Shown in pieces: positions 1-64,000 of a stretch of 64,000 nt of DNA. The first letter of the stretch is position 1. Every line of letters begins with the position of its first letter. Below the pieces are notes generated by a model, which worked only from the letters and a program-made list of their open reading frames with translations, made no database searches and was not told the DNA's origin. Origin of the DNA: Methylobacillus arboreus (GTDB lineage Bacteria; Pseudomonadota; Gammaproteobacteria; Burkholderiales; Methylophilaceae); assembly GCF_020532725.1 (NCBI RefSeq), contig NZ_JAJAVC010000004.1:1-64000 (forward strand), given 5' to 3'. The translations under genes and the position numbers were made by a program.

Positions 1-112
1 TGGCGGCCATAGCGAATTGGAACCACCCCTTCCCATCTCGAACAGGGCCGTGAAACGATTCTGCGCCAATGATAGTATGCACCTCGCATGCGAAAGTAGG
101 TCACCGCCAGGC
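1..112 (+). rRNA. rrf: 5S ribosomal RNA (5' end cut by window)
   Basis: This is the 5S rRNA of the large ribosomal subunit. The first bases (tggcggcc) pair with the last (accgccaggc) to make the terminal helix I, and the interior holds the typical 5S segments gaaccacccc, cccatctcgaac and gcgaaagtagg. Only about three or four 5' nucleotides lie outside the window. It is presumably the last gene of an rrn operon, and a hairpin terminator follows at once. Confidence 0.93.
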
Positions 113-150
113 TTTTATTTAACATCCAGATTTCATCTGGATGGCGACGA

Positions 151-178
151 AGCCCTCTATATGAGGGCTTTCGTTTTT
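151..178 (+). terminator. Intrinsic terminator of the rrn operon
   Basis: A 7-bp stem, agccctc with gagggct, closes a 5-nt loop and is followed by ttcgttttt. It lies about 40 bp after 5S rRNA, where an rrn terminator is expected. Confidence 0.85.
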
Positions 179-205
179 GTGTTATCAATGGCTGCTTGCT
201 ATAAT
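177..205 (+). promoter_or_regulatory. Sigma-70 promoter for rimP-nusA-infB
   Basis: The -35 element TTGTGT (177-182) and a perfect -10 TATAAT (200-205) are separated by 17 bp. Transcription would start near 212, about 58 nt before rimP. The promoter overlaps the end of the rrn terminator. Confidence 0.7.
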
Positions 206-218
206 AGCAATCTTGGGG

Positions 219-241
219 ATGGGCGTTGAGCCCATTTTTTA
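219..241 (+). terminator. Terminator-like hairpin in the rimP leader
   Basis: ATGGGC (219-224) and GCCCAT (230-235) form a stem around gttga, and a run of T follows. It sits between the predicted promoter and rimP. It may be a second rrn terminator, a 5'-end mRNA-stabilising hairpin, or an attenuator of the nusA operon. The predicted start site is only about 7 nt upstream, which argues against ordinary attenuation. Confidence 0.6.
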
Positions 242-269
242 TTTGTAGAATCAGGCAATAAGGTTTGCT

Positions 270-704
270 ATGCAGGATTTGAACGCATTGTTGGAAAAAT
301 CTCTGAGCCAGCTTGGGTATGAGCTGGTCGATATGGAGTTGGCCAACCGCGGCAAATTGATCCGCTTGTTTATTGATAAGCCAGAGGGCATCAATATCGA
401 CGACTGTGTCTTGGTGAGTAATCACTTAAGCAATCTGTTGGCGGTGGAGCATGATATAGATTACGACAGGCTGGAAGTATCTTCGCCCGGTCTGGATAGG
501 GCGTTAAAGAAAGTGTCAGATTTTGTGCGTTTTTCTGGTGAACGCGCTCAGGTGAAGTTGCGTGTGCCGGTTGAAGGCAGGAAGAATTTTTTAGGCATAT
601 TGCGTGGCGTGGATCAGGAGTACCTTGTGATGGAGTGTGAAGGCGTCGAGCAGCGTGTGGCGTTTTCCAATATCGACAAGGCGAGATTGTCCCCTGAGTT
701 CTAA
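270..704 (+). CDS. rimP: Ribosome maturation factor RimP
   Basis: RimP is a 144-residue cytoplasmic factor needed for maturation of the 30S subunit. The usual two-domain layout is visible: an N-terminal alpha/beta domain (about residues 5-80) with the family motif [12 protein letters not shown], then a C-terminal SH3-like barrel (about 85-144). The length is normal for the family. It is the first gene of the rimP-nusA-infB order that is conserved across bacteria. The ATG at 270 is preceded by a purine-rich aataagg. No oddities are seen. Confidence 0.97.
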
Positions 705-730
705 GCACCAATTTTTTGGCGGAGATTGAA

Positions 731-2197
731 ATGAGTCGCGAAATATTATTATTGGTCGATGCGTTGGCCCATGAGAAGAATGTGGCTAAAGCCGTTGTTT
801 TTACGGCATTGGAGCTGGCGTTGGCCTCTGCTACCAAGAAGCGCTTTACTGAAGATGCCGATGTCCGTGTAGAAATTGACCGTGAAAATGGTGAATACAA
901 TTCTTTCCGTCGCTGGCAGGTCGTTGAGTCTGAGGTTTTAGAAAATCCGGATGCCCAAGTCGCCGTAGATGACGAGCGTGCTCAGGGATTGGCCGTGGGC
1001 GACTATATTGAAGAGCCTTTGGAGTCTGTAGAGTTTGGCCGTATTGGCGCACAAGCAGCCAAGCAGGTGATCTTGCAAAAGGTGCGTGAGGCTGAACGTG
1101 AGCAGATTTTGGATGATTTCCTCGCGCGCAAGGAGCACTTGGTAACTGGTGTCATCAAGCGTATGGAAAAAGGTAATGCGATTATCGAAGTGGGCCGGCT
1201 TGAATCCGTGCTGCCGCGGGAGCAGATGATTCCAAAGGAAAACCTGCGCGTGGGCGATCGTGTTCGTGCCTATCTTTCACGTATTGAGCGTGGTGGCCGC
1301 GGGCCGCAATTGATTCTTTCGCGCATTGCTCCAGAATTCCTGATTAAGTTGTTTGAGCTTGAGGTGCCCGAAATCGAAGAAGGCTTGCTCGAGATCAAGT
1401 CGGCAGCACGCGACCCTGGTTTGCGTTCTAAAATTGCTGTGAAGTCCAATGATCAGCGCCTGGATCCCGTCGGTACCTGTGTCGGTATGCGCGGTTCGCG
1501 TGTACAGGCAGTGACAGGGGAACTGGCGGGTGAACGTGTGGACATTGTGTTGTGGTCCATGGATCCTGCCCAGTTTGTCATCAATGCGATGGCGCCAGCT
1601 GAAGTTTCCGGTATTGTTGTGGATGAGGATGCCCACAGCATGGATGTGATTGTAGATGAAGAGCAATTGGCGCAGGCCATTGGCCGTAGCGGCCAGAATG
1701 TGCGTCTTGCATCAGAGCTAACTGGCTGGACATTGAATATCCTGACCGAGGAAGAAGCGGCCAAGAAGAACGAGGAAGAGCATAGCGGCATTCTGCAATT
1801 GTTTGTCGAGAAGTTGGATGTGGATGAAGAGGTTGCCGATATCCTGGTGCAGGAAGGGTTTAGCACCCTGGAAGAAATTGCCTATGTTCCTTTGGCTGAA
1901 ATGAGCGAGATCGAGGCGTTTGACGAAGACACGATCAATGAATTACGCAAGCGTGCACGTGCAGCGTTATTGACAGAGGCCATTGCCAAGGAAGAGAAAG
2001 TGGGCGAAGCCTCTGAAGACCTGTTAGGCATGGAAGGCATGGATGAGGCGACCGCACGTACCTTGGCGAGCAAGGGCGTTGCCACGATGGATGATCTTGC
2101 TGATCTGGCCGTCGATGATCTGGTGGAACTGACCGGCATGGATGCTGACCGCGCAAAACAATTGATTATGACCGCGCGTGCGCCTTGGTTTGCTTGA
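731..2197 (+). CDS. nusA: Transcription termination/antitermination factor NusA
   Basis: NusA binds RNA polymerase and nascent RNA and modulates pausing, intrinsic termination and antitermination. At 488 residues it has the full proteobacterial layout: an N-terminal RNAP-binding domain (about 1-125), S1 (about 130-200, with [18 protein letters not shown]), KH1 and KH2 (about 225-345, with [14 protein letters not shown] and [13 protein letters not shown]), and two C-terminal helix-hairpin-helix acidic repeats (about 360-485). A TTG at 716 is in frame, but the ATG at 731 is preferred because ggaga lies 6 bp upstream. It follows rimP by 26 bp, and autoregulation of this operon by NusA is known in E. 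coli. Confidence 0.97.
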
Positions 2198-2266
2198 GGC
2201 AGGGATTGGTCGCTATAAGGAAATGCACTGACTGATAGTGCACATGAAAGAGATTGGAGTAACAGA

Positions 2267-4987
2267 ATGGGACAATCGAGCGTAGCACAGTTTGCCAGTG
2301 AATTAGGGCTGCCGGCTGAACTGCTTCTGGAGCAGTTAAAAGGGGCTGGTGTCAGCAAGGCAACTTATGACGACACACTCACCGAACAGGACAAGACATC
2401 CTTGCTGGAATACTTGCGCAAGGAACATGGCGCGCAGGAGCCCAAGAACAAGATTACTTTGACCCGGAAGCAGGTTACTGAAATCAAGAAGTCGGATAGC
2501 AGCGGCAAGGCGCGCACTATCCAGGTAGAGGTGCGTAAAAAGCGCGTGTTGGTGCGTCGTGATCCGGCGCTAGAGGCGGCTGAGGAAGAGTCCGCTCTGG
2601 CTGCTCCTCTTGTTGATGAGCCAATCGTTGATGCGCCGGTCGTTGAGCCCGTGCCAGAACTTGCTGTCGAGACTGTTCCTGAGCCAGAGCCTGTGGTTGT
2701 ACAGGCGAAACCAGAACCGGAACCAGTAATTGAAGCTGCGCCGGAAGTGACAGAGCATACAGAGCCAGCCGCTGCTGTAGAGGAGAAGAAGCCAGCAGAG
2801 CCAGTACGCACCAAGCTGACTGCCAAGGAGCTTCTCGGCGACGAAGAGCTGGCTTTGCGTGACCGTGAAGCCAAGCGTCAGGCTGCCTTGATGGCGATTC
2901 AAGCTGAAGATCTGCGTAAAAAGCAGGAGCTGATCCAGCGTCGCCAGGAAGAAGCCAAGCGTGCGGCCGAAGCTGCGGCGAGCAAGCTCTCCGAAGGTAC
3001 ATTGCATAAACCTGCTGTCAAGGAAGCTCCCAAGGCGGAAGACAAGTCTGCCAAGAAACCGGGCAAGGGTAGTGCCAAGGATTGGAACGATAGCGACAGC
3101 AAAAAACGTGGTGGCGTGAAAGCGCGCGGTAATACAGGGATTGCTACCCAGGGCTGGCGTGCGCAAAAGGGCAAGTCGAAATCCAAGGGAAATGAAGCCC
3201 AGCAGCACGCATTCACCGCGCCGACAGAGCCAATCGTACATGAAGTACTGGTGCCTGAAACCATTACTGTAGGCGATCTTGCCCACAAGATGGCGGTGAA
3301 GGCTAGCGAGGTCATCAAGACCTTGATGAAGATGGGCATGATGGTGACGATCAACCAGGTGCTGGACCAGGAAACCGCGATCATTATCGTGGAGGAAATG
3401 GGACACAATGCCAAGGCCGCCGCGTCCAACGATCCGGAAACTTTCCTGGATGATGAAGAGCATGCGGAGGCCATTCAGGAGGCACGTCCTCCTGTGGTTA
3501 CCGTGATGGGCCACGTTGATCACGGCAAGACTTCTCTGCTGGATTACATCCGCCGCAGCCGTGTTGCTTCCGGTGAAGCCGGTGGGATTACCCAGCATAT
3601 CGGTGCTTACCATGTGGAAACACCGCGCGGTATGGTGACTTTTCTCGATACGCCAGGCCACGAAGCGTTTACTGCGATGCGTGCCCGTGGTGCCAAGGCG
3701 ACTGACGTCGTGATCCTGGTGGTTGCCGCTGATGACGGTGTCATGCCGCAAACCATTGAGGCCGTGCACCATGCTAAGGCCGCTGGCGTGCCGCTGGTTG
3801 TGGCGGTTAACAAGATTGATAAGCCTGAGGCCAGCCCCGAGCGCGTCAAGCAGGAACTGGTGACGCATGAGGTCGTGCCTGAGGATTGGGGTGGCGACAC
3901 CATGTTTGTCGAAGTTTCGGCCAAAACAGGGCTCGGCATCGATAACCTACTGGAAGCGGTGTTGCTGCAAGCGGAAGTGCTGGAACTGAAGGCGCCTAAG
4001 AATACCCCCGCCAAGGGCCTAGTAATTGAAGGCCGTCTGGACAAAGGTCGTGGCCCGGTATCCACTATATTGGTGCAGTCCGGTACGCTTAAGCGTGGCG
4101 ACATGATTCTGGCCGGCAGTGCTTACGGCCGCGTACGCGCCATGTTGGACGAAAGCGGCAATGATGTGAAAGAGGCTGGTCCATCCATCCCGGTGGAAAT
4201 TCTCGGTCTGTCCGATGTGCCTAATTCCGGTGAGGAAGTCATTGTGCTCAATGATGAGCGCAAGGCACGTGAGATTGCCTTGTTCCGTCAAGGCAAGTTC
4301 AGGGACGTCAAGCTGGCAAAGCAGCAAGCTGCGAAGCTGGAGAACATGTTCGAACAGATGGGCGAGGGCGAGGTCAAGGTACTGCCGTTGATCATCAAGT
4401 CAGACGTGCAAGGTTCTTACGAAGCCCTGGCAACTTCCCTGCAGAAATTGTCCACCGATGAAGTCAAGGTCAATATCATCCACACCGGGGTAGGCGCGAT
4501 TACCGAATCTGACGTCAACCTGGCGGCGGCATCCAAGACCGTGATCATTGGTTTCAACGTGCGTGCCGATGCAGGTGCGCGCAAGCTGATTGAAAGCTCC
4601 GGTGTTGATGTGCGCTACTACACCATCATCTATGAGGCTGTGGATGAAGTGAAGGCGGCATTGGGCGGCATGTTGTCACCAGAACAGAAGGAAAACGTGA
4701 TCGGCACTGTGGAAATCCGCGAAGTCTTCCGTATTTCCCGCGTTGGTGCGGTGGCTGGTTGTTATGTGCAGGATGGTGTCATCCGCCGTAACTCCAAGGT
4801 CCGTCTGATTCGTGACAACGTGGTTATTCATACCGGCGATCTGGATTCGCTCAAGCGCTTCAAGGATGACGTCAAGGAAGTTAAGTCCAACTTTGAATGC
4901 GGCTTGTCCTTGAAGAACTACAATGAAATCGAAGTCGGCGATATTCTCGAAGTATTCGAAGTGGTTGAAGTAGCGAGAACACTCTAA
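2267..4987 (+). CDS. infB: Translation initiation factor IF-2
   Basis: IF-2 is the GTPase that brings fMet-tRNA to the 30S subunit and promotes subunit joining. The protein has 906 residues, typical of the long proteobacterial form: an N-terminal IF2_N subdomain (1-50), a long charged Ala/Glu/Lys/Pro-rich linker (about 95-300), a second IF2_N (about 325-385), the G domain with GHVDHGKT (about 414-421), DTPGHEAF and NKID, then domains II-IV to the C terminus. The start is supported by ggag at 2256. The 69-bp gap from nusA contains a small inverted repeat (TGCACT and AGTGCA, 2224-2242). Confidence 0.98.
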
Positions 4988-4991
4988 GCGT

Positions 4992-5366
4992 ATGGCCAAG
5001 GAATTCTCCAGAAGCGACCGGGTGGCAGAGCAGATTCAGCGTGAACTCGCTGACCTGCTCCAGTTCGAGGTAAAAGATCCGCGCGTGGGCATGGTGACGG
5101 TAACGGAAGTCGAAGTTAGCGGTGACATGGCACACGCCAAGATCTATTACACCGCGCCAGCCGGCAGCGCGGAGTTGCAGAAAGGGCTGGAGAAGACAGC
5201 AGGTTTCTTGCGTAGCCAACTGGCCAAGCGCCTGTTGCTACGGACAGTGCCGCAATTGCATTTTGTCTATGACGCCTCGATTGATCACGGCATGCATATC
5301 GCCAAGCTGATCGACGAAGTGTTGCCGCCAGCTACGCCTGTGCAAAACGACGAATCTGCCGATTAA
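4992..5366 (+). CDS. rbfA: 30S ribosome-binding factor RbfA
   Basis: RbfA is a small cold-shock-related KH-like protein that binds the 30S subunit and helps process the 16S rRNA 5' end. It has 124 residues, the normal length. It opens with the family pattern SRSDRVAEQIQRELADLL and carries the KDPRVGMVTVTEVEVS and LRTVPQLHFVYDAS motifs. It starts 4 bp after the infB stop, so translation is probably coupled. Confidence 0.97.
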   Translation: MAKEFSRSDRVAEQIQRELADLLQFEVKDPRVGMVTVTEVEVSGDMAHAKIYYTAPAGSAELQKGLEKTAGFLRSQLAKRLLLRTVPQLHFVYDASIDHGMHIAKLIDEVLPPATPVQNDESAD

Positions 5367-5379
5367 CACGGGTGACGCT

Positions 5380-6288
5380 GTGCAACAATTCAGGCGAATT
5401 AAGCGCAATATCGACGGCGTGCTATTGCTGGACAAGCCATTAGGAATCTCATCCAATCAAGCCCTGCAGGTGGTCAAGCGCCTGTACCAGGCCGCAAAGG
5501 CCGGCCATACCGGCAGCCTTGACCCGTTGGCAAGCGGCTTGTTGCCTATTTGCCTGGGCGAAGCCACCAAGTTTTCCCATTTCTTATTAGATGCTGACAA
5601 AAGTTACCGGGCATTGGTGACGCTGGGCAGCACAACAACGACGGGTGATGCCGAGGGTGAGGTGCTGGAGCGATTGCCGGTCACGACGACGCTAGAAGAA
5701 TTGGAAGCCGCCCTCAAAAAGATGGTGGGCGATATCTTGCAGGTGCCTCCCATGTATTCTGCCTTGAAACATGGAGGTAAAGCGCTGTATGAGTATGCCC
5801 GGGATGGTGTGGAAATTGCCCGGGAGCCTAGGCCGGTCACCATACATGCGATTACGCTTGAACGGTTTGATGGTGAGCAGTTTGAGATGGTGGTGTCATG
5901 CAGCAAAGGCACCTATATACGGACGTTGGCAGAAGACATTGGCAAGTCGCTGGGGTGTGGCGCCCATCTGGGTGGTTTGCGGCGCCTGACGACGGCTCAT
6001 TTCAATCTGCAGGATGCGGTCACGATCGAGCAACTAGATCAGATGTCGCTGGAGCAGCGTGACGAAGTTTTGCTGGGCGCGGATGCTGCGATTGAGGATT
6101 TGCCTCAGGTCATTATTGATGCCGATAGCACTTTTTATTTATTGCGTGGCCAGGAAGTGTGGAAGTCAGGTTTAAGCATTGACGGATTGTTCAGGCTTTA
6201 CTCTGCACAGGGCGTTTTCCTAGGCATTGGCGAACAAACTTCCCGTGGCTCTATTGCACCCAAGCGTTTGCTTCGTCAGGCAGGTTAG
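5380..6288 (+). CDS. truB: tRNA pseudouridine-55 synthase TruB
   Basis: TruB converts U55 of the tRNA T-loop to pseudouridine. The protein has 302 residues. The catalytic motif HTGSLDPLASGLLP lies near residues 42-55, with the catalytic Asp near 48. The VPPMYSALKHGGKALYEYAR and SCSKGTYIRTLAEDIG motifs of the family follow, then a C-terminal PUA-like domain (about 245-302). The start codon is GTG at 5380, 13 bp after rbfA, and no ATG in frame fits as well. Confidence 0.96.
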   Translation: MQQFRRIKRNIDGVLLLDKPLGISSNQALQVVKRLYQAAKAGHTGSLDPLASGLLPICLGEATKFSHFLLDADKSYRALVTLGSTTTTGDAEGEVLERLPVTTTLEELEAALKKMVGDILQVPPMYSALKHGGKALYEYARDGVEIAREPRPVTIHAITLERFDGEQFEMVVSCSKGTYIRTLAEDIGKSLGCGAHLGGLRRLTTAHFNLQDAVTIEQLDQMSLEQRDEVLLGADAAIEDLPQVIIDADSTFYLLRGQEVWKSGLSIDGLFRLYSAQGVFLGIGEQTSRGSIAPKRLLRQAG

Positions 6289-6376
6289 TGACAGCAATTG
6301 AAAGTTTGATTGAGTGATCGCTTTCGCTATTCACTGTTGGCTTTTTAGTGGCTCCAAGTATGTCAATACTGGTTTA

Positions 6377-6405
6377 TTGAACTTATACCTAAATGGGGTT
6401 ATAAT
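6377..6405 (+). promoter_or_regulatory. Sigma-70 promoter for rpsO-pnp
   Basis: TTGAAC (6377-6382), a 17-bp spacer and a consensus TATAAT (6400-6405) make a near-ideal sigma-70 promoter. It gives a leader of about 87 nt before rpsO, room for the S15 autoregulatory structure known in E. coli. Confidence 0.85.
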
Positions 6406-6498
6406 TAAAAGTTGATTGTAAATGAATGCTCTAGCGGGCTTGATGTAACCTGCATTTGCATTGACGCAAAACACATCTCACAACATTAGGATTAAGTT

Positions 6499-6768
6499 AT
6501 GGCAATTACAGTTCAAGAAACAGCAAAGATTGTTGCTGATTTCCAACAAGCTCCAAACGATACAGGCAGCCCAGAAGTTCAAGTTGCACTTCTTAGTGCT
6601 CGCATTACCTATTTAACTGAGCATTTCAAAAGCAATGCCAAGGATCACCATTCCCGTCGTGGTCTGCTGAAGTTGGTAAGTCAGCGCCGCAAGCTGCTGG
6701 ACTACCTTAAGCGCAAGAATGCCGATCGCTATCGTACATTGATCGAACGCTTGGGTCTGCGTAAGTAA
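6499..6768 (+). CDS. rpsO: 30S ribosomal protein S15
   Basis: S15 binds 16S rRNA helices 20-22 early in 30S assembly and contributes to an intersubunit bridge. The 89-residue length and the signatures [40 protein letters not shown] and a C-terminal R(T)LIERLGLRK are all as expected. The usual partner pnp follows, separated by a hairpin. The gene has its own strong promoter. Confidence 0.98.
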
Positions 6769-6794
6769 TAATCGCGCACTTGTGAATTCATAGG

Positions 6795-6844
6795 ATAAGC
6801 CGAAAGCAGAGCGGAGACGCAATGCTTGTCGGCTTATTTTTTTA
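6795..6844 (+). terminator. Hairpin between rpsO and pnp
   Basis: ATAAGCCGA-AAGCA (6795-6808) pairs with TGCTT-G-TCGGCTTAT (6823-6837), with one bulged G, and a T-rich tract follows. It can act as the rpsO terminator. In enterobacteria a hairpin in this interval is the RNase III site used for pnp autoregulation, so a dual role is plausible. Confidence 0.75.
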
Positions 6845-6860
6845 TTAAAGGACAAATATT

Positions 6861-8990
6861 GTGACGGCAATCAAGAAAACGATTCCCTATGGTCAGCATG
6901 AGCTGACTCTCGAAACCGGAGAAATTGCACGCCAGGCTGATGGCGCTGTCGTGGTGAGCTACGGCGATACCGTAGTGTTGGTGACTGTGGTTGGCAAGCG
7001 AGAAGTCAAGGCCGGCCAGGATTTCTTCCCGCTGACTGTTGATTACCAGGAGCGTACTTACGCTGCCGGTAAGATTCCTGGTGGCTTTTTCAAGCGCGAA
7101 GGCCGTCCTTCTGAGAAGGAAACACTGACTTCCCGCCTGATCGACCGCCCGCTGCGTCCGCTATTCCCGGAAGCATTTTTGAACGAAGTGCAGATTGTTG
7201 CGACTGTGCTGTCGTCGGATAGCGAAATCGATTCTGATATTCCAGCAATCATTGGCGCTTCTGCTGCACTGGCTGTTTCCGGTATTCCATTCTATGGCCC
7301 TATCGGCGCTGCCCGTGTTGGCTATATCAATGGCGAGTACGTACTCAACCCGATTGCCAGCCAACTGAAAGAAACCGAGCTGGACCTAGTGGTGGCTGCG
7401 ACTGACAGCGCTGTGCTCATGGTGGAATCTGAAGCCAAGGAACTGCCGGAAGATGTCATGCTGGGTGCCGTGGTCTATGGCCATGAGCAAATGCAGGCCG
7501 TCATCAATGCGATTAATGAGTTGGCGGCTGAAGTGGGTAACGAGCCATGGGATTGGGCTCCACCTGAAGAAAATACTGCCTTGATCGAGAAGGTAACAGC
7601 TGCTGCTGGTGATGATATCAATGCGGCCTACCAGATCAAGTCCAAGGGCGCGCGTTCTGCCAAGCTGGATGAGGTAAAGAGCCGTGTGCTGGCTGAGTTG
7701 GCCACTGAGGAAACTTCCAGTGCTGAAGCTGGCGAAATCAAGAATATTCTCCACAATCTGGAAGCCAAGATTGTACGTACCCAGATCCTGAATGGCGAAC
7801 CCCGTATTGATGGCCGTGATACCCGCACTGTGCGCCCTATCAGCATCCGTACTGGCGTGTTGCCGCGTACTCACGGTTCGGCATTGTTCACCCGTGGTGA
7901 AACTCAGGCTCTTGTGGTTGCGACTTTGGGTACCGGTCGTGATGAGCAGATCATTGATGCGCTGCAAGGTGAATATACTGACCGCTTCATGCTGCATTAC
8001 AACATGCCTCCCTATGCAACCGGTGAGACTGGCCGTGTCGGTACGCCAAAGCGCCGTGAAATCGGCCATGGCCGTTTGGCCAAGCGTGCTCTGCTGGCTG
8101 TATTGCCTAGCCAGGAAGAGTTCGGTTATACCATCCGCGTCGTCTCGGAAATTACTGAATCCAACGGTTCCAGTTCCATGGCATCTGTCTGTGGCGGCTG
8201 CCTGTCTTTGTTGGATGCAGGCGTGCCAGTCAAGGCGCATGTTGCGGGTATCGCAATGGGCCTGATCAAGGAAGGCAACCGCGTTGCTGTCCTGACCGAC
8301 ATCCTGGGCGATGAAGATCACTTGGGCGATATGGACTTCAAAGTGGCGGGTACTGAAACCGGTATTACTGCCTTGCAAATGGATATCAAGATCACTGGCA
8401 TCACGGCAGAAATCATGCAGGTTGCATTGTCACAAGCCAAGGAAGGCCGCTTGCATATTCTGGGTCTGATGAAAGATGCACTGAGCGAAACCCGCCAGGA
8501 ACTGTCTGCATTCGCACCGCGCATCATTACCATGAAGATCAATCCAGAGAAGATTCGTGATGTGATCGGCAAGGGTGGCGCAGTGATTCGCGCCCTGACG
8601 GAAGAAACCGGTACGACCATCGATATCGAAGAAGATGGCACAATTAAGATCGGTTGCACCAGCGCAGAAGCCGGGGAAGAAGCCAAGAAGCGTATTGAAG
8701 CGATTACCGTTGAGGTTGAAGTCGGGCAGGTATACGAAGGTACCGTAATCAAGCTGCTTGATTTTGGTGCGATTGTGACCCTGTTGCCAGGCAAGGACGG
8801 TTTGCTGCATATCTCCCAGATCGCGCATCAACGTGTCAATGCGGTCAGTGATTTCCTCAAGGAAGGCCAGGTCGTCAAGGTCAAGGTGCTGGAAGTGGAC
8901 GACAAGGGTCGTGTTCGCTTGAGTGCCAAGGCGCTGATTGAACAGCCTGCTGCGGAAGAAAAAGCGGCAGAGCCTGCAGCTTCCGAATAA
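6861..8990 (+). CDS. pnp: Polyribonucleotide nucleotidyltransferase (PNPase)
   Basis: PNPase degrades RNA 3' to 5' by phosphorolysis and is a core enzyme of the degradosome. The protein has 709 residues: two RNase PH-like domains (about 5-230 and 310-540) flanking a helical domain, then KH (about 553-615, with [13 protein letters not shown]) and S1 (about 620-690, with [16 protein letters not shown]). The [12 protein letters not shown] and [12 protein letters not shown] motifs of the catalytic core are present. The start is GTG at 6861 with aaagga upstream. It sits in the usual place behind rpsO. Confidence 0.98.
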
Positions 8991-9015
8991 CGGGATGCTT
9001 GATCAGTAGTAAATA

Positions 9016-9045
9016 AAAAGGCCGGATATCATCCGGCCTTTTTAT
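9016..9045. terminator. Bidirectional intrinsic terminator after pnp
   Basis: GGCCGGAT (9020-9027) pairs with ATCCGGCC (9031-9038). A-rich sequence stands before the stem and T-rich sequence after it, so it can stop pnp transcription and also transcription arriving from dksA. Confidence 0.9.
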
Positions 9046-9109
9046 TTGTATTAAACTGTGAAACTTGATCTGGCGACTGTTAGCAAATTTTGCTTATGCC
9101 AAGAGGGCC

Positions 9110-9135
9110 AGCCAATATCACCGGGAATATTGGCT
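9110..9135. other. Inverted repeat 3' of dksA
   Basis: AGCCAATAT (9110-9118) and ATATTGGCT (9127-9135) form a perfect 9-bp stem around an 8-nt loop, about 20 bp beyond the dksA stop. There is no T tract on either side, so it is a weak terminator candidate or an mRNA 3'-end stabiliser. Confidence 0.5.
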
Positions 9136-9155
9136 GAATTAGGGTAGCAGCAATC

Positions 9156-9578
9156 TTACTTGGCGACTTGTTTTTCGCGGATTTCGTCCAGCGTTTTGCA
9201 ATCAATGCACAGCGTTGCTGTTGGGCGTGCTTCCAGCCGTTTAAGGCCAATCTCTACACCGCAACCATTGCAATAGCCGTAGTCGCCTTCGTTAATCTTG
9301 GACAGGGTCTCGTCAATCTTCTTGATCAGCTTGCGTTCGCGGTCACGGTTGCGTAACTCCAGTGCCATGTCGGACTCCTGGCTGGCCCTGTCGTTGGGGT
9401 CGGCAAACATCGTGACTTCATCCTGCATGGTATGAACCGTGCGATCAATGTCATGACTTAGCTCTGCTTTCCAGTCGTTCAAAATCTTCCGGAAATGATT
9501 GAGCTGCTTTTCATTCATGTATTCCTCATTAGCCTTGGGCTGGTAAGGAACAAATTGTCGTGTAATTGCTTCAGCCAT
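9156..9578 (-). CDS. dksA: RNA polymerase-binding transcription factor DksA
   Basis: DksA enters the RNAP secondary channel and works with ppGpp to repress rRNA promoters and activate biosynthetic ones. The 140-residue protein has the coiled-coil with the functional tip DPNDRA (Asp60, Asp63, Ala65) and a four-cysteine zinc finger (Cys103, Cys106, Cys124, Cys127). The ATG at 9578 has aaggcg upstream, and a later Met at 9518 would remove part of the N-terminal domain. It is transcribed toward pnp and separated from it by a bidirectional terminator. Its promoter region holds a striking palindrome (see 9628-9656). Confidence 0.96.
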
Positions 9579-9627
9579 GTGCGCCTTGAAGTTAATTTTT
9601 GATTAACAGAAAAATAAAGCAGGCGCA

Positions 9628-9656
9628 AGTGTACACTGAATAATTCAGTGATGCAA
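9628..9656 (-). promoter_or_regulatory. dksA promoter with a palindromic spacer
   Basis: On the minus strand TTGCAT (9656-9651) and TACACT (9633-9628) are exactly 17 bp apart. The whole spacer is the perfect palindrome CACTGAATTATTCAGTG centred on one base. The start site would be near 9621, about 43 nt before the dksA ATG. A dimeric regulator bound here would lie between the -35 and -10 elements. Confidence 0.55.
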
Positions 9657-9705
9657 AAGCCTTGTGCTGCAAGGCCGGAACTGGCGAATGGGTCCGGATG
9701 GCAAC

Positions 9706-10575
9706 TTAAGCCGGAATCAGGCTGGACTCGCGCAATTCCAGCGCCGTCAGTGTGTTCTGCATCAAGGTGGCAACTGTCATTGGCCCCACGCCGCCGGGCA
9801 CTGGCGTGATCCACCCAGCGCGTTCCTTGGCAGTTGCAAACTCCACATCACCGCACAAGCTGCCGTCTGCAAGGCGATTGATCCCGATATCGATCACAAC
9901 GGCACCAGGCTTGATCCATTCGCCCTTGACCAGGTGAGGCTTGCCGGCAGCTGCAACCACGATATCCGCACGTTCGATATGAGACTGCAGACTCTTGGTG
10001 TGGCGGTGGCAACTGGTGACGGTACAGCCTGCGAGCAGTAGTTCCAGCGCCATGGGACGGCCCACATGGTTAGAAACGCCGACCACTACCGCATCAAGAC
10101 CAAGCAACTTGATGCCTGTGGACTGCAGGAGCTTGATGACGCCATAAGGTGTGCAGGAGCGCAAGGTGGGCTGGCGCACGGCCAGCCTGCCGATATTGTA
10201 TGCATGGAAGCCATCGACATCCTTGGACGCGCTGATGGTTTCTATGATCTTTTTTTCTTCTATATGCGCCGGAAAGGGCGATTGTACGAGAATGCCATCC
10301 ACTTCATCATCATGGTTGAGTTTGTCGATCAATGCCAACAATTCAGCCTCGCTGGTGCTGGCAGGCAGGTCATAGGCCAGCGAGCGGATACCGGTTTTTT
10401 CGCAGGCCAGTCTTTTGTTGCGCACGTAGATCGCAGAGGCGGGATCTGCGCCAAGCAGGATCACGGCCAGGGTTGGCGCACGCAGTCCTTTTGCCAGCCT
10501 TTTGTCTATTAAGGACTTTGTTTCCGTCAGCGTGGTTTCTGCAATGGCTTTTCCGTTGATGATTTGGGCGGTCAT
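9706..10575 (-). CDS. folD: Methylene-THF dehydrogenase/methenyl-THF cyclohydrolase FolD
   Basis: This bifunctional cytoplasmic enzyme interconverts 5,10-methylene-, 5,10-methenyl- and 10-formyl-tetrahydrofolate using NADP. With the ATG at 10575 the protein has 289 residues, near the usual 285. Visible signatures are the active-site stretch [14 protein letters not shown] with its Lys, [23 protein letters not shown] and the C-terminal [22 protein letters not shown] 15 bp upstream is also in frame but is less likely. It is a single gene between dksA and the tRNA cluster. In a methylotroph it would feed C1 units between folate pools. Confidence 0.96.
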
Positions 10576-10619
10576 GACAAAGGTTTTCAAAAATAATGCG
10601 ACATTTTAGCAGAATCAGT

Positions 10620-10648
10620 TTGACCTTCCCTCTAGAGTGCGCTATATT
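10620..10648 (+). promoter_or_regulatory. Promoter of the tRNA-Pro/Arg/His cluster
   Basis: TTGACC (10620-10625), a 17-bp spacer and TATATT (10643-10648) form a strong sigma-70 promoter. It ends 10 bp before the tRNA-Pro 5' end. Confidence 0.8.
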
Positions 10649-10657
10649 TCTCGCCCT

Positions 10658-10734
10658 CGGGGTGTAGCGTAGCCTGGTAGCGCGCCTGGTTTGGGACCAG
10701 GATGTCGGGAGTTCGAATCTCTCCACCCCGACCA
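10658..10734 (+). tRNA. tRNA-Pro(TGG)
   Basis: The 77-nt sequence folds as a full cloverleaf: acceptor cggggtg with caccccg, anticodon stem cctgg with ccagg, anticodon TGG, T-loop ttcgaat. CCA is encoded at 10732-10734. It is the first of three tandem tRNA genes. Confidence 0.96.
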
Positions 10735-10765
10735 ATTTCGTAGTATGTCTAGATTGCCCGACAAT

Positions 10766-10842
10766 CTGCCCGTAGCTCAACCGGATAGAGCACCAGCCTT
10801 CTAAGCTGGGGGTTACAGGTTCGATTCCTGTCGGGCAGGCCA
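10766..10842 (+). tRNA. tRNA-Arg(TCT)
   Basis: The acceptor arm CTGCCCG pairs with CGGGCAG. The anticodon stem ccagc/gctgg carries loop cttctaa with anticodon TCT, the T-arm is acagg-ttcgatt-cctgt, and CCA is encoded. The second gene of the tRNA cluster. Confidence 0.95.
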
Positions 10843-10872
10843 TTACACTGGTTGTTATAATCCGGTTTTAAT

Positions 10873-10949
10873 GGTGGCTGTAGCTCAGTTGGTAGAGCCC
10901 TGGATTGTGATTCCAGTTGTCGTGGGTTCGAGCCCCATCAGCCACCCCA
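10873..10949 (+). tRNA. tRNA-His(GTG)
   Basis: The anticodon stem ctgga/tccag carries loop ttgtgat with anticodon GTG. The gene starts with the extra G(-1) typical of tRNA-His, and CCA is encoded. The sequence is very close to that of other proteobacterial tRNA-His genes. Confidence 0.96.
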
Positions 10950-11042
10950 ATTCTTTTCCTAATAATTCAAGCTGCTAGGTCAATCTCGCTTGGATTATGC
11001 ATCTTAATAAAACTCCTTTTTACTTCATGTTGTCCTTTGGGT

Positions 11043-11072
11043 AACCACCTGATGACATTCCGTCATGTGGTT
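11043..11072 (+). other. Hairpin in the tRNA-GGDEF intergenic region
   Basis: AACCAC-ctg-ATGAC can pair with GTCAT-GTGGTT (one 3-nt bulge). It lies in the 290-bp gap between tRNA-His and the cyclic-di-GMP gene. No T tract follows. Apart from this and the promoter at 11147-11175, I see nothing in the gap. Confidence 0.4.
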
Positions 11073-11146
11073 CTTACGCGCGACAAGCGCGGATACTAAA
11101 TCCATATCAGGGGAGTGTTGAATCATATAAACAATGGCAATTCACA

Positions 11147-11175
11147 TTGTCCGTTGTAAATTTTCATTTTATGAT
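11147..11175 (+). promoter_or_regulatory. Sigma-70 promoter for the GAF-PAS-GGDEF-EAL gene
   Basis: TTGTCC (11147-11152), a 17-bp spacer and TATGAT (11170-11175). The leader before the ATG at 11240 would be about 58 nt. Confidence 0.6.
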
Positions 11176-11239
11176 ATTCATCCAGAATTAAATTTCAGTT
11201 AAACGGCTTTGTCTCCCTACTGCCTATAGGAAATTTCTG

Positions 11240-13429
11240 ATGAAATGTCCGATGATCCCGCCAGATGAAAACCAACGTTTAAAAGCGTTGGCTGCATATG
11301 GATTAGGGCAGGACAGGCCACTTCCAGCACTTGATCCGGTAGTGCAAATTGCGGCGCGCATGTTCAATGTGCCCGTCGCGGCAATCAACATGATTGGCAG
11401 TGATCATGTGTTCTTTGCTGCCAGTGTCGGCGTGGGTACGGTGGATATGGGGCGGGATGTTTCCTTTTGTGCCCATGCCATTAATCAAACCAATGTGATG
11501 GTGGTGCCCGATTCCCATCTGGATGAACGGTTTTACGATAATCCATTGGTTATTGGACCTGCCAACTTGCGGTTTTATGCAGGTGTTCCATTAACTTCGC
11601 CTGATGGTTATGCCCTTGGGGCCTTGTGTGTTATTGACGGACAGCCCAGGGAGTTCTCCGAAGAAGACTGCGAGCGTTTGCGCGAGCTTGCCAAAATGGC
11701 GGTAGACCGCCTCGAATTGCGCCGCCTGGAAATCTCGACAGAACAATCCCGCCGCCCGTTCGAGGAGTTTGCACGTAATTCACCCACAGCGGTTGTCTGG
11801 TTTGATGCCCACCGCAAGATCGTGACCTGGAACCAGGCTGCTGCGGCATTGCATGGTTATCGTCTCGATGAAGGAGAGAGTCTGCTTGTTGACCAACTGA
11901 TCCCGGAGCGGGAGCATCCTATTTTCCATCAATTAATCGCGCAAGCGGTTACCACAGGCACATTCGACGGCATATCCATGCCGGAAAACGTTCATGGCCT
12001 TCGCAAGGATGGGACTGAGTTCGAGTTGGGACTGTCCCTGTTTTGCTGGCAAGAGCATGGCCAACTCATTTTCAATGCGCATTTGCATGACATCACCGCA
12101 AAAAAGCGCGAAGAAGAAGAGTTGCACCGATTGGCCACCACTGACCTGCTCACCGGCCTGGCAAATCGCGGACGCTTTTATCGCGAAGTGGAGCATGCCT
12201 TAGTGGCTGCCAGGCCTATCGCTGTTTTGATGCTGGATCTCGATGGGTTCAAGGATGTCAATGACACGCTGGGGCATGCCGTGGGAGACAGCATTCTCTG
12301 CGAAGTAGCCCGTAGGCTGGAGGATGGTCTCGGGAAATCCGGATTAGCGGCTCGCATTGGAGGCGATGAGTTCGCGTTGCTAATCCATCCAATGGATGAC
12401 CTCGCCCAGGCACAATCCATTGCACAAACCTTGATTAATAGCCTTGCCAAGTCCATCGTGATTGACCATCACGAGATTCGCATCACTGCCAGCTGCGGCG
12501 TAGCGCTAGCACCGCAACATGCACAAGAGGCCCTGGAATTGATCGGCAATGCAGACCTGGCCTTGTTCCATGCCAAGCGACTGGGCGGAGCACAATCCTT
12601 TGTCTTTGTACAAGCCCTCCGCATGGAAGCAGTGGCGCGCCATCTCTATGGTTTGGAGTTGCATCGTGCGGTACATGAGGGCGAACTCGTGCTTTTCTAC
12701 CAACCACAAGTCCGATTGTCCGATGGTGTGCTGGCAGGAGCCGAGGCGCTCATCCGTTGGCGCCATCCAGAACGCGGGCTGCTATCGCCAGCTGCTTTCC
12801 TGCCAGCACTGGAAAATGGACCACTGGCTGCAACGGTGGGGGACTGGGTACTGGATGAGGCTTGCGCCCAGGTTGCGCAATGGAGAAGATACGGGCTGAA
12901 AGATTTTAGGATGGGGGTCAACCTGTTCGGGGCACAGTTCCGGGTGGATGACCTGGCTGCGAAAGTCATCTCCACGCTTGAGCGGCATGGATTGCCAGCG
13001 TCTGCGCTGGAATTGGAAATCACAGAAAATATCGTGCTTGAGCATGATGAGGTGGCACTCGAATCCCTACGGCGTTTGCGGGAGGCTGGCGTCGGAGTCG
13101 CCTTTGATGACTTTGGCACAGGATACGCATCCCTGAGCTTGCTCAAGCACTATCCTCTAAGCCGGATCAAGATTGATCGTTCCTTTGTCCAGGGGATGCT
13201 TGAGTCTCAACAGGATAAAACTGTCATCAACGCAGTGATTGATATGGCAAATGCATATTCGCTGGAGACGATCGCAGAAGGGATTGAAACTACGGAACAG
13301 CAAATGGCATTGCTTGAAATTGGATGCTCCGAAGGCCAGGGATATTTGTTTTCTCGACCTTTGCCTGCGGCCGAGTTTGCAGATATGTTTGGCGTGGCAT
13401 ACTCGCCCAGGCGATCGCGAAGAGCCTAG
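11240..13429 (+). CDS. GAF-PAS-GGDEF-EAL cyclic-di-GMP protein
   Basis: The protein has 729 residues and no membrane segments. In order: a GAF domain (about 20-165, with DVSFCAHAIN and GALCVIDG), PAS (about 175-295), GGDEF (about 300-455, intact IGGDEF near 374) and EAL (about 470-715). The EAL catalytic set looks complete (EAL near 501, N in GVNLF, E in ELEITEN, DDFGTG, K in IKIDRSF, E in AEGIET), so it may be a phosphodiesterase and also a cyclase. No RxxD inhibitory site is seen before GGDEF. It may control the nearby pilus cluster, which is inference. A paralogue with the same domain order lies at 35456-37630. Confidence 0.93.
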   Translation: MKCPMIPPDENQRLKALAAYGLGQDRPLPALDPVVQIAARMFNVPVAAINMIGSDHVFFAASVGVGTVDMGRDVSFCAHAINQTNVMVVPDSHLDERFYDNPLVIGPANLRFYAGVPLTSPDGYALGALCVIDGQPREFSEEDCERLRELAKMAVDRLELRRLEISTEQSRRPFEEFARNSPTAVVWFDAHRKIVTWNQAAAALHGYRLDEGESLLVDQLIPEREHPIFHQLIAQAVTTGTFDGISMPENVHGLRKDGTEFELGLSLFCWQEHGQLIFNAHLHDITAKKREEEELHRLATTDLLTGLANRGRFYREVEHALVAARPIAVLMLDLDGFKDVNDTLGHAVGDSILCEVARRLEDGLGKSGLAARIGGDEFALLIHPMDDLAQAQSIAQTLINSLAKSIVIDHHEIRITASCGVALAPQHAQEALELIGNADLALFHAKRLGGAQSFVFVQALRMEAVARHLYGLELHRAVHEGELVLFYQPQVRLSDGVLAGAEALIRWRHPERGLLSPAAFLPALENGPLAATVGDWVLDEACAQVAQWRRYGLKDFRMGVNLFGAQFRVDDLAAKVISTLERHGLPASALELEITENIVLEHDEVALESLRRLREAGVGVAFDDFGTGYASLSLLKHYPLSRIKIDRSFVQGMLESQQDKTVINAVIDMANAYSLETIAEGIETTEQQMALLEIGCSEGQGYLFSRPLPAAEFADMFGVAYSPRRSRRA

Positions 13430-13496
13430 ATCAGCAGTCGCAGCAAAATCCTGAGTAAGCCAGCGCTAAGTATCCTCTATCCAAGGCAGCGTTGCT

Positions 13497-13790
13497 TTAC
13501 GCTTCGTAGTCCTCTTCATCATCCCCGGCATTGTCGATAAAGTCTTGCACGTCATCCACGGTGATGCCTGTGCTGTCATTGATGGTTTCTATCTTCCTTG
13601 AAGAAAGTCCCAGCACCTCGGTGGCAACGTGCTCTGCCGAGTATTGGTTGATCCTGTCGATAAGTGATTCCATGAATTCCGCAAAGGTTGTGTCTTCCGT
13701 CACCACTTCATAAGTATGGTCCAGTGCAATCTGGGCAATCGATGGAAAATATTCGTTGATGGAATGAATGGCGTTTTCGTCCAGGGACAT
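13497..13790 (-). CDS. Small acidic protein of unknown function
   Basis: This 97-residue protein is predicted to be soluble and helical, and it ends in a strongly acidic tail (DDEEDY). The start ATG at 13790 was chosen because AAGGAG lies 6 nt upstream; an upstream Met at 13829 lacks such a site. I do not recognise a family. The middle part (residues about 15-75) resembles small acidic helical adaptor or carrier folds only in general character, without a DSL phosphopantetheine motif. It lies between the cyclic-di-GMP gene and the pilus regulator, convergent with the former. Confidence 0.75.
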   Translation of the reverse strand: MSLDENAIHSINEYFPSIAQIALDHTYEVVTEDTTFAEFMESLIDRINQYSAEHVATEVLGLSSRKIETINDSTGITVDDVQDFIDNAGDDEEDYEA

Positions 13791-13883
13791 CACTTGCTCC
13801 TTGATAATAATGGGATCATTATCCACCAAACTGTATCGGGCTTCTTAATTTCTCGTGTGCTGTTGATCCGCAAGGAGCTTGCC

Positions 13884-13912
13884 TTGTGTGATTGGGGCGA
13901 TATGCTTATAGT
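13884..13912 (+). promoter_or_regulatory. Candidate sigma-70 promoter of the pilus cluster
   Basis: TTGTGT (13884-13889), a 17-bp spacer and TATAGT (13907-13912). It would give a leader of about 50 nt to the regulator gene at 13969. No sigma-54 -24/-12 pair was found in this interval. Confidence 0.5.
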
Positions 13913-13968
13913 AGCGCCATGGTTTGTACTCTTTTACCCCCCAGTATGATTCATGGAAAACCGCTCTG

Positions 13969-15420
13969 ATGGCTGCACAGCTTCCTGCATTGATCATCAT
14001 TGATGATGACCCCCTGATCACCGATACCCTGCATTTCCTCCTAGGCAAGGATTTTGAGGTGTATGTCGCGGAGTCGCGTGCGCAGGCCAGGAGCCTGTTG
14101 CGCCAGTTGGAAGAGCCGCCGCCGCTGGCATTGGTTGATCTCGGATTGCCGCCTGTGCCGCACAAGCCTGATGAGGGATTCAAGGTCATTGGCGAGTTGC
14201 TCGCGCATGCGCCTACCATGAAGATCCTTGTGCTTTCCGGCCAAAACGAAGAAGCCAACGTCAAGCATGCGCTGGCCCTGGGGGCTGTGGACTTTATTCC
14301 CAAGCCTTGCGATGTCGAGCGCCTGCGTGAGTTGCTGCATAACGCACTCAAGCTGCAGGATGCCGAGCGCGGCGCGACGGCGAGTGCTGAAGACAGTTGG
14401 GGATTGCTCGGCAGCAGCCTGCCCATGCAAACCCTGCGTACGCAAATCACGCAGTTTGCCGATGCGCCATTCCCGGTGTTGATTGAAGGCGAGTCTGGAA
14501 GCGGCAAGGAGCTGGTAGCAAGCTGTCTGCACCGGTTCAGCCGCCGCTCAGGCCAGCCCTATCTTTCTCTGAATTGTGCGGCCATCTCGCCTAACCTGGC
14601 GGAATCCATCCTGTTCGGCCACGGCAAGGGATCATTCACTGGCGCGGCCAATGCCCATAGCGGTTATTTTGAGGATGCGGGCGAAGGCACATTGTTCCTT
14701 GACGAAATTGGCGAGTTGCCCCTGGAGTTGCAGGCCAAGTTGTTACGTGTGCTAGAAAATGGGGAATACCAGCGCATAGGCGAAACCCAGTCCCGCCGCA
14801 GCCGCGCCCGTATTGTGGCTGCCACCAACCGTGACCTGCGCGAAGAAGTGCGCGCCGGGCATTTCCGCATCGACCTCTACCACCGCTTGAGCGTTTTTTC
14901 AGTCAGGGTGCCGCCCTTGCGCGACCTGGACCAGGACCGCTATCTGTTGCTGGAGCATTTCAACCAGTTCTATGCGCGTGAAACCGGGCAGCAGACTTTT
15001 GAACTTGATGAACAGGCCAAGCAGCGCTGGCTGGATTATCACTTCCCCGGCAATGTGCGTGAGCTGCGCAATATTATTATCCGCCTGGTGGCCAAGTATG
15101 CAGGCCGTGTGGTGACGGATGCCCAACTGGCTTCCGAGCTTGACCTCATGCACACCGGGCTGGGCCAGAGTGCCGGCAACTCCGCAGATATACCGCTGAT
15201 TGCCGATGAAGCGGCCATGGCGAGCCAAGCGCACAAACATTTGCAAACCCAGGCCAACGTCAACCTCGACCAGGTGCTGAAGTCCTGGGAACGCGCTTAT
15301 GTCGATGCCGCCATGAAAATTACCCATGGCAACCTGAGCCAGGCAGCCAAGCTGCTGGGTATCAACCGCACCACGCTCTACAGCCGCATCCAGCTGCAAC
15401 AGGATTACAAAGGCGAATAG
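13969..15420 (+). CDS. PrsR-like sigma-54-dependent response regulator
   Basis: An NtrC-class activator of 483 residues. The receiver domain (about 1-125) has IIIDDD, the phosphoacceptor in LALVDLGLPP and the conserved Lys in IPKP. The AAA+ domain (about 140-375) has Walker A GESGSGKE, Walker B GTLFLDEIGEL and the sigma-54 contact loop as GSFTGA (about 221-226) instead of GAFTGA. A Fis-type HTH ends the protein (LSQAAKLLGINRTTLYSRI). The DLGLPP...DEGF receiver pattern resembles the PEP-CTERM-system regulator PrsR rather than PilR. ATG 13969 is preferred to an in-frame TTG at 13924. It overlaps the next gene by one base and heads the pilus cluster. Confidence 0.9.
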   Translation: MAAQLPALIIIDDDPLITDTLHFLLGKDFEVYVAESRAQARSLLRQLEEPPPLALVDLGLPPVPHKPDEGFKVIGELLAHAPTMKILVLSGQNEEANVKHALALGAVDFIPKPCDVERLRELLHNALKLQDAERGATASAEDSWGLLGSSLPMQTLRTQITQFADAPFPVLIEGESGSGKELVASCLHRFSRRSGQPYLSLNCAAISPNLAESILFGHGKGSFTGAANAHSGYFEDAGEGTLFLDEIGELPLELQAKLLRVLENGEYQRIGETQSRRSRARIVAATNRDLREEVRAGHFRIDLYHRLSVFSVRVPPLRDLDQDRYLLLEHFNQFYARETGQQTFELDEQAKQRWLDYHFPGNVRELRNIIIRLVAKYAGRVVTDAQLASELDLMHTGLGQSAGNSADIPLIADEAAMASQAHKHLQTQANVNLDQVLKSWERAYVDAAMKITHGNLSQAAKLLGINRTTLYSRIQLQQDYKGE

Positions 15421-16757
15421 TGTATTACGCACACTTTGGCCTGAAAGAGCCGCCGTTCAAGATTACTCCCAATACTGATTTTTTCTTTTCCGGCGGCAAT
15501 CGTGGCGCAGTGCTGGAAGCGCTGAGCTATGCCATTTTGCATGGCGAAGGCATCGTCAAGGTCGTGGGCGAGGTCGGCAGCGGCAAGACCATGCTTTGCC
15601 GCATGCTGCAAACGCAGTTGCCCGATCATGTGGACAATGTCTATCTTGCCAACCCCAGCATGGCGCCGGAGGATGTACTGCACGCTATAGCCCTGGAGCT
15701 GAGGCTGGACTTGCCCTCCGATTTGAGTCGGCTTGAAGTCATGCAGCGCCTGCAACAGGCGTTGCTGGAAAAGCACGCAGCCAAGCGGCAAGTGGTGGTG
15801 TTTGTGGAAGAGGCGCAGGGCATGCCGCTGGCAACGCTAGAAGAGATCCGGCTGTTGACCAATCTCGAAACCCGGCACGACAAGCTGTTGCAAATCGTGT
15901 TGTTCGGGCAGCCGGAGTTGGATGAAAACCTTAACCGGCGCGAAATCCGTCAGCTCAAGGAGCGCATCACCCACAGTTTTTACCTCGGGCCGTTGAATCA
16001 GGATGAAATTGAGGAATATCTCATGTTTCGCTTGCGGGCTGCTGGGTATTACGGGCCGCCGCTGTTCAGCAAACGTGCCATCAAGCAGTTGGCGGAAAAG
16101 GCGCAGGGTCTGGTGCGACGCGTCAATATCCTCGCGGATAAATCGTTACTGGCTGCATTTGCCGCCAATACCTACCAGGTAACACCCCGGCATGTGAGGG
16201 CGGCAATCCGAGATAGCGAGTTTGCCAGCGATAGGCCGAGTTCCCAAAAGCGTTCCTCAGTAGTGCCTTGGATATTGCTGACGGCAGTCGCTGTATTGGG
16301 GGCTTTTGTGGCATGGAACGAGAGGGTGCTTGTGCCGCATACAACCCCGGTTGAGCCAGTGGTGCAATCTGCCGAGGCTCCGGTTGAGCTGGAACAAGAG
16401 TCCAAGCCAGTCCCCGTTGCTTCCATCAGGCAACTCATCAAGCAGCGCGAAGAGCATACAGCCGCCTGGCTTGCCACCTTGCCTTCGCACTATCTCACCA
16501 TAGAGCTGGTGCGTCATCTTGCCTGGGATGACCTGGAAAAACAGCTACAGCCGGTATTGGCGCAGCTGGTGCTGGATGATCTATATGCCGTTGACACTAA
16601 AGTTAATGCAGATGGCAGCGTTATCATATTATATGGCGCGTATGAAAACCGCCAGGATGCACTGGCCGAATTGAAGCTTTTACCCGAGGAACTGCAGGCG
16701 GGTGCGCACTTGCGCACCATTGCCGGTATCATGGAAGAAATGAAGCAACATCAATAG
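15420..16757 (+). CDS. mshM: MshM/ExeA-like AAA ATPase with C-terminal SPOR-like domain
   Basis: An ATPase of the GspA/ExeA/MshM family, 445 residues. The cytoplasmic AAA domain (1-265) has Walker A GEVGSGKT (50-57) and Walker B VVVFVEEAQ. One membrane segment (about 280-300) leads to a periplasmic part. The last 55 residues (IILYGAYENRQDALAELKLL) look like a SPOR peptidoglycan-binding domain. ExeA-type proteins help insert a secretin through the cell wall, which fits both the SPOR-like end and the secretin gene that follows. Translation starts at GTG 15420 inside the TAG stop of the regulator. XrtA-associated ATPases belong to the same broad family. Confidence 0.88.
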   Translation: MYYAHFGLKEPPFKITPNTDFFFSGGNRGAVLEALSYAILHGEGIVKVVGEVGSGKTMLCRMLQTQLPDHVDNVYLANPSMAPEDVLHAIALELRLDLPSDLSRLEVMQRLQQALLEKHAAKRQVVVFVEEAQGMPLATLEEIRLLTNLETRHDKLLQIVLFGQPELDENLNRREIRQLKERITHSFYLGPLNQDEIEEYLMFRLRAAGYYGPPLFSKRAIKQLAEKAQGLVRRVNILADKSLLAAFAANTYQVTPRHVRAAIRDSEFASDRPSSQKRSSVVPWILLTAVAVLGAFVAWNERVLVPHTTPVEPVVQSAEAPVELEQESKPVPVASIRQLIKQREEHTAAWLATLPSHYLTIELVRHLAWDDLEKQLQPVLAQLVLDDLYAVDTKVNADGSVIILYGAYENRQDALAELKLLPEELQAGAHLRTIAGIMEEMKQHQ

Positions 16758-16843
16758 CTTGGTTGCATTCAAGTAGCGATTATGGGATAAATCCCGAAAC
16801 CAGAATCACTAACCCAGAATTTACTAACAGAGGGAGTTGCATT

Positions 16844-18679
16844 TTGTCCGGCCAGTTGCCAAAAGTTGCCAGCATTCTGATATTGCCATTTGTGCTTGGC
16901 CTGACAAGTTGCGCCCATCAATCCACGGTTTCCCCTTCCGGCGGCCATATCGACGAGCAAGTGTCTGCAACGCCGGCGCAGGCAGCCGCGATTCCCAAGC
17001 CGGTCAAGAGCAGCAGCTACCTGCCGCCGCCCAAGCCGCGGACCAAGGAGCAGACCTACAGCGTTGTGGTCAACGATGTGCCGGTCAAGGAAATCCTCTT
17101 TGCGCTGGCGCGCGAGAGCAAGCTCAATATCGACATCCATCCCGCCATTCAGGGCCGTGCCACCTTCAATGCCGTGGACCAGACCCTGCCCGCCATCCTG
17201 GAGCGCCTGGCCAAGCAGGTGGACCTGACTTACCGCGTGGATGGCAATGTACTCAGTATTACGCCGGATATGCCAGTGCTGCGCAGTTACAAGGTGGATT
17301 ACGTCAACATGTCGCGTGATACTACGGGCTTTATTGGCGCAGCGGCAGAGATTGCCAGTACCGGGCGGGCTGCTGCCACCGGCGGAGTCGGTGGTGCCAG
17401 TGGTGGTATGGGGGCATCGGGTGGTGGCGCGTCGGGCGCTTCCGGTGCGGCCAATAGTTCCCGTACTGCTGTCAATAGCGAGTCCAGGAATCACTTTTGG
17501 GAAACCTTGATCCAGAACCTCAAGGATATTCTGACCGAGACTGATAAAGAGGTGATCATCACCCGTACCGGCAGTACATCCCAATCCGAGGAGACTGCGC
17601 CATCTCAAGAAGGCGAAGCTAATCCGCCCACCCAAGCTCCAGCGCGAAACAGTGCGGAAGAGCGTGAGCAGGCACGTACAGAATACAAGACCCTCTTTGC
17701 CGCTACTGTGATTGCCAGTCCGGAAACCGGCATCATCAGCGTGCGGGCTACCAGCCGTCAGCATGAGAAAGTGCAGGAATTCCTCGACAAGGTCATGGAT
17801 AGTGCCAAGCGGCAAGTGCTGATCGAGGCGTCGATTGTTGAAGTGACGCTGAATGACACCTACCAGGCAGGGATTGACTGGACACGTCTTGGCAACGGTT
17901 TCAACATGACCAACCAATTAGGGCTGAGCACGGTGCTGACACCTGCCGGAATCGCCGGTACTGCAGGTACTTCCGTGCCATTCAGCGTGGGTTATTCAAG
18001 CACCAACAGCAATATCGACTTCAGCTTGCGCCTGTTGCGCCAGTTTGGCGATACCAAAGTGTTATCAAGCCCTAAGCTCATGGTGCTGAACAACCAGACC
18101 GCCGTGCTCAAGGTAGTGGATAACCTGGTGTACTTTACGATTCAGTCGCAAATCTCCCAGGGGACTGTGCAAGGTTCGGCCAATCTGCAAGCGGTTACCA
18201 CAACGCCCAATACAGTGCCTGTGGGTGTTGTGATGAGTGTGACACCGCAAATCAATGATTCAGGTCTGGTGAATATCAATATCCGTCCTACTATTTCCCG
18301 GGTTCTGGGATATGTGGATGATCCCAATCCGCAACTGGCGGCGGTGACTCCGCCGATCGTGAGCAGGATTCCTCAAATCCAGGTGCGCGAGCTGGAATCA
18401 ATGCTGCGTATCAATAGTGGCAACACCGCTGTTCTGGGCGGATTGATGCAAGACAATATCCAGCAGGCCACTGACAAGGTGCCTGGCGTTTCCAATTTGC
18501 CGCTTTTCGGCAAACTGTTCACGGCACGCAGCAATTTCAATGTCAAAACCGAACTGGTGATTTTCCTGCGGCCTATTGTTGTCCAGAATGCGAGCCTGGA
18601 AAGCGATGAGTTGAGCAGTTACAAGCAGTACCTGCCTGCCCAGCAATTGCAAAGGTTGATTAATGAGTCTGTTAATTAG
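16844..18679 (+). CDS. mshL: MshL-like secretin, outer-membrane lipoprotein
   Basis: This secretin forms the outer-membrane channel of the pilus-like machine; it has 611 residues. With the TTG start at 16844 (gggag 7 nt upstream) the N terminus becomes a lipoprotein signal with the lipobox LTSC (Cys23); the longer reading from 16763 would bury this signal. Domains: an STN/N0-type domain (about 65-140), a Gly/Ser-rich insert (about 165-200), a secretin N domain, and the C-terminal secretin core (about 330-590) with the closing VPGVSNLPLFGKLF signature. Its 3' end overlaps the next gene by 17 bp. Confidence 0.92.
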   Translation: MSGQLPKVASILILPFVLGLTSCAHQSTVSPSGGHIDEQVSATPAQAAAIPKPVKSSSYLPPPKPRTKEQTYSVVVNDVPVKEILFALARESKLNIDIHPAIQGRATFNAVDQTLPAILERLAKQVDLTYRVDGNVLSITPDMPVLRSYKVDYVNMSRDTTGFIGAAAEIASTGRAAATGGVGGASGGMGASGGGASGASGAANSSRTAVNSESRNHFWETLIQNLKDILTETDKEVIITRTGSTSQSEETAPSQEGEANPPTQAPARNSAEEREQARTEYKTLFAATVIASPETGIISVRATSRQHEKVQEFLDKVMDSAKRQVLIEASIVEVTLNDTYQAGIDWTRLGNGFNMTNQLGLSTVLTPAGIAGTAGTSVPFSVGYSSTNSNIDFSLRLLRQFGDTKVLSSPKLMVLNNQTAVLKVVDNLVYFTIQSQISQGTVQGSANLQAVTTTPNTVPVGVVMSVTPQINDSGLVNINIRPTISRVLGYVDDPNPQLAAVTPPIVSRIPQIQVRELESMLRINSGNTAVLGGLMQDNIQQATDKVPGVSNLPLFGKLFTARSNFNVKTELVIFLRPIVVQNASLESDELSSYKQYLPAQQLQRLINESVN

Positions 18680-19832
18680 CGCATTGGAAAAGGCTGAGCA
18701 GGGCAAGCAACAGTCATTGAAAAAGGCTGAAATCGAGGATTTCGTCTTTGATCTTGGCCCTGCTGATGAAACAGCCCGCAGTGGTGAGAATAAGCAGGCA
18801 GACACAGCACCGCCAGAAGCAGGGCAAACTACTGCCAACCAGCAGGCGGCGGCTCGCCTGCTGGCTGCCAAGTCAGCCACGATGAAGCTGGATTCGCGCA
18901 TATCGCCATTCACGCAGGGTTTGTTGCTGCTGGCGTTGCTGTTGCTGATTGGTTTTGGCGTGCTCTGGTATACCAGTTCCCTGACGCAGCCGGAAGTGAT
19001 TGTGCCGAAACCGCTGCCACTCGCCTCGGCTCCGTCTGTGGTGGAGAATGATATGCCAGAAGCGGTTGCGGAAGGGGATGACGCTACGGCGCAAGCAGAT
19101 GGACTGCCTACGATGACGGCGTTGACACCTGCGCCAATTGTTCTAGCAGAGCCACCCGTACGCAGCACTCCTCCAACTAGCCAGCCAGTGCCGCAAGTGT
19201 TTGGAGAGGCGCCCAGGCCACCGGAAAACAGCCGCGTGCAGGTCAGCCGCAACCGTGCGGCTGCAACGGTGAACCAGTCTGTATTGTCGGCATATGATGC
19301 CTTTAACCGTGGCGATGATGCGTTGGCGCAGCAAGGATATCGGCAAGCCTTGCAGGCGGATCTGCGTAATGTGGATGCCTTGCTCGGCATGGCCGCGATT
19401 GCGGCGCGACAGAACCGCAGCGAGGATGCGATTGGCTGGTATAAAAAAGTGCTGGAAGTGGAGCCACGCAATCATGTGGCCCAGGCAGCGATCGTGGATT
19501 TAAAAGGGCAGGCCGATCCTGTTGCCAGTGAATCGCGCTTGAAGAGCCTGATCAGCCAGCAGCCAGATGCAGCATACCTGCATGCGGCGCTGGGGCACCT
19601 TTATACCGAGCAGGGTCAATGGCCGCTGGCGCAGCAGGCTTATTTCCAGGCGCATCATCTTGATGCGGCCAATCCCGAATATGCATTTAACCTGGCTGTC
19701 AGCCTTGACCAGATGGGCAAGCAGGTACTGGCCCTGCAATATTACCGGCAAACACAGGCATTATTGGCGCTCAGGGAATCGGCGGCGGTGGACCAGGCGC
19801 AACTGGCCGCCAGGATACAGCAGCTTCAGTAG
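18663..19832 (+). CDS. mshN: MshN-like membrane-anchored TPR protein
   Basis: The protein has 389 residues. A cytoplasmic N-terminal stretch (1-80) is followed by one membrane segment (about 81-102, LLLLALLLLIGFGVLW), a Pro/Ala-rich periplasmic linker, and a TPR region (about 210-385) with at least four repeats. MshN-type proteins are periplasmic assembly factors of MSHA pili. It overlaps the secretin gene, so the two are probably translationally coupled. The assignment rests on layout and position more than on a unique motif. Confidence 0.82.
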   Translation: MSLLISALEKAEQGKQQSLKKAEIEDFVFDLGPADETARSGENKQADTAPPEAGQTTANQQAAARLLAAKSATMKLDSRISPFTQGLLLLALLLLIGFGVLWYTSSLTQPEVIVPKPLPLASAPSVVENDMPEAVAEGDDATAQADGLPTMTALTPAPIVLAEPPVRSTPPTSQPVPQVFGEAPRPPENSRVQVSRNRAAATVNQSVLSAYDAFNRGDDALAQQGYRQALQADLRNVDALLGMAAIAARQNRSEDAIGWYKKVLEVEPRNHVAQAAIVDLKGQADPVASESRLKSLISQQPDAAYLHAALGHLYTEQGQWPLAQQAYFQAHHLDAANPEYAFNLAVSLDQMGKQVLALQYYRQTQALLALRESAAVDQAQLAARIQQLQ

Positions 19833-19906
19833 CCGCCTTCGTTTATAGAAGGCGCTCGCGGCCTAGGTGTGCTGGGCTCAAAACATAACGGAAAAAGAAT
19901 TCGCGC

Positions 19907-21610
19907 ATGGTAGAACAGCGTCGCAAGCTCCGCTTGGGAGAATTGATGGTGCAACAGGGCCTGATCAGTCAGGACCAGTTGCGCATCGCCCTCATGGAGC
20001 AGGAACAGAGCAATATCCCGCTTGGGCGGCAGCTCGTACGCCTGGGATTTGTGACCGAGTCGGTGGTGCGCGACCTGGTGGCGCATACCATCGGCCAGGA
20101 GAGTATCGACCTTGCTACCGTGGTGGCCGACGCCGATGCGCTCAATATGGTGCAGGAAAGTTTTGCGCGCCGTTACCACTTGCTGCCGGTGGCATTTGAT
20201 GCAGCCAGCAGGCTGCTCACGGTGGCGATGTCGGACATGTTCAATGTGGTGGCGCTGGACCAGTTGCGCGCCACGGCGGGCACCCAGGTGCAGGTCAAGC
20301 CCGTGCTCGCTGCCGAAGCCCAACTGGAAGAATATATAGACCAGTTCTACGGCTATGAGCTTTCCGTGGATGGCATCCTGCGTGAAATCGAAACCGGCGA
20401 GATCGACTACCAGAGCCTGCAGTCCGTAGGCGATGAATACACCCAGCCCGTGGTGCGGCTGGTGGGCGCGCTGCTCATGGACGCGGTCAAGCGCGGCGCT
20501 TCGGATATTCACTTCGAGCCGGAATATGCTTTCTTGCGCATCCGCTACCGGATTGACGGCGTGTTGCAGCAGATCCGCAGCCTGCACAAGACCTATTGGC
20601 CTGGTATTGCCGTGCGTCTCAAGGTGATCAGCGGCATGGACATTGCCGAGACGCGCTCGCCGCAGGATGGCCGCCTGAACATGAACCTTTGCGGCCGCCC
20701 GATTGATTTCCGCGTGGCGAGCCATCCCACGATTCATGGCGAGAATATCGTGCTGCGGGTGTTGGACCGCGAGAAGTCCATCATCCCGCTGGAGCGCATG
20801 GGTTTGCGCAACCATACCCTGGACGAACTCAAGCTCATGATGACACGCCCGGAAGGCATTCTCGTGGTTACGGGCCCTACCGGCAGCGGCAAGACCACCA
20901 CGCTGTATTCCTTGCTTTCATTCAGGAACACCGAAGCGGTGAATATCATGACCCTGGAAGACCCGGTGGAATATCCGGTGACCATGATGCGCCAGACCTC
21001 GGTTGCCGAGGTGAACAAGGTGGATTTTGCCAATGGCATACGTTCCATCATGCGCCAGGACCCGGACATCATCCTGGTTGGCGAAGTCCGCGACAGCGAT
21101 ACCGCCACCATGGCCTTTCGCGCAGCGATGACCGGTCACCAGGTGTTCACCACCCTGCATACCAATTCCGCGCTGGGCACTTTCCCGCGCCTGCTGGATA
21201 TCGGCATTTCGCCGGATATCATGGCGGGCAACATCATCGGCGTGGTGGCGCAGAGGCTGGTGCGCGTGTTGTGCACGCATTGCAGGGAGCAATATGCGCC
21301 CAATGACGATGAGCGCAAGCTGTTGGGCAATACAGGCCGTATCGACCTGCGCATCTATCGCGCTACTGGTTGCAAGCAATGCAACTTTACCGGTTATCGC
21401 GGCCGCATGGCCATCATGGAACTGCTGCGTATTGATAATGACATGGATGCCCTGATCGCGCGCCGTGCGCATTTTGATGAAATGCGCAGCATGGCGCTGG
21501 AGAAAGGCTTCACCACGCTGGCCGAGGATGGCGTGCGGCGCATCCTCGAGGGGCATACCAGTTTGGCGGAAGTCATGCGCGTGATCGATTTGACGAGCCG
21601 CGTCAGGTAG
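19907..21610 (+). CDS. mshE: MshE-like GspE/PilB extension ATPase
   Basis: This cytoplasmic hexameric ATPase would power pilin polymerisation; it has 567 residues. An N-terminal T2SSE_N domain (about 1-150, with KLRLGELMVQQGLIS) resembles the part of MshE that binds cyclic-di-GMP. The catalytic domain has Walker A GPTGSGKT (about 323-330), an Asp box, Walker B ILVGEVRD and a His box, and a CxxC...CxxC zinc site (CTHC about 456, CKQC about 489). The ATPase gene is 74 bp from mshN and 5 bp from mshG. With two GGDEF-EAL genes in the window, cyclic-di-GMP control of this motor is a reasonable inference. Confidence 0.94.
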   Translation: MVEQRRKLRLGELMVQQGLISQDQLRIALMEQEQSNIPLGRQLVRLGFVTESVVRDLVAHTIGQESIDLATVVADADALNMVQESFARRYHLLPVAFDAASRLLTVAMSDMFNVVALDQLRATAGTQVQVKPVLAAEAQLEEYIDQFYGYELSVDGILREIETGEIDYQSLQSVGDEYTQPVVRLVGALLMDAVKRGASDIHFEPEYAFLRIRYRIDGVLQQIRSLHKTYWPGIAVRLKVISGMDIAETRSPQDGRLNMNLCGRPIDFRVASHPTIHGENIVLRVLDREKSIIPLERMGLRNHTLDELKLMMTRPEGILVVTGPTGSGKTTTLYSLLSFRNTEAVNIMTLEDPVEYPVTMMRQTSVAEVNKVDFANGIRSIMRQDPDIILVGEVRDSDTATMAFRAAMTGHQVFTTLHTNSALGTFPRLLDIGISPDIMAGNIIGVVAQRLVRVLCTHCREQYAPNDDERKLLGNTGRIDLRIYRATGCKQCNFTGYRGRMAIMELLRIDNDMDALIARRAHFDEMRSMALEKGFTTLAEDGVRRILEGHTSLAEVMRVIDLTSRVR

Positions 21611-21615
21611 CCCGC

Positions 21616-22821
21616 ATGCCTACCTTCAATTACAAGGCGATGGATCAGGCAGGGAAATCAGCCCGTGGGCAGATTGACGCCCTGAACGAAATCGACCTTG
21701 AATTGCGGCTCAAACGCATCGGGCTGGACCTGATTACCTTCAAGCCCGCGACCATGCGGCCTTCCATATTCAGCCGCAGCAAGGTCAGCCTGCAAGACCT
21801 GGTGATCTTCTGCTTTCAACTGGAGCAATTGACTTCTGCCGGCGTGCCGTTGCTCGAAGGCTTGGTGGATTTGCGCGACAGTACCACCAATCTGCATTTC
21901 CAGAAGGTCATTGGTGCGCTGGTGTCGTCGGTCGAGGGTGGCAAGATGCTGTCGCAAGCGCTGGCGGAGCATCCTTACGTCTTCAACCGCGTGTTCATTA
22001 GCCTGATCCGCGCCGGTGAGCAGACCGGGCGCCTGCCCGAGATATTCCAGCACCTTGCGGCAACGCTCAAATGGCAGGACGAACTCATTGCACAAACCAA
22101 GAAGCTGTTGGCTTACCCGCTCTTCGTGCTGGTAGTGGTGCTTGGTGCCGTGGTATTCCTCATGGCCTACCTGGTGCCGCAGATGGTGTCTTTCCTGACT
22201 AATATGGGGCAGGAGCTACCTTTGCAGACACGCATCCTCATTGCGGTTTCCAATGCGGTGGTGAATTACTGGTGGCTGATGATTTCCGTGCCTGTCGTGC
22301 TAGTGGCGGTGCTTGCCGTGGCCATTCGCCAAAACCCGGAAATGCGCTATCGCTACGACTTTATCAAGCTGCACCTGCCGGTGACGGGCGATATCCTCAA
22401 CAAAATCATTCTTGCACGGTTTTCGCGCTATTTTGCCCTGATGTACCAGACCGGCATCCCGGTGTTGGACGGCATGCGCAATTGCGAGGAAATTGTGGAT
22501 AACAAGGTTGTGGCCGAGGCTTTGTACCGGGCCTGGCAGCAGATCAATGCCGGGGAAAGCATGAGTGACAGTTTCCGCAATGTCGGCCTATTTCCGCCGC
22601 TGGTGGTGCGCATGATCCGCGTGGGGGAGAGCACTGGCGGGCTGGACAGGGCATTGCTCAATGTCAGCTATTTCTATGACCGTGACGTCAACGAGTCGGT
22701 GGAGAAAATGCTGAAGATGATAGAACCTGCGCTCACCGTGGTGCTCGGGGCTGTGCTTGCGCTCATCATGTTCTCCGTGCTGGGTCCGGTGTACGATTCG
22801 TTCAGTCAACTCAAACTCTAG
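21616..22821 (+). CDS. mshG: MshG-like GspF/PilC inner-membrane platform protein
   Basis: A polytopic inner-membrane platform protein of 401 residues on which the motor ATPase acts. It has two GspF repeats (about 65-190 and 270-395), each beginning with the FCFQLEQLTSAGVPLLEGL-type and FSRYFALMYQTGIPVLDGM-type pattern. Three membrane segments are seen, near residues 170-195, 215-240 and 370-395. The start ATG is 5 bp after mshE, in the standard E-F gene order. Confidence 0.94.
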   Translation: MPTFNYKAMDQAGKSARGQIDALNEIDLELRLKRIGLDLITFKPATMRPSIFSRSKVSLQDLVIFCFQLEQLTSAGVPLLEGLVDLRDSTTNLHFQKVIGALVSSVEGGKMLSQALAEHPYVFNRVFISLIRAGEQTGRLPEIFQHLAATLKWQDELIAQTKKLLAYPLFVLVVVLGAVVFLMAYLVPQMVSFLTNMGQELPLQTRILIAVSNAVVNYWWLMISVPVVLVAVLAVAIRQNPEMRYRYDFIKLHLPVTGDILNKIILARFSRYFALMYQTGIPVLDGMRNCEEIVDNKVVAEALYRAWQQINAGESMSDSFRNVGLFPPLVVRMIRVGESTGGLDRALLNVSYFYDRDVNESVEKMLKMIEPALTVVLGAVLALIMFSVLGPVYDSFSQLKL

Positions 22822-22826
22822 CCCTC

Positions 22827-24389
22827 ATGTTCGATAGACTCATACTTTGCGCCACCAATGACAAGCTGATTGCCGGCCGCTGGCAGTTCGGCCGTTTGCG
22901 CAATTATGACGTCTTTATCAACGATGCACAGGGCCATGCGGGGTTTGCCGATTTCCTGCTGCGCTATAGCTTTGTCCCCATTTACCTGATGGTGGATGCG
23001 CAGGAAGAGGATTTCCATGTGGAAACCCTGCCGCACACCATAGGCCGCACGCGGCACGAAATGCTGCAGCGCAAGCTCAACCACGTGTATCGCGGCAGCA
23101 CCTTCCGCGCGGCGCAGTTCCTCACACGTGAGCGCGACAAGCGGCGGGATGACCGCTTCCTGTTCGTTGCCCTGACCAATACGGATTTCCTCCAGCCGTG
23201 GCTGGAAGCCATGGTGGCGCAGCAGGCGCAACTGGCAGGCGTTTATACCCTGCCCATGGTCAGCCAGCGCCTGCTGAAAAAGATCAAGCTCAATGCCGGG
23301 GATATCCTGCTGAGCGAGCAGTTGTCCTCCGGCTTGCGGCAAAGCTATCTGCATCAGGGGCGTTTGCGTATCAGCCGCCAGGTGCAGATACCGGCAGAAG
23401 CCTACGACAAGCTGGCTTATTTTCATTTAGTGGAAACCGACAAGGCCAGGCTTTACCTGCTGAGCCAGCGGCTGATTGCGCGTGATACCGCGCTGAAGGT
23501 GGTCGTGCTTACGCCGTCGGATGATGCAGAGCACATTGCACGCAACATCCAGCAGGAGCAGGGCCTGGAATGCCAGGCAATCAACCTGGCGCAGGTTGCC
23601 TCCCATGTCGGCTTGCCGCCTGACCATGTGCGCCTGTTCCCGGAGTTGCTGCACATGCATATGCTGGCGCGCGGCAATGTGCCGGACAACCTGGCGCCTG
23701 AGCCGATCACCAGGCATTACAAGCTGGAATTTCTGCGCAAGAGCCTGGTAGGTTCCGCGCTGGTGATTGCCTTGCTCGGCCTGTTGTTGACAGTCCTGTA
23801 CCTGGTCCAGGCGATGGGGGAGGCGCAGAAAATCGAGCAGTTGGTGGTAGAAACCCGCCAGCAGGAACAGCGTTACGGGGAAGTCGCCAACAACTTCCCC
23901 GCCACGCCGATCAACGGCATGGATTTGCAAACTGCAGCAGGCATTCACGAAGCCATCAGGCAGCATGAGACAAACCCGGGCAAGATGATGCAAGTGGTCA
24001 GCAGCGTGCTGAACCAGTTGCCGGGCATCCAGTTGGAACGGTTGCGTTGGGTGATGAGCCCGAACCTTGCCCTTGGCGATACTGAAAGCGAGGGAGCGAC
24101 GGCGGCACCAACACAAGCTGCAAGCGGTGGTACCTTGTACCAAATTGGGTTTGTCAGTGGCGAAATTCGCGGATTTGCCGGCGATTACCGTGCAGCGCTG
24201 GAGATAGTGCAGCATTTTTCTGAAGTGCTTAAGGCAGATGCATCCGTCATGGAGGTCGTTATCTTGCAGCAGCCCGTGAATGTGAGCTCTTACTCCAGCC
24301 TGCAGGGCAGCACCACGGATGAACGCACTGCCCAGCGCGAAAAAGCCGTGTTCAAGCTCAAACTGGTGTTGAAGCCGGAGGCATCATGA
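22827..24389 (+). CDS. GspL/PilM-PilN-like bitopic assembly protein
   Basis: A 520-residue protein with a cytoplasmic half (1-300), a single membrane segment (about 306-332, SALVIALLGLLLTVLYL) and a periplasmic half. This layout, and its position directly before a PilO-like gene, suggest a PilM-PilN or GspL-type component that links the motor to the periplasmic ring. The cytoplasmic half shows no clear actin-fold nucleotide motif, so it may be a diverged or non-ATP-binding version. It is 5 bp from mshG and its stop overlaps the next start (ATGA). Confidence 0.75.
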   Translation: MFDRLILCATNDKLIAGRWQFGRLRNYDVFINDAQGHAGFADFLLRYSFVPIYLMVDAQEEDFHVETLPHTIGRTRHEMLQRKLNHVYRGSTFRAAQFLTRERDKRRDDRFLFVALTNTDFLQPWLEAMVAQQAQLAGVYTLPMVSQRLLKKIKLNAGDILLSEQLSSGLRQSYLHQGRLRISRQVQIPAEAYDKLAYFHLVETDKARLYLLSQRLIARDTALKVVVLTPSDDAEHIARNIQQEQGLECQAINLAQVASHVGLPPDHVRLFPELLHMHMLARGNVPDNLAPEPITRHYKLEFLRKSLVGSALVIALLGLLLTVLYLVQAMGEAQKIEQLVVETRQQEQRYGEVANNFPATPINGMDLQTAAGIHEAIRQHETNPGKMMQVVSSVLNQLPGIQLERLRWVMSPNLALGDTESEGATAAPTQAASGGTLYQIGFVSGEIRGFAGDYRAALEIVQHFSEVLKADASVMEVVILQQPVNVSSYSSLQGSTTDERTAQREKAVFKLKLVLKPEAS

Positions 24390-25003
24390 TTACCCTGACA
24401 CGCGCAGACTGGGCCCGGCTGGGGTTGCCGATTGCGGCATTGCTGGTTGCCGTTGTCTTTACCGCCTTGATCACCGGCTACGCCCGATCCTACCGTGATG
24501 AAGTCAGCCAAAAGCTGAGCCAGCAAGAAACCCAGCTCATGCAGGCACGCTCGCGCCTGCAATCCTCGGGCCTGGAACGCGAGAACATCATCCGCTACCT
24601 GCCGGTTTACCAGCGCCTGATCAGCCAGGGCTTTATTGGTGAAGAACACCGCATTGAATGGGTGGATGCCTTGCGCAACATCCACCAGGCACAACGGCTT
24701 TTTGGCATTAAATACAGCATAGGCGCCCAGGCGCTTTACACCCCTGCCTTTATTGCCAACACTGCGCCATTTGGCCTGTACCGCTCCGTGATGAAGCTGG
24801 AACTGCCCCTGCTGCATGAAGGCGACCTGCTGGTATTGCTGGATGGCCTCAAGAACGCGCAGACAACGCCTTTCCTGTTGCGTGAATGCAGCATTAACCG
24901 TGTGGGCACAGTAGTGCCTGACAGGCTGGTGCCCACCGCCAATGCAGCATGCGAACTGGACTGGCTCACCTTGCGCGAGTCTTCATCAGGAGGCGCCCCA
25001 TGA
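24386..25003 (+). CDS. PilO/GspM-like bitopic protein
   Basis: A 205-residue protein: a short cytoplasmic tail, one membrane segment (about 11-33), a coiled-coil (about 38-65) and a ferredoxin-like periplasmic domain (about 85-200). This is the PilO/GspM plan. It overlaps the upstream gene by ATGA, and the next gene starts within its stop codon, so the three are one translational unit. Sequence similarity to named PilO proteins is not obvious by eye. Confidence 0.72.
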   Translation: MITLTRADWARLGLPIAALLVAVVFTALITGYARSYRDEVSQKLSQQETQLMQARSRLQSSGLERENIIRYLPVYQRLISQGFIGEEHRIEWVDALRNIHQAQRLFGIKYSIGAQALYTPAFIANTAPFGLYRSVMKLELPLLHEGDLLVLLDGLKNAQTTPFLLRECSINRVGTVVPDRLVPTANAACELDWLTLRESSSGGAP

Positions 25004-25506
25004 AATATCTGCTGTTAAGCCTGTTGTTGATTACCCAGGTTGCTCTGGCAGCAGAACCGTTGGGACGCCTGTTTACATCGCCTGCCGAGCGTGAAGTCCT
25101 CAACCGCCTGAGACAAAATCTGAAAGGCCAGATGCTCGAACAGGCCGCTAATCCGCTGCCTGAAAGCAGCGCGGAACAACTGCCGGTCAGGAACATCCCG
25201 CAGGAAGTCAGCATCCAGGGCTTTGTCCAGCGCAGCGATGGCGGCAAGGGCACCGTCTGGGTCAACCGCCAGCCATTGCAGGAAAGCAGCGACAACGGCC
25301 AGGTGCAGGTTGGCAAATTCAAGAAAGGCAGCAACAGCGTGCCGCTCACCATGCAGGACAACGGACACCACATCCAGCTCAAGGCCGGGCAAGTGTTCCA
25401 CCCTGAAACCGGCGAAATCACCGAGCGCAACGTGCACGCCACCGAGCCTGCCGAGCCCACTGCTTCAGCGCCACTCAACACTACCACCCAGGGTGTCATC
25501 CGTTAA
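25000..25506 (+). CDS. PilP/MshK-like periplasmic protein
   Basis: A 168-residue exported protein with a cleavable signal peptide (LLLSLLLITQVALA, cut about residue 18). A helical part is followed by a small beta domain (about 60-140) with VSIQGFVQRSDGGKGTVWVN, like the homology region of PilP/GspC or MshK that docks on the secretin. The start ATG at 25000 has a full aggagg 6 nt upstream and overlaps the upstream stop. The longer reading from 24949 has no comparable site. Confidence 0.72.
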   Translation: MKYLLLSLLLITQVALAAEPLGRLFTSPAEREVLNRLRQNLKGQMLEQAANPLPESSAEQLPVRNIPQEVSIQGFVQRSDGGKGTVWVNRQPLQESSDNGQVQVGKFKKGSNSVPLTMQDNGHHIQLKAGQVFHPETGEITERNVHATEPAEPTASAPLNTTTQGVIR

Positions 25507-25512
25507 GGGCAT

Positions 25513-27021
25513 GTGACGATGAGCCCATCCCCCATGCCCAGCCTAGCCCGCCAGCGCGGCGCTGCCTTGCTGCTGGCCATGTTTATCATCGGGCTGGCGG
25601 TGACAGCTTATGTGGTAAGGTCTTACGATGCTGCTGCTATGAAAGCACGGCAGGAAGAAAGGACGATAAAGGCATTGGCGGAAGCGAAGGAGGCATTGAT
25701 TGCTTGGTCGGTGACGCATAATCAGACACCAGGTCAAATGCCGTGGCCAGATAGACGTGAAACCAATGATCCCAATTATGATGGTAGAAGTGATTGTTCT
25801 TCTGCTTCCTTCGAATTGGTGAATAGCCAAGGCGAAGCCAATTTTATTGGGCAGTTACCATCGTTGCCTTCGACTACGCCATGTCTTATTTATCCTGGAA
25901 TAGGACATTATCAGGATGCCTATGGTAATAAGTTATGGTACGCAGTATCGCGCAATTTAGTAAGAAATTATGTTTCTCCTGCGACTAACCCAATAATTAA
26001 TCCCGGGATTATTACAGCACCTACATATCCTTGGATGATTATAAGGGATGGTCAGGGTGGGATTATTTCTAATCGTGTTGCAATTGTGATTATTGCGCCA
26101 GGTTTACCTCTGTCAGGGCAAAATCGATCTTCAAGCGCCCCACCTGTCTCAGCATATTTAGACACTATGGAAATAAACGGTAATGTTTATTCTAATGCTG
26201 ATTATCTGATTGATACTGAAGATTTTATTCAGGGCCCAACAACTTCTAGTTTTAATGATCGCTTGGTTTATATAACTATTGATGAGTTGATATTGAGTGT
26301 TGCAAGAAGAGTTGCACAAGAGATTAGGTCTAGGACAAAGGATTTTTCTACTGATGGAATTATAAAAGGATGCATGTTGGGGGATGCGATATGTAGTAAC
26401 AAGACTACTAACCTGGTATGGGATTTCAAAGGCTCATATGTGGTTACGCCTTCTGACTCGTCGGTGGCGTCTTATACCAAGGTGCAAACGCCCAAACAAT
26501 TTCAATGCAGTAGCGGTGCCAATTCTTTGAAATGTAGTGATGAAGATAGTTCAGGGCAAAATGGTCAGGAGAATCCTACTGTTGTTTCTGTGGAAATTCC
26601 ATTAGATGGGCAACATCTAATAGGTTTAGGAGTGCAGAAAAGGACGGTTGAAAGAATAAGAGCTGAAAGAGGGGAAATAAGAGTAATCAGAAATGATAAG
26701 ACCATTACCATACATCCTACAGATTCAGGAGGGGCAATTGAGATAGGGAATCCTGGTCTAACAGAAAATCATGTAGATTGGCCCGAGTGGTACTTCAATA
26801 ATTACTGGGACCAATATACCGATGTCCTGATGCTCCCAGGGCAAGAGAGTAATTGTGATGCAAGCTGTTTTATATTGCTTCGTAAAAATGGGATAGCAAT
26901 AAATAAGATAAGGCAATTGGTACTAGTCAGGCGACGTAATATAGACAATGTTAATGTCCCAATTGTTAATGAGCGGGCATCTGGGATTTTGGCAGTTTCT
27001 TGGATACAGGATTACGAGTGA
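25513..27021 (+). CDS. Large pilin-like (PilX/GspK-style) protein
   Basis: The protein has 502 residues. The N terminus has a basic stretch, then a hydrophobic pilin-like helix (RGAALLLAMFIIGLAVTAYV) without the canonical Glu5, and an amphipathic continuation containing EAKEALIAWS...MPWPD, similar to the ALIGFA...LPCP segment of the next protein. The rest is a large globular region with several Cys residues. From about 25.6 kb the DNA is visibly more AT-rich than the upstream assembly genes. It could be a minor pilin, tip adhesin carrier or GspK-like cap; the exact role is unknown. The start is GTG 25513 or ATG 25519. Confidence 0.75.
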   Translation: MTMSPSPMPSLARQRGAALLLAMFIIGLAVTAYVVRSYDAAAMKARQEERTIKALAEAKEALIAWSVTHNQTPGQMPWPDRRETNDPNYDGRSDCSSASFELVNSQGEANFIGQLPSLPSTTPCLIYPGIGHYQDAYGNKLWYAVSRNLVRNYVSPATNPIINPGIITAPTYPWMIIRDGQGGIISNRVAIVIIAPGLPLSGQNRSSSAPPVSAYLDTMEINGNVYSNADYLIDTEDFIQGPTTSSFNDRLVYITIDELILSVARRVAQEIRSRTKDFSTDGIIKGCMLGDAICSNKTTNLVWDFKGSYVVTPSDSSVASYTKVQTPKQFQCSSGANSLKCSDEDSSGQNGQENPTVVSVEIPLDGQHLIGLGVQKRTVERIRAERGEIRVIRNDKTITIHPTDSGGAIEIGNPGLTENHVDWPEWYFNNYWDQYTDVLMLPGQESNCDASCFILLRKNGIAINKIRQLVLVRRRNIDNVNVPIVNERASGILAVSWIQDYE

Positions 27022-27026
27022 GAGTG

Positions 27027-27764
27027 ATGCATAGGGAACATGGTTTTTCTCTAATTGAAATGGCCGTGGTTCTGGTCATTCTTGGTTTTGTGATTACTGC
27101 TCTAATATTGCCAGTAACAGCACAGAGGGAAGCTAGCTCTCTACGCCAAACAGAAAATCAATTGGCAATTGCCCAGAAAGCCTTGATTGGCTTTGCCCAG
27201 GCAAATGGGCGCTTGCCTTGTCCTGCAACTTTTGCGAGTCGTGGAGTCGAGGCTTTTATACAGCAAGCCAGTGAAGGTGGAGGTGAATGTGATCCCAATG
27301 CACAATTGCTACCTGCTGCGACATTGGGAATACAGCCTGTTAATGACCAAGGTCAGGCTGTTGATGGGTGGAGCACTTCCGTTTTCTATAAGGTTGCTCA
27401 AAGCAATAGAGGAGGGAGTGCATTGCCTGATTTTACAACTAGGAATGAAATGTCCTTGGTTGGGATGGCACTGTTGGTGCCAGAGATTCGGGTCTGTGCG
27501 AGTAGTTCAGACTGTAGTGAGACGAGTTACTTAATCAATAATGCCGTTGCAGTGGTTTATTCATTAGGCAGTACCGGCCCTCAGGTTTTGGCCGGAGCTG
27601 CACCGGGTGGTGCTGATGAACAGGTTAATCTTAATAATGACAATATTTTCGTCAGCCATGACATTCGAGCCAGTGATCCCAATGGCAGTTTCAATCATAT
27701 TGTGACTTGGATTTCCCCTTACGTTCTCTACAACGCCATGGTCCAGGCCGGGCAGTTGCCTTGA
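27027..27764 (+). CDS. Type IV prepilin-like protein
   Basis: A 245-residue pilin with a textbook class III signal: MHREHG, then FSLIEMAVVLVILGFVI (cleavage after Gly6, Phe+1, Glu+5). The helix runs into QKALIGFAQANGRLPCP, and a globular C-terminal domain with several Cys follows. It is long for a major pilin. The ATG at 27027 just after the upstream stop was chosen, since starting at 27000 would spoil the short leader. No prepilin peptidase gene is in the window, so PilD must be supplied from elsewhere. AT-rich like its neighbour. Confidence 0.85.
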   Translation: MHREHGFSLIEMAVVLVILGFVITALILPVTAQREASSLRQTENQLAIAQKALIGFAQANGRLPCPATFASRGVEAFIQQASEGGGECDPNAQLLPAATLGIQPVNDQGQAVDGWSTSVFYKVAQSNRGGSALPDFTTRNEMSLVGMALLVPEIRVCASSSDCSETSYLINNAVAVVYSLGSTGPQVLAGAAPGGADEQVNLNNDNIFVSHDIRASDPNGSFNHIVTWISPYVLYNAMVQAGQLP

Positions 27765-27843
27765 TACCTCGGTACAATATCTCTCTTTCGATGTTTGTTA
27801 GGCTGCCAGTGTCAGCTTGAGTGATGTATCTCTAAGTTAATCC

Positions 27844-28599
27844 ATGAACGATAACCAACTCCTCCGTTACAGCCGCCATATCCTTTTGCCGCAGATTAGC
27901 TACGAAGGACAGGAGCAGCTCGTCAACAGCCATGTACTGGTGGTTGGAGCGGGCGGGCTTGGCTCTCCGGTGGCTTTGTATCTTGCCGCTGGTGGCGTGG
28001 GTACGCTGACGATCTGCGATTTTGACGAGGTGGATCTGACCAATCTGCAACGGCAGATCATCCACACCACGGCAGCGGTGGGCAGCAACAAGGCACAATC
28101 TGCCGCCAATACCATTGCTGCGATTAATCCTGAAGTGACAGTACAACCTATAACGCAGCGTGTGGATGAGGCCAGCCTGCGCGCATTGGTGCAGGCGGCG
28201 GATGTAGTGATTGATTGCACGGATAATTTCACGGTGCGCTATGCGGTCAACCAAGTGTGTGTTGAATTGCGCAAGCCGCTGGTATCAGGTGCGGCGATTG
28301 GTTTTGAAGGCCAGGTGACGGTGTTTGACATGCGCCATGACGATAGCCCGTGCTATCACTGCCTGTTTCCCAACCTTGGGGGAGATGAAGGCCTGAATTG
28401 TGCGGAGAATGGGGTGTTTGCGCCGCTGGTGGGCATAATAGGCACCATGCAGGCGGCAGAGGCAATGAAGCTGTTGTTGGGGTTGGGCAAGAGTTTGCAG
28501 GGCAGGTTGTTGTTGCTGGATACGATTTCGATGGAGTGGCGCACGCTCAAGTTGAGCAAGGATGCAGCGTGTCCCGTATGTAACAAGCAATCACTATAA
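27844..28599 (+). CDS. moeB: Molybdopterin-synthase adenylyltransferase MoeB (HesA/MoeB/ThiF family)
   Basis: The enzyme activates the C-terminal glycine of a ubiquitin-like sulfur carrier (MoaD or ThiS) by adenylation. The protein has 251 residues: the start RYSRHILLPQI, nucleotide loop GAGGLGSP (35-42), the DFDEVDLTNLQRQIIH catalytic stretch, VVIDCTDNF, and two CxxC zinc pairs (CYHC and CPVC). It lacks a C-terminal rhodanese domain, as MoeB does. ThiF cannot be excluded by sequence alone. It stands alone, 79 bp after the pilin gene and before a terminator. Confidence 0.9.
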   Translation: MNDNQLLRYSRHILLPQISYEGQEQLVNSHVLVVGAGGLGSPVALYLAAGGVGTLTICDFDEVDLTNLQRQIIHTTAAVGSNKAQSAANTIAAINPEVTVQPITQRVDEASLRALVQAADVVIDCTDNFTVRYAVNQVCVELRKPLVSGAAIGFEGQVTVFDMRHDDSPCYHCLFPNLGGDEGLNCAENGVFAPLVGIIGTMQAAEAMKLLLGLGKSLQGRLLLLDTISMEWRTLKLSKDAACPVCNKQSL

Positions 28600-28604
28600 C
28601 TAAT

Positions 28605-28636
28605 AAAAAAGGGAGCATATGCTCCCTTGGTTTTTA
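28605..28636. terminator. Bidirectional terminator between moeB and the SPFH gene
   Basis: GGGAGCAT/ATGCTCCC (28611-28626) is a perfect palindrome, with AAAAAA before it and ttggttttta after it. It can end both convergent transcripts and is stronger on the minus strand. Confidence 0.85.
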
Positions 28637-29479
28637 TTTGCTCCCGCCGATCAGTGCTTTCACCGCGCTGACTACATCGCCCGGCATGACCACAATCTTG
28701 CTGTTGCTGGAGTTGGACATTTTCTGCAAGGTCTGGATATAGCGGTCACCCAGCAGGAAGGTGGCCGAGGTGTCGTTCTCCCTCACGGCTTCCGCAATCA
28801 GGCGTATCGATTCTGCCGAGGCTTCCGCGGCGACTTTTTGCGCTTCTGCATCTTTTCTTGCGGCTTCCAGCCGTGCCTCGGCATTGAGGATCAAGGACTG
28901 TTTATCGCCTTCGGCACGCGTGACCACGGCCACGCGCTCGCGCTCGGCAGAAGCCTGTTGTTCCATGGCATGCTGCATGTTGGCCGAGGGCTTGATGTCC
29001 TGGATTTCCACCGATTTGACCGTCAGGCCCCAGTCGGCAGCTTCGTCCGCAATCGCGTTTTTCAGCTCGGACTTGATGCGCTCGCGCGAGGTCAGCGCTT
29101 CGTTAAGCTCCATGCCGCCGATGATGGAGCGCAGGTTGGTCTGCACCATATTGCGCATGGCTTCGCGAAAGTCTTCGATACCATATACAGAGCGCTCGAT
29201 ATTGGTCACCTTGATAAACGCGACCGCATTGGCAAGGATCACGGCGTTGTCCTTGGTAATGACGTCCTGCTCGGGCACGTCGAGGATGATGTCCTTGGTG
29301 GTGACCTTGTAAGTGACTTTGCTGAAGATCGGATTGATGACGTGCAGGCCGGGGGTAATCACGGAATTGAATTTCCCCAGCCGTTCCACCACCCATTCTT
29401 CGCCCTGAGGCACGATGCGGATGCCTTTCCAGGCCAGCACCGCGGCGGCGGCGATCAATACAAATGCAAATTCAAACAT
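28634..29479 (-). CDS. qmcA: SPFH/Band 7 membrane protein (QmcA-like)
   Basis: A stomatin/prohibitin-family scaffold of 281 residues. An N-terminal membrane anchor (about 1-20) precedes the SPFH domain (about 22-200, with IVPQGEEWVVERLGKF and the ERERVAVVTRAEG region), followed by a coiled-coil. Such proteins form oligomeric membrane microdomains. It starts 18 bp after the NfeD-like gene with a gaggag ribosome site, so the pair is an operon. Pairing of QmcA with an NfeD (YbbK-type) protein is conserved in many bacteria. Confidence 0.92.
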   Translation of the reverse strand: MFEFAFVLIAAAAVLAWKGIRIVPQGEEWVVERLGKFNSVITPGLHVINPIFSKVTYKVTTKDIILDVPEQDVITKDNAVILANAVAFIKVTNIERSVYGIEDFREAMRNMVQTNLRSIIGGMELNEALTSRERIKSELKNAIADEAADWGLTVKSVEIQDIKPSANMQHAMEQQASAERERVAVVTRAEGDKQSLILNAEARLEAARKDAEAQKVAAEASAESIRLIAEAVRENDTSATFLLGDRYIQTLQKMSNSSNSKIVVMPGDVVSAVKALIGGSK

Positions 29480-29497
29480 GGCTTCTCCTCGTTGGTG

Positions 29498-29950
29498 TTA
29501 TTGGGCGGTTTTTCTGCTGACGCGCAGGCGGTTGCCTTCGACGGCAGTGATCACGGCTTCTGCCCCGGTTTCTATTTCCTCGTTGGCAATGGCTACCCAT
29601 TCCCGGCTCCCCAGCACGCCCTGTGCAAATGCGATACGGCCGTTCTGCTTGGGGCTAACGGTTTCAGTGATGGTGCCGGTGCGGCCAATTTCCTCACCGC
29701 GCGACTGGCCGATGTTGGAGTCATCTCGCTCGCGCCGGTAGAACTGCTTCCAGATGGCAAGCGACCCTAGGGAAAGCGCGGCAAAGATCAGCAATTGCCA
29801 GGCGGTAGCCAGTGCGGGAAACAGGTAGGTGAGCAGGCTGAGGCCCAGTGCGGCAATGCCGAACCAGAGTATGTAAAGCGTGCCGGACAGCATTTCCAAC
29901 GCGATGAGGATTAGCCCGAGTATGCCCCAGATCCAGAGCGGTTCCAGCAT
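29498..29950 (-). CDS. NfeD-like membrane protein
   Basis: A 150-residue short NfeD protein: three or four hydrophobic helices in the first 75 residues, then a soluble OB-fold domain (about 85-150, with GRTGTITETV and GSREWVAIANEEIETGAEAVI). It functions with the SPFH protein encoded just downstream, probably in membrane quality control. The ATG at 29950 directly precedes the first hydrophobic segment; an in-frame Met at 29983 is possible but adds a charged tail with no benefit. Confidence 0.88.
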   Translation of the reverse strand: MLEPLWIWGILGLILIALEMLSGTLYILWFGIAALGLSLLTYLFPALATAWQLLIFAALSLGSLAIWKQFYRRERDDSNIGQSRGEEIGRTGTITETVSPKQNGRIAFAQGVLGSREWVAIANEEIETGAEAVITAVEGNRLRVSRKTAQ

Positions 29951-30087
29951 AGTGATTGTTCCGTGGTGATATTTAGTTGCCATCGTACCAGAACTTTAAT
30001 CTGGGATTAGGGTCACGTGGCAGGGGGGAAATTTTTAAGCACGAGTTGTAACGGCGCTTAAGTTCATTCAACATCAAGGAGGTCGTG

Positions 30088-30723
30088 ATGAAATTTCCCG
30101 CATTGGGTTTTCTTTTGACATTAGCATTTGCACCGGCAGTTCATGCCGCTACTACCATCAGCACTATAGACCAATGGGATGGCGAGGTCTCGCCATTCGG
30201 CACGCCGGATACTGCCACCTATGGCCAAACCATTAGCATCGGTGAACAGGCCCAGGTACTGGAGTCGTTTTCTTTTATCCTCACAGACTTGAATGCGGCA
30301 TTTACGGTCGAAGTGGGAACTTGGACAGGTTCCAGGGTAGGGGAGATCATTTACCAGTCTGATCCATTCCGCTTCTCTGCTTCCAGCGAATATACTGAGA
30401 TCACAGCATATCCGTCCGTGAACCTGGAGGCTAACAGTCAATATGTGCTGTATTTCACGACATCCGGCATTCAGGATGGCGTGACCAGTACCAATGAGTG
30501 GGGTTTTGCACCTGATACCGCTTATGAAGGCGGCACTTTTGTTTACCTCAACAATGGCAATGACCGCAGCCAGTTGACCGGCACGGATTGGAATACCACT
30601 CTGGGTGGTGACCTGGCATTCACTGCGACGCTGGCGCCCGTGCCTGAACCAAGCACTTATGGCTTGTTGCTGGCGGGGCTGGGGTTGATAGGGTTTGCAG
30701 CACGCCGTACCCGTTCTGTATAA
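30088..30723 (+). CDS. PEP-CTERM sorting-domain protein
   Basis: A secreted protein of 211 residues with a signal peptide (about 1-20, LTLAFAPAVHA) and the C-terminal PEP-CTERM tag: VPEPSTYG, a hydrophobic helix LLLAGLGLIGF, and the basic end AARRTRSV. Such proteins are processed by exosortase and linked to extracellular polysaccharide. The middle part resembles a beta-sandwich but no family is recognised. The ATG at 30088 follows a perfect aaggagg. No exosortase gene is in the window. A monocistronic gene with its own terminator. Confidence 0.88.
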   Translation: MKFPALGFLLTLAFAPAVHAATTISTIDQWDGEVSPFGTPDTATYGQTISIGEQAQVLESFSFILTDLNAAFTVEVGTWTGSRVGEIIYQSDPFRFSASSEYTEITAYPSVNLEANSQYVLYFTTSGIQDGVTSTNEWGFAPDTAYEGGTFVYLNNGNDRSQLTGTDWNTTLGGDLAFTATLAPVPEPSTYGLLLAGLGLIGFAARRTRSV

Positions 30724-30742
30724 GCTTTAAATGTGAGATTGC

Positions 30743-30767
30743 AAAAAGCCAGCATTGCTGGCTTTTT
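30743..30767 (+). terminator. Terminator after the PEP-CTERM gene
   Basis: AAAAAGCCAGC pairs with GCTGGCTTTTT around a 3-nt loop. Confidence 0.88.
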
Positions 30768-30817
30768 GCTTATGGGGAGCCCCCGGTCTAACTATTTGCT
30801 AAACCGGTATTAACAGG

Positions 30818-30839
30818 ATTCCGGGTCTTCGCCCGGAAT
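30818..30839. repeat. REP-like palindromic unit
   Basis: ATTCCGGG (30818-30825) and CCCGGAAT (30832-30839) flank tcttcg, and gac follows. Units of this exact style (a GTCATTCCGGGCGAAGA-like core) are dispersed repeats in many proteobacteria. One copy only is seen here. Confidence 0.5.
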
Positions 30840-30908
30840 GACAAAGAACATGGCATTTGCCTGCGTACAGAGATGCAGATTACACTGCCTGCAAAAAAGG
30901 GAGGCAAT

Positions 30909-31475
30909 ATGCAGATTTTCCTGGTGGTGCTACTGGTGGTTGCAGTGGTGTATTTCATCATGGTCTACAACGGCCTGGTGAACCTCAAGAACAATGTCGA
31001 AAAAGCATGGGCGAATATCGATGTGCTGCTCAAGCAGCGCCATGACGAGCTGCCCAAGCTGGTGGATACCTGCAAGCAATATATGCAGCACGAGCAGGCA
31101 ACCTTGCAGCAGGTGATCCAGGCGCGTTCGCGGGTGCAGGCAGCCAGCGAGCAGCATGATGTTGTCGCGCTGGGTGCGGCGGAGAGCGCATTGCGCACCG
31201 GGCTTGGCGCCTTGTTTGCCGTGGCGGAATCCTACCCGGAGTTGAAAGCCAATGAGCAGTTCCTGCATTTGCAGGCCCGCATCAGCGGCCTGGAAAACGC
31301 GATTGCCGACCGCCGCGAGTTCTACAATGAAAGCGTCAATCTGCACAATGTGAGGATTGCCCAGTTTCCTGACCTGCTGGTAGCCCGTGCGCTGGGCTTT
31401 AACCGTGAAGCCATGCTGCGCTTTGCCCGCAGCGAGCTCAAGGATGTCGATATTGCCGCGCGTTTCAGGCAGTAG
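30909..31475 (+). CDS. LemA family protein
   Basis: A 188-residue membrane-anchored helical protein. The N-terminal segment (about 2-19, FLVVLLVVAVVYFIMVYN) is followed by the LemA signature NGLVNLKNNVEKAWANIDVLLKQRHDELPKLV (given in parts) and YPELKANEQFLHLQ, then the FYNESVNLHN motif. The function is unclear; LemA proteins often accompany a membrane protease or, as here, a GIDE-like protein. ATG 30909 was chosen for its gggagg site 5 nt upstream. The next gene starts 16 bp later. Confidence 0.92.
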   Translation: MQIFLVVLLVVAVVYFIMVYNGLVNLKNNVEKAWANIDVLLKQRHDELPKLVDTCKQYMQHEQATLQQVIQARSRVQAASEQHDVVALGAAESALRTGLGALFAVAESYPELKANEQFLHLQARISGLENAIADRREFYNESVNLHNVRIAQFPDLLVARALGFNREAMLRFARSELKDVDIAARFRQ

Positions 31476-31491
31476 TTACTGATTGCATTGC

Positions 31492-32385
31492 ATGTTGCGC
31501 GGCTGGCGTAGCTATTACCTAGATTGCCTGAGCGGCACCGCGCATCTGGCATTGCTTGCGGTCGCTGTACAGTCTGGCGATTCCAGGGTCTGGATGGCAT
31601 GCCTGGCCCTGGCTGCCGGGGTGAGTTTTATTGCCTGGGCGGGCAATTACAAACGCATGCGCGCCATTGCCGACCTGCCCACTTCGCGCATTGCCTCCGC
31701 TGCGCAAGGCTATGTCGAGCTATATGGCCGCGCGATAGCCGACCCTGAGCACCTGATTGTCAGCCCGTTTACATCGCTGCGTTGTGTCTGGTACCGCTTC
31801 CAGGTTTTCCAACGCCGTGATGGCCGGCACTGGCGCCTGGTGCATGAGGGGGCAAGCCATGAAACCTTTGTGATTACCGATGGCTCGGGCCAGTGTTTCA
31901 TTGACCCGGACCATGCGGAAGTCGTAGGCCAGGAACGCCGCGTCAGCTATGCGGCGGATTACAAGCGCGTGGAAGAGATTCTTTTTGCGGGTTCGATTTA
32001 TGCGCTGGGCGAGTTTGCCACCGTGGGCGGGGCCAATATGCCGCTCAACCAGAAAGAGGATGTTGCCGCCCTGCTTGCCGAATGGAAGCGCGACAAGGAC
32101 GGATTGCTCAAGCGCTTCGACCTGGACGGCAACGGCGAGATTGACCTGAAGGAGTGGGAACTGGCCCGCCGCGCCGCGGCGCGTGAAGTGGAAAAGCAGC
32201 ACCGGGAATTACGCACGGCGCCTGGCGTGCATGTGATGCGCGCGCCTGCAGATGGTCGCCTGTTCCTGCTTTCCAGCAGGTCGCCGCAACGCCTGCGGCG
32301 GCAATATCTGCTGTTGAGCTACATCCATGGGCTGGTGTTCATCATCATCCTGCTGGCATTGGTGCGCTTGTCGGCAGGCTGGTAG
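31492..32385 (+). CDS. GIDE-like membrane protein with an EF-hand
   Basis: A 297-residue protein with an N-terminal hydrophobic hairpin (about 10-45), a GIDE-like domain (about 60-185: RIASAAQGYVELYG, then VSPFTSLRCVWYRFQVF), a calcium-type EF-hand loop DLDGNGEIDLKEWE (about 210-222) with all ligand positions filled, and a C-terminal membrane segment (about 270-293). GIDE domains are shared with eukaryotic mitochondrial E3 ligases but no RING is present here. It is probably co-transcribed with LemA. The EF-hand suggests Ca2+ responsiveness. A TTG at 31483 is an alternative start. Confidence 0.82.
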   Translation: MLRGWRSYYLDCLSGTAHLALLAVAVQSGDSRVWMACLALAAGVSFIAWAGNYKRMRAIADLPTSRIASAAQGYVELYGRAIADPEHLIVSPFTSLRCVWYRFQVFQRRDGRHWRLVHEGASHETFVITDGSGQCFIDPDHAEVVGQERRVSYAADYKRVEEILFAGSIYALGEFATVGGANMPLNQKEDVAALLAEWKRDKDGLLKRFDLDGNGEIDLKEWELARRAAAREVEKQHRELRTAPGVHVMRAPADGRLFLLSSRSPQRLRRQYLLLSYIHGLVFIIILLALVRLSAGW

Positions 32386-32442
32386 GTTTTTAGCGCAACC
32401 GCGTGATTGCGGCGCGGGCCGCTATGTTAAAATCCCACCCCT

Positions 32443-35274
32443 ATGAGCACAGATAACTCCCCAATCCAAACCCTCGATAAATCCTTTGAGCCCAAGAACA
32501 TAGAAAGCCGCTGGTACCAGTTCTGGGAAGAGCGCGGCTACTATGCTGCCGGGCTGGATACTTCCAAGCAGGATAATTTCTGCATCCTGCTGCCGCCGCC
32601 CAATGTGACGGGCACACTGCATATGGGCCATGGCTTCAACCAGACCATCATGGATGCCTTGACGCGCTACCATCGCATGCGCGGCGACAACACCTTATGG
32701 CAGCCGGGTACCGACCATGCGGGTATCGCCACGCAGATCGTGGTGGAGCGCCAGCTGGATGCGCAGGGCGTCAACCGCCATGACCTTGGGCGCGAGAAAT
32801 TCCTGGAAAAGGTCTGGGAGTGGAAAGAATATTCCGGTGGCACCATTACCAAGCAAATGCGTCGTTTGGGCACTTCTCCCGATTGGCGTCGCGAGCGCTT
32901 CACCATGGATGAAGGCTTATCCCGGACAGTTACCGAGACCTTTGTACGCCTCTATAACGAAGGCCTGATTTATCGCGGCAAGCGTTTGGTCAACTGGGAT
33001 GTGAAGCTGGGCACGGCAGTATCAGACCTAGAAGTGGTGCAGGAAGAGGAAGACGGCTCGCTCTGGCATATCAATTATCCCTTGGCGGATGGCTCCGGTC
33101 ATTTAACCGTAGCCACCACACGTCCGGAAACCATGCTGGGTGACGTGGCCGTGATGGTGCACCCGGAAGACGAGCGTTATGCGCATTTGGTTGGCAAGAC
33201 CGTCAAGCTGCCGCTGTGTGACCGCGAAATCCCGATTATTGCCGATGATTATGTAGACCGCGAGTTTGGTACTGGCGTGGTGAAGGTGACGCCTGCGCAT
33301 GACTTCAACGATTATGCAGTGGGCCAGCGCCACGGTTTGCCGCTGATCGGCATCCTGAACCTGCAAGGCTTCGTCAATGACACTGCGCCGCAGCAATACC
33401 GTGGCCTGGAGCGCTTTGCCGCACGCAAGCAGATTGTGGCCGACCTTGAAGCCCAGGGCTATCTGGCCAAGATCGACAAGCACAAGCTCAAGGTGCCGCG
33501 CGGCGACCGCACCAATGTCGTGATTGAGCCCATGCTGACCGATCAATGGTTTGTCGCCATGAGCAAGCCGTCTGCCGACGGCAAGAGCATCACGCAAAAG
33601 GCGCTGGATGTGGTGGCTTCAGGCGAAATCAAGTTCGTGCCGGAAAACTGGGTGAACACTTACAACCAATGGCTGAATAATATCCAGGATTGGTGCATCT
33701 CGCGCCAGCTATGGTGGGGACACCAGATTCCCGCCTGGTATAGCGACGACGGCAAGGTCTATGTCGCGCACAACGAATCCGAGGCGATTCAGCTCGCGGC
33801 CAACGACGGTTACCGCGGCAACCTGAAGCGCGACGACGATGTGCTGGACACCTGGTATTCCTCCGCGCTCTGGCCGTTCTCCACATTGGACTGGACTGGC
33901 GACGAGGAAAAGGACAAGGCGAATGTCGCCTTGCAGCAATACCTGCCTTCTTCCGTGCTGGTGACGGGTTTCGACATCATCTTCTTCTGGGTGGCGCGCA
34001 TGGTGATGATGACCAAGCACATTACCGGCAAGATTCCGTTCAAGCATGTCTATGTACACGGCCTGATCCGGGATGCCGAGGGTCAGAAAATGTCCAAGTC
34101 CAAGGGCAATGTGCTGGACCCGATCGACCTGATCGACGGTATCGGGCTGGACGACCTGGTCAAGAAGCGTACAACCGGCCTGATGAACCCCAAGCAGGCC
34201 GAGCAGATCGAGAAGCGTACGCGCAAGGAGTTCCCGGAAGGCATTCCTGCGTTCGGCACCGACGCCTTGCGCTTCACCTTCGCCTCGCTGGCTTCCCCTG
34301 GCCGCGACATCAAGTTCGACCTGCAGCGCTGCGAAGGCTACCGCAACTTCTGCAACAAGCTGTGGAACGCTACGCGCTTTGTGCTGATGAACACCGAGGG
34401 CCAGAACAATGGCCTGGAAGACTGCAAGACCCAGCCTGAAGGCTACCTCAAGTTCTCGCAGGCAGACCGCTGGATCGTCAGCCTGTTGCAGCATACCGAG
34501 GCGGAAATAGAGCGCGGCTTTGCCGATTACCGTTTTGACAATGTGGCGCAGGCCATCTACAAGTTTGTCTGGGACGAGTATTGCGACTGGTACCTCGAGT
34601 TGGCCAAAGTGCAATTGCAGACCGGGAATGAAGCCGAGCAGCGTGCGACACGCCGTACCTTGCTGCGTGTGCTGGAAACCATATTGCGCCTGGCGCATCC
34701 ATTGATGCCTTTCATCACCGAGGAAATCTGGCAGACCGTGGGCCCGCTGTCCGGCCGCACCGGCCCCAGTATCATGTTGGAAGCCTACCCCAAGGCGCAG
34801 CCTGCCAAGATCGATACGGATGCCGAGTCCTGGGTGGCATTGCTTAAGCAGGCAGTGGACGCTTGTCGCAGCCTGCGCGGTGAAATGGGCGTGTCGCCCG
34901 CAACCCGCGTGCCTTTGATTGCGGCTGGTGACGCGGAGAAGCTGGCCGCCTATGCGCCGCATCTCAAGGCGTTAGCCAAGCTGGCGGAAGTCGAGATCGT
35001 GGATGAATTGCCTGAGGCTGATGCGCCGGTGGCATTGGCTGGGGATTTCAAGCTCATGCTCAAGATCGAGATTGATGTTGCTGCTGAGAAAGAGCGCCTG
35101 GGCAAGGAAATTGCCCGTTTGCAAGGTGAAATCGGTAAGGCGCAGGGTAAGCTGGGTAATGAAAGCTTTGTCGCCCGCGCACCTGCCGCAGTCGTTGCGC
35201 AAGAGCAGGAGCGTTTAGCAGTCTTCACTTCAACGCTGGAAAAACTGCAGATACAACTGGCCAAACTGAAGTAG
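32443..35274 (+). CDS. valS: Valyl-tRNA synthetase
   Basis: A class Ia synthetase that charges tRNA-Val, with an editing domain that removes mischarged Thr. The protein has 943 residues: the HIGH-type motif HMGH (about 58-61, within [14 protein letters not shown]), the CP1 editing domain (about 200-340), KMSKS (about 549-553), the anticodon-binding domain (about 660-820) and a C-terminal coiled-coil (about 875-943). The length is as expected. A strong terminator follows directly. Confidence 0.98.
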
Positions 35275-35277
35275 TGG

Positions 35278-35302
35278 AAAAGCCTCCGACCGGAGGCTTT
35301 TT
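35278..35302 (+). terminator. valS terminator
   Basis: AGCCTCCG (35281-35288) pairs with CGGAGGCT (35291-35298), followed by a run of T. Confidence 0.92.
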
Positions 35303-35455
35303 TATTTGACCATGCTGCTAGCCCGAGCTTTTATATATTAGGCTGAAGCAAGATGCAGCGGGGTTTTCCGAGTCGTCTTCATGGCCAAGATCAAGCACAC
35401 CAATCCAGTTGCCAAGGAGACATAATCTTGGGTGGAGTCAGTTTATAAGCACTCT

Positions 35456-37630
35456 TTACGTGCTAATGAAAGCGGATGAGAACTCGTCCGCTGGAACCGG
35501 CTTCCCGAATAGGTAGCCTTGGACTTCAGTGCAATGACTGTCCATGAGGAAGTCCAGGTGCGCTTGCGTCTCAACGCCTTCGGCGATGACTTCGAGGCCA
35601 AAACTCTTGCCAAGATAGATGACGGCGTTTACCACGGCGGCATCTTCTGGATTGGCATTGACGTCGCGAATAAAGGATCGGTCGATCTTGAGACGGTTTA
35701 CCGGATAACGTTTCAATAGGCTAAGAGAGGCGAAGCCGGTGCCGTAGTCGTCGAAAGAGAGCCCGACGCCGATATCACGCAGGCCATGCAAAAGCTTCAG
35801 TGTCATATTGTCGTTGCGCAAGAGGATGTTTTCAACGATCTCAAGTTCGAGCGACTCCGCAGGAAGGCCGGTTTCTTCAAGTACCTTCTGAACCACGGTG
35901 AGGAGGCGGCCTGAGTGCAATTGCGCCTCGAACAGGTTGACGCTAATGCGAAAATAGGGAATGTGAGCCTGCCACTTGACTGCCTGCAAGCAAGCGGTGC
36001 GCAATATCCATTCACCCACAGCGGCGGCAGAGGGCTTCTCGCTCAGCACCTCAATGAATGAAGCGGGAGCCAGCAGGCCGCGCGCAGGGTGGCGCCATCG
36101 CATCAATGCCTCGGCCCCGGTCAGTTGCTGTGTTTTTGTCGCGACCTGCGGTTGATAGAAAAGCTCGAATTCACCGTTCTCGAAGGCGAGCCGCAGTTCT
36201 TGCTCGAATGCACGGCGCGCCACGGCAACCTGGCGGAAGGCCGGCGTAAATAGTTCATAGCGCCCCTTGCCTGCGGCCTTGGCCTTATAGAGCGCGAGAT
36301 CAGCAGCCCCAAGCAATTCATCGGAGCGGGCGCTGTGCATTGGTGCAAGCGAGACGCCGATGCTGACACCGATTTCAATCGACTGGCCGACGAACTCGTA
36401 GGGCTTGGCAATCTCGTTCACCAATTGTTGAGCGATGTTTTTTGCCTCCCTGACATTATTTCCCGGGAGCAGAACCACGAACTCATCGCCGCCGAGCCGG
36501 GCCATCATGATGGCATTGGCACAGGTCGCTTTCATGCGTGCGGCAACCTCTTTCAATACCGTATCACCAGCAGAATGCCCCAGGGTGTCGTTGACCTCTT
36601 TGAATCTATCGAGATCGAGCAGCAGGATCGTCGCGGGTTTCTCGGCGGCGAGCGTCTCCGTCAGGCATGCGCGCCATGCGCCCCGGTTCGGCAGGTCGGT
36701 CAGCGCGTCGAGCGAGGCCAGTTGGAACAACCGCACTTCGTTTTGCCGGCGTTCGGTAATGTCACGCACGATAGCGCCAACGCTGATGGTATTGCCTTCT
36801 TCCCATGTCGACAGCGAAAACTCTGCTGGAAACTCGCTGCCGTCTTTGCGTAGCCCTGATAGCTCTATAGTTTGATCGGCGAGCTCCATCTTTTCGCCTT
36901 GCTGTAGCCGTTGCAGTTCAGCGTCATAGATATGACGCCAGCTATCCGGGACGATCACGGCAGTGGACTTATCCGCAAGCTCACTGGCCGAATATCCGAA
37001 AAGCCTCTCTGCCGAGCGATTCCAGAACGTAAATTCGCCTTTGGCATTCGAGCAGATGATCGCATCGGGGGAGGTGGCCGCAATATTCTCGAAACGCTTC
37101 TGGCTGATGGTCTTGACGTAGTCCAGGCGACGCATTTCCATGCGGTCCATGACCAGGGCTGCCAGGTCCGAGAGGTTGTGGCGGTCTTCGTCGCTGAAGG
37201 TCGTACGCGGCTTGCTGTCGATCAAACAGACTGTTCCGAGCTTCTCTCCAGTAGGGGCGATGAGTGGCTTGCCTGCATAGAAACGAATGAAGGGCGGACC
37301 GACTACAAGGGGATTGGAAGAGAAACGGGGATCGTTCAGCGCATCGGGAATGAAGAGGATGTCATCCTGGATAATCGCGTGGGCGCAGAAGGAGACTTCG
37401 CGGCTTGTTTCGCAGGCCTCGAGTCCCACGCGTGCCTTAAAAAACTGCCGGTCATGATCCACCAGCGAAACCAAGGCGATGGGCACTTCAAACAAGCGGG
37501 CGGCAAGGTTGACCAACCTATCAAAATCTTCGGTCTCGGGGGTGTCCAGAAGATGGTACTGAGCCAAGACTTTCAAACGCTGCTCTTCGTTGGCCGGTAT
37601 CGGGTAAGGCGAAGTATCCATTTGTTCCAT
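35456..37630 (-). CDS. GAF-PAS-GGDEF-EAL cyclic-di-GMP protein (second copy)
   Basis: A 724-residue paralogue of the protein at 11240-13429 with the same order: GAF (about 20-170), PAS (about 180-300), GGDEF (about 305-460, intact LGGDEF) and EAL (about 475-715, with EAL, SVNLF, ELEIVEN, DDYGTG, LKIDRSF, AEGVET). Both GAF domains share the EVSFCAHAI- and CLID-type motifs. Whether it is cyclase, phosphodiesterase or both cannot be told. No inhibitory RxxD is seen. Start at 37630 or the nearby ATG at 37621. It is a single gene, convergent with valS. Confidence 0.92.
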   Translation of the reverse strand: MEQMDTSPYPIPANEEQRLKVLAQYHLLDTPETEDFDRLVNLAARLFEVPIALVSLVDHDRQFFKARVGLEACETSREVSFCAHAIIQDDILFIPDALNDPRFSSNPLVVGPPFIRFYAGKPLIAPTGEKLGTVCLIDSKPRTTFSDEDRHNLSDLAALVMDRMEMRRLDYVKTISQKRFENIAATSPDAIICSNAKGEFTFWNRSAERLFGYSASELADKSTAVIVPDSWRHIYDAELQRLQQGEKMELADQTIELSGLRKDGSEFPAEFSLSTWEEGNTISVGAIVRDITERRQNEVRLFQLASLDALTDLPNRGAWRACLTETLAAEKPATILLLDLDRFKEVNDTLGHSAGDTVLKEVAARMKATCANAIMMARLGGDEFVVLLPGNNVREAKNIAQQLVNEIAKPYEFVGQSIEIGVSIGVSLAPMHSARSDELLGAADLALYKAKAAGKGRYELFTPAFRQVAVARRAFEQELRLAFENGEFELFYQPQVATKTQQLTGAEALMRWRHPARGLLAPASFIEVLSEKPSAAAVGEWILRTACLQAVKWQAHIPYFRISVNLFEAQLHSGRLLTVVQKVLEETGLPAESLELEIVENILLRNDNMTLKLLHGLRDIGVGLSFDDYGTGFASLSLLKRYPVNRLKIDRSFIRDVNANPEDAAVVNAVIYLGKSFGLEVIAEGVETQAHLDFLMDSHCTEVQGYLFGKPVPADEFSSAFIST

Positions 37631-37636
37631 CCATGA

Positions 37637-37928
37637 GTTGGGAGGTAGATATTTCCGAGATGGCAGTTTATCCCTACGACCGCGAAGAGCGGGTATTTTT
37701 GCGTTCAGGTAACCGCCACTTTCCCGCAGTATTGATGCCTTTTTTTTGTATCAGTGTACGCTACTCTTGATCTTGCTTTTAGCATATTTATCATATTTTA
37801 ACTATATCTAAGGTAACTGTGGCTGGGCGCTCGGCAAGGAAATACAGCGCTACCCAAGCGTGGATTTTCGCTGACATTATGATATTCAAGCGATTTGAAG
37901 GTGATTGGTAGTGATGGGCGCACAGGGC
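37637..37928. other. Intergenic region, AT-rich
   Basis: The 290 bp between the second GGDEF-EAL gene and the TusA-like gene hold an AT-rich stretch (about 37740-37815) suited to a promoter for the minus-strand gene, but no convincing -35/-10 pair. No ORF, RNA gene or repeat is recognised. Confidence 0.4.
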
Positions 37929-38174
37929 TTATGTCGCACGTTTCCTGATATGGAAAATGAATTCTTTTTGGGGGGCGTCTTCGTTTTCTGCAATCGTCAG
38001 CATTTCATGGCCGGTCTGTTTGCAGAAAGCCTGGAAATCCTTGACCGAACCGGGGTCGGTCGCGATAACCTTGAGAATTTCGCCTGCGGCTACGTTAGCC
38101 AATGCCTTCTTGCAGCGCAGGATGGGAAGCGGACACTTGAGCCCGCGCGCGTCGAGTTCTTGATGGAATTCCAT
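37929..38174 (-). CDS. TusA/SirA-like sulfur carrier protein
   Basis: An 81-residue protein with the diagnostic CPxP motif (DARGLKCPLPIL). TusA-type proteins carry persulfide sulfur for tRNA thiolation or molybdenum cofactor synthesis. The ATG at 38174 begins 2 bp after the stop of the rhodanese gene, so the two are co-transcribed. The pairing of a rhodanese with a TusA-like protein suggests a sulfur-relay step. The longer ORF upstream overlaps the rhodanese and is not used. Confidence 0.9.
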   Translation of the reverse strand: MEFHQELDARGLKCPLPILRCKKALANVAAGEILKVIATDPGSVKDFQAFCKQTGHEMLTIAENEDAPQKEFIFHIRKRAT

Positions 38175-38176
38175 GA

Positions 38177-38509
38177 TCAACCGGCCTTGAGTACAAAGGT
38201 ATAGCCAGCATTGGCCCATGCCAGGATGCCGCCACGCAGGTTGTAGACGTTGTCGCGGTCCATGCTGGCGATGAAGGCGGCGGCCTGCGCAGAGCGGATG
38301 CCGCTGTGACAGTAGAAGATCAGTGCGGTTTCATTGTGCTCGCACAACAGCTTGCCCATATGGGGGATGACGGCCATCGGCAGGTGCATGGCACCTTCAA
38401 TGACGCCCCGCGCGACTTCATCATCGTTGCGTACATCCACCAGAATGGTCTTTTGCGAGGATAAGAATGCGTGAAGCTCGCTTGCATCAATATCGGTATG
38501 ACTCACCAT
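38177..38509 (-). CDS. Rhodanese-like sulfurtransferase
   Basis: A 110-residue single-domain rhodanese. The active-site loop CHSGIRS has the catalytic Cys, and VDVRNDDEVARGVIEGAMHLPM and NLRGGILAWANAGY are typical. It may donate sulfur to the TusA-like protein encoded just downstream. The start is uncertain: ATG at 38509 was used, with alternatives at 38515 and 38545, none with a good ribosome site. Confidence 0.9.
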   Translation of the reverse strand: MVSHTDIDASELHAFLSSQKTILVDVRNDDEVARGVIEGAMHLPMAVIPHMGKLLCEHNETALIFYCHSGIRSAQAAAFIASMDRDNVYNLRGGILAWANAGYTFVLKAG

Positions 38510-38643
38510 GAACATTAAACCGCAAGTTATCAAGCGGGCCATCATACCACAGCCATATTGGTGATTTTGCTCTTGGGCGTGGCGATGTCGTGCCAGCTGA
38601 ATATTCGCATCCCATGGTCGTTAACTGTCTTAAATATCAGGAT

Positions 38644-39141
38644 TCAAGCATGCCTGCGCTCGCGCCAGGTTAGCCATACCCGCATATCGAATTCCAATTG
38701 GTGATAGTCAGGCTCCATATGCCGGCACAGTTGGTAGAAGGCCTTGTTATGGTCTTTCTCTTTCATATGTGACAGCTCGTGTACCACGATCATGCGTAGA
38801 AACGCTTCGGGAGCATCGCGAAAAAGTGTAGCGATGCGAATTTCGTTTTTGTTCTTCAGCCTGTTCCCTTGCACGCGTGCTACGAAAGTGTTGGTGCCGA
38901 GTGTTCCCTTCATCGGGTGCTGCTGGTTGTCGAATTGTATTTTGGCTACAGCCGGTGCATTTCTCAAGTAGCGTTGTTTGATGTCCGTCACATATTGGTA
39001 CAGCGCTTTATCCGTCTGGATGTCATGGCGCGTTGGATATTTGTGTTCCAGCCAGGCGCCAAGCTGGCCTTTTTCCAGCAAGGTGCAGATTTGTGCAAGC
39101 AAGGTGGCAGGATATCCGTTGAGGTAGGGAAGCTTGTTCAT
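38644..39141 (-). CDS. YgjP-like zinc metallopeptidase (DUF45)
   Basis: A 165-residue protein with the gluzincin-like motif HELSHMKEKDHNKAFY (HExxH with a downstream His/Asp) typical of the YgjP/DUF45 family. The enzyme substrate is unknown. It is probably cytoplasmic, as no signal peptide is seen. A single gene downstream of tRNA-Phe in the same orientation. Confidence 0.87.
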   Translation of the reverse strand: MNKLPYLNGYPATLLAQICTLLEKGQLGAWLEHKYPTRHDIQTDKALYQYVTDIKQRYLRNAPAVAKIQFDNQQHPMKGTLGTNTFVARVQGNRLKNKNEIRIATLFRDAPEAFLRMIVVHELSHMKEKDHNKAFYQLCRHMEPDYHQLEFDMRVWLTWRERRHA

Positions 39142-39251
39142 AGTAGTTGCCTCACCAATAAAATCTCAATGTCGGAGGTGTGCCAGCGGATGCTTGCATG
39201 GGGCATGGCGTTGTCTTTGGTTGGGAGATTGCCAAGAAATCCTGCAGAAAA

Positions 39252-39288
39252 CAAAAAGGGCTAGCTCAACACTGAAGCTAACCCTTTG
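39252..39288 (-). terminator. tRNA-Phe terminator
   Basis: On the minus strand AGGGTTAGCT pairs with AGCTAGCCCT (one wobble) and TTTTTG follows, just downstream of tRNA-Phe. Confidence 0.85.
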
Positions 39289-39296
39289 GTATTCTT

Positions 39297-39372
39297 TGGT
39301 GGCCAGGGGCGGAATCGAACCGTCGACACGCGGATTTTCAATCCGCTGCTCTACCAACTGAGCTACCTGGCC
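39297..39372 (-). tRNA. tRNA-Phe(GAA)
   Basis: A 76-nt cloverleaf on the minus strand: acceptor ggccagg/cctggcc, anticodon stem cggat/atccg with loop carrying GAA, T-loop ttcgatt, and encoded CCA. Confidence 0.96.
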
Positions 39373-39419
39373 ATTGTTACTTTGATTACGTCGGCTCTCG
39401 GAGCTCACGCAAGGCCAGC

Positions 39420-39447
39420 ATTATAGCAAACTTCAGCGTTTAGTCTA
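39420..39447 (-). promoter_or_regulatory. tRNA-Phe promoter
   Basis: On the minus strand TAGACT, a 16-bp spacer and a consensus TATAAT (39425-39420). Transcription would start about 40 nt before the mature tRNA. Confidence 0.65.
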
Positions 39448-39455
39448 GGGCCTGT

Positions 39456-39520
39456 TGATGTTTTGTTCACGAGCCGCGTTGCTGCGTTATTCGTCGTTCA
39501 TTTTGAACAACCAAACATCA
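39456..39520. repeat. Imperfect inverted repeat before cobT
   Basis: TGATGTTT-TGTTCA (39456-39469) is repeated inverted as TGAACA-acc-AAACATCA (39504-39520). The 307-bp gap (39373-39679) also holds the hairpin ATCACGAA-aaa-TTCGTGAT (39594-39612) and the tRNA-Phe promoter. No cobalamin riboswitch (no B12 box) and no ORF with coding character is seen. Confidence 0.45.
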
Positions 39521-39679
39521 CCCCTCATGCCTTGACCTGCTCAAAAATCGGCTTCGGTGCGGTTACGAATAAAACAGTAACAGATCTTAACCGATCACGA
39601 AAAATTCGTGATTTATTCCTGTATTTTAAAAAGTTGCATGCTCGGGTATGCTCCAAGCTTGATTTAAAAAGTAAATTTC

Positions 39680-40738
39680 ATGAGCCATACTTTGCCACAA
39701 TTCTCTGTCTCTCCGCTGGACGAGAGTCTCAAAGCTGAATTGCAAGCCAAGATCGACAACAAGACCAAGCCTATAGGGGCGCTTGGTCAGCTTGAAGACT
39801 TGGCGTTACAGATTGGATTGATTCAGCAATCATTGACGCCTGCCCTGCAACGTCCGGCCATGCTGGTTTTTGCGGGGGATCACGGTGTGGTGGAGGAAGG
39901 CGTTAGTCCGTATCCGCAGGAAGTGACCCGGCAGATGGTCGTGAATTTTCTTGGGGGCGGGGCCGCCATAAATGTGTTTGCCCGTCAGCATGATATGCGA
40001 GTCAGAATTATTGATGCTGGCGTGAATTACGAGTTTTCTGCGCATCCTGATTTGATTCGTGCCAAGGTGAGCATGGGCACCAGTAATTTTCTGAAAATCC
40101 CCGCCATGTGTTTGCCCCGGTGCGTGAAGGCCATGACTAACGGTTATAAACTTGCTCAGGCTGAAGCCGATGCAGGGACGAATGTGATGGGCATGGGGGA
40201 AATGGGCATTGGCAATACTACTTCTGCGTCTGCCTTGGTGGCTGTGCTGTGTGGTTTGCCGATAGAGCAGTGCGTGGGGCGTGGGACGGGGTTGGACGAT
40301 GCCGGCGTCAAGCACAAGGTAGCCGTAATCCGCCAGGCAATCGCACATCACCATGTGGATAAAGCAGACCCTGTTGCAGTGCTTGCCACCTTTGGCGGCT
40401 TCGAAATTGCCATGATGGTGGGCGCCATGTTGGGGGCAGCAGAGCGCCGGGTTATCTTGCTGATTGACGGATTTATTGCGACAGCGGCCTTGCTGGTGGC
40501 AAGCCGGATTGCGCCGGCGGTGCTGGACTACTGTATTTTTGCACATTGCTCGGCTGAAGCAGGGCATGCGCTTTTATTGCAGGAGCTCAAGGCCAAACCC
40601 TTGATGAATCTTGGATTGCGGCTCGGTGAAGGTACCGGGGCTGCGCTGGTTTATCCCCTGGTGCAGGCTGCTGTCAACTTCCTGAATCAGATGGCTTCGT
40701 TTGATTCTGCGAGTATCAGCCGCCAGGGTAGCGCATGA
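39680..40738 (+). CDS. cobT: Nicotinate-nucleotide-DMB phosphoribosyltransferase CobT
   Basis: This enzyme activates 5,6-dimethylbenzimidazole to alpha-ribazole phosphate, the lower ligand of cobalamin. The protein has 352 residues, with DKKTKPxGALG-type start (DNKTKPIGALGQLE), VFAGDHGVVEEGVS, GMGEMGIGNTTSA and the catalytic Glu317 in RLGEGTGA. Glu317 is also the number in the Salmonella enzyme. First gene of cobT-cobS-cobC. The ribosome site is weak. The start of cobS overlaps its stop by 4 bp. Confidence 0.96.
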   Translation: MSHTLPQFSVSPLDESLKAELQAKIDNKTKPIGALGQLEDLALQIGLIQQSLTPALQRPAMLVFAGDHGVVEEGVSPYPQEVTRQMVVNFLGGGAAINVFARQHDMRVRIIDAGVNYEFSAHPDLIRAKVSMGTSNFLKIPAMCLPRCVKAMTNGYKLAQAEADAGTNVMGMGEMGIGNTTSASALVAVLCGLPIEQCVGRGTGLDDAGVKHKVAVIRQAIAHHHVDKADPVAVLATFGGFEIAMMVGAMLGAAERRVILLIDGFIATAALLVASRIAPAVLDYCIFAHCSAEAGHALLLQELKAKPLMNLGLRLGEGTGAALVYPLVQAAVNFLNQMASFDSASISRQGSA

Positions 40739-41481
40739 GCCGGCAATGGCGTTTGTTTCTGCTGGCGCTGGGATACTTTACGCGCTTGCCCTTGCCTCCT
40801 ATAGAGCATTTTGAACCTGCAGAGCTGAATGATGCCGCGCGGTATTTTCCGCTGGTCGGTGTCTTGGTCGGCTTGGCAGGGGCCCTGGTGTTTTGCTTGA
40901 GTTTGCAGCTGTTGCCCTTGAGTGTCTCGATTGTCTTGAGCATGTTGGCAACAGTCTGGCTCACCGGTGTTTTTCATGAAGATGGTCTCGCAGATACCAT
41001 GGATGGCTTGGGCGGCGGATGGACTAGGGAGCAAGCGTTGGCCATCATGAAAGACTCCCGTATCGGCAGTTATGGCGCGATTGCGCTTTTGCTGGCCTTG
41101 ATGCTCAAGTTCACCAGTCTTAGCCATATCAAGATCGAAATCCTGCCGTTTGTGATGGTGGCGGCACATGCGGTAAGCCGCTTGGCTGCTGTGCTGGTGA
41201 TTGCTAGGCAGGAGTATGTGCGGGAAGAAGGCAAGGCAAAACCTCTGGCCAGTAAACTTTCGTTGACAAGCCTGTGGGTTGCTATCGTGCTTGGCCTAGC
41301 GCCTATGTTATTGCTGCCGGTAGACCAGTGGCCGGCATTGCTGCTGGTAGCGGTCGTCTGGCTGTGGTTCAGCCGCAAGCTCAGTCGACGCCTTGGCGGT
41401 TATACCGGCGATTGCCTGGGGGCCATGCAGCAACTGACAGAATTGGCGTTTTATCTTGGTATCCTGATGTTGGCATTCTGA
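40735..41481 (+). CDS. cobS: Adenosylcobinamide-GDP ribazoletransferase CobS
   Basis: An integral membrane enzyme that joins adenosylcobinamide-GDP to alpha-ribazole (phosphate), the last assembly step of cobalamin. A 248-residue protein, with five or six membrane segments and the conserved FHEDGLADTMDGLGGG metal/substrate motif, then DSRIGSYGAIA. It overlaps cobT by ATGA. Confidence 0.95.
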   Translation: MSRQWRLFLLALGYFTRLPLPPIEHFEPAELNDAARYFPLVGVLVGLAGALVFCLSLQLLPLSVSIVLSMLATVWLTGVFHEDGLADTMDGLGGGWTREQALAIMKDSRIGSYGAIALLLALMLKFTSLSHIKIEILPFVMVAAHAVSRLAAVLVIARQEYVREEGKAKPLASKLSLTSLWVAIVLGLAPMLLLPVDQWPALLLVAVVWLWFSRKLSRRLGGYTGDCLGAMQQLTELAFYLGILMLAF

Positions 41482-41495
41482 TCTGGAGTATGTAA

Positions 41496-42071
41496 TTGGA
41501 AATTTATTTGGTTCGCCACACTACGCCGGATGTATTGCCTGGCACCTGTTACGGACATAGCGATGTTGACGTAACGGAAACTTTTCTCGCTGAATTTGAT
41601 ACGCTGTATCACAAGCTTGGGCATGTGCGGGACCCTGTGATTTATAGCAGTCCCCTGCAACGCTGCATGAAACTTGCCGAATCAGTGGCAATAACTTTCA
41701 GCCCGCAAGTGTCGGTGCAGCAGGATGCCCGGCTCAAGGAGCTGAATTTCGGCGATTGGGAAATGCAGTCCTGGAATGATATTCCGCGTGGCTTGGTAGA
41801 GGTGTGGGCGGAGGACCATGTGCGGCATGTACCGCCCAATGGCGAGTCGTTTTTGCAGCTTTCACAGCGCGTCCAGGCATTTGTTTCGGATTTGGACCAT
41901 GCCGAGCGGCCGGCACTGGTCTTCACGCATGCAGGGGTGATCCGCGCATTGACAGGATATGCGCTGGATTTACCGCTTATTCACACGTTTAAGCTGCAGA
42001 TTGACTATGCTAGTGTCAGCAAGATCATTATTGAGGACACAGTGACGCGGGTGGCATACGTCAATCGCTAG
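41496..42071 (+). CDS. cobC: Alpha-ribazole phosphatase CobC (histidine phosphatase)
   Basis: A phosphoglycerate-mutase-like phosphatase that removes the phosphate of alpha-ribazole-5'-phosphate or adenosylcobalamin-5'-phosphate. A 191-residue protein with the catalytic RHTTP (His8), YSSPLQRC, LKELNFGDWE and the second His in FTHAGVIR. Translation starts at TTG 41496, with ggag 7 nt upstream; no ATG fits the fold. It follows cobS by 14 bp and completes the nucleotide-loop set. Confidence 0.9.
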   Translation: MEIYLVRHTTPDVLPGTCYGHSDVDVTETFLAEFDTLYHKLGHVRDPVIYSSPLQRCMKLAESVAITFSPQVSVQQDARLKELNFGDWEMQSWNDIPRGLVEVWAEDHVRHVPPNGESFLQLSQRVQAFVSDLDHAERPALVFTHAGVIRALTGYALDLPLIHTFKLQIDYASVSKIIIEDTVTRVAYVNR

Positions 42072-42079
42072 CTAGAGAT

Positions 42080-43570
42080 ATGGGCAAGGCAAGTCGCGTC
42101 AAACAGCAGGGTGTTGTTTCCATACGTTCGATACTGGATGAGGCCGGTCGCTTGCTTGCCGTGGACAACCCCAATGCGGCCTTGGCGCGGTATAACGAGG
42201 TGCTGGCGCAATCATCAGAGGATTTTGATGCCTTGGTTGGCTGCGGCCGCGCCCTGACAGCGTTGAAGCAGTATGAGTTTGCGCTTGCCCATTTTGACTA
42301 TGCAGCCACACTTAAGCCGGATGCTGCCATTGCCTATCACTACCGCGCGTTGGCATATCATGGCGCCAAGCGCTTTGATGAGGCGGTCCTGGATCACCAG
42401 CAGGCGCTGGCGTTGAGCCCCAATAACATTTCCACCTATTTGAATCTCGCCAATACGCTGTCCGAAATGGACCGGTTTGAAGATGCACTGGCGTTCTACA
42501 ACGGGGTGATCGAGATGTCTCCCGGCAATGCCACAGCGTTTAACAACCGCGGCAATTTATACCTGGATTATTGCATGGTTCAGGAGGCATTGCAGGATTA
42601 TGCGCGTGCTGCCGAACTGGAACCCGAACAGAATAAATTCCGCTGGAACCAGGCCCTGATGCATCTCCTGCTGGGGGAATACGAGCAAGGCTGGCCGCTT
42701 TATGAAGCGGGCTTTGGCATCGCCGGTTTCGCCAGGGGAGTCCGTAAAAGCTCGCCCAAGCCAGAGTGGCTGGGCCAGTGTGACGTCAATCAAAAGCGGG
42801 TACTGCTTTATGCTGAGCAAGGCCTGGGCGATACGATCCAGTTTTGCCGCTATGTGCCCATGGTGGCGGCATTGGGAGCGCATGTGATCCTGGAAGTGCA
42901 GCCGCCACTGGTCGGCCTGCTGACGACGATGGGGCCGCAATGCCAGGTGGTTGCGCGCGAGAGCGGCTTCGAGGGTTTTGATTACCTTACACCCCTCATG
43001 AGCCTGCCCATGATATTTGGGACGACGGTTGAGTCTGTGCCGGCAGATATCCCTTATCTGCACGCAGACCAGCAACGGCAAGCGCTGTTCAACCTGGCAC
43101 CCGCTACGCGCCCTCGTATCGGCCTAGTCTGGTCAGGCTCAACCGGGCATACCAACGACCACAGGCGCAGCCTGTCATTGGCACAGTTGGCGCCACTGTT
43201 GTCCTTGCCGCTGGAATTTCATTCTCTGCAAAAAGAAATACGTCCCGCGGATGCTGCCTTGCTCGCAGCGTTGCCAGCCCTGCAATTGCACCAACAGCAA
43301 TTGCAGGATTTTGCCGATACCGCAGCACTGATCGAGGCGATGGATATTGTCATCAGTGTCGATACTTCAGTCGCCCATCTGGCCGGGGCGTTGGGTAAGC
43401 CTGTGTGGGTGCTCCTGCCGTTTGTGCCGGATTACCGCTGGATGCTTCACCGGCCCGATACGCCGTGGTATCCGCAAGCCCGATTGTTCCGTCAGCCAGC
43501 CGTGGGTGATTGGGATAGCGTCATCGAGGACCTGCAAACCGCTTTACTGCCATGGTCTAAGAGCGGCTGA
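42080..43570 (+). CDS. TPR protein with GT9-like glycosyltransferase domain
   Basis: A 496-residue protein. The N-terminal half (about 20-205) has five TPR repeats. The C-terminal half (about 225-490) resembles the ADP-heptose-type glycosyltransferase (GT9/GT-B) fold: LYAEQGLGDTIQFCRY, RIGLVWSGSTGHTNDHRR, then ISVDTSVAHLAGALGKPVW. Such proteins often modify proteins or surface glycans. It starts 8 bp after cobC, and so seems co-transcribed with cobalamin genes although the role has no evident link. No signal peptide. Confidence 0.87.
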   Translation: MGKASRVKQQGVVSIRSILDEAGRLLAVDNPNAALARYNEVLAQSSEDFDALVGCGRALTALKQYEFALAHFDYAATLKPDAAIAYHYRALAYHGAKRFDEAVLDHQQALALSPNNISTYLNLANTLSEMDRFEDALAFYNGVIEMSPGNATAFNNRGNLYLDYCMVQEALQDYARAAELEPEQNKFRWNQALMHLLLGEYEQGWPLYEAGFGIAGFARGVRKSSPKPEWLGQCDVNQKRVLLYAEQGLGDTIQFCRYVPMVAALGAHVILEVQPPLVGLLTTMGPQCQVVARESGFEGFDYLTPLMSLPMIFGTTVESVPADIPYLHADQQRQALFNLAPATRPRIGLVWSGSTGHTNDHRRSLSLAQLAPLLSLPLEFHSLQKEIRPADAALLAALPALQLHQQQLQDFADTAALIEAMDIVISVDTSVAHLAGALGKPVWVLLPFVPDYRWMLHRPDTPWYPQARLFRQPAVGDWDSVIEDLQTALLPWSKSG

Positions 43571-43607
43571 CAAAACTCAGCGAAGCGCTCGCTCCTGGCT
43601 AGCTGCT

Positions 43608-44582
43608 CTAAATCTGTTTTAACGAGGTCTCAAGCTTTGACCAGCCGGCATGACCCGGCAGACCAAGCCTTAAACCTTGTTGCGACGGAAAATAACGTGT
43701 CCAAATGCCAAGCTGGGCGAGGCGCAGATGCAGGTTTTCAGCATGTTCCGGCTTGAGCCATTGGAACAAGGCACAGCCATTTACGGGTTCAAGACCATAT
43801 TTCCGGAGCACGCTGGCTAATTGATGGTTTGCAGCGAGCAATTGCGAGCGGTTGTGCTGCTGCCAGTTGCGATCGGCAAGCGCTATCTCGGCCACAATGC
43901 GCGCTGGGCCGCTGACCGGCCATGGGCCCAGCAGCTCGGCACAGCGGGCCAATAACCCGGTCTCTGCCAGCAAAAAGCCTACACGTGCGCCCGCCAGCCC
44001 GAAAAACTTACCAAGCGAGCGCAATACGATCAACCCAGGCAGGTGGCTGGATGCAGCCAGGCTGAATTGCGGGGTAGTATCCATGAAGGCTTCATCCACG
44101 ATAAGCCAGCCGTCACGAGCGGCCAGTATTTGACGCCATCGCAGTAACTGATCGGGTGCAATCATACGTCCCGTGGGGTTGTTGGGATTGCAGAGTATCA
44201 AGACCTCGGTATTGCCCAGCATTGTGCTATCAGGCAAGTCAACCAATTCGTTGACCGTGTGACCATGCTGTTGCCAGGCATGGGTATGCTCGGCATACAT
44301 CGGGCCAAGCACGGTCACCCGGCAATGCGGGCGCAGGCGTGGCAGGGCCTGAATCGCGGCTTGTGAGCCGGACGTGACCAGTATTTGCTTTGCGCCATAA
44401 TAATGAGCGGCTGCCTGTTCCAGCCTATTGTCGGTTTCTGGCAGTCGTTGCCAGGCAGATGGCGGGATATCCGGTACCGGATAGCCGTGCGGGTTGATGC
44501 CGGTGGAAAGGTCGAGCCAGTCACTGAACGGAATGCCGAAGCGCTCTGATGCCGCCCGCAGGTTGCCACCATGTTCAAGCAT
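43608..44582 (-). CDS. cobD: L-threonine-O-3-phosphate decarboxylase CobD
   Basis: A PLP enzyme of aminotransferase fold that makes (R)-1-amino-2-propanol phosphate, the linker of cobalamin. It has 324 residues from the ATG at 44582 (aggag 6 nt upstream, better than the TTG at 44597). Motifs: LDLSTGINPHGYP, LCNPNNPTGR, VDEAF and the PLP lysine Lys192 in RSLGKFFGLAGAR. It overlaps the cbiB stop by 8 bp, so the two form an operon. Confidence 0.94.
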   Translation of the reverse strand: MLEHGGNLRAASERFGIPFSDWLDLSTGINPHGYPVPDIPPSAWQRLPETDNRLEQAAAHYYGAKQILVTSGSQAAIQALPRLRPHCRVTVLGPMYAEHTHAWQQHGHTVNELVDLPDSTMLGNTEVLILCNPNNPTGRMIAPDQLLRWRQILAARDGWLIVDEAFMDTTPQFSLAASSHLPGLIVLRSLGKFFGLAGARVGFLLAETGLLARCAELLGPWPVSGPARIVAEIALADRNWQQHNRSQLLAANHQLASVLRKYGLEPVNGCALFQWLKPEHAENLHLRLAQLGIWTRYFPSQQGLRLGLPGHAGWSKLETSLKQI

Positions 44583-45528
44583 GGACGGCTCCTGCAATTA
44601 AGCTCAGCACCAGGACGGCAGCCAGCCATAGCACTATGCTACGGTGCACCAGGCGTACGGCCGCGAGGATGCTGCTTGTATCCGCTGCTGATCCCATGCC
44701 CAGCACCGGACGGGATTTTAGTATTCCATGGTAGCTGGCTGCTCCACCCAGGATGACCTGTAGAGCGCCTGCCCCGGAAGCCATGACAGGCCCCGCATTC
44801 GGGCTATACCAAGTGCGCGCTTGTACTTTCCAGCATATCAATGCAGTGCGGGTATGGCCGCGCAAGGCATAGCTCAAGGCAGTCAGGCGGGCCGGGATCA
44901 GATTCATGAGGTCGTCCAAGCGCGCCGCGGCCCAGCCGAAATAGAGGAAACGCGGCGTGCGGTAGCCCCACATGGCATCCAGCGTATTAGCCAGGCGGAA
45001 TAACAGCGCGCCAGGCCCGCCCAATAGCACAAACCAGAAAATGGCGCCGAAGATGGCGTCGTTGCCGTTTTCCAATATCGATTCCACGCTGGCAGCCGCA
45101 ATTTCGTTTTCGTCCAGCGATGCCGTATCGCGGCTTACGATCATGCCCACGGCTTTCCGGGCGGCAGGCAAATCCTGTTGCACAAGCGCGTGGTGGATGC
45201 GCATGGCATGCTCCTTGAGGCTGCGGGCACCAATCGCAAAGTAAAGCAGCAGGATGTCCAGCAGCCAGCCATGGGCCAGCCGGGTGAGCCAGCATGCTGC
45301 GGCAAAACATGGCAACACGAGTGCCAGCCAGGCGGCAATGCCCAGCAGGCGGGAGATCACAGGCGTATGGCTGCGGTTGAGGCGCTGTTCTACCCAGGCG
45401 GCAATATTGCCAAACCCCACCAGCGGATGCCAGCGCCTGGGCTCGCCCAGCCACCTGTCCAGCAACAGGGCGGCAATCAGCAAGACTGGGGTTGCGAGAA
45501 AAGTAGTGGGATAATGGGCCAATGACAT
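44575..45528 (-). CDS. cbiB: Adenosylcobinamide-phosphate synthase CbiB
   Basis: A membrane enzyme that attaches aminopropanol (phosphate) to adenosylcobyric acid. It has 317 residues and about five membrane segments, with [50 protein letters not shown] and [10 protein letters not shown] motifs. The start is uncertain: ATG 45528 lies inside the first codons of divergent cobQ (start 45522), so the two coding regions overlap head to head by 7 bp. A longer form from 45540 would overlap more. Confidence 0.92.
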
Positions 45529-46997
45529 ACGCCAAAACATTGATGGTTCAAGGGACCACCTCGGATGCGGGCAAGAGCACGCTGGTGGCTGCACTATGCC
45601 GGGTATTGTACCGCAGGGGCGTGCGCGTCGTGCCATTCAAGCCGCAGAACATGGCGCTCAACTCCGCTGTGACCAGCGACGGCGGCGAGATCGGGCGTGC
45701 GCAGGCGGTACAGGCGCAGGCATGCGGGTTGCGGCCACATACCGATATGAACCCCGTTTTGCTGAAACCGAACAGCGACACCGGCTGCCAAGTGATCATT
45801 CACGGCAAGGTGGCTGCCAATCTCGAAGCCAATGCCTACCATGCCTACAAGCCCACTGCGATGCAGGCGGTGCTGGACTCCTGGCAGCGCCTGCGCGAGC
45901 AGTACCAGTGCGTGCTGGTGGAAGGGGCAGGCAGCCCGGCCGAGATCAACCTGCGCGAGAATGACATCGCCAATATGGGCTTTGCCGAAGTGGCGGATTG
46001 CCCGGTAATCCTGATCGCCGATATCCATAGAGGTGGCGTGTTCGCCCATCTGGTCGGCACCCTGGCCTTGCTTTCTGCATCGGAAAGGCAACGTATCGTC
46101 GGCTTTGTCATCAATCGTTTCCGTGGCGACATCGCCTTGCTGCAACCCGGCATCGACTGGCTGGAGCGCGAAACCGGCAAGCCGGTGCTGGGCGTGCTGC
46201 CCTATCTGCACAACCTGCATATCGAGGCCGAGGATGCCGTGGCAAGAGAAACACTGGAAAAGCCACAGACCTGGCTACGCGTGATCGCTCCGGTGCTGCC
46301 GCATGTCAGCAACCATACCGATATGGATGCCCTGCGCATGCACCCCCATGTCGATTTCCAGTTTATTGAACTCAACGAGCCTGTGCCGCCTGCCGATCTC
46401 ATCATCCTGCCCGGCAGCAAGAATGTGCGCGGTGACCTTGCCACGCTTAAGTCGCATGGCTGGCATGACAAGATCGCCCGGCATTTGCGCTATGGCGGCA
46501 AGGTGCTGGGCATTTGCGGCGGCTTCCAGATGCTGGGCCGGAAAATTCACGATCCGCATGGGATTGAGGGCGACGCGGGTTCTAGCGACGGCTTCGGCTG
46601 GCTGGAGATGGAAACCACCCTGACCAAGGAAAAACACCTCAAAGAAGTCGAAGGCAAGTTGGCCTTCGCCGATGCTACCGTAATTGGCTATGAAATCCAT
46701 ATGGGCGTAAGCAGCGGCCCTGCCTTGGAACGGCCTTTGCTCTATATCGGTCCGCAGGCAGAAGGCGTATTGTCCGAGGACAACCAGATAGCGGGTACTT
46801 ACCTGCATGGCTTGTTCGATCATGCCGAGGCAACGCAGGCCTGGCTGGACTGGGCAGGCTATCACCAGCTTGCTCAAGCGCAAGAGGAAATGGCGCACTA
46901 CGATTATGTCGCCTTGCGTGAAGCCAGCCTGGAACGTCTTGCCGACGAGGTGGAGCAGCGCTTGGATTGGGGCAGGCTCACGCCTTATCTGCCATAA
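45522..46997 (+). CDS. cobQ: Cobyric acid synthase CobQ
   Basis: A glutamine amidotransferase that amidates four side chains of adenosylcobyrinic a,c-diamide. A 491-residue protein: an N-terminal ATP-binding P-loop-like domain ([13 protein letters not shown], then [13 protein letters not shown]) and a C-terminal class I-like amidotransferase domain with the nucleophile in [10 protein letters not shown] (about residue 331) and the His in TYLHGLFD. An alternative ATG at 45543 (MVQGTTSD) would remove the head-to-head overlap with cbiB, and is equally credible. Confidence 0.95.
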
Positions 46998-47064
46998 ATG
47001 GATAGCCAGCCTGTGATTGATAAAGTGACCAGCAATCCGGCTGTTGGCTGGGGGCGATCACATC

Positions 47065-48912
47065 GTGGGTAAATCAGGCCAATCCGCGTTTCAATTAGTG
47101 GCGCTTGCGCTGGCATGTGCCGCACTTTACTGGGCGTCCTTGTACCTGGGCAGGCTGACATACTGGCAAGTCTTTGGCTTGGTCATCGTTTTCAGCCCGC
47201 CGGTTTTTGCGCATCTGTCAGAAGGCCTTTTGTTCAGGCGGCGGGCCATGCTGGACAAGGCTGCCATGCCGGATAGCAAGCTGAGGCGCTGGCTCTGGTC
47301 CGGAAGTTTTGTGCTTGCCATGCAAGTGGGCCGGGCGTTTTTCTGGGCCGCATTGCTTTTGTCTGCCAGTACATTGCTCAGTGCCGGGCAATGGGGAGTC
47401 GTGGCATTGGACTGCCTGGTGCTTGTATATGTGGCCCATATCTGCAACAGGCAACTGGCAGGCCAGGTGCGTGCGGATTATCTTGGCGTGTTTGCCAGGA
47501 ACTGGCCGCTGCTGTGGCTCAATACCGTGCTGCTTGCAGTGGCATTCTTCTTCCTGGATTTCTTTTATGGGGCGGTTGATACCCGGCCTGTCGCCTGGCA
47601 TGTGCTGGCTGAGGAAATCCATGCAAGCGTGCTGAGTGAGTCTGCCACCCAGTGGATTGGTTTTGTGAATGCATGGCTGGCTGCAATTGATCAACTGGTC
47701 TGGCATGCCGCCCAGGTGCTTATTCCCGGTATTGATAATGTGTATGTCAAAGTGTTGGCCTGGCTCGTGGTGTTGCTGCCCGCTGGCGTTATCGCTTATG
47801 CCCTCAATCATTATTTGCTGGGCGTCCTGAGCCTGGCTGACAGGCTCGCCAGGCAAACACCGCAACATATTGCCACAAGCCGGGTAACCAGAATCCTGCT
47901 GCTAATGATCGGTTTGCTGGCCTTGGTCTATTGGGGATTGCCCAAAGTTGCGTTCAAGCCTGTGGTCGAACAGGTCAGCGAGCTATTGAATCCATGCGAG
48001 GTGGATGCAAATAAAATTGCGTTGCTTCAGGCTTCTGTCAGGCAGGATTTGCAACAGTCGGTATCCAGTGCCAAGTTGGCTGCCCATCAACGCATCGATC
48101 AGCAAGTGGATGAGGCTTTCACGGGTGTGGAAAAGCGGGTAGATGATTACCTGGACTGGTATTTCTCCATCAAGGGAGAATATGAACGGCTGGCGGTGGC
48201 TGTGACTCACAAGGTGGCTGGGAATAAAACCCTTGAGGACTTGCTGAATGAGAAAATGCAGCAAACCATGTTTGATCCCGAGCCAATGGAGAAGATGATT
48301 CATGACATTCCGCGCCAGGCATTGACTGATTCCAGCCGCGACTTGCAATATGCGGCCTCGGCCTTGCAAGGCCAGTTAATCAAGGAAATCGAGCAGGCGC
48401 CCTGCGCCCTGGCTTCTGTCCAGCTGCCGGTATTGAGTGCGCTGGATTTCTCTCGCGACAGGCAACGCGCGGTCGTGTCGCTGGGTGCTGGCGGCCTAGT
48501 ATTTTCTGCCTATACAGCCCGCCAGCTTGCCTATCGCCTTGGCCGTGCCCTGGCGCCACGTATTACATCCACTTCAATGATTGCCAGAGTGATTGCCAAA
48601 CGTGGTGGTTCCATCGCTGGGGGCGTGGGAACCGCCACAGCCCTATGCTCTCCTGCGGGCCCTTTCGCGGCAGCGTGCGGTGTTACGGCAGGGATTGCGA
48701 CCTGGTTTGCCGTGGATAAGGCCATGATCGCTTATGATGAAGCTCGCTATCGTGAGCAGATGAAGACAGAAATTCTGGAGTTGCTCGATCAACAGAAAAA
48801 CGGCCTGAAAACCGCATTGAAAAAATCCCACGATGTTGCCTTGATGCAAATGGCGGATCGAATGCATCAGAACATCGACCGAGCTTTTATTCCTTCTCGG
48901 GATGGTATTTAG
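47065..48912 (+). CDS. Large membrane protein of unknown function
   Basis: A 615-residue protein I do not recognise. The first half carries about seven to eight hydrophobic segments (to about residue 305). A soluble helical region (about 310-470) with SVRQDLQQSVSS- and VDEAFTGVEKRVDDYLDWYF-type coiled-coil follows. A Gly/Ala-rich hydrophobic region (about 480-555, GGSIAGGVGTATALC, AAACGVTAGIATWF) and a charged coiled tail end it. The alternation suggests a membrane scaffold or pore-like protein. Start uncertain: GTG 47065 (gggggc upstream) or TTG 47044. Confidence 0.8.
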   Translation: MGKSGQSAFQLVALALACAALYWASLYLGRLTYWQVFGLVIVFSPPVFAHLSEGLLFRRRAMLDKAAMPDSKLRRWLWSGSFVLAMQVGRAFFWAALLLSASTLLSAGQWGVVALDCLVLVYVAHICNRQLAGQVRADYLGVFARNWPLLWLNTVLLAVAFFFLDFFYGAVDTRPVAWHVLAEEIHASVLSESATQWIGFVNAWLAAIDQLVWHAAQVLIPGIDNVYVKVLAWLVVLLPAGVIAYALNHYLLGVLSLADRLARQTPQHIATSRVTRILLLMIGLLALVYWGLPKVAFKPVVEQVSELLNPCEVDANKIALLQASVRQDLQQSVSSAKLAAHQRIDQQVDEAFTGVEKRVDDYLDWYFSIKGEYERLAVAVTHKVAGNKTLEDLLNEKMQQTMFDPEPMEKMIHDIPRQALTDSSRDLQYAASALQGQLIKEIEQAPCALASVQLPVLSALDFSRDRQRAVVSLGAGGLVFSAYTARQLAYRLGRALAPRITSTSMIARVIAKRGGSIAGGVGTATALCSPAGPFAAACGVTAGIATWFAVDKAMIAYDEARYREQMKTEILELLDQQKNGLKTALKKSHDVALMQMADRMHQNIDRAFIPSRDGI

Positions 48913-48950
48913 GCTGCGTTCTGACACATGCATCCGGCCCGGATTTGCAT

Positions 48951-48975
48951 TAAAATGAGAACAATTCTTATTTTA
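48951..48975. promoter_or_regulatory. Fur-box-like palindrome before fecI copy 1
   Basis: TAAAATGAGAA (48951-48961) and TTCTTATTTTA (48965-48975) are inverted repeats with one mismatch around caa. This matches the style of Fur boxes upstream of FecI-type genes and lies 12 bp before the fecI start. The same sequence is found at 53245-53269. Confidence 0.8.
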
Positions 48976-48986
48976 ATGGTCGTGCC

Positions 48987-49487
48987 ATGTCGATTGATCA
49001 GCCGCAATCATTGCATTGCTTGTATCTTAACCACCATCGCTGGCTGCACGATTGGCTGAGACGCAAGCTGGGCGACGCTTTCGTGGCGGATGACCTTGCC
49101 CAGGACACGTTTGTCAGCATCATGGCGGCGGATACGGTGCAGGAAATCCGCGAGCCGCGGCCTTTCCTGGTGACGATCGCGCGCCGCCTGATGGCACATC
49201 GCTACCGCCGGCAATTGCTTGAAACCAGCTACCTTGAAATGCTTTCCTTCCTGCCGGAGGCCATGGTGCCAGCGCCCGAGGTACGACTCATGGCGCTGGA
49301 AGCATTGCAGCAGGTCGACAGGGCGTTGGACGGCTTGCCGCCGCAGGTAAAAGAGGCTTTCCTGCTGGCGCATCTCGAGGAGCTGAGTTATGCGGAAATT
49401 GCCGATCGCCTGCAAGTGTCCACCAGTTCGGTCAAGCAGTATCTTACCCGGGCCAACCGCCAATGCCTGTTCGCATTGACGGTGTGA
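48987..49487 (+). CDS. FecI-type ECF sigma factor (copy 1)
   Basis: A 166-residue iron-starvation ECF sigma factor. Sigma-2 region (about 10-75, with WLHDWLRRKLGD and DDLAQDTFVSIM) and sigma-4 region (about 105-160, with HLEELSYAEIADRLQVSTSSVKQYL) are present. In FecI systems the sigma is held by FecR until the cognate TonB receptor binds its ferric siderophore. It is followed by fecR and a receptor gene in the usual order. The Fur box gives iron repression. Confidence 0.93.
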   Translation: MSIDQPQSLHCLYLNHHRWLHDWLRRKLGDAFVADDLAQDTFVSIMAADTVQEIREPRPFLVTIARRLMAHRYRRQLLETSYLEMLSFLPEAMVPAPEVRLMALEALQQVDRALDGLPPQVKEAFLLAHLEELSYAEIADRLQVSTSSVKQYLTRANRQCLFALTV

Positions 49488-49496
49488 GAGCCTTCT

Positions 49497-50555
49497 ATGC
49501 CGCAGTTAGATTCTCTTGACCATCATGATCCTGCCGAGCCGTCGCAAACCCTGTTGGTCGGCGGGCAGCGCATCAGCGCAACCGCGGCTGACCAGGCTGC
49601 CGAATGGCTGACGTTGCTGATGTCGGGCGAAGCGACGGAAGAAGACAAACTGCGCTGGCAACAATGGCGTGAGGCCGATCCTGACCATGCATATGCCTGG
49701 CAACATCTTGAAACTGTCACCGGCTGGCTGGGGAATATGCAGCCCAAGGTGGCCTACGGCGCGCTTTCCCCTTACGCGCTGTCGCAGGCGCCGAAATTGC
49801 CCGGGCGCCGCAAGATCATCACCTTGCTGTCATGGGGCGGCGTACTGTTTGCCACCGGCGCAGTCACCAGCCGTACCAATGCGTGGCAAAGAGCAACCGC
49901 CGATCACCGCACGGCAGCCGGCGAGCAGCGCAGCATCACACTGGAAGATGGCACCAGGGTGACGCTGAACACCGCCACTGCGATAGATGTGCGTTTTGAT
50001 GACCAAGCCAGGGTGGTGCGTTTGCTGGCAGGGGAAATCGCCATTATGACCCGGCAGGCAGCCTTCGGCGGGCCTGCCGATCCGCGTCCCTTGTATGTGC
50101 AAACCGTTCAGGGGCGTATACAGGCCTTGGGTACGCATTTTGTTGTGCGGCAGTGGGACGGGCATACCGCCGTGGCTGTATTGCAGAGTGCCGTAGAGAT
50201 TGTGCCTGCCGAAATCCCGGCGGCACGCCTGGTGGTGAAGCAGGGCGAGCGCATCCTCTTTACCCGCATCGGCATAGGTACGCCTGCTGCGCTGGATGAG
50301 CCATCGCTCGCCTGGATCAAGGGCCAGATTGTCGCGGACAATATACGGCTGGGGGATTTCATGGCAGAGCTTGCGCGCTATCTTCCCGGCGTGGTGCGTT
50401 GTGCCCCTGCGGTGGCGGATTTACGCTTTTCCGGCGTATTTCCATTGAACGATATTGACCGCATCCTGGCCATCCTGCCGAATGTGCTGCCGGTGCAGGT
50501 GAAACTGCGTACCCGTTATTGGGTGGCAGTGGAAGGCGCGCCATCTCCCGCTTAA
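49497..50555 (+). CDS. FecR-type anti-sigma/sigma regulator (copy 1)
   Basis: A 352-residue inner-membrane regulator. The N-terminal DUF4880 domain (about 30-85, WLTLLMSGEATEEDKLRWQQW) binds sigma. One membrane segment (about 100-118) precedes the periplasmic FecR domain (about 135-245, with ITLEDGTRVTLNTATAIDV). The C-terminal region contacts the receptor signalling domain. It begins 9 bp after fecI. Confidence 0.93.
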   Translation: MPQLDSLDHHDPAEPSQTLLVGGQRISATAADQAAEWLTLLMSGEATEEDKLRWQQWREADPDHAYAWQHLETVTGWLGNMQPKVAYGALSPYALSQAPKLPGRRKIITLLSWGGVLFATGAVTSRTNAWQRATADHRTAAGEQRSITLEDGTRVTLNTATAIDVRFDDQARVVRLLAGEIAIMTRQAAFGGPADPRPLYVQTVQGRIQALGTHFVVRQWDGHTAVAVLQSAVEIVPAEIPAARLVVKQGERILFTRIGIGTPAALDEPSLAWIKGQIVADNIRLGDFMAELARYLPGVVRCAPAVADLRFSGVFPLNDIDRILAILPNVLPVQVKLRTRYWVAVEGAPSPA

Positions 50556-50588
50556 TTAAAAAATTTCTGCCCGATTGACTATTTCGCG

Positions 50589-50603
50589 GCACTTACCTTG
50601 TGA
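50589..50603 (+). promoter_or_regulatory. Shared motif before TonB receptor 1
   Basis: GCACTT-N4-TGTGA, in the 87-bp gap between fecR and the receptor gene. The same motif with the same spacing lies before receptor 2 (54811-54825). It is a candidate target of the cognate FecI-type sigma factors. Confidence 0.4.
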
Positions 50604-50642
50604 GGGAATCGTTTTTTTACTATTCAGCACAAGGGGAACCAC

Positions 50643-53147
50643 ATGCCACGCCGGCAACATCATCACCGCAACATTCCAATACCTAAAACCATGGCGCTCA
50701 GACAGTCTGCCGCCTGCGGCGCATCAATGCTGCTTTCCACAACCATGTATCTTGCTATGCCGGGTATCGCCCACGCAGACACCCCGGCAGCGACCCGTCC
50801 AGCCGAGGCTGCGCAGTATTACAACATTTCTGCCGGACCATTAGCGGCAGCATTGCGCAGCCTGGCAAGCAATGCCAATGTCCTGTTGACCTTTACCGAG
50901 GCACAAACTGCAGGCAAGACGACCACGGGCCTAGCCGGGCAATATACCTTGCAAGGGGCGCTGGCTGCCTTGCTGGCGGGAACCGGATTGCAGGCCGCGC
51001 AGGTGAGCGGGGGCGGATATGTGCTGCGTAACGCTTCAGTCGTGAGCGATGCCGTGCTGCCCGAAATTTCCGTTCGGGAGAGAGCAGAATTGCCAGGCGA
51101 GCTACCCAGGGCATATGCTGGCGGGCAAGTGGCGCGTGGCGGGCGCGTGGGCATGCTCGGCAACCGCGATGTCATGGATACGCCGTTCAACATCGCCAGC
51201 TATACCAGCGATCTCATCCGCAACCAGCAGGCGGCAACCTTGGCCGATGTGCTCGATAACGACTCGGCCGTGCGCATGAGCTCGCGCGGCCGCAATACCA
51301 GCATCGGCGGCGGAGACAATTTCTTCATGCGCGGTTTCGTGCTGGGTAACCGGGATGTCGCCCTCAATGGCCTGTATGGCGTGCTGCCCTACGGTACGTT
51401 GTCGCTGGAAACCGTGGAGCGTGTGGAAGTCCTCAAGGGGCCGGGCGCGTTGCTGATGGGCATGGCGCCTAGCGGCGGCGTTGGCGGCGCAATCAATGTG
51501 GTGCCGAAACGGGCGACGGACCAGCCGATTACGCGCTTTACGCTTAATTATGCCTCGGACTCACAATGGGGCGGGCATATCGACCTAGGGCGGCGCTGGG
51601 GCGAACAGAACCAGTTCGGGATACGCTTGAACGGGGTTTATCGCAGCGGAGATACGGCTATTTCCAACCAGGAGGCAACCTTGATCACGGGCGCGATCGG
51701 GCTGGATTTCAGGGGAGAGAAACTGCGTGCCTCATTGGATATTGGATATCAATCTGATGATGTAAAAGGGGCCTCGCTGGGATACAGGCTCAGTCCCAGC
51801 CTGCAGTATATTCCCGGCACGCCCAGGGTAGGGAAGCAATTGGCACAGGACTGGGAACGCAGGAAGTACCGGGATGATTACCAAGTGGCCCAGGCGGAAT
51901 ATGACATCTCGTCCGCTTGGACAGTGTATGGCGCGGCAGGCACGAGGGACCATGAGCACAGCAATTTCCGTACTGAGTCAAGAATCGAGGCGGCAGATGG
52001 TCTCCTGCGAGTTTCCCCGGTTAACTACCCGGAATATTCCGATACCAAATCCTATCTGCTGGGCAGCCGTGTGAAGTTTATGGCCTTGGCTGCCCAGCAT
52101 GAAGTCAATGTCTCCTATTCTGTCATGGATATCGAGGCAGGCTATGGGTTTGCGCAATGGGCGGCATTTGCCTCCAGCCTGGAAAACCCGGTATGGGTTG
52201 CCGACCCGGTTGCATCCAATGCGCCCTATGGCGGATTCTTCGGTATGCGCAAGGCGTCCGAAACCAAAATATCCTCGGTGGGGGTGTCCGATACCATGTC
52301 CTGGCATGACGGCGCCCTGCAATTGATACTGGGCCTGCGCCGGCAGAAGGTGGCCATAGATAATTACGACGGCGGGTCTCCCGTCAACAGCAAGGCTTCT
52401 GAGTACGACAAAACGGTCAACACTCCTGCCCTAGGGATTGTCGTCAAGCCTTGGGACAATACCTCGCTCTATGTCAACTACATCGAAGGGCTGAGCCCTG
52501 GCGCCCAGGTTACGCCTCCGGCCGAGAACGCGGGCCAGGTATTCGAGCCGGTCAAAACCAAGCAAAAGGAAATTGGGGTCAAGGTGGATTTTGGCCGCCT
52601 GTTGGGCACGATAGCCTTGTTCGAGTTGAAACAGCCGAATGCCATCAATGTGCCCGGCAGCACCCCGACCGCTTATCTGTACCGTATGGATGGCGAGCAG
52701 CGCAACCGCGGCATTGAGCTCAGCGTGGCAGGCGAACTGGCTGACGGCTTGCGCACCATTAGCGGTGTGACTTACATGCAGGCCAACCAGATGAGGACAC
52801 AAGACGGAAACAACGACGGCAGGGATGCAGTGGCGGCTCCACGCTGGATTGCGAATGCCGGCCTCGAGTGGGACGCGCCTTTTGCTCCTGGCCTAACACT
52901 GAGTACGCGGGCAATTGCGACCGGGGAACAATATGTCAATGCACAAAATACCTTGTCATTGCCCGGATGGGTGCGCTGGGATCTCGGGGCAAGATATCGC
53001 ACTGACTATCTCGGCCATCCATTGACGTTGCGCGCCAATATACAGAATGTGGCCAATCGCAGTTTCTGGGAAAGCAGCGCCGGTTCGGGCGGCATCGTCT
53101 TGTCCGCGCCCAGGGTATTGACCGTTTCCGCTACCATCGATTTCTAG
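50643..53147 (+). CDS. TonB-dependent siderophore receptor with STN domain (copy 1)
   Basis: An outer-membrane transporter of 834 residues. A signal peptide (cut about residue 45, IAHA) precedes the STN secretin/TonB short N-terminal signalling domain (about 58-110, YNISAGPLAAALRSLA), a TonB box-like LPEISV, plug (about 155-290, with VERVEVLKGPGALLMG) and beta-barrel to the terminal aromatic F. The STN domain identifies it as the receptor that signals to the adjacent FecR/FecI. The substrate is not predictable by eye. Confidence 0.92.
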   Translation: MPRRQHHHRNIPIPKTMALRQSAACGASMLLSTTMYLAMPGIAHADTPAATRPAEAAQYYNISAGPLAAALRSLASNANVLLTFTEAQTAGKTTTGLAGQYTLQGALAALLAGTGLQAAQVSGGGYVLRNASVVSDAVLPEISVRERAELPGELPRAYAGGQVARGGRVGMLGNRDVMDTPFNIASYTSDLIRNQQAATLADVLDNDSAVRMSSRGRNTSIGGGDNFFMRGFVLGNRDVALNGLYGVLPYGTLSLETVERVEVLKGPGALLMGMAPSGGVGGAINVVPKRATDQPITRFTLNYASDSQWGGHIDLGRRWGEQNQFGIRLNGVYRSGDTAISNQEATLITGAIGLDFRGEKLRASLDIGYQSDDVKGASLGYRLSPSLQYIPGTPRVGKQLAQDWERRKYRDDYQVAQAEYDISSAWTVYGAAGTRDHEHSNFRTESRIEAADGLLRVSPVNYPEYSDTKSYLLGSRVKFMALAAQHEVNVSYSVMDIEAGYGFAQWAAFASSLENPVWVADPVASNAPYGGFFGMRKASETKISSVGVSDTMSWHDGALQLILGLRRQKVAIDNYDGGSPVNSKASEYDKTVNTPALGIVVKPWDNTSLYVNYIEGLSPGAQVTPPAENAGQVFEPVKTKQKEIGVKVDFGRLLGTIALFELKQPNAINVPGSTPTAYLYRMDGEQRNRGIELSVAGELADGLRTISGVTYMQANQMRTQDGNNDGRDAVAAPRWIANAGLEWDAPFAPGLTLSTRAIATGEQYVNAQNTLSLPGWVRWDLGARYRTDYLGHPLTLRANIQNVANRSFWESSAGSGGIVLSAPRVLTVSATIDF

Positions 53148-53244
53148 AGCCATTGCTTATGGGGAGGGGGCTTCGTCAAGGCCTCAGGACGTCCCCAATA
53201 GAAACTAGGATTCAGAACGGATGGACTGTGGTGGGATAGCTGAT

Positions 53245-53269
53245 TAAAATGAGAACAATTCTTATTTTT
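53245..53269. promoter_or_regulatory. Fur-box-like palindrome before fecI copy 2
   Basis: TAAAATGAGAA (53245-53255), caa, TTCTTATTTTT (53259-53269). Apart from the last base it is identical to the box at 48951-48975. Confidence 0.8.
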
Positions 53270-53279
53270 TGGCCAGGCA

Positions 53280-53801
53280 ATGTCTTTCGACCAGGAGCGG
53301 CAATCGCTGCAACTTCTTTATAACCACCATCACGGCTGGTTGCAGGACTGGTTGCGGCGTAAGTTGGGTGATGCAGCGGATGCGGCCGATGTGGCGCAGG
53401 ACACTTTCATGCGCATCATGACGGCGCCCGAGCACATTGCGGAAAAACAATCCGGGTGGCAGCTCAAAGAGCCCCGCGCTTACCTTACTGTAGTCGCCAA
53501 GCGGCTCATGGCCAACCTCTACCGCAGGCGTGCGTTGGAGCAGGCATACCTGGATTCGCTGGCCATGATGCCGGAGTTGCCAGCTCCCTCTCCCGAGCAC
53601 AAGCTTTTGATCCTGGAAACCTTGCAGCAGATCGACAACATGCTGGACGGCCTGCCGGGAAAAGTGCGAGCGGCATTCCTGATGGCCCAGCTTGACGGCA
53701 TGACCTACGCCCAGGTTGCAAAACAGCTTGCCGTGAGCGAGCGTACCGTCAAGCGTTACATGGTGCAGGCCATGGCGCGCTGCATCATGTTTTCCGTATG
53801 A
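53280..53801 (+). CDS. FecI-type ECF sigma factor (copy 2)
   Basis: A 173-residue paralogue of the sigma at 48987, with NHHHGWLQDWLRRKLGD and DVAQDTFMRIM in region 2 and a sigma-4 HTH (MTYAQVAKQLAVSERTVKRYM) at about 135-165. It forms the second cassette with FecR and TonB receptor 2. The stop overlaps the next start (ATGA). Confidence 0.93.
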   Translation: MSFDQERQSLQLLYNHHHGWLQDWLRRKLGDAADAADVAQDTFMRIMTAPEHIAEKQSGWQLKEPRAYLTVVAKRLMANLYRRRALEQAYLDSLAMMPELPAPSPEHKLLILETLQQIDNMLDGLPGKVRAAFLMAQLDGMTYAQVAKQLAVSERTVKRYMVQAMARCIMFSV

Positions 53802-54772
53802 CCACCCTATCGCCCATTGACGAAAAGACTGCGGTAGCAGCGGCTGAATGGTTTTTCAGGCTGCAGGAATCCTCGGCCACGGAAAAAGACCGCCAGGCTT
53901 GCGTTGTCTGGCGTCAGGCTAATCCTTTGCATGAGGCTGCATGGCAGCGTGCCCAGGAAGTCAGCGCCAAATTGGGCATTTTGCCCGGAGGCCTCGCCTC
54001 TGCTACCTTGCAACTTTCCCGCACTGAAGGCCGGCGCAGGGCCGTCAAGTCGCTGGCTGTGCTGGTGGTGGCAGGCTCTGTAGGCTGGCAGGCCTGGCGC
54101 AGCGAATCAGCACGGCTTTATTTTGCGCAATACAGCACACGTGTCGGCGAGCGTCGTGAAATTGCACTGGCAGACGGCACACAGGTGCACCTCAACACCG
54201 CCAGCGGCATCAACACCAATATTGATCAAACCCAGCGCCTGATATTGCTGGAGGCAGGGGAGATTCTTATCCAGACTGGTCATGACAATGTGCCGCCCGA
54301 ACATCCGGCTTACAGGCCATTGCTGGTGGAAACCCGCTACGGCACATTGCGGCCGCTCGGCACGCGTTTCATCGTGCGGCAGCAGCACGATGATATTTCG
54401 CTTGCCGTGTTGCAAGGCGCGGTGGAAATTACCACCAGTAGCGGCATGCGGCAGGTGCTCGCCGTCGGTTGGCAAACCACGTTCTCTTCACGCAAGATCC
54501 GGCAGCCGGCAGCGGTAAACCAGCATGCTGACAGCTGGATAAAAGGCGTGTTGCATGCCCGGGAAATGCGACTCAAGGATTTTGCGGCCGAACTCGAGCG
54601 CTACCGGCCAGGATTCTTGCGTTGTGCGCCAGAGGTTGCCGAGTTGCGAATTTCCGGCGCATTCCAATTGAATAACACCGACCAGGTGATTGCCAGCCTG
54701 CCGCAAGTACTGCCGGTGAGGATAAGCTACCGTACCCGCTACTGGGTGGCGCTGACCAGCTTGAGTAATTAA
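53798..54772 (+). CDS. FecR-type anti-sigma/sigma regulator (copy 2)
   Basis: A 324-residue paralogue of the fecR product at 49497. DUF4880 (about 10-60), one membrane segment (about 85-105, SLAVLVVAGSVGWQAW), FecR domain (about 120-225, IALADGTQVHLNTASGIN). It overlaps fecI by 4 bp, and a 99-bp gap separates it from its receptor gene. Confidence 0.93.
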   Translation: MTTLSPIDEKTAVAAAEWFFRLQESSATEKDRQACVVWRQANPLHEAAWQRAQEVSAKLGILPGGLASATLQLSRTEGRRRAVKSLAVLVVAGSVGWQAWRSESARLYFAQYSTRVGERREIALADGTQVHLNTASGINTNIDQTQRLILLEAGEILIQTGHDNVPPEHPAYRPLLVETRYGTLRPLGTRFIVRQQHDDISLAVLQGAVEITTSSGMRQVLAVGWQTTFSSRKIRQPAAVNQHADSWIKGVLHAREMRLKDFAAELERYRPGFLRCAPEVAELRISGAFQLNNTDQVIASLPQVLPVRISYRTRYWVALTSLSN

Positions 54773-54810
54773 CCTGCCTGAATTTCTCACTTGCATTTGT
54801 CCCTTTATCT

Positions 54811-54825
54811 GCACTTCGCGTGTGA
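54811..54825 (+). promoter_or_regulatory. Shared motif before TonB receptor 2
   Basis: GCACTT-N4-TGTGA, identical in spacing to the motif at 50589-50603. Here it overlaps a small inverted repeat CACTTC...GAAGTG (54812-54829). Confidence 0.4.
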
Positions 54826-54871
54826 AGTGAATTGAAAGCAATTCGCATTCATATTCACCAAAGGGGATTTC

Positions 54872-57301
54872 ATGCAACAACAGGCTCATCATTACAGTCT
54901 GCAACAGGCAGTGCGCGGCGCCATGCTTTGCATGGCTGTCGCAGGAACAGTTTGCCTTCCATCGGCACAAGCAGAAGAAAACACCAAGCAAGCGGTATCA
55001 AGCTACAACATCAATCCCGGACCCCTGGATGCGGCATTGGGCGACTTTGCCAGTGCGGTTGGAGTCAGTATTACGGTGCAGCCTGCCTTGGTGGCAGGAA
55101 AAACAAGCCGTGGGTTGAACGGAAGCTATACAGTCCGGCAGGGATTTGATGCGCTGCTGGCGGGTTCCGGCTTGGAAGTGGTGGATAGCGGCAATGGCGT
55201 GTTTGTGCTGCAAAGAGCTAAATCGCTGGGCAGCGACAAAAGCAACCCAGCTTCCACCTTACCGGAAGTAAGCGTATCAACCAAATTGGAACGTAGCGCA
55301 GTGACTGAAGGCACCGGTACCTATGCGGCCAAGGCTGTCACCATAGGCAAGACTGAGCAGACCTTGCGCGAGATTCCGCAGTCAGTGTCGGTGATGACGC
55401 GCCAGCAGATGAACGACCAGAACTTCACCACGGTAGGGGAAGCGCTCAACCAGATGACGGGCGTGCGCGGTTACGGGTATGAGCGCGCCGAAAGCTTCAT
55501 GATTCGCGGCTATACAGCCAATACCCAGTTCAACGGGGTGCCGCAACAGGATACTTCACGCCATTGTGATTTGGCACTCTACGACCGTGTCGAGGTGCTG
55601 CGCGGTCCTTCTGGATTGATGACCGGAAGCGGCGAGCCCGGCGGAACGATCAACTATGTACTTAAGCGCCCGCAGGATGTGCTGACGATGTCTGCTGTCG
55701 CGGGGCTGGGTTCATGGGACCAGCAGCGCGCGGAGTTTGATGTGGGCGGCCCTTTGAATGCGAATGGCAGTTTGCGCGGCCGCACGGTCATGGTGTACCA
55801 GGACCAGGACAGGTTCTACGATGTCGGCATGAATCGCGATAAGTTGTTGTACGGCGTGCTGGAATACGATCTTACGCCCAGCACGACGGTGGGCTTGTGG
55901 GCCAGTTATTCAGACCGTGACTACAAAACCTTCTGGGGCTTGCCAACCTATAGCGACGGCAGTTTGCCGAGCCGGCAGTCCACGTTTGTCGGCATCGACA
56001 AGAATGCCGAGGATGAGGACAAGAATATTGCGGTGGATTTCAAGCACAAATTCGATAGCGGATGGGTAGCCAAGGGTGTGTATAGCTACAAGAATAACCA
56101 ATATGCCGGCTATGGCGTGTATGCAACGGCACCCGTGAGCACGACGACTGGGTTGAGCAACGTCAATGTCGGCTTTATCGATACTGAAACCACCTGGCTC
56201 AGCATGGACTTCAACTTATCGGGGCCGGTGGAATTATTCGGCCGCACTCATATGCTGACTGTCGGCTATAACAAGGCAGAATATGATTATCTGGGCGGCT
56301 CGCGTTATTCATCAGCGACTAATCAATCTCCGCTCACCAACCACAACTGGGACGGCGTCCTGAATACCAACATCCTCAGCAAAGGCCAGACATACACCGA
56401 GCAATCTGGGTTTTATGCCTCGGCAAAGATCAAGGTGCTGGATTCGCTGAGTTTGATACTGGGCGGTCGCTGGACTGATTTCAGCAGCAAGAACCGCACC
56501 GGCTGGCCCAACAGGACGGCATGGCAACACAGCAATGCCGATACCGACGGGGAATTCACCCCTTATGGCGGCTTGGTATGGGATATCGACCAACAGGTCA
56601 CCTGGTATGCCAGCTATGCGGATACCTTTGTACCGCAAACCAATTTCGACGCATCCGGCAAAGTATTGGACCCGCGGGTAGGCTGGCAGGTTGAAACCGG
56701 CCTCAAGGGCGAGTTTCTCGACGGACGCTTGAACGCCTCGGTTGCATTGTTCAGGATACGGGATAAAAACCGCGCCATAGTCGACAGTGCCAACATTGGT
56801 TGCGGCGGTACTTCCACAGGTACCTGCTACACGCAGGCTGGAGAGGTGGAAAGCCAGGGCGTCGAATTCGAGGTTGCTGGGCAACCCAGCGAGAACTTGA
56901 ACCTTTCCATTGGCTATACCTATAATCAAGCCAAGTTCCGCAGCGACAGCACTGCGGATGCTGGCGACCGCTTTGCAGCCAACCAGATCCCGCAGCATAT
57001 GTTCAAGTTTTGGTCGCAATACCGCTTTGGCGGCAGCGCGTTCTCGGGCGTCCTGAATGGATGGAGCGTAGGGGCCGGCGTGCAGGCGCAAAGCGACATG
57101 TATACCGATACGGCCCGCCAAGGCAGCTATGCCATTGCTTCCGCCAAGCTGGGTTACCAGATCGACCAGCATTGGGATTTGTCTCTGACCGTCAATAACC
57201 TGTTTGACCGCAAATACCTGCAATATCCCGGCAATGCCATGTTTTACAACATTTACGGCACCCCAAGAAATGCCCTGCTGATGGTGCGCTGGAAATATTG
57301 A
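54872..57301 (+). CDS. TonB-dependent siderophore receptor with STN domain (copy 2)
   Basis: An 809-residue outer-membrane ferric-siderophore receptor. Signal peptide (about 1-33), STN domain (about 45-110, YNINPGPLDAALGDFASAVGVS), TonB box-like LPEVSV, plug (about 145-270, with REIPQSVSVMTRQQM, VEVLRGPSGLMTGSGEPGGTINYVLKRP in parts) and a barrel ending in VRWKY. The plug motifs resemble FhuE/FpvA-type hydroxamate or catecholate receptors; the exact substrate is open. Confidence 0.92.
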   Translation: MQQQAHHYSLQQAVRGAMLCMAVAGTVCLPSAQAEENTKQAVSSYNINPGPLDAALGDFASAVGVSITVQPALVAGKTSRGLNGSYTVRQGFDALLAGSGLEVVDSGNGVFVLQRAKSLGSDKSNPASTLPEVSVSTKLERSAVTEGTGTYAAKAVTIGKTEQTLREIPQSVSVMTRQQMNDQNFTTVGEALNQMTGVRGYGYERAESFMIRGYTANTQFNGVPQQDTSRHCDLALYDRVEVLRGPSGLMTGSGEPGGTINYVLKRPQDVLTMSAVAGLGSWDQQRAEFDVGGPLNANGSLRGRTVMVYQDQDRFYDVGMNRDKLLYGVLEYDLTPSTTVGLWASYSDRDYKTFWGLPTYSDGSLPSRQSTFVGIDKNAEDEDKNIAVDFKHKFDSGWVAKGVYSYKNNQYAGYGVYATAPVSTTTGLSNVNVGFIDTETTWLSMDFNLSGPVELFGRTHMLTVGYNKAEYDYLGGSRYSSATNQSPLTNHNWDGVLNTNILSKGQTYTEQSGFYASAKIKVLDSLSLILGGRWTDFSSKNRTGWPNRTAWQHSNADTDGEFTPYGGLVWDIDQQVTWYASYADTFVPQTNFDASGKVLDPRVGWQVETGLKGEFLDGRLNASVALFRIRDKNRAIVDSANIGCGGTSTGTCYTQAGEVESQGVEFEVAGQPSENLNLSIGYTYNQAKFRSDSTADAGDRFAANQIPQHMFKFWSQYRFGGSAFSGVLNGWSVGAGVQAQSDMYTDTARQGSYAIASAKLGYQIDQHWDLSLTVNNLFDRKYLQYPGNAMFYNIYGTPRNALLMVRWKY

Positions 57302-57323
57302 GTTTTTAAGATAGCTAGGCACT

Positions 57324-57355
57324 AGGCATATCCCGTCACATGACAGGATATGCCT
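57324..57355. other. Strong hairpin after TonB receptor 2
   Basis: AGGCATATCC (57324-57333) pairs with GGATATGCCT (57346-57355); inside it GTCA pairs with TGAC. There is no T tract on the plus strand, so it is either a non-canonical terminator or a processed 3' end. Confidence 0.5.
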
Positions 57356-57493
57356 GACACTCTCCTCGAGGATTTCCCTCTTCGATTTCCCTTCTGTTTT
57401 TGTTAAATAGCCGCAGTATCGCGATCGTTAATACAAGGTCTTATTTCGCCTAAGTTATAGACAGTCGGTGGCATCAGAATGCTTTTTTGATAT

Positions 57494-57508
57494 TATACGT
57501 TTTGTATA
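57494..57508. promoter_or_regulatory. TATAC-N5-GTATA operator before the ParD-like gene
   Basis: TATAC (57494-57498), GTTTT, GTATA (57504-57508) is an inverted repeat within an AT-rich promoter region (TTGATA at 57487-57492, TATATT at 57512-57517). The same repeat lies before the PNPOx-like gene (59515-59529). Confidence 0.6.
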
Positions 57509-57533
57509 CATTATATTTATTTTGGAGTACACC

Positions 57534-57791
57534 ATGGGCATCGTCAAGATTTCGGACACAATGCATGAAAACATCCGCTCTGCGAGCAATGCGTTCAGTC
57601 GTTCGATCAATTCGCAAGCAGAGCATTGGCTGCGGGTGGGGATGCTGGCGGAGATGCATCCGCAGTTGAGTTATACGGATATATGCCGCTTGTTGTTACA
57701 GATCGAGCAGAGTGGCGGGGAAGTGGGCAATGCCCTGAAATCGGCCGGGGGCGATGTGGCTTCCGTGATCAGTTTGAAGCGGACTGTGTGA
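57534..57791 (+). CDS. ParD-like RHH protein
   Basis: An 85-residue protein of the ParD-like antitoxin family (Pfam ParD_like). It starts with GIVKISDTMHENIRSAS, a ribbon-helix-helix strand and helix, then SINSQAEHWLRVGMLAEMHPQLSY. ATG 57534 has ggag 7 nt upstream. Instead of a ParE-like toxin, the next gene is a methionine aminopeptidase, whose start overlaps its stop (TGATG). Family members are often found in this position, but the function is not established. It is a candidate repressor of the TATAC-N5-GTATA sites. Confidence 0.88.
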   Translation: MGIVKISDTMHENIRSASNAFSRSINSQAEHWLRVGMLAEMHPQLSYTDICRLLLQIEQSGGEVGNALKSAGGDVASVISLKRTV

Positions 57792-58588
57792 TGCAGGTCG
57801 TGCTGCATGGCGCGGACGGGATCGCCAGGGCGCGCGAAGCGGGGCGGCTGGCTGCCCAAGTGCTTGCCATGATAGCGCCGCATGTGAAAGCTGGCGTGAC
57901 GACGGACGACCTTGACCTTATCTGCCATGAATTCATTGTCCAGGAATTGAAGGCCATCCCGGCAAATATTGGCTATGGCGGCTTTCCCAAGACCATTTGT
58001 GCTTCTGTCAATGACGTGGTGTGTCATGGCATTCCCTCGCCAGGCCAGGTGCTGAAGGATGGGGATATCCTCAATATCGATGTCGCAATCATCAAGGATG
58101 GCTGGTATGGCGATACCAGCCGCATGTATTTTGTGGGAGAACCAGCTCCTGCCGCCAAGGCGCTGGTGACTGCCACATATGAGGCGATGCGTGCTGGTAT
58201 TTTGCAGGTGAAGCCGGGCAATACGCTTGGGGATGTGGGATTTGCAATCCAGCAAGTGGCGCATGCCCATGGGTTCAGCGAGGTGAGGGAGTTTTGCGGA
58301 CATGGCATCGGCCAGGTTTACCATGCCGAACCGCAAGTGCTGAACTACGGCCAGCGCGGCAAGGGGTTACGGCTCAAGCCTGGCATGATTTTCACGGTGG
58401 AGCCGATGCTGAATACCGGAAAATCCATGACCAGGACATTGCAGGACGGATGGACTGTGCTCACCCGGGATGGCAGCTGGTCGGCACAGTGGGAGCATAT
58501 GGTGGCGGTCACCGAGGATGGTTTTGAACTGTTGACCGCTTGGCCGGACGGGTTGGGGGAATATCTCGAGATTGCATGTGCCGGATGA
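57791..58588 (+). CDS. map: Type I methionine aminopeptidase
   Basis: The enzyme removes the N-terminal Met from nascent proteins. The 265-residue protein carries the full metal/active-site set with E. coli numbering: His79, Asp97, Asp108, His171, Glu204 and Glu235. It is a complete, apparently active enzyme. It overlaps the ParD-like stop by one base and is probably a second, accessory MetAP (the housekeeping map is usually beside rpsB, not in this window). The long reading from 57626 would run through the ParD-like gene and is not used. Confidence 0.93.
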   Translation: MQVVLHGADGIARAREAGRLAAQVLAMIAPHVKAGVTTDDLDLICHEFIVQELKAIPANIGYGGFPKTICASVNDVVCHGIPSPGQVLKDGDILNIDVAIIKDGWYGDTSRMYFVGEPAPAAKALVTATYEAMRAGILQVKPGNTLGDVGFAIQQVAHAHGFSEVREFCGHGIGQVYHAEPQVLNYGQRGKGLRLKPGMIFTVEPMLNTGKSMTRTLQDGWTVLTRDGSWSAQWEHMVAVTEDGFELLTAWPDGLGEYLEIACAG

Positions 58589-58625
58589 TTCATTCCCTCC
58601 AGCTTTGCATGCCTGGGAGCAGACC

Positions 58626-59024
58626 ATGGACCGGGCCAATGCCGCGTTTGAAAGGCAAGATATCCAGGCTGAGGAATATTACCGGCAGGCACTTGAGATA
58701 GCAGAATCTGCAATGGTGGTGTGTTGCAGGCATGCTGGTGAAGCATGCCCTGCGTATTGCGATGCCGTGATTGCGGCATTTGTGATCAGCCATCATAACC
58801 TTGCTGGATTGTACCGGCAGCAAGGTGCGGAACTTCTTGCGGAAACGCATTACCTGGCGGCGCTGAAAAAGGTCAGCGCGTTGTGTGAGGATGACAGCCT
58901 TGGCGATTTGCCGCAGCTTGCTTCACGGCATATGACGCGGGTGTTGGGAGAATACGTCAGTTATCAGCAATTACGCGGCAGGTATTCAGCCAATCCCGGG
59001 CAGGGCGATATATTGCCGCATTGA
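58626..59024 (+). CDS. Small helical (TPR-like) protein of unknown function
   Basis: A 132-residue, helical protein with TPR-like repeats: AAFERQDIQAEEYYRQALEIAE, then HHNLAGLYRQQGAELLAETHYLAAL (in parts). It may be an adaptor. It is preceded by gggag 6 nt before ATG 58626; an in-frame GTG at 58578 overlaps map and is an alternative start. It appears to be in one transcript with the ParD-like/map pair. I do not recognise a named family with certainty. Confidence 0.75.
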   Translation: MDRANAAFERQDIQAEEYYRQALEIAESAMVVCCRHAGEACPAYCDAVIAAFVISHHNLAGLYRQQGAELLAETHYLAALKKVSALCEDDSLGDLPQLASRHMTRVLGEYVSYQQLRGRYSANPGQGDILPH

Positions 59025-59041
59025 TTGGCTGAAGAGATAAA

Positions 59042-59440
59042 TCAGAGTTTCTTGCCTGCATCAGGACCTGATTTCAAGGTGAAAATGTCGTCAATATGCA
59101 CCAGCACTGCGCACTTGGGTGTTTTCATGCCGTTCTTTTCCGCAAAGGCCAGCGCATTCTCATAGGGCGGCGTGCCTTCACTGAAAATCTCAGGAGTGCC
59201 GACGATGCGGTATCCATCCAAGGCAGCACGGTCGATCACGGCCACCGCTATCTTGGATCCATCGCGAATATTTTGTAATGTCTGGCCGCCGGTGTTTTCG
59301 TTAAAAATCAGGGTTTGGTCATCGTAGATGCGCAGGGAGCGTTTGGGGCCTATGTTCGGTAGCCCGTCCTTGTTGACGGTGGACTGGATCGGCAACTCTT
59401 TCGCCAGCATAGTCTTGATGGGCTCATTCAGTGTCTTCAT
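59042..59440 (-). CDS. PNPOx-like FMN-binding protein
   Basis: A 132-residue protein of pyridoxamine 5'-phosphate oxidase-like split-barrel fold (LPIQSTVNKDGLPNIGPKRSLRIYDDQTLIF, in parts, then NIRDGSKIAVAVID). Likely a flavin- or heme-binding stress/redox protein; the true PNPOx catalytic set is not evident. The ATG at 59440 has a gagga site upstream. It faces the map/TPR transcript tail-to-tail. Its upstream region carries the same operator as the ParD-like gene. Confidence 0.82.
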   Translation of the reverse strand: MKTLNEPIKTMLAKELPIQSTVNKDGLPNIGPKRSLRIYDDQTLIFNENTGGQTLQNIRDGSKIAVAVIDRAALDGYRIVGTPEIFSEGTPPYENALAFAEKNGMKTPKCAVLVHIDDIFTLKSGPDAGKKL

Positions 59441-59514
59441 TTCCTGTATTTCCTCAATGTTGATGAATGAATTGCTTGGTTTGTAGCAGCAAGGTATTGG
59501 GATTATATATTTTA

Positions 59515-59529
59515 TATACGAAATGTATA
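59515..59529. promoter_or_regulatory. TATAC-N5-GTATA operator before the PNPOx-like gene
   Basis: On the minus strand TATAC-ATTTC-GTATA; on the plus strand TATAC (59515-59519), GAAAT, GTATA (59525-59529). It overlaps an AT-rich promoter region (CTGCAA, 17 bp, TATAAA on the minus strand). Confidence 0.6.
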
Positions 59530-59619
59530 GTATTTGCAGGGGCGTAGGATACGGGCACATGTGGTTTTTTTCTGCCCGCATGGTTTAATCTCGCATTCAT
59601 CTGATTTTAGGTAGCAGCA

Positions 59620-60246
59620 ATGGCATCGTCTGATAAAGTATTGGAAATAAAGGAAACAGTAGATCCTGGCAAGAAGCTAGGCATTATTGCACTGTTGCTG
59701 TCCGTGTTCTGCGTTCCGCTTCTGGGCGTTGTAGTGGGGGTTTTCGCCTACCTGAAATCACGCGCCCATGGGCACAGCAATTTGTTTGCCATCCTTGCCA
59801 TCATCATTAACCTGATCTACACCGTGCTCTTGCTGTTGTTTCTTTCCGGGATTTTTTACGTTTCCAAGAGCGCGCTGGAACAGCGCAAGCAGGAAGAAGC
59901 GCTTGAAGCACTTACGCTGCAGCAACAGCGTGAAGAGCGGGCACAGGGCAATATTGATACTGACCGCATTGCCGAGGAGTTACAGGCTAAGCTGGAAATG
60001 TTCCGCGAGACGCATGGCGCTTATCCATCCTATGGCCAGTTGTTGTCCGAGCGAGGCCCATTGGCTTTGAGCGAGGAACAGCGTGAAGTGTTGGTCAACA
60101 CCGCCACGCCGCGCAGCACGCGGGTAGGCTTTCAGGCTTGTGTGGCATCCAATGGCGTGGGCAGCGGTGCCATCCTCAGGCCGGGTTCCGGCAATCCGCC
60201 GCTGATCGCGGGCAATTGCAACAATATGGCAGCTAGGCGCGAGTAA
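59620..60246 (+). CDS. Membrane protein with two N-terminal segments
   Basis: A 208-residue protein. A DUF4190-like hydrophobic pair (about 17-45 and 50-85: LGIIALLLSVFCVPLLGVVVG, LFAILAIIINLIYTVLLLLF, in parts) precedes a periplasmic helical region and a small C-terminal domain with two Cys. No family is certain. Its 3' end overlaps the PepSY gene end by 14 bp (convergent). Confidence 0.75.
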   Translation: MASSDKVLEIKETVDPGKKLGIIALLLSVFCVPLLGVVVGVFAYLKSRAHGHSNLFAILAIIINLIYTVLLLLFLSGIFYVSKSALEQRKQEEALEALTLQQQREERAQGNIDTDRIAEELQAKLEMFRETHGAYPSYGQLLSERGPLALSEEQREVLVNTATPRSTRVGFQACVASNGVGSGAILRPGSGNPPLIAGNCNNMAARRE

Positions 60247-61669
60247 GCCTGCGCCAGCCCATTACCATGCCGGCAGCAGTGAGGATGGTGCCACCTATGG
60301 ATAGCACAATGACCAATATCCAGCGTGGCAGCTCGCGGTTGTCGAAGGGCGCAAAATCCAGGCGGTGCAAGGCAGCAAACAGCCAACGGTAAGTGCGGCT
60401 GTTGCTATCTTGCGAGGCGACAATCCGGCTGCTACCGGGGTCTATGTAATAACTGGTTTTCCTGGCGTCATTGAAGTCTATGCGTACCACGGGTGATACC
60501 CGCTCCAGGCGCTTGCCGTAGTAGTAAATATCACCCTGCTCAAGCAAGGTGGCGGATTGCAGGTTGGTACCGGGCTGCAATTGCTTGGCCTGGAGGCTCA
60601 GTTGTTCAATGTCCAGGCTTGGGATATGGTTGCCGGTAGCGGCATCAAACAGCCGGTTGCCGTGCTCTGCCTGGGCCAGCAGGTAGCTTTTCCCGGCAAA
60701 ATCCACCCATTCTATTTCCCCGATTTTTTCTTGTGGCTGCCAGTTGGCTGGCAGCCGTAATTCATTGATAGGCGTGCGCTTGCCTTGCCATGCCTGGGTT
60801 TCTTCCGGCGAAAGCGACCTGCCTGAAACCAGGTCGAAAGGTTTGACTGAAAGCCAGCCGCTCAACAGCCAGGTCAGGCAGAACACGCCTGCCAGCATGC
60901 CGGAAATATGGTGCCACTTGGCCCAGCCTTTGTAGGGGGTAATGCGCCCGCCCTTGTAGCGGCGGCGCAGGCGTAGGCGGTCTATCCCCAGCCAGATCCC
61001 AAACAGGCTCATGATGACGGCAGGGAATGACAACCACATGATGGCCTGGCGCCATGCCTTGGGGTAATCGGCACGCAATGGCGTGAAATAAATCCAGTGA
61101 ATAACCGAGCCCAGCCAGTTCCAGGCACGCTCGGCACCGTGGGTATCCAGCACTACCTCGCCGGTATGGCTGGAAAGATAGAGTTCAGTATTGTCCGCGT
61201 TATCGAATGCCACACGGTACAAGGGCCGATGGGGATGCAGCGCGGAAGATATGCTCCATTGGTCGCGCTTCAGCAGTTCAATATCGCGGATGGATGCGTT
61301 GGGTAAAAAGGCGTTGGCAAGTGCCGGAACCAACTCCTGGGTAACCATAAGCGGTGCGCCGCTGTCCGCCCAGACAGAATGCCAGCTACCCTCGTGCAGG
61401 AAGTGGTAAATCGGCCGCCCTTGTTGCATGTTGAGGCGAATCTTTTCAGGTTTGGCCTGGAGCGTTACTGCCGCTTCATCTGGCGTAATGCGCACCAGCT
61501 GAAGGTCGACGGCTTGCAGCTGCGGAATGCGCTCTTCTTGCGATAGTTGCGGGTAAGCCACAAACATCATGACTACGCCGGAGATAAACCATAGCAATAC
61601 CAGCAGGCCAAAGCCTATCCCCAGCCAGCGATGCCAGAGGTGCAGGTTACGCATGGAGAAGAGCCGCAT
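60233..61669 (-). CDS. PepSY-associated transmembrane protein
   Basis: A 478-residue PepSY_TM protein (iron-regulated membrane protein class), with about four membrane segments (about 8-30, 180-200, 230-250 and 440-465) and two PepSY-like periplasmic domains. Family members are often found with TonB receptors and may help reduce or process iron complexes in the periplasm or inner membrane. It follows TonB receptor 3 by 14 bp, so the two are co-transcribed. Confidence 0.9.
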   Translation of the reverse strand: MRLFSMRNLHLWHRWLGIGFGLLVLLWFISGVVMMFVAYPQLSQEERIPQLQAVDLQLVRITPDEAAVTLQAKPEKIRLNMQQGRPIYHFLHEGSWHSVWADSGAPLMVTQELVPALANAFLPNASIRDIELLKRDQWSISSALHPHRPLYRVAFDNADNTELYLSSHTGEVVLDTHGAERAWNWLGSVIHWIYFTPLRADYPKAWRQAIMWLSFPAVIMSLFGIWLGIDRLRLRRRYKGGRITPYKGWAKWHHISGMLAGVFCLTWLLSGWLSVKPFDLVSGRSLSPEETQAWQGKRTPINELRLPANWQPQEKIGEIEWVDFAGKSYLLAQAEHGNRLFDAATGNHIPSLDIEQLSLQAKQLQPGTNLQSATLLEQGDIYYYGKRLERVSPVVRIDFNDARKTSYYIDPGSSRIVASQDSNSRTYRWLFAALHRLDFAPFDNRELPRWILVIVLSIGGTILTAAGMVMGWRRLTRA

Positions 61670-61683
61670 AGGTTGCTTTCATC

Positions 61684-63783
61684 TTAGTAGCGGAATTCCG
61701 CAGTCAGTTCAAGTTGGCGCGGTGCGCCGACAACTAGTTGTTGATCGTTGTTATTGGACATGGAAGCATAGAATTTGTCCGTCAGGTTGCGGATATTGGC
61801 ACGCAACGTCATCTGTTTATTCACATTCCATGCCGCACTGGCATCGAATACAGTATATCCAGCCATCGAAACGTCATTGGTATTGCTTGCGTAGCGTTTG
61901 CCGACATACCGTGCGCCTATCCCCGCTTCCCATTGTGGGGCTTGGTAGTAAACCCAGGCATTGGCCAGTTTTTCCGGCACGTTGCTAGGCGTGTTACCTG
62001 CCCTTGATATCCCGGTGTTGCCTTCAAATAGTTCATCGAAACGTACATCCAGCAGGGCGGCATTGAAGTCGATACGCCAGTGCTCAACCGGCAGCAACGT
62101 CGTGGTGAATTCAATGCCGCGTGAGGATTGCTTGCCTCCCTGCACAGAAATCAACGGGTCTGTCGGGCTTCTGGTAATGATGTCATCCTTGGCAATATGG
62201 TAGGCAGCCAGTGTGATCTCTCCCTTTGATTGAGAAAGCAGGTGCTTGATGCCAATTTCATATTGGCGCGACCTGGTCAGGTCGAACCTCGCATTGTCGA
62301 GATTCAGCCCCAGCATATTGGTGATCGGGTCGGTACCGCGACTGGTCTGTGCATACAATGAGAAATCAGGTGTAACGTCGTAGACTGCGCCAACCCGCCA
62401 GGTGAACGGGGAAAAGTTCTGGGATGAGCTTGCGGCGGGGGCAATGTAATCCTTGCGCTTGGTATCGATGTAATCCTTGCGCAAGCTGACGAGCAGTTTC
62501 AGCCTGTCCGTCGCATTCCAGGCGTTTTCCAGAAACAGCGCTCTCTGATCGAGATCCGCAGCATAATTGTTGCGTAGTGCCTGGTTGGTGATGAAGCTAC
62601 CTGCGGCCGGGTCATACAGATCGACCGTATCGGTGAGTGAGTTATTGGTATTCATCTTGTGCATGAAATCTACACGGGAGATATCCACGCCGATCGCTAA
62701 ACGGTTTTCCTGGCCAAAAATACTGGAGCTGGAGGCAAGCTGGAAAATATTGCCGATCTGCTTGAGGTCATGGTCCACATTGCGGAATGCCGCACGGGTA
62801 ACACGCAGTGTCGAAGGGTTCAGGCGCAGGTCGTCAGCATAGCGCCAGTCGCGTGTTGCGTGAAACCAGTAGGCTTCATTCGTAAGAGATAGTTCAGGCG
62901 TAATGTCCCATTCGATTTTTGCCCGCGCCCGGGTATCGACGAAATCCATCTTGTTATTCCCGACGTTGTAATTGTTCCTGCGCAGGCCATAAAGCAGTTT
63001 GCCATTCACCGCAGGAACGCCATAGTTCACGGTGGGCGAGTCTTCAGCATGATCGAGCGTGAAGCCAAAACGCACATTATCGGAAGGCTCAAACTGCCAT
63101 GAAGTCATGATCTTCTTGGTGTCGTAATCGCCGCGGTCAATGTAGCTGTTGCCGCCAGCGACGGATGCGTCAATACGGAAAGCGCCAATTTCACCGAGCG
63201 CACCTGTGCCGCCAAGCGCAGAACGATAAGCACCGCGCGTGCCGATTCCGACTAATGCTTCCAATGAGGCTTCCCTGCTGGCCTTTTTGCGAATGCTGTT
63301 CACAATGCCGCCGCTGGAAGCATCGCCGAACAATGCGGAGGCAGGGCCGCGCAGCACTTCGATTCTTTCATATCCCCAACTGTCAGACGGATAGGTCAAT
63401 GTCCCGGCTGCGGTAATCAGCCGAATACCATCTTCCGCCTGTGCGACAGAATTGTTTCCGGCAAAGCCGCGAGATGAAAAGGACTGCCCAACTCCAGGCG
63501 TGCCGATATCAGAAATCCCCACGGTACGTGTGACCGCTTCCCGGATGGAAACATCGCCTCGCTGGCGGATCGTATCGGTATCGACCGAGTCGATACTGGC
63601 CGGGATTTCCTTAGCGGCAAGTCCCAGCCGGTTGCTGGTGGTATTGACCTTGTTGAGTTTGATGCCGGGTTTGTCAGATTGACCGGACACCGTAATTTCT
63701 TCAAGCAAGGCTGGAGTTTCGGCAAATGCCGGATTAGAGAAAATACCAACAATGGCGAAAGTGACAAGACGATTTTGTTTCAT
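61684..63783 (-). CDS. TonB-dependent receptor (copy 3, no STN domain)
   Basis: A 699-residue outer-membrane receptor. Signal peptide (about 1-21, NPAFA), TonB box-like LEEITV, plug (about 50-165, with IEVLRGPASALFGDASSGGIVN) and beta-barrel ending in LTAEFRY. No STN domain, so no FecI/FecR signalling is expected. It is in one operon with the PepSY gene. A near-identical receptor starts to appear at 63862-64000. Confidence 0.92.
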   Translation of the reverse strand: MKQNRLVTFAIVGIFSNPAFAETPALLEEITVSGQSDKPGIKLNKVNTTSNRLGLAAKEIPASIDSVDTDTIRQRGDVSIREAVTRTVGISDIGTPGVGQSFSSRGFAGNNSVAQAEDGIRLITAAGTLTYPSDSWGYERIEVLRGPASALFGDASSGGIVNSIRKKASREASLEALVGIGTRGAYRSALGGTGALGEIGAFRIDASVAGGNSYIDRGDYDTKKIMTSWQFEPSDNVRFGFTLDHAEDSPTVNYGVPAVNGKLLYGLRRNNYNVGNNKMDFVDTRARAKIEWDITPELSLTNEAYWFHATRDWRYADDLRLNPSTLRVTRAAFRNVDHDLKQIGNIFQLASSSSIFGQENRLAIGVDISRVDFMHKMNTNNSLTDTVDLYDPAAGSFITNQALRNNYAADLDQRALFLENAWNATDRLKLLVSLRKDYIDTKRKDYIAPAASSSQNFSPFTWRVGAVYDVTPDFSLYAQTSRGTDPITNMLGLNLDNARFDLTRSRQYEIGIKHLLSQSKGEITLAAYHIAKDDIITRSPTDPLISVQGGKQSSRGIEFTTTLLPVEHWRIDFNAALLDVRFDELFEGNTGISRAGNTPSNVPEKLANAWVYYQAPQWEAGIGARYVGKRYASNTNDVSMAGYTVFDASAAWNVNKQMTLRANIRNLTDKFYASMSNNNDQQLVVGAPRQLELTAEFRY

Positions 63784-63812
63784 GATTTTGGATTATTTAT
63801 ATTGATGATGAG

Positions 63813-63840
63813 CGGGAATAAAGGGCAGCCTTTATTCCCG
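63813..63840. other. 12-bp hairpin between the tandem TonB receptors
   Basis: CGGGAATAAAGG (63813-63824) and CCTTTATTCCCG (63829-63840) form a perfect stem with a 4-nt loop, between the two receptor genes. No T tract follows. It is a candidate attenuator, mRNA-processing site or partial terminator. Confidence 0.6.
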
Positions 63841-63861
63841 TGAGGTATACGATGCGTCAGG

Positions 63862-64000
63862 CTAGTAGCGGAATTCCGCAGTCAATTCTAGTTGGCGGGG
63901 GGCGCCGACGATCTGCTGGGTACTACCATAGGCGAGCGCTGCATAGAACTTGTCAGTCAAGTTACGAATATTGGCGCGTAGCGTCATCTGCTTGTTTACA
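63862..64000 (-). CDS. TonB-dependent receptor, C-terminal fragment (copy 4)
   Basis: The last about 46 codons of a receptor whose 5' part is outside the window. The end, TLRANIRNLTDKFYA...QQIVGAPRQLELTAEFRY, is nearly identical to that of copy 3 (61684), so it is a tandem paralogue. It lies upstream of copy 3 in the same direction. Confidence 0.88.
   Translation of the reverse strand, partial: VNKQMTLRANIRNLTDKFYAALAYGSTQQIVGAPRQLELTAEFRY

Follow-up and report, generated by a model that had tools for sequence, protein, structure and literature searches.

A putative ParD-like repressor paired with an accessory methionine aminopeptidase lies behind a conserved, 11-bp-phased operator array in Methylobacillus arboreus and other proteobacteria

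N-terminal methionine excision is essential, and some bacteria carry a second methionine aminopeptidase (MetAP). In Bacillus subtilis, the available passages of PMC1266368 describe a non-essential second MetAP, YflG, beside the essential one. For the Rv0366c-Rv0367c pair, the available part of PMC6362051 reports an assignment of Rv0367c to the Pfam family PF11903, which the authors set aside, and names a zeta/PezT-like toxin as the partner. The HupZ protein of group A Streptococcus is covered in the excerpts of PMC9237417 and PMC7865249. ParD-like and MetAP terms are both present in the excerpt of PMC3948609, for separate ORFs, and a table row in PMC12654330 holds hypothetical/ParD-like pairs (6), the partners being unnamed in that passage. 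No account of a ParD-like/MetAP pair or of its operator was found in the passages of open-licence literature searched (including PMC6504116); the pair already stands side by side in existing gene annotations. The pairing of an antitoxin-family regulator with an accessory enzyme of housekeeping type therefore seems to be undescribed in the open-licence literature searched.

The locus described here lies in the window, by which we mean the whole 64-kb stretch of M. arboreus DNA that was analysed. The first gene (57534..57791, + strand) encodes an 85-aa ParD-like protein, the presumed regulator, which matches PF11903 with 113 bits against a cut-off of 23. The second (57791..58588, +), whose start overlaps the stop codon of the ParD-like gene at 57791, is a map paralogue encoding an accessory type I MetAP of 265 aa (TIGR00500, 306.6 bits against a cut-off of 171.35). 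A TPR-like ORF (58578..59024, +) overlaps the 3' end of map and scores 23.2 bits for TPR_12, under the cut-off of 30.1. On the opposite strand, a gene for a HupZ-like protein with a PNPOx fold (59042..59440, −; PNPOx_N, 45.6 bits against 28.1) gives 132 aa from the ATG chosen at 59440, although the ORF could begin at 59581. Divergent from it runs a gene for a 208-aa protein (59620..60246, +), which is membrane-like by eye and for which a Pfam search gave no family over its cut-off. Around the locus are a FecR-like gene, TonB receptors and a PepSY protein. Judging from these sequences and their relatives, we consider it probable that a ParD-like repressor acting on an 11-bp-phased operator array controls itself and a spare MetAP, with a second operator downstream.

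The initial annotation had reported the motif TATAC-N5-GTATA at 57494-57508 and 59515-59529, and both 15-mers are present there. Operator 1 consists of the main unit TATACGTTTTGTATA (57494..57508, +), with a score of 22.2 against the operator matrix described below, and a second unit, TATACATTATATTTA (57505..57519, +; 13.9), exactly 11 bp downstream. Operator 2 comprises TATATATTTTATATA (59504..59518, +; 21.8) and, 11 bp from it, TATACGAAATGTATA (59515..59529, +; 22.2), which reads TATACATTTCGTATA on the − strand. The 11-bp-phased second unit at each place (57505-57519 and 59504-59518) had been missed in the first reading. A consensus scan, the only basis for these assignments, gave a promoter-like match TTGATA-16-CATTAT overlapping operator 1 (57487..57514, +; 9/12) and a match TATACA-16-TATAAT that faces the PNPOx gene and is covered by operator 2 (59502..59529, −; 10/12). 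Shuffled versions of the region gave a mean of 2.7 promoter-like matches in the same scan and the region itself gave four, an excess that is not clear.

Within the window, TATAC-N5-GTATA has just two matches, compared with a mean of 0.00 in 100 shuffles. In the whole genome (3,045,306 bases) it occurs at just two places, both at this locus; the backwards pattern also occurs twice. The looser TATAY-N5-RTATA gave four places in the genome against seven for its backwards control, and a three-TATA array, one mismatch being allowed, gave eight against ten, operators 1 and 2 being two of the eight. As the backwards control is equally frequent, rarity by itself is weak proof of an operator, and the genome-wide pattern counts are not above composition. 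What goes beyond chance is the clustering before these genes, together with the fit to an operator matrix from other species. Three of the genome's four TATAY-N5-RTATA places fall within 2.04 kb, before these genes, and both operators match the matrix, in keeping with the earlier suggestion of a shared operator and a very small local regulon. The fourth such place is at C14:335231.

The matrix is palindromic and was built from 47 sites, with 24 upstream regions offered for training; one of these, L022, gave no site. Training left out the window and the same-genus copy in genome G004 (L024 and the window were excluded), as well as the truncated locus L023. Training sites were picked with a consensus set by eye after the window had been seen, a circularity that only the hold-out loci answer. 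In the 64 kb, the next best score after the four operator units is 9.6, from a shifted overlap with operator 1; apart from the 11-bp-spaced partners of the two 15-mers, no other window site reaches 10. A score of at least 21.8 was reached once in 6 Mb of DNA simulated to resemble the window, and the best score in 15 simulated 64-kb windows was 15.8. A site of at least 15 turned up somewhere in 13 of 240 simulated loci, and in none of them in the 90-base upstream slot, where 11 of the 12 real hold-outs have one.

The operator, an 11-bp-phased array of TATAYGnnnCRTATA units, is conserved in sequence, phase and location. We see the same signal upstream of the ParD-like/map genes of relatives, in most cases as two or three 15-mers that overlap at 11-bp intervals. 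When 90 bases were scanned for the map branch and 130 bases for distant relatives, a site of at least 13.9 was found upstream of 37/39 map-branch ParD-like genes (24 of the 39 had been offered for training), and two units stand exactly 11 bp apart in 31/39; among distant, mostly toxin-linked relatives, 1/26 has a site of at least 13.9. These upstream counts omit L017, a near copy of L016, and include L023. The two upstreams under 13.9 are that of L022 (12.7) and that of L023, which is without an operator and has also lost the N-terminus of its ParD-like protein. Twelve hold-out loci from a plasmid collection (Ewingella, Pantoea, Psychrobacter, Rahnella, Pseudoalteromonas, Klebsiella twice, Sulfitobacter, Novosphingobium, Cupriavidus, Erwinia and Proteus) span Alpha-, Beta- and Gammaproteobacteria, and all twelve have a site of at least 13.9 within 90 bases upstream and a MetAP neighbour. 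The pairing of a ParD-like gene with a MetAP gene, which the initial annotation had singled out as unusual, is thus conserved. On a Sulfitobacter plasmid (L155, 1532-2707) the map and ParD-like genes are divergent, unlike the usual operon, and a two-unit operator lies between them (14.6 and 13.6).

The units are rich in TATA and overlap promoter-like matches, and could on that account be AT-rich promoter cores that serve only RNA polymerase or a global AT-binding protein. We regard this as barely plausible, for both the YG...CR positions outside the TATA elements and the 11-bp phase are shared by three classes, and an equally strong site is found in just the one distant relative noted above. 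Exact matches to TATAYGNNNCRTATA argue in the same direction: there are 16 such places across 20 pair-bearing genomes or records, against four for the backwards control, and 13 of the 16 stand before a ParD-like gene. One of the three other places is inside a metX-like ORF and another is 235 bp before a TonB-receptor-like ORF (both named by eye); in two of the genomes holding these three places, the backwards control has one and three places. In G043, a genome with the pair, TATACGCATCGTATA (L111, 1501-1515) fits the operator pattern in full and lies 36 bp upstream of an ORF that looks by eye like a periplasmic-binding protein; it is possibly an extra target or a chance occurrence. A wider regulon was considered and set aside, as few sites lie away from ParD-like genes in either the M. 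arboreus genome or the 20 genomes and records.

At L049 (1501-2000) the regulator and a good operator are kept, and the map gene behind them is a broken remnant. At L016 the intact linked map is followed, some 1.5 kb further downstream, by a second, partial copy (7570-7950), and in Pantoea sp. At-9b (L038, 6105-6635) msrA directly follows the linked map. When the whole region was searched against plasmids, no place covered 80% of it; the matches listed covered just the ParD-like/map part. The initial annotation had included the TPR-like gene in the repressed operon, but this gene falls outside the conserved pair, with no match in G004 and none in the plasmid collection. Relatives of the TPR-like protein at 33-35% are found elsewhere in the M. 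arboreus genome and in 4/5 same-genus genomes.

Ribbon-helix-helix DNA-binding proteins are dimeric, with an N-terminal strand and two helices, and a conserved palindromic operator before their own gene is a feature of the class. The latter trait is present here, in the 37 of 39 upstreams given above, which supports the earlier prediction that the ParD-like protein would be autoregulatory. Structural comparison did not confirm the ribbon-helix-helix fold. The AlphaFold monomer has a helical N-terminus, not a strand, and is uninformative for a ribbon-helix-helix dimer; a sequence search of the PDB gave no convincing relative, only two IMP dehydrogenases at E 0.2. One homologue has a weak FitA-like_RHH match (E 0.037). 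The PF11903 profile matches those proteins that were tested, namely the window protein, L015, L031 and the toxin-linked L028. No ParD-like relative was found in the phage records and viral contigs searched; the protein does match phage family phrog_16013 (function not assigned) at E 3.6e-9, and a phage connection of the gene is possible. On balance, we consider the ParD-like protein a probable autoregulator, dedicated to the accessory MetAP.

The linked MetAP has an intact active site. Seven positions that we take to be catalytic or metal-binding, chosen from E. coli MetAP, are invariant in 39/39 MetAP rows. A second full-length MetAP is encoded elsewhere in 16/16 genomes with a linked one (at C11:839211 in M. 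arboreus), and we take this unlinked MetAP to be the housekeeping copy. In a tree of 39 sequences (23 linked MetAPs, a subset of the linked ones fetched, and 16 others), the linked enzymes fall into two groups, separate from the rest, with two label changes compared with a shuffled mean of 12.7. A single origin of the linked MetAPs is possible, being compatible with the starred branches of the tree.

These data also bear on whether the pair is a true type II toxin-antitoxin system, in which the ParD-like protein would bind and inhibit a MetAP that is harmful when free. PF11903 is named as an antitoxin family, the close or overlapping gene order fits, and 22/26 distant relatives precede a RelE/ParE-like ORF, with L013 preceding a zeta-like ORF (by eye); of the remaining distant relatives, L071 stands before an unlike 63-aa ORF, and at L060 and L063 no ORF was found. 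These counts cover 26 of 28 distant loci (L064 and L072 were left out), and three weak matches had no locus. We nevertheless judge such a system very unlikely: the partner is a type I MetAP that retains all seven catalytic and metal residues, and not a recognised toxin; another full-length MetAP is present in every one of the 16 genomes; and PADLOC gave no hit. Moreover, a partner-binding tail should be kept, whereas we see no conserved toxin-binding C-terminal region, mean pairwise identity among map-branch ParD-like proteins being 62% over columns 1-58 and 16% beyond (an alignment of 26 proteins of this branch, L023 left out). The initial annotation's placement of MetAP in the toxin position is therefore not borne out. 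The toxin-linked branch seems, from its upstream sequences, to have a different operator, CTACAAATGTAG, found upstream in seven fetched loci (L006, L007, L014, L027, L028, L029 and L075) that represent four toxin-linked places, three of them seen in two loci each.

Operator 2 sits between the divergent HupZ-like (PNPOx) and 208-aa genes. The initial annotation had assigned it to the PNPOx gene; the site is there, but it is not simply a PNPOx promoter element, given the divergent arrangement and a site in G004 without PNPOx. The possibility that it belongs to the PNPOx gene alone, with the 208-aa gene a bystander, draws on two features: the promoter-like match towards PNPOx is covered by the operator, and the operator is nearer to the PNPOx ATG at 59440 (63 bp) than to the 208-aa ATG (90 bp). 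Were the PNPOx ORF to begin at 59581, operator 2 would lie inside it. Comparison across the genus makes this assignment unlikely. A homologue of the 208-aa gene is found in 6/6 genus genomes searched, and an operator before it only in M. arboreus (G000) and G004, both with the ParD-like/map module directly upstream; the matrix scan found none before this gene in G001, G002, G003 and G005. G004, which has no match to the PNPOx gene or the TPR gene, carries at the matching place a single, weaker unit, GATATGAAACATATA (16.5), 83 bp upstream of the 208-aa ATG. Simulation yields sites this strong once or twice per Mb, so that a chance occurrence in a 200-bp gap is unlikely. In G001 the ParD-like/map pair lies at another place and the 208-aa gene is without an operator, indicating that the presence of the site goes with physical linkage to the module.

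The PNPOx gene has a different distribution. Among 61 genomes searched it is found only in M. arboreus, and in a phylum sample matches occur in 11/398 genomes, the other ten at just E 1e-7 to 6e-4. The best plasmid relatives are from Novosphingobium (71%), Rhodococcus (62%) and Fusobacterium (54%). No site of at least 8 lies in the PNPOx regions fetched from the first two (L086 and L087), further evidence against an operator tied to PNPOx alone; the AT-rich Fusobacterium region has weak sites of up to 13.5. On the Novosphingobium plasmid the ParD-like and PNPOx genes are far apart, with the operator at the ParD-like gene only. The viral contigs searched contained no PNPOx relative, and no clean boundary emerged when the insertion flanks were aligned. 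The HupZ-like gene was probably acquired horizontally. Because G004 has the operator without PNPOx, and no operator stands there in the four relatives that lack the module at this place, the 208-aa gene or else the module was probably the earlier target of operator 2, and the HupZ-like gene may be a newcomer, perhaps brought under the same control.

Putting this together, we infer that the ParD-like protein binds these sites, that regulation is negative and that the linked MetAP is a spare enzyme; another regulator could own the sites. The ParD-like protein would be a small DNA-binding repressor acting on the TATAYGnnnCRTATA array over its own promoter, and repression would keep the two-gene operon of ParD-like protein and spare MetAP low until some signal lifts it. 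A second operator stands downstream, before the 208-aa gene, both here and in one sister genome. In M. arboreus the HupZ-like gene now faces operator 2, so that either or both divergent genes would be repressed along with map. As to the signal, the map-branch ParD-like proteins begin with MGI(V/L) in 26/26, with the start codon read as M, and Met-Gly-Ile also starts 12/12 hold-outs (ATG, with GTG in a few; L023 is not counted). Such a start is MetAP-cleavable and placed where the DNA-contacting strand of a ribbon-helix-helix protein would be. The N-terminus might then read MetAP activity, giving a feedback loop on N-terminal methionine excision: with adequate activity, Met would be removed and the ParD-like protein would repress the spare map; at low activity, from metal shortage or an inhibitor, Met would be retained, repression would fail and the spare enzyme would be made. 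We offer this as a speculative and rather improbable extension, and distant, mostly toxin-linked relatives also seem by eye to start with small second residues, which counts against its specificity.

A dedicated regulator with a readable operator in three proteobacterial classes makes the control of a second MetAP directly testable, and its regulon predictable from operator sequence. It also suggests that a family of antitoxins has been the source of a regulator that simply controls a housekeeping-type enzyme. Among described systems, YflG of B. subtilis shares with this locus the status of second MetAP; it comes from a different phylum, and the available passages mention no ParD-like partner. 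The HupZ of group A Streptococcus (PDB 5esc) is the closest PDB relative of the PNPOx-like protein by sequence (E 4.2e-32), a likeness of sequence alone, as organism and context differ. Rv0366c-Rv0367c has PF11903 in common, but its partner, in the available part of the source, is a zeta/PezT-like toxin and not a MetAP. A further comparison is with the PF11903 ParD_like antitoxins that have a RelE/ParE-like or zeta partner, which share with our locus the Pfam family, a small first gene and a close or overlapping second gene. The map branch differs from these toxin-linked proteins in its TATAYGnnnCRTATA arrays, in its unconserved tail and in its partner, a MetAP with an intact active site.
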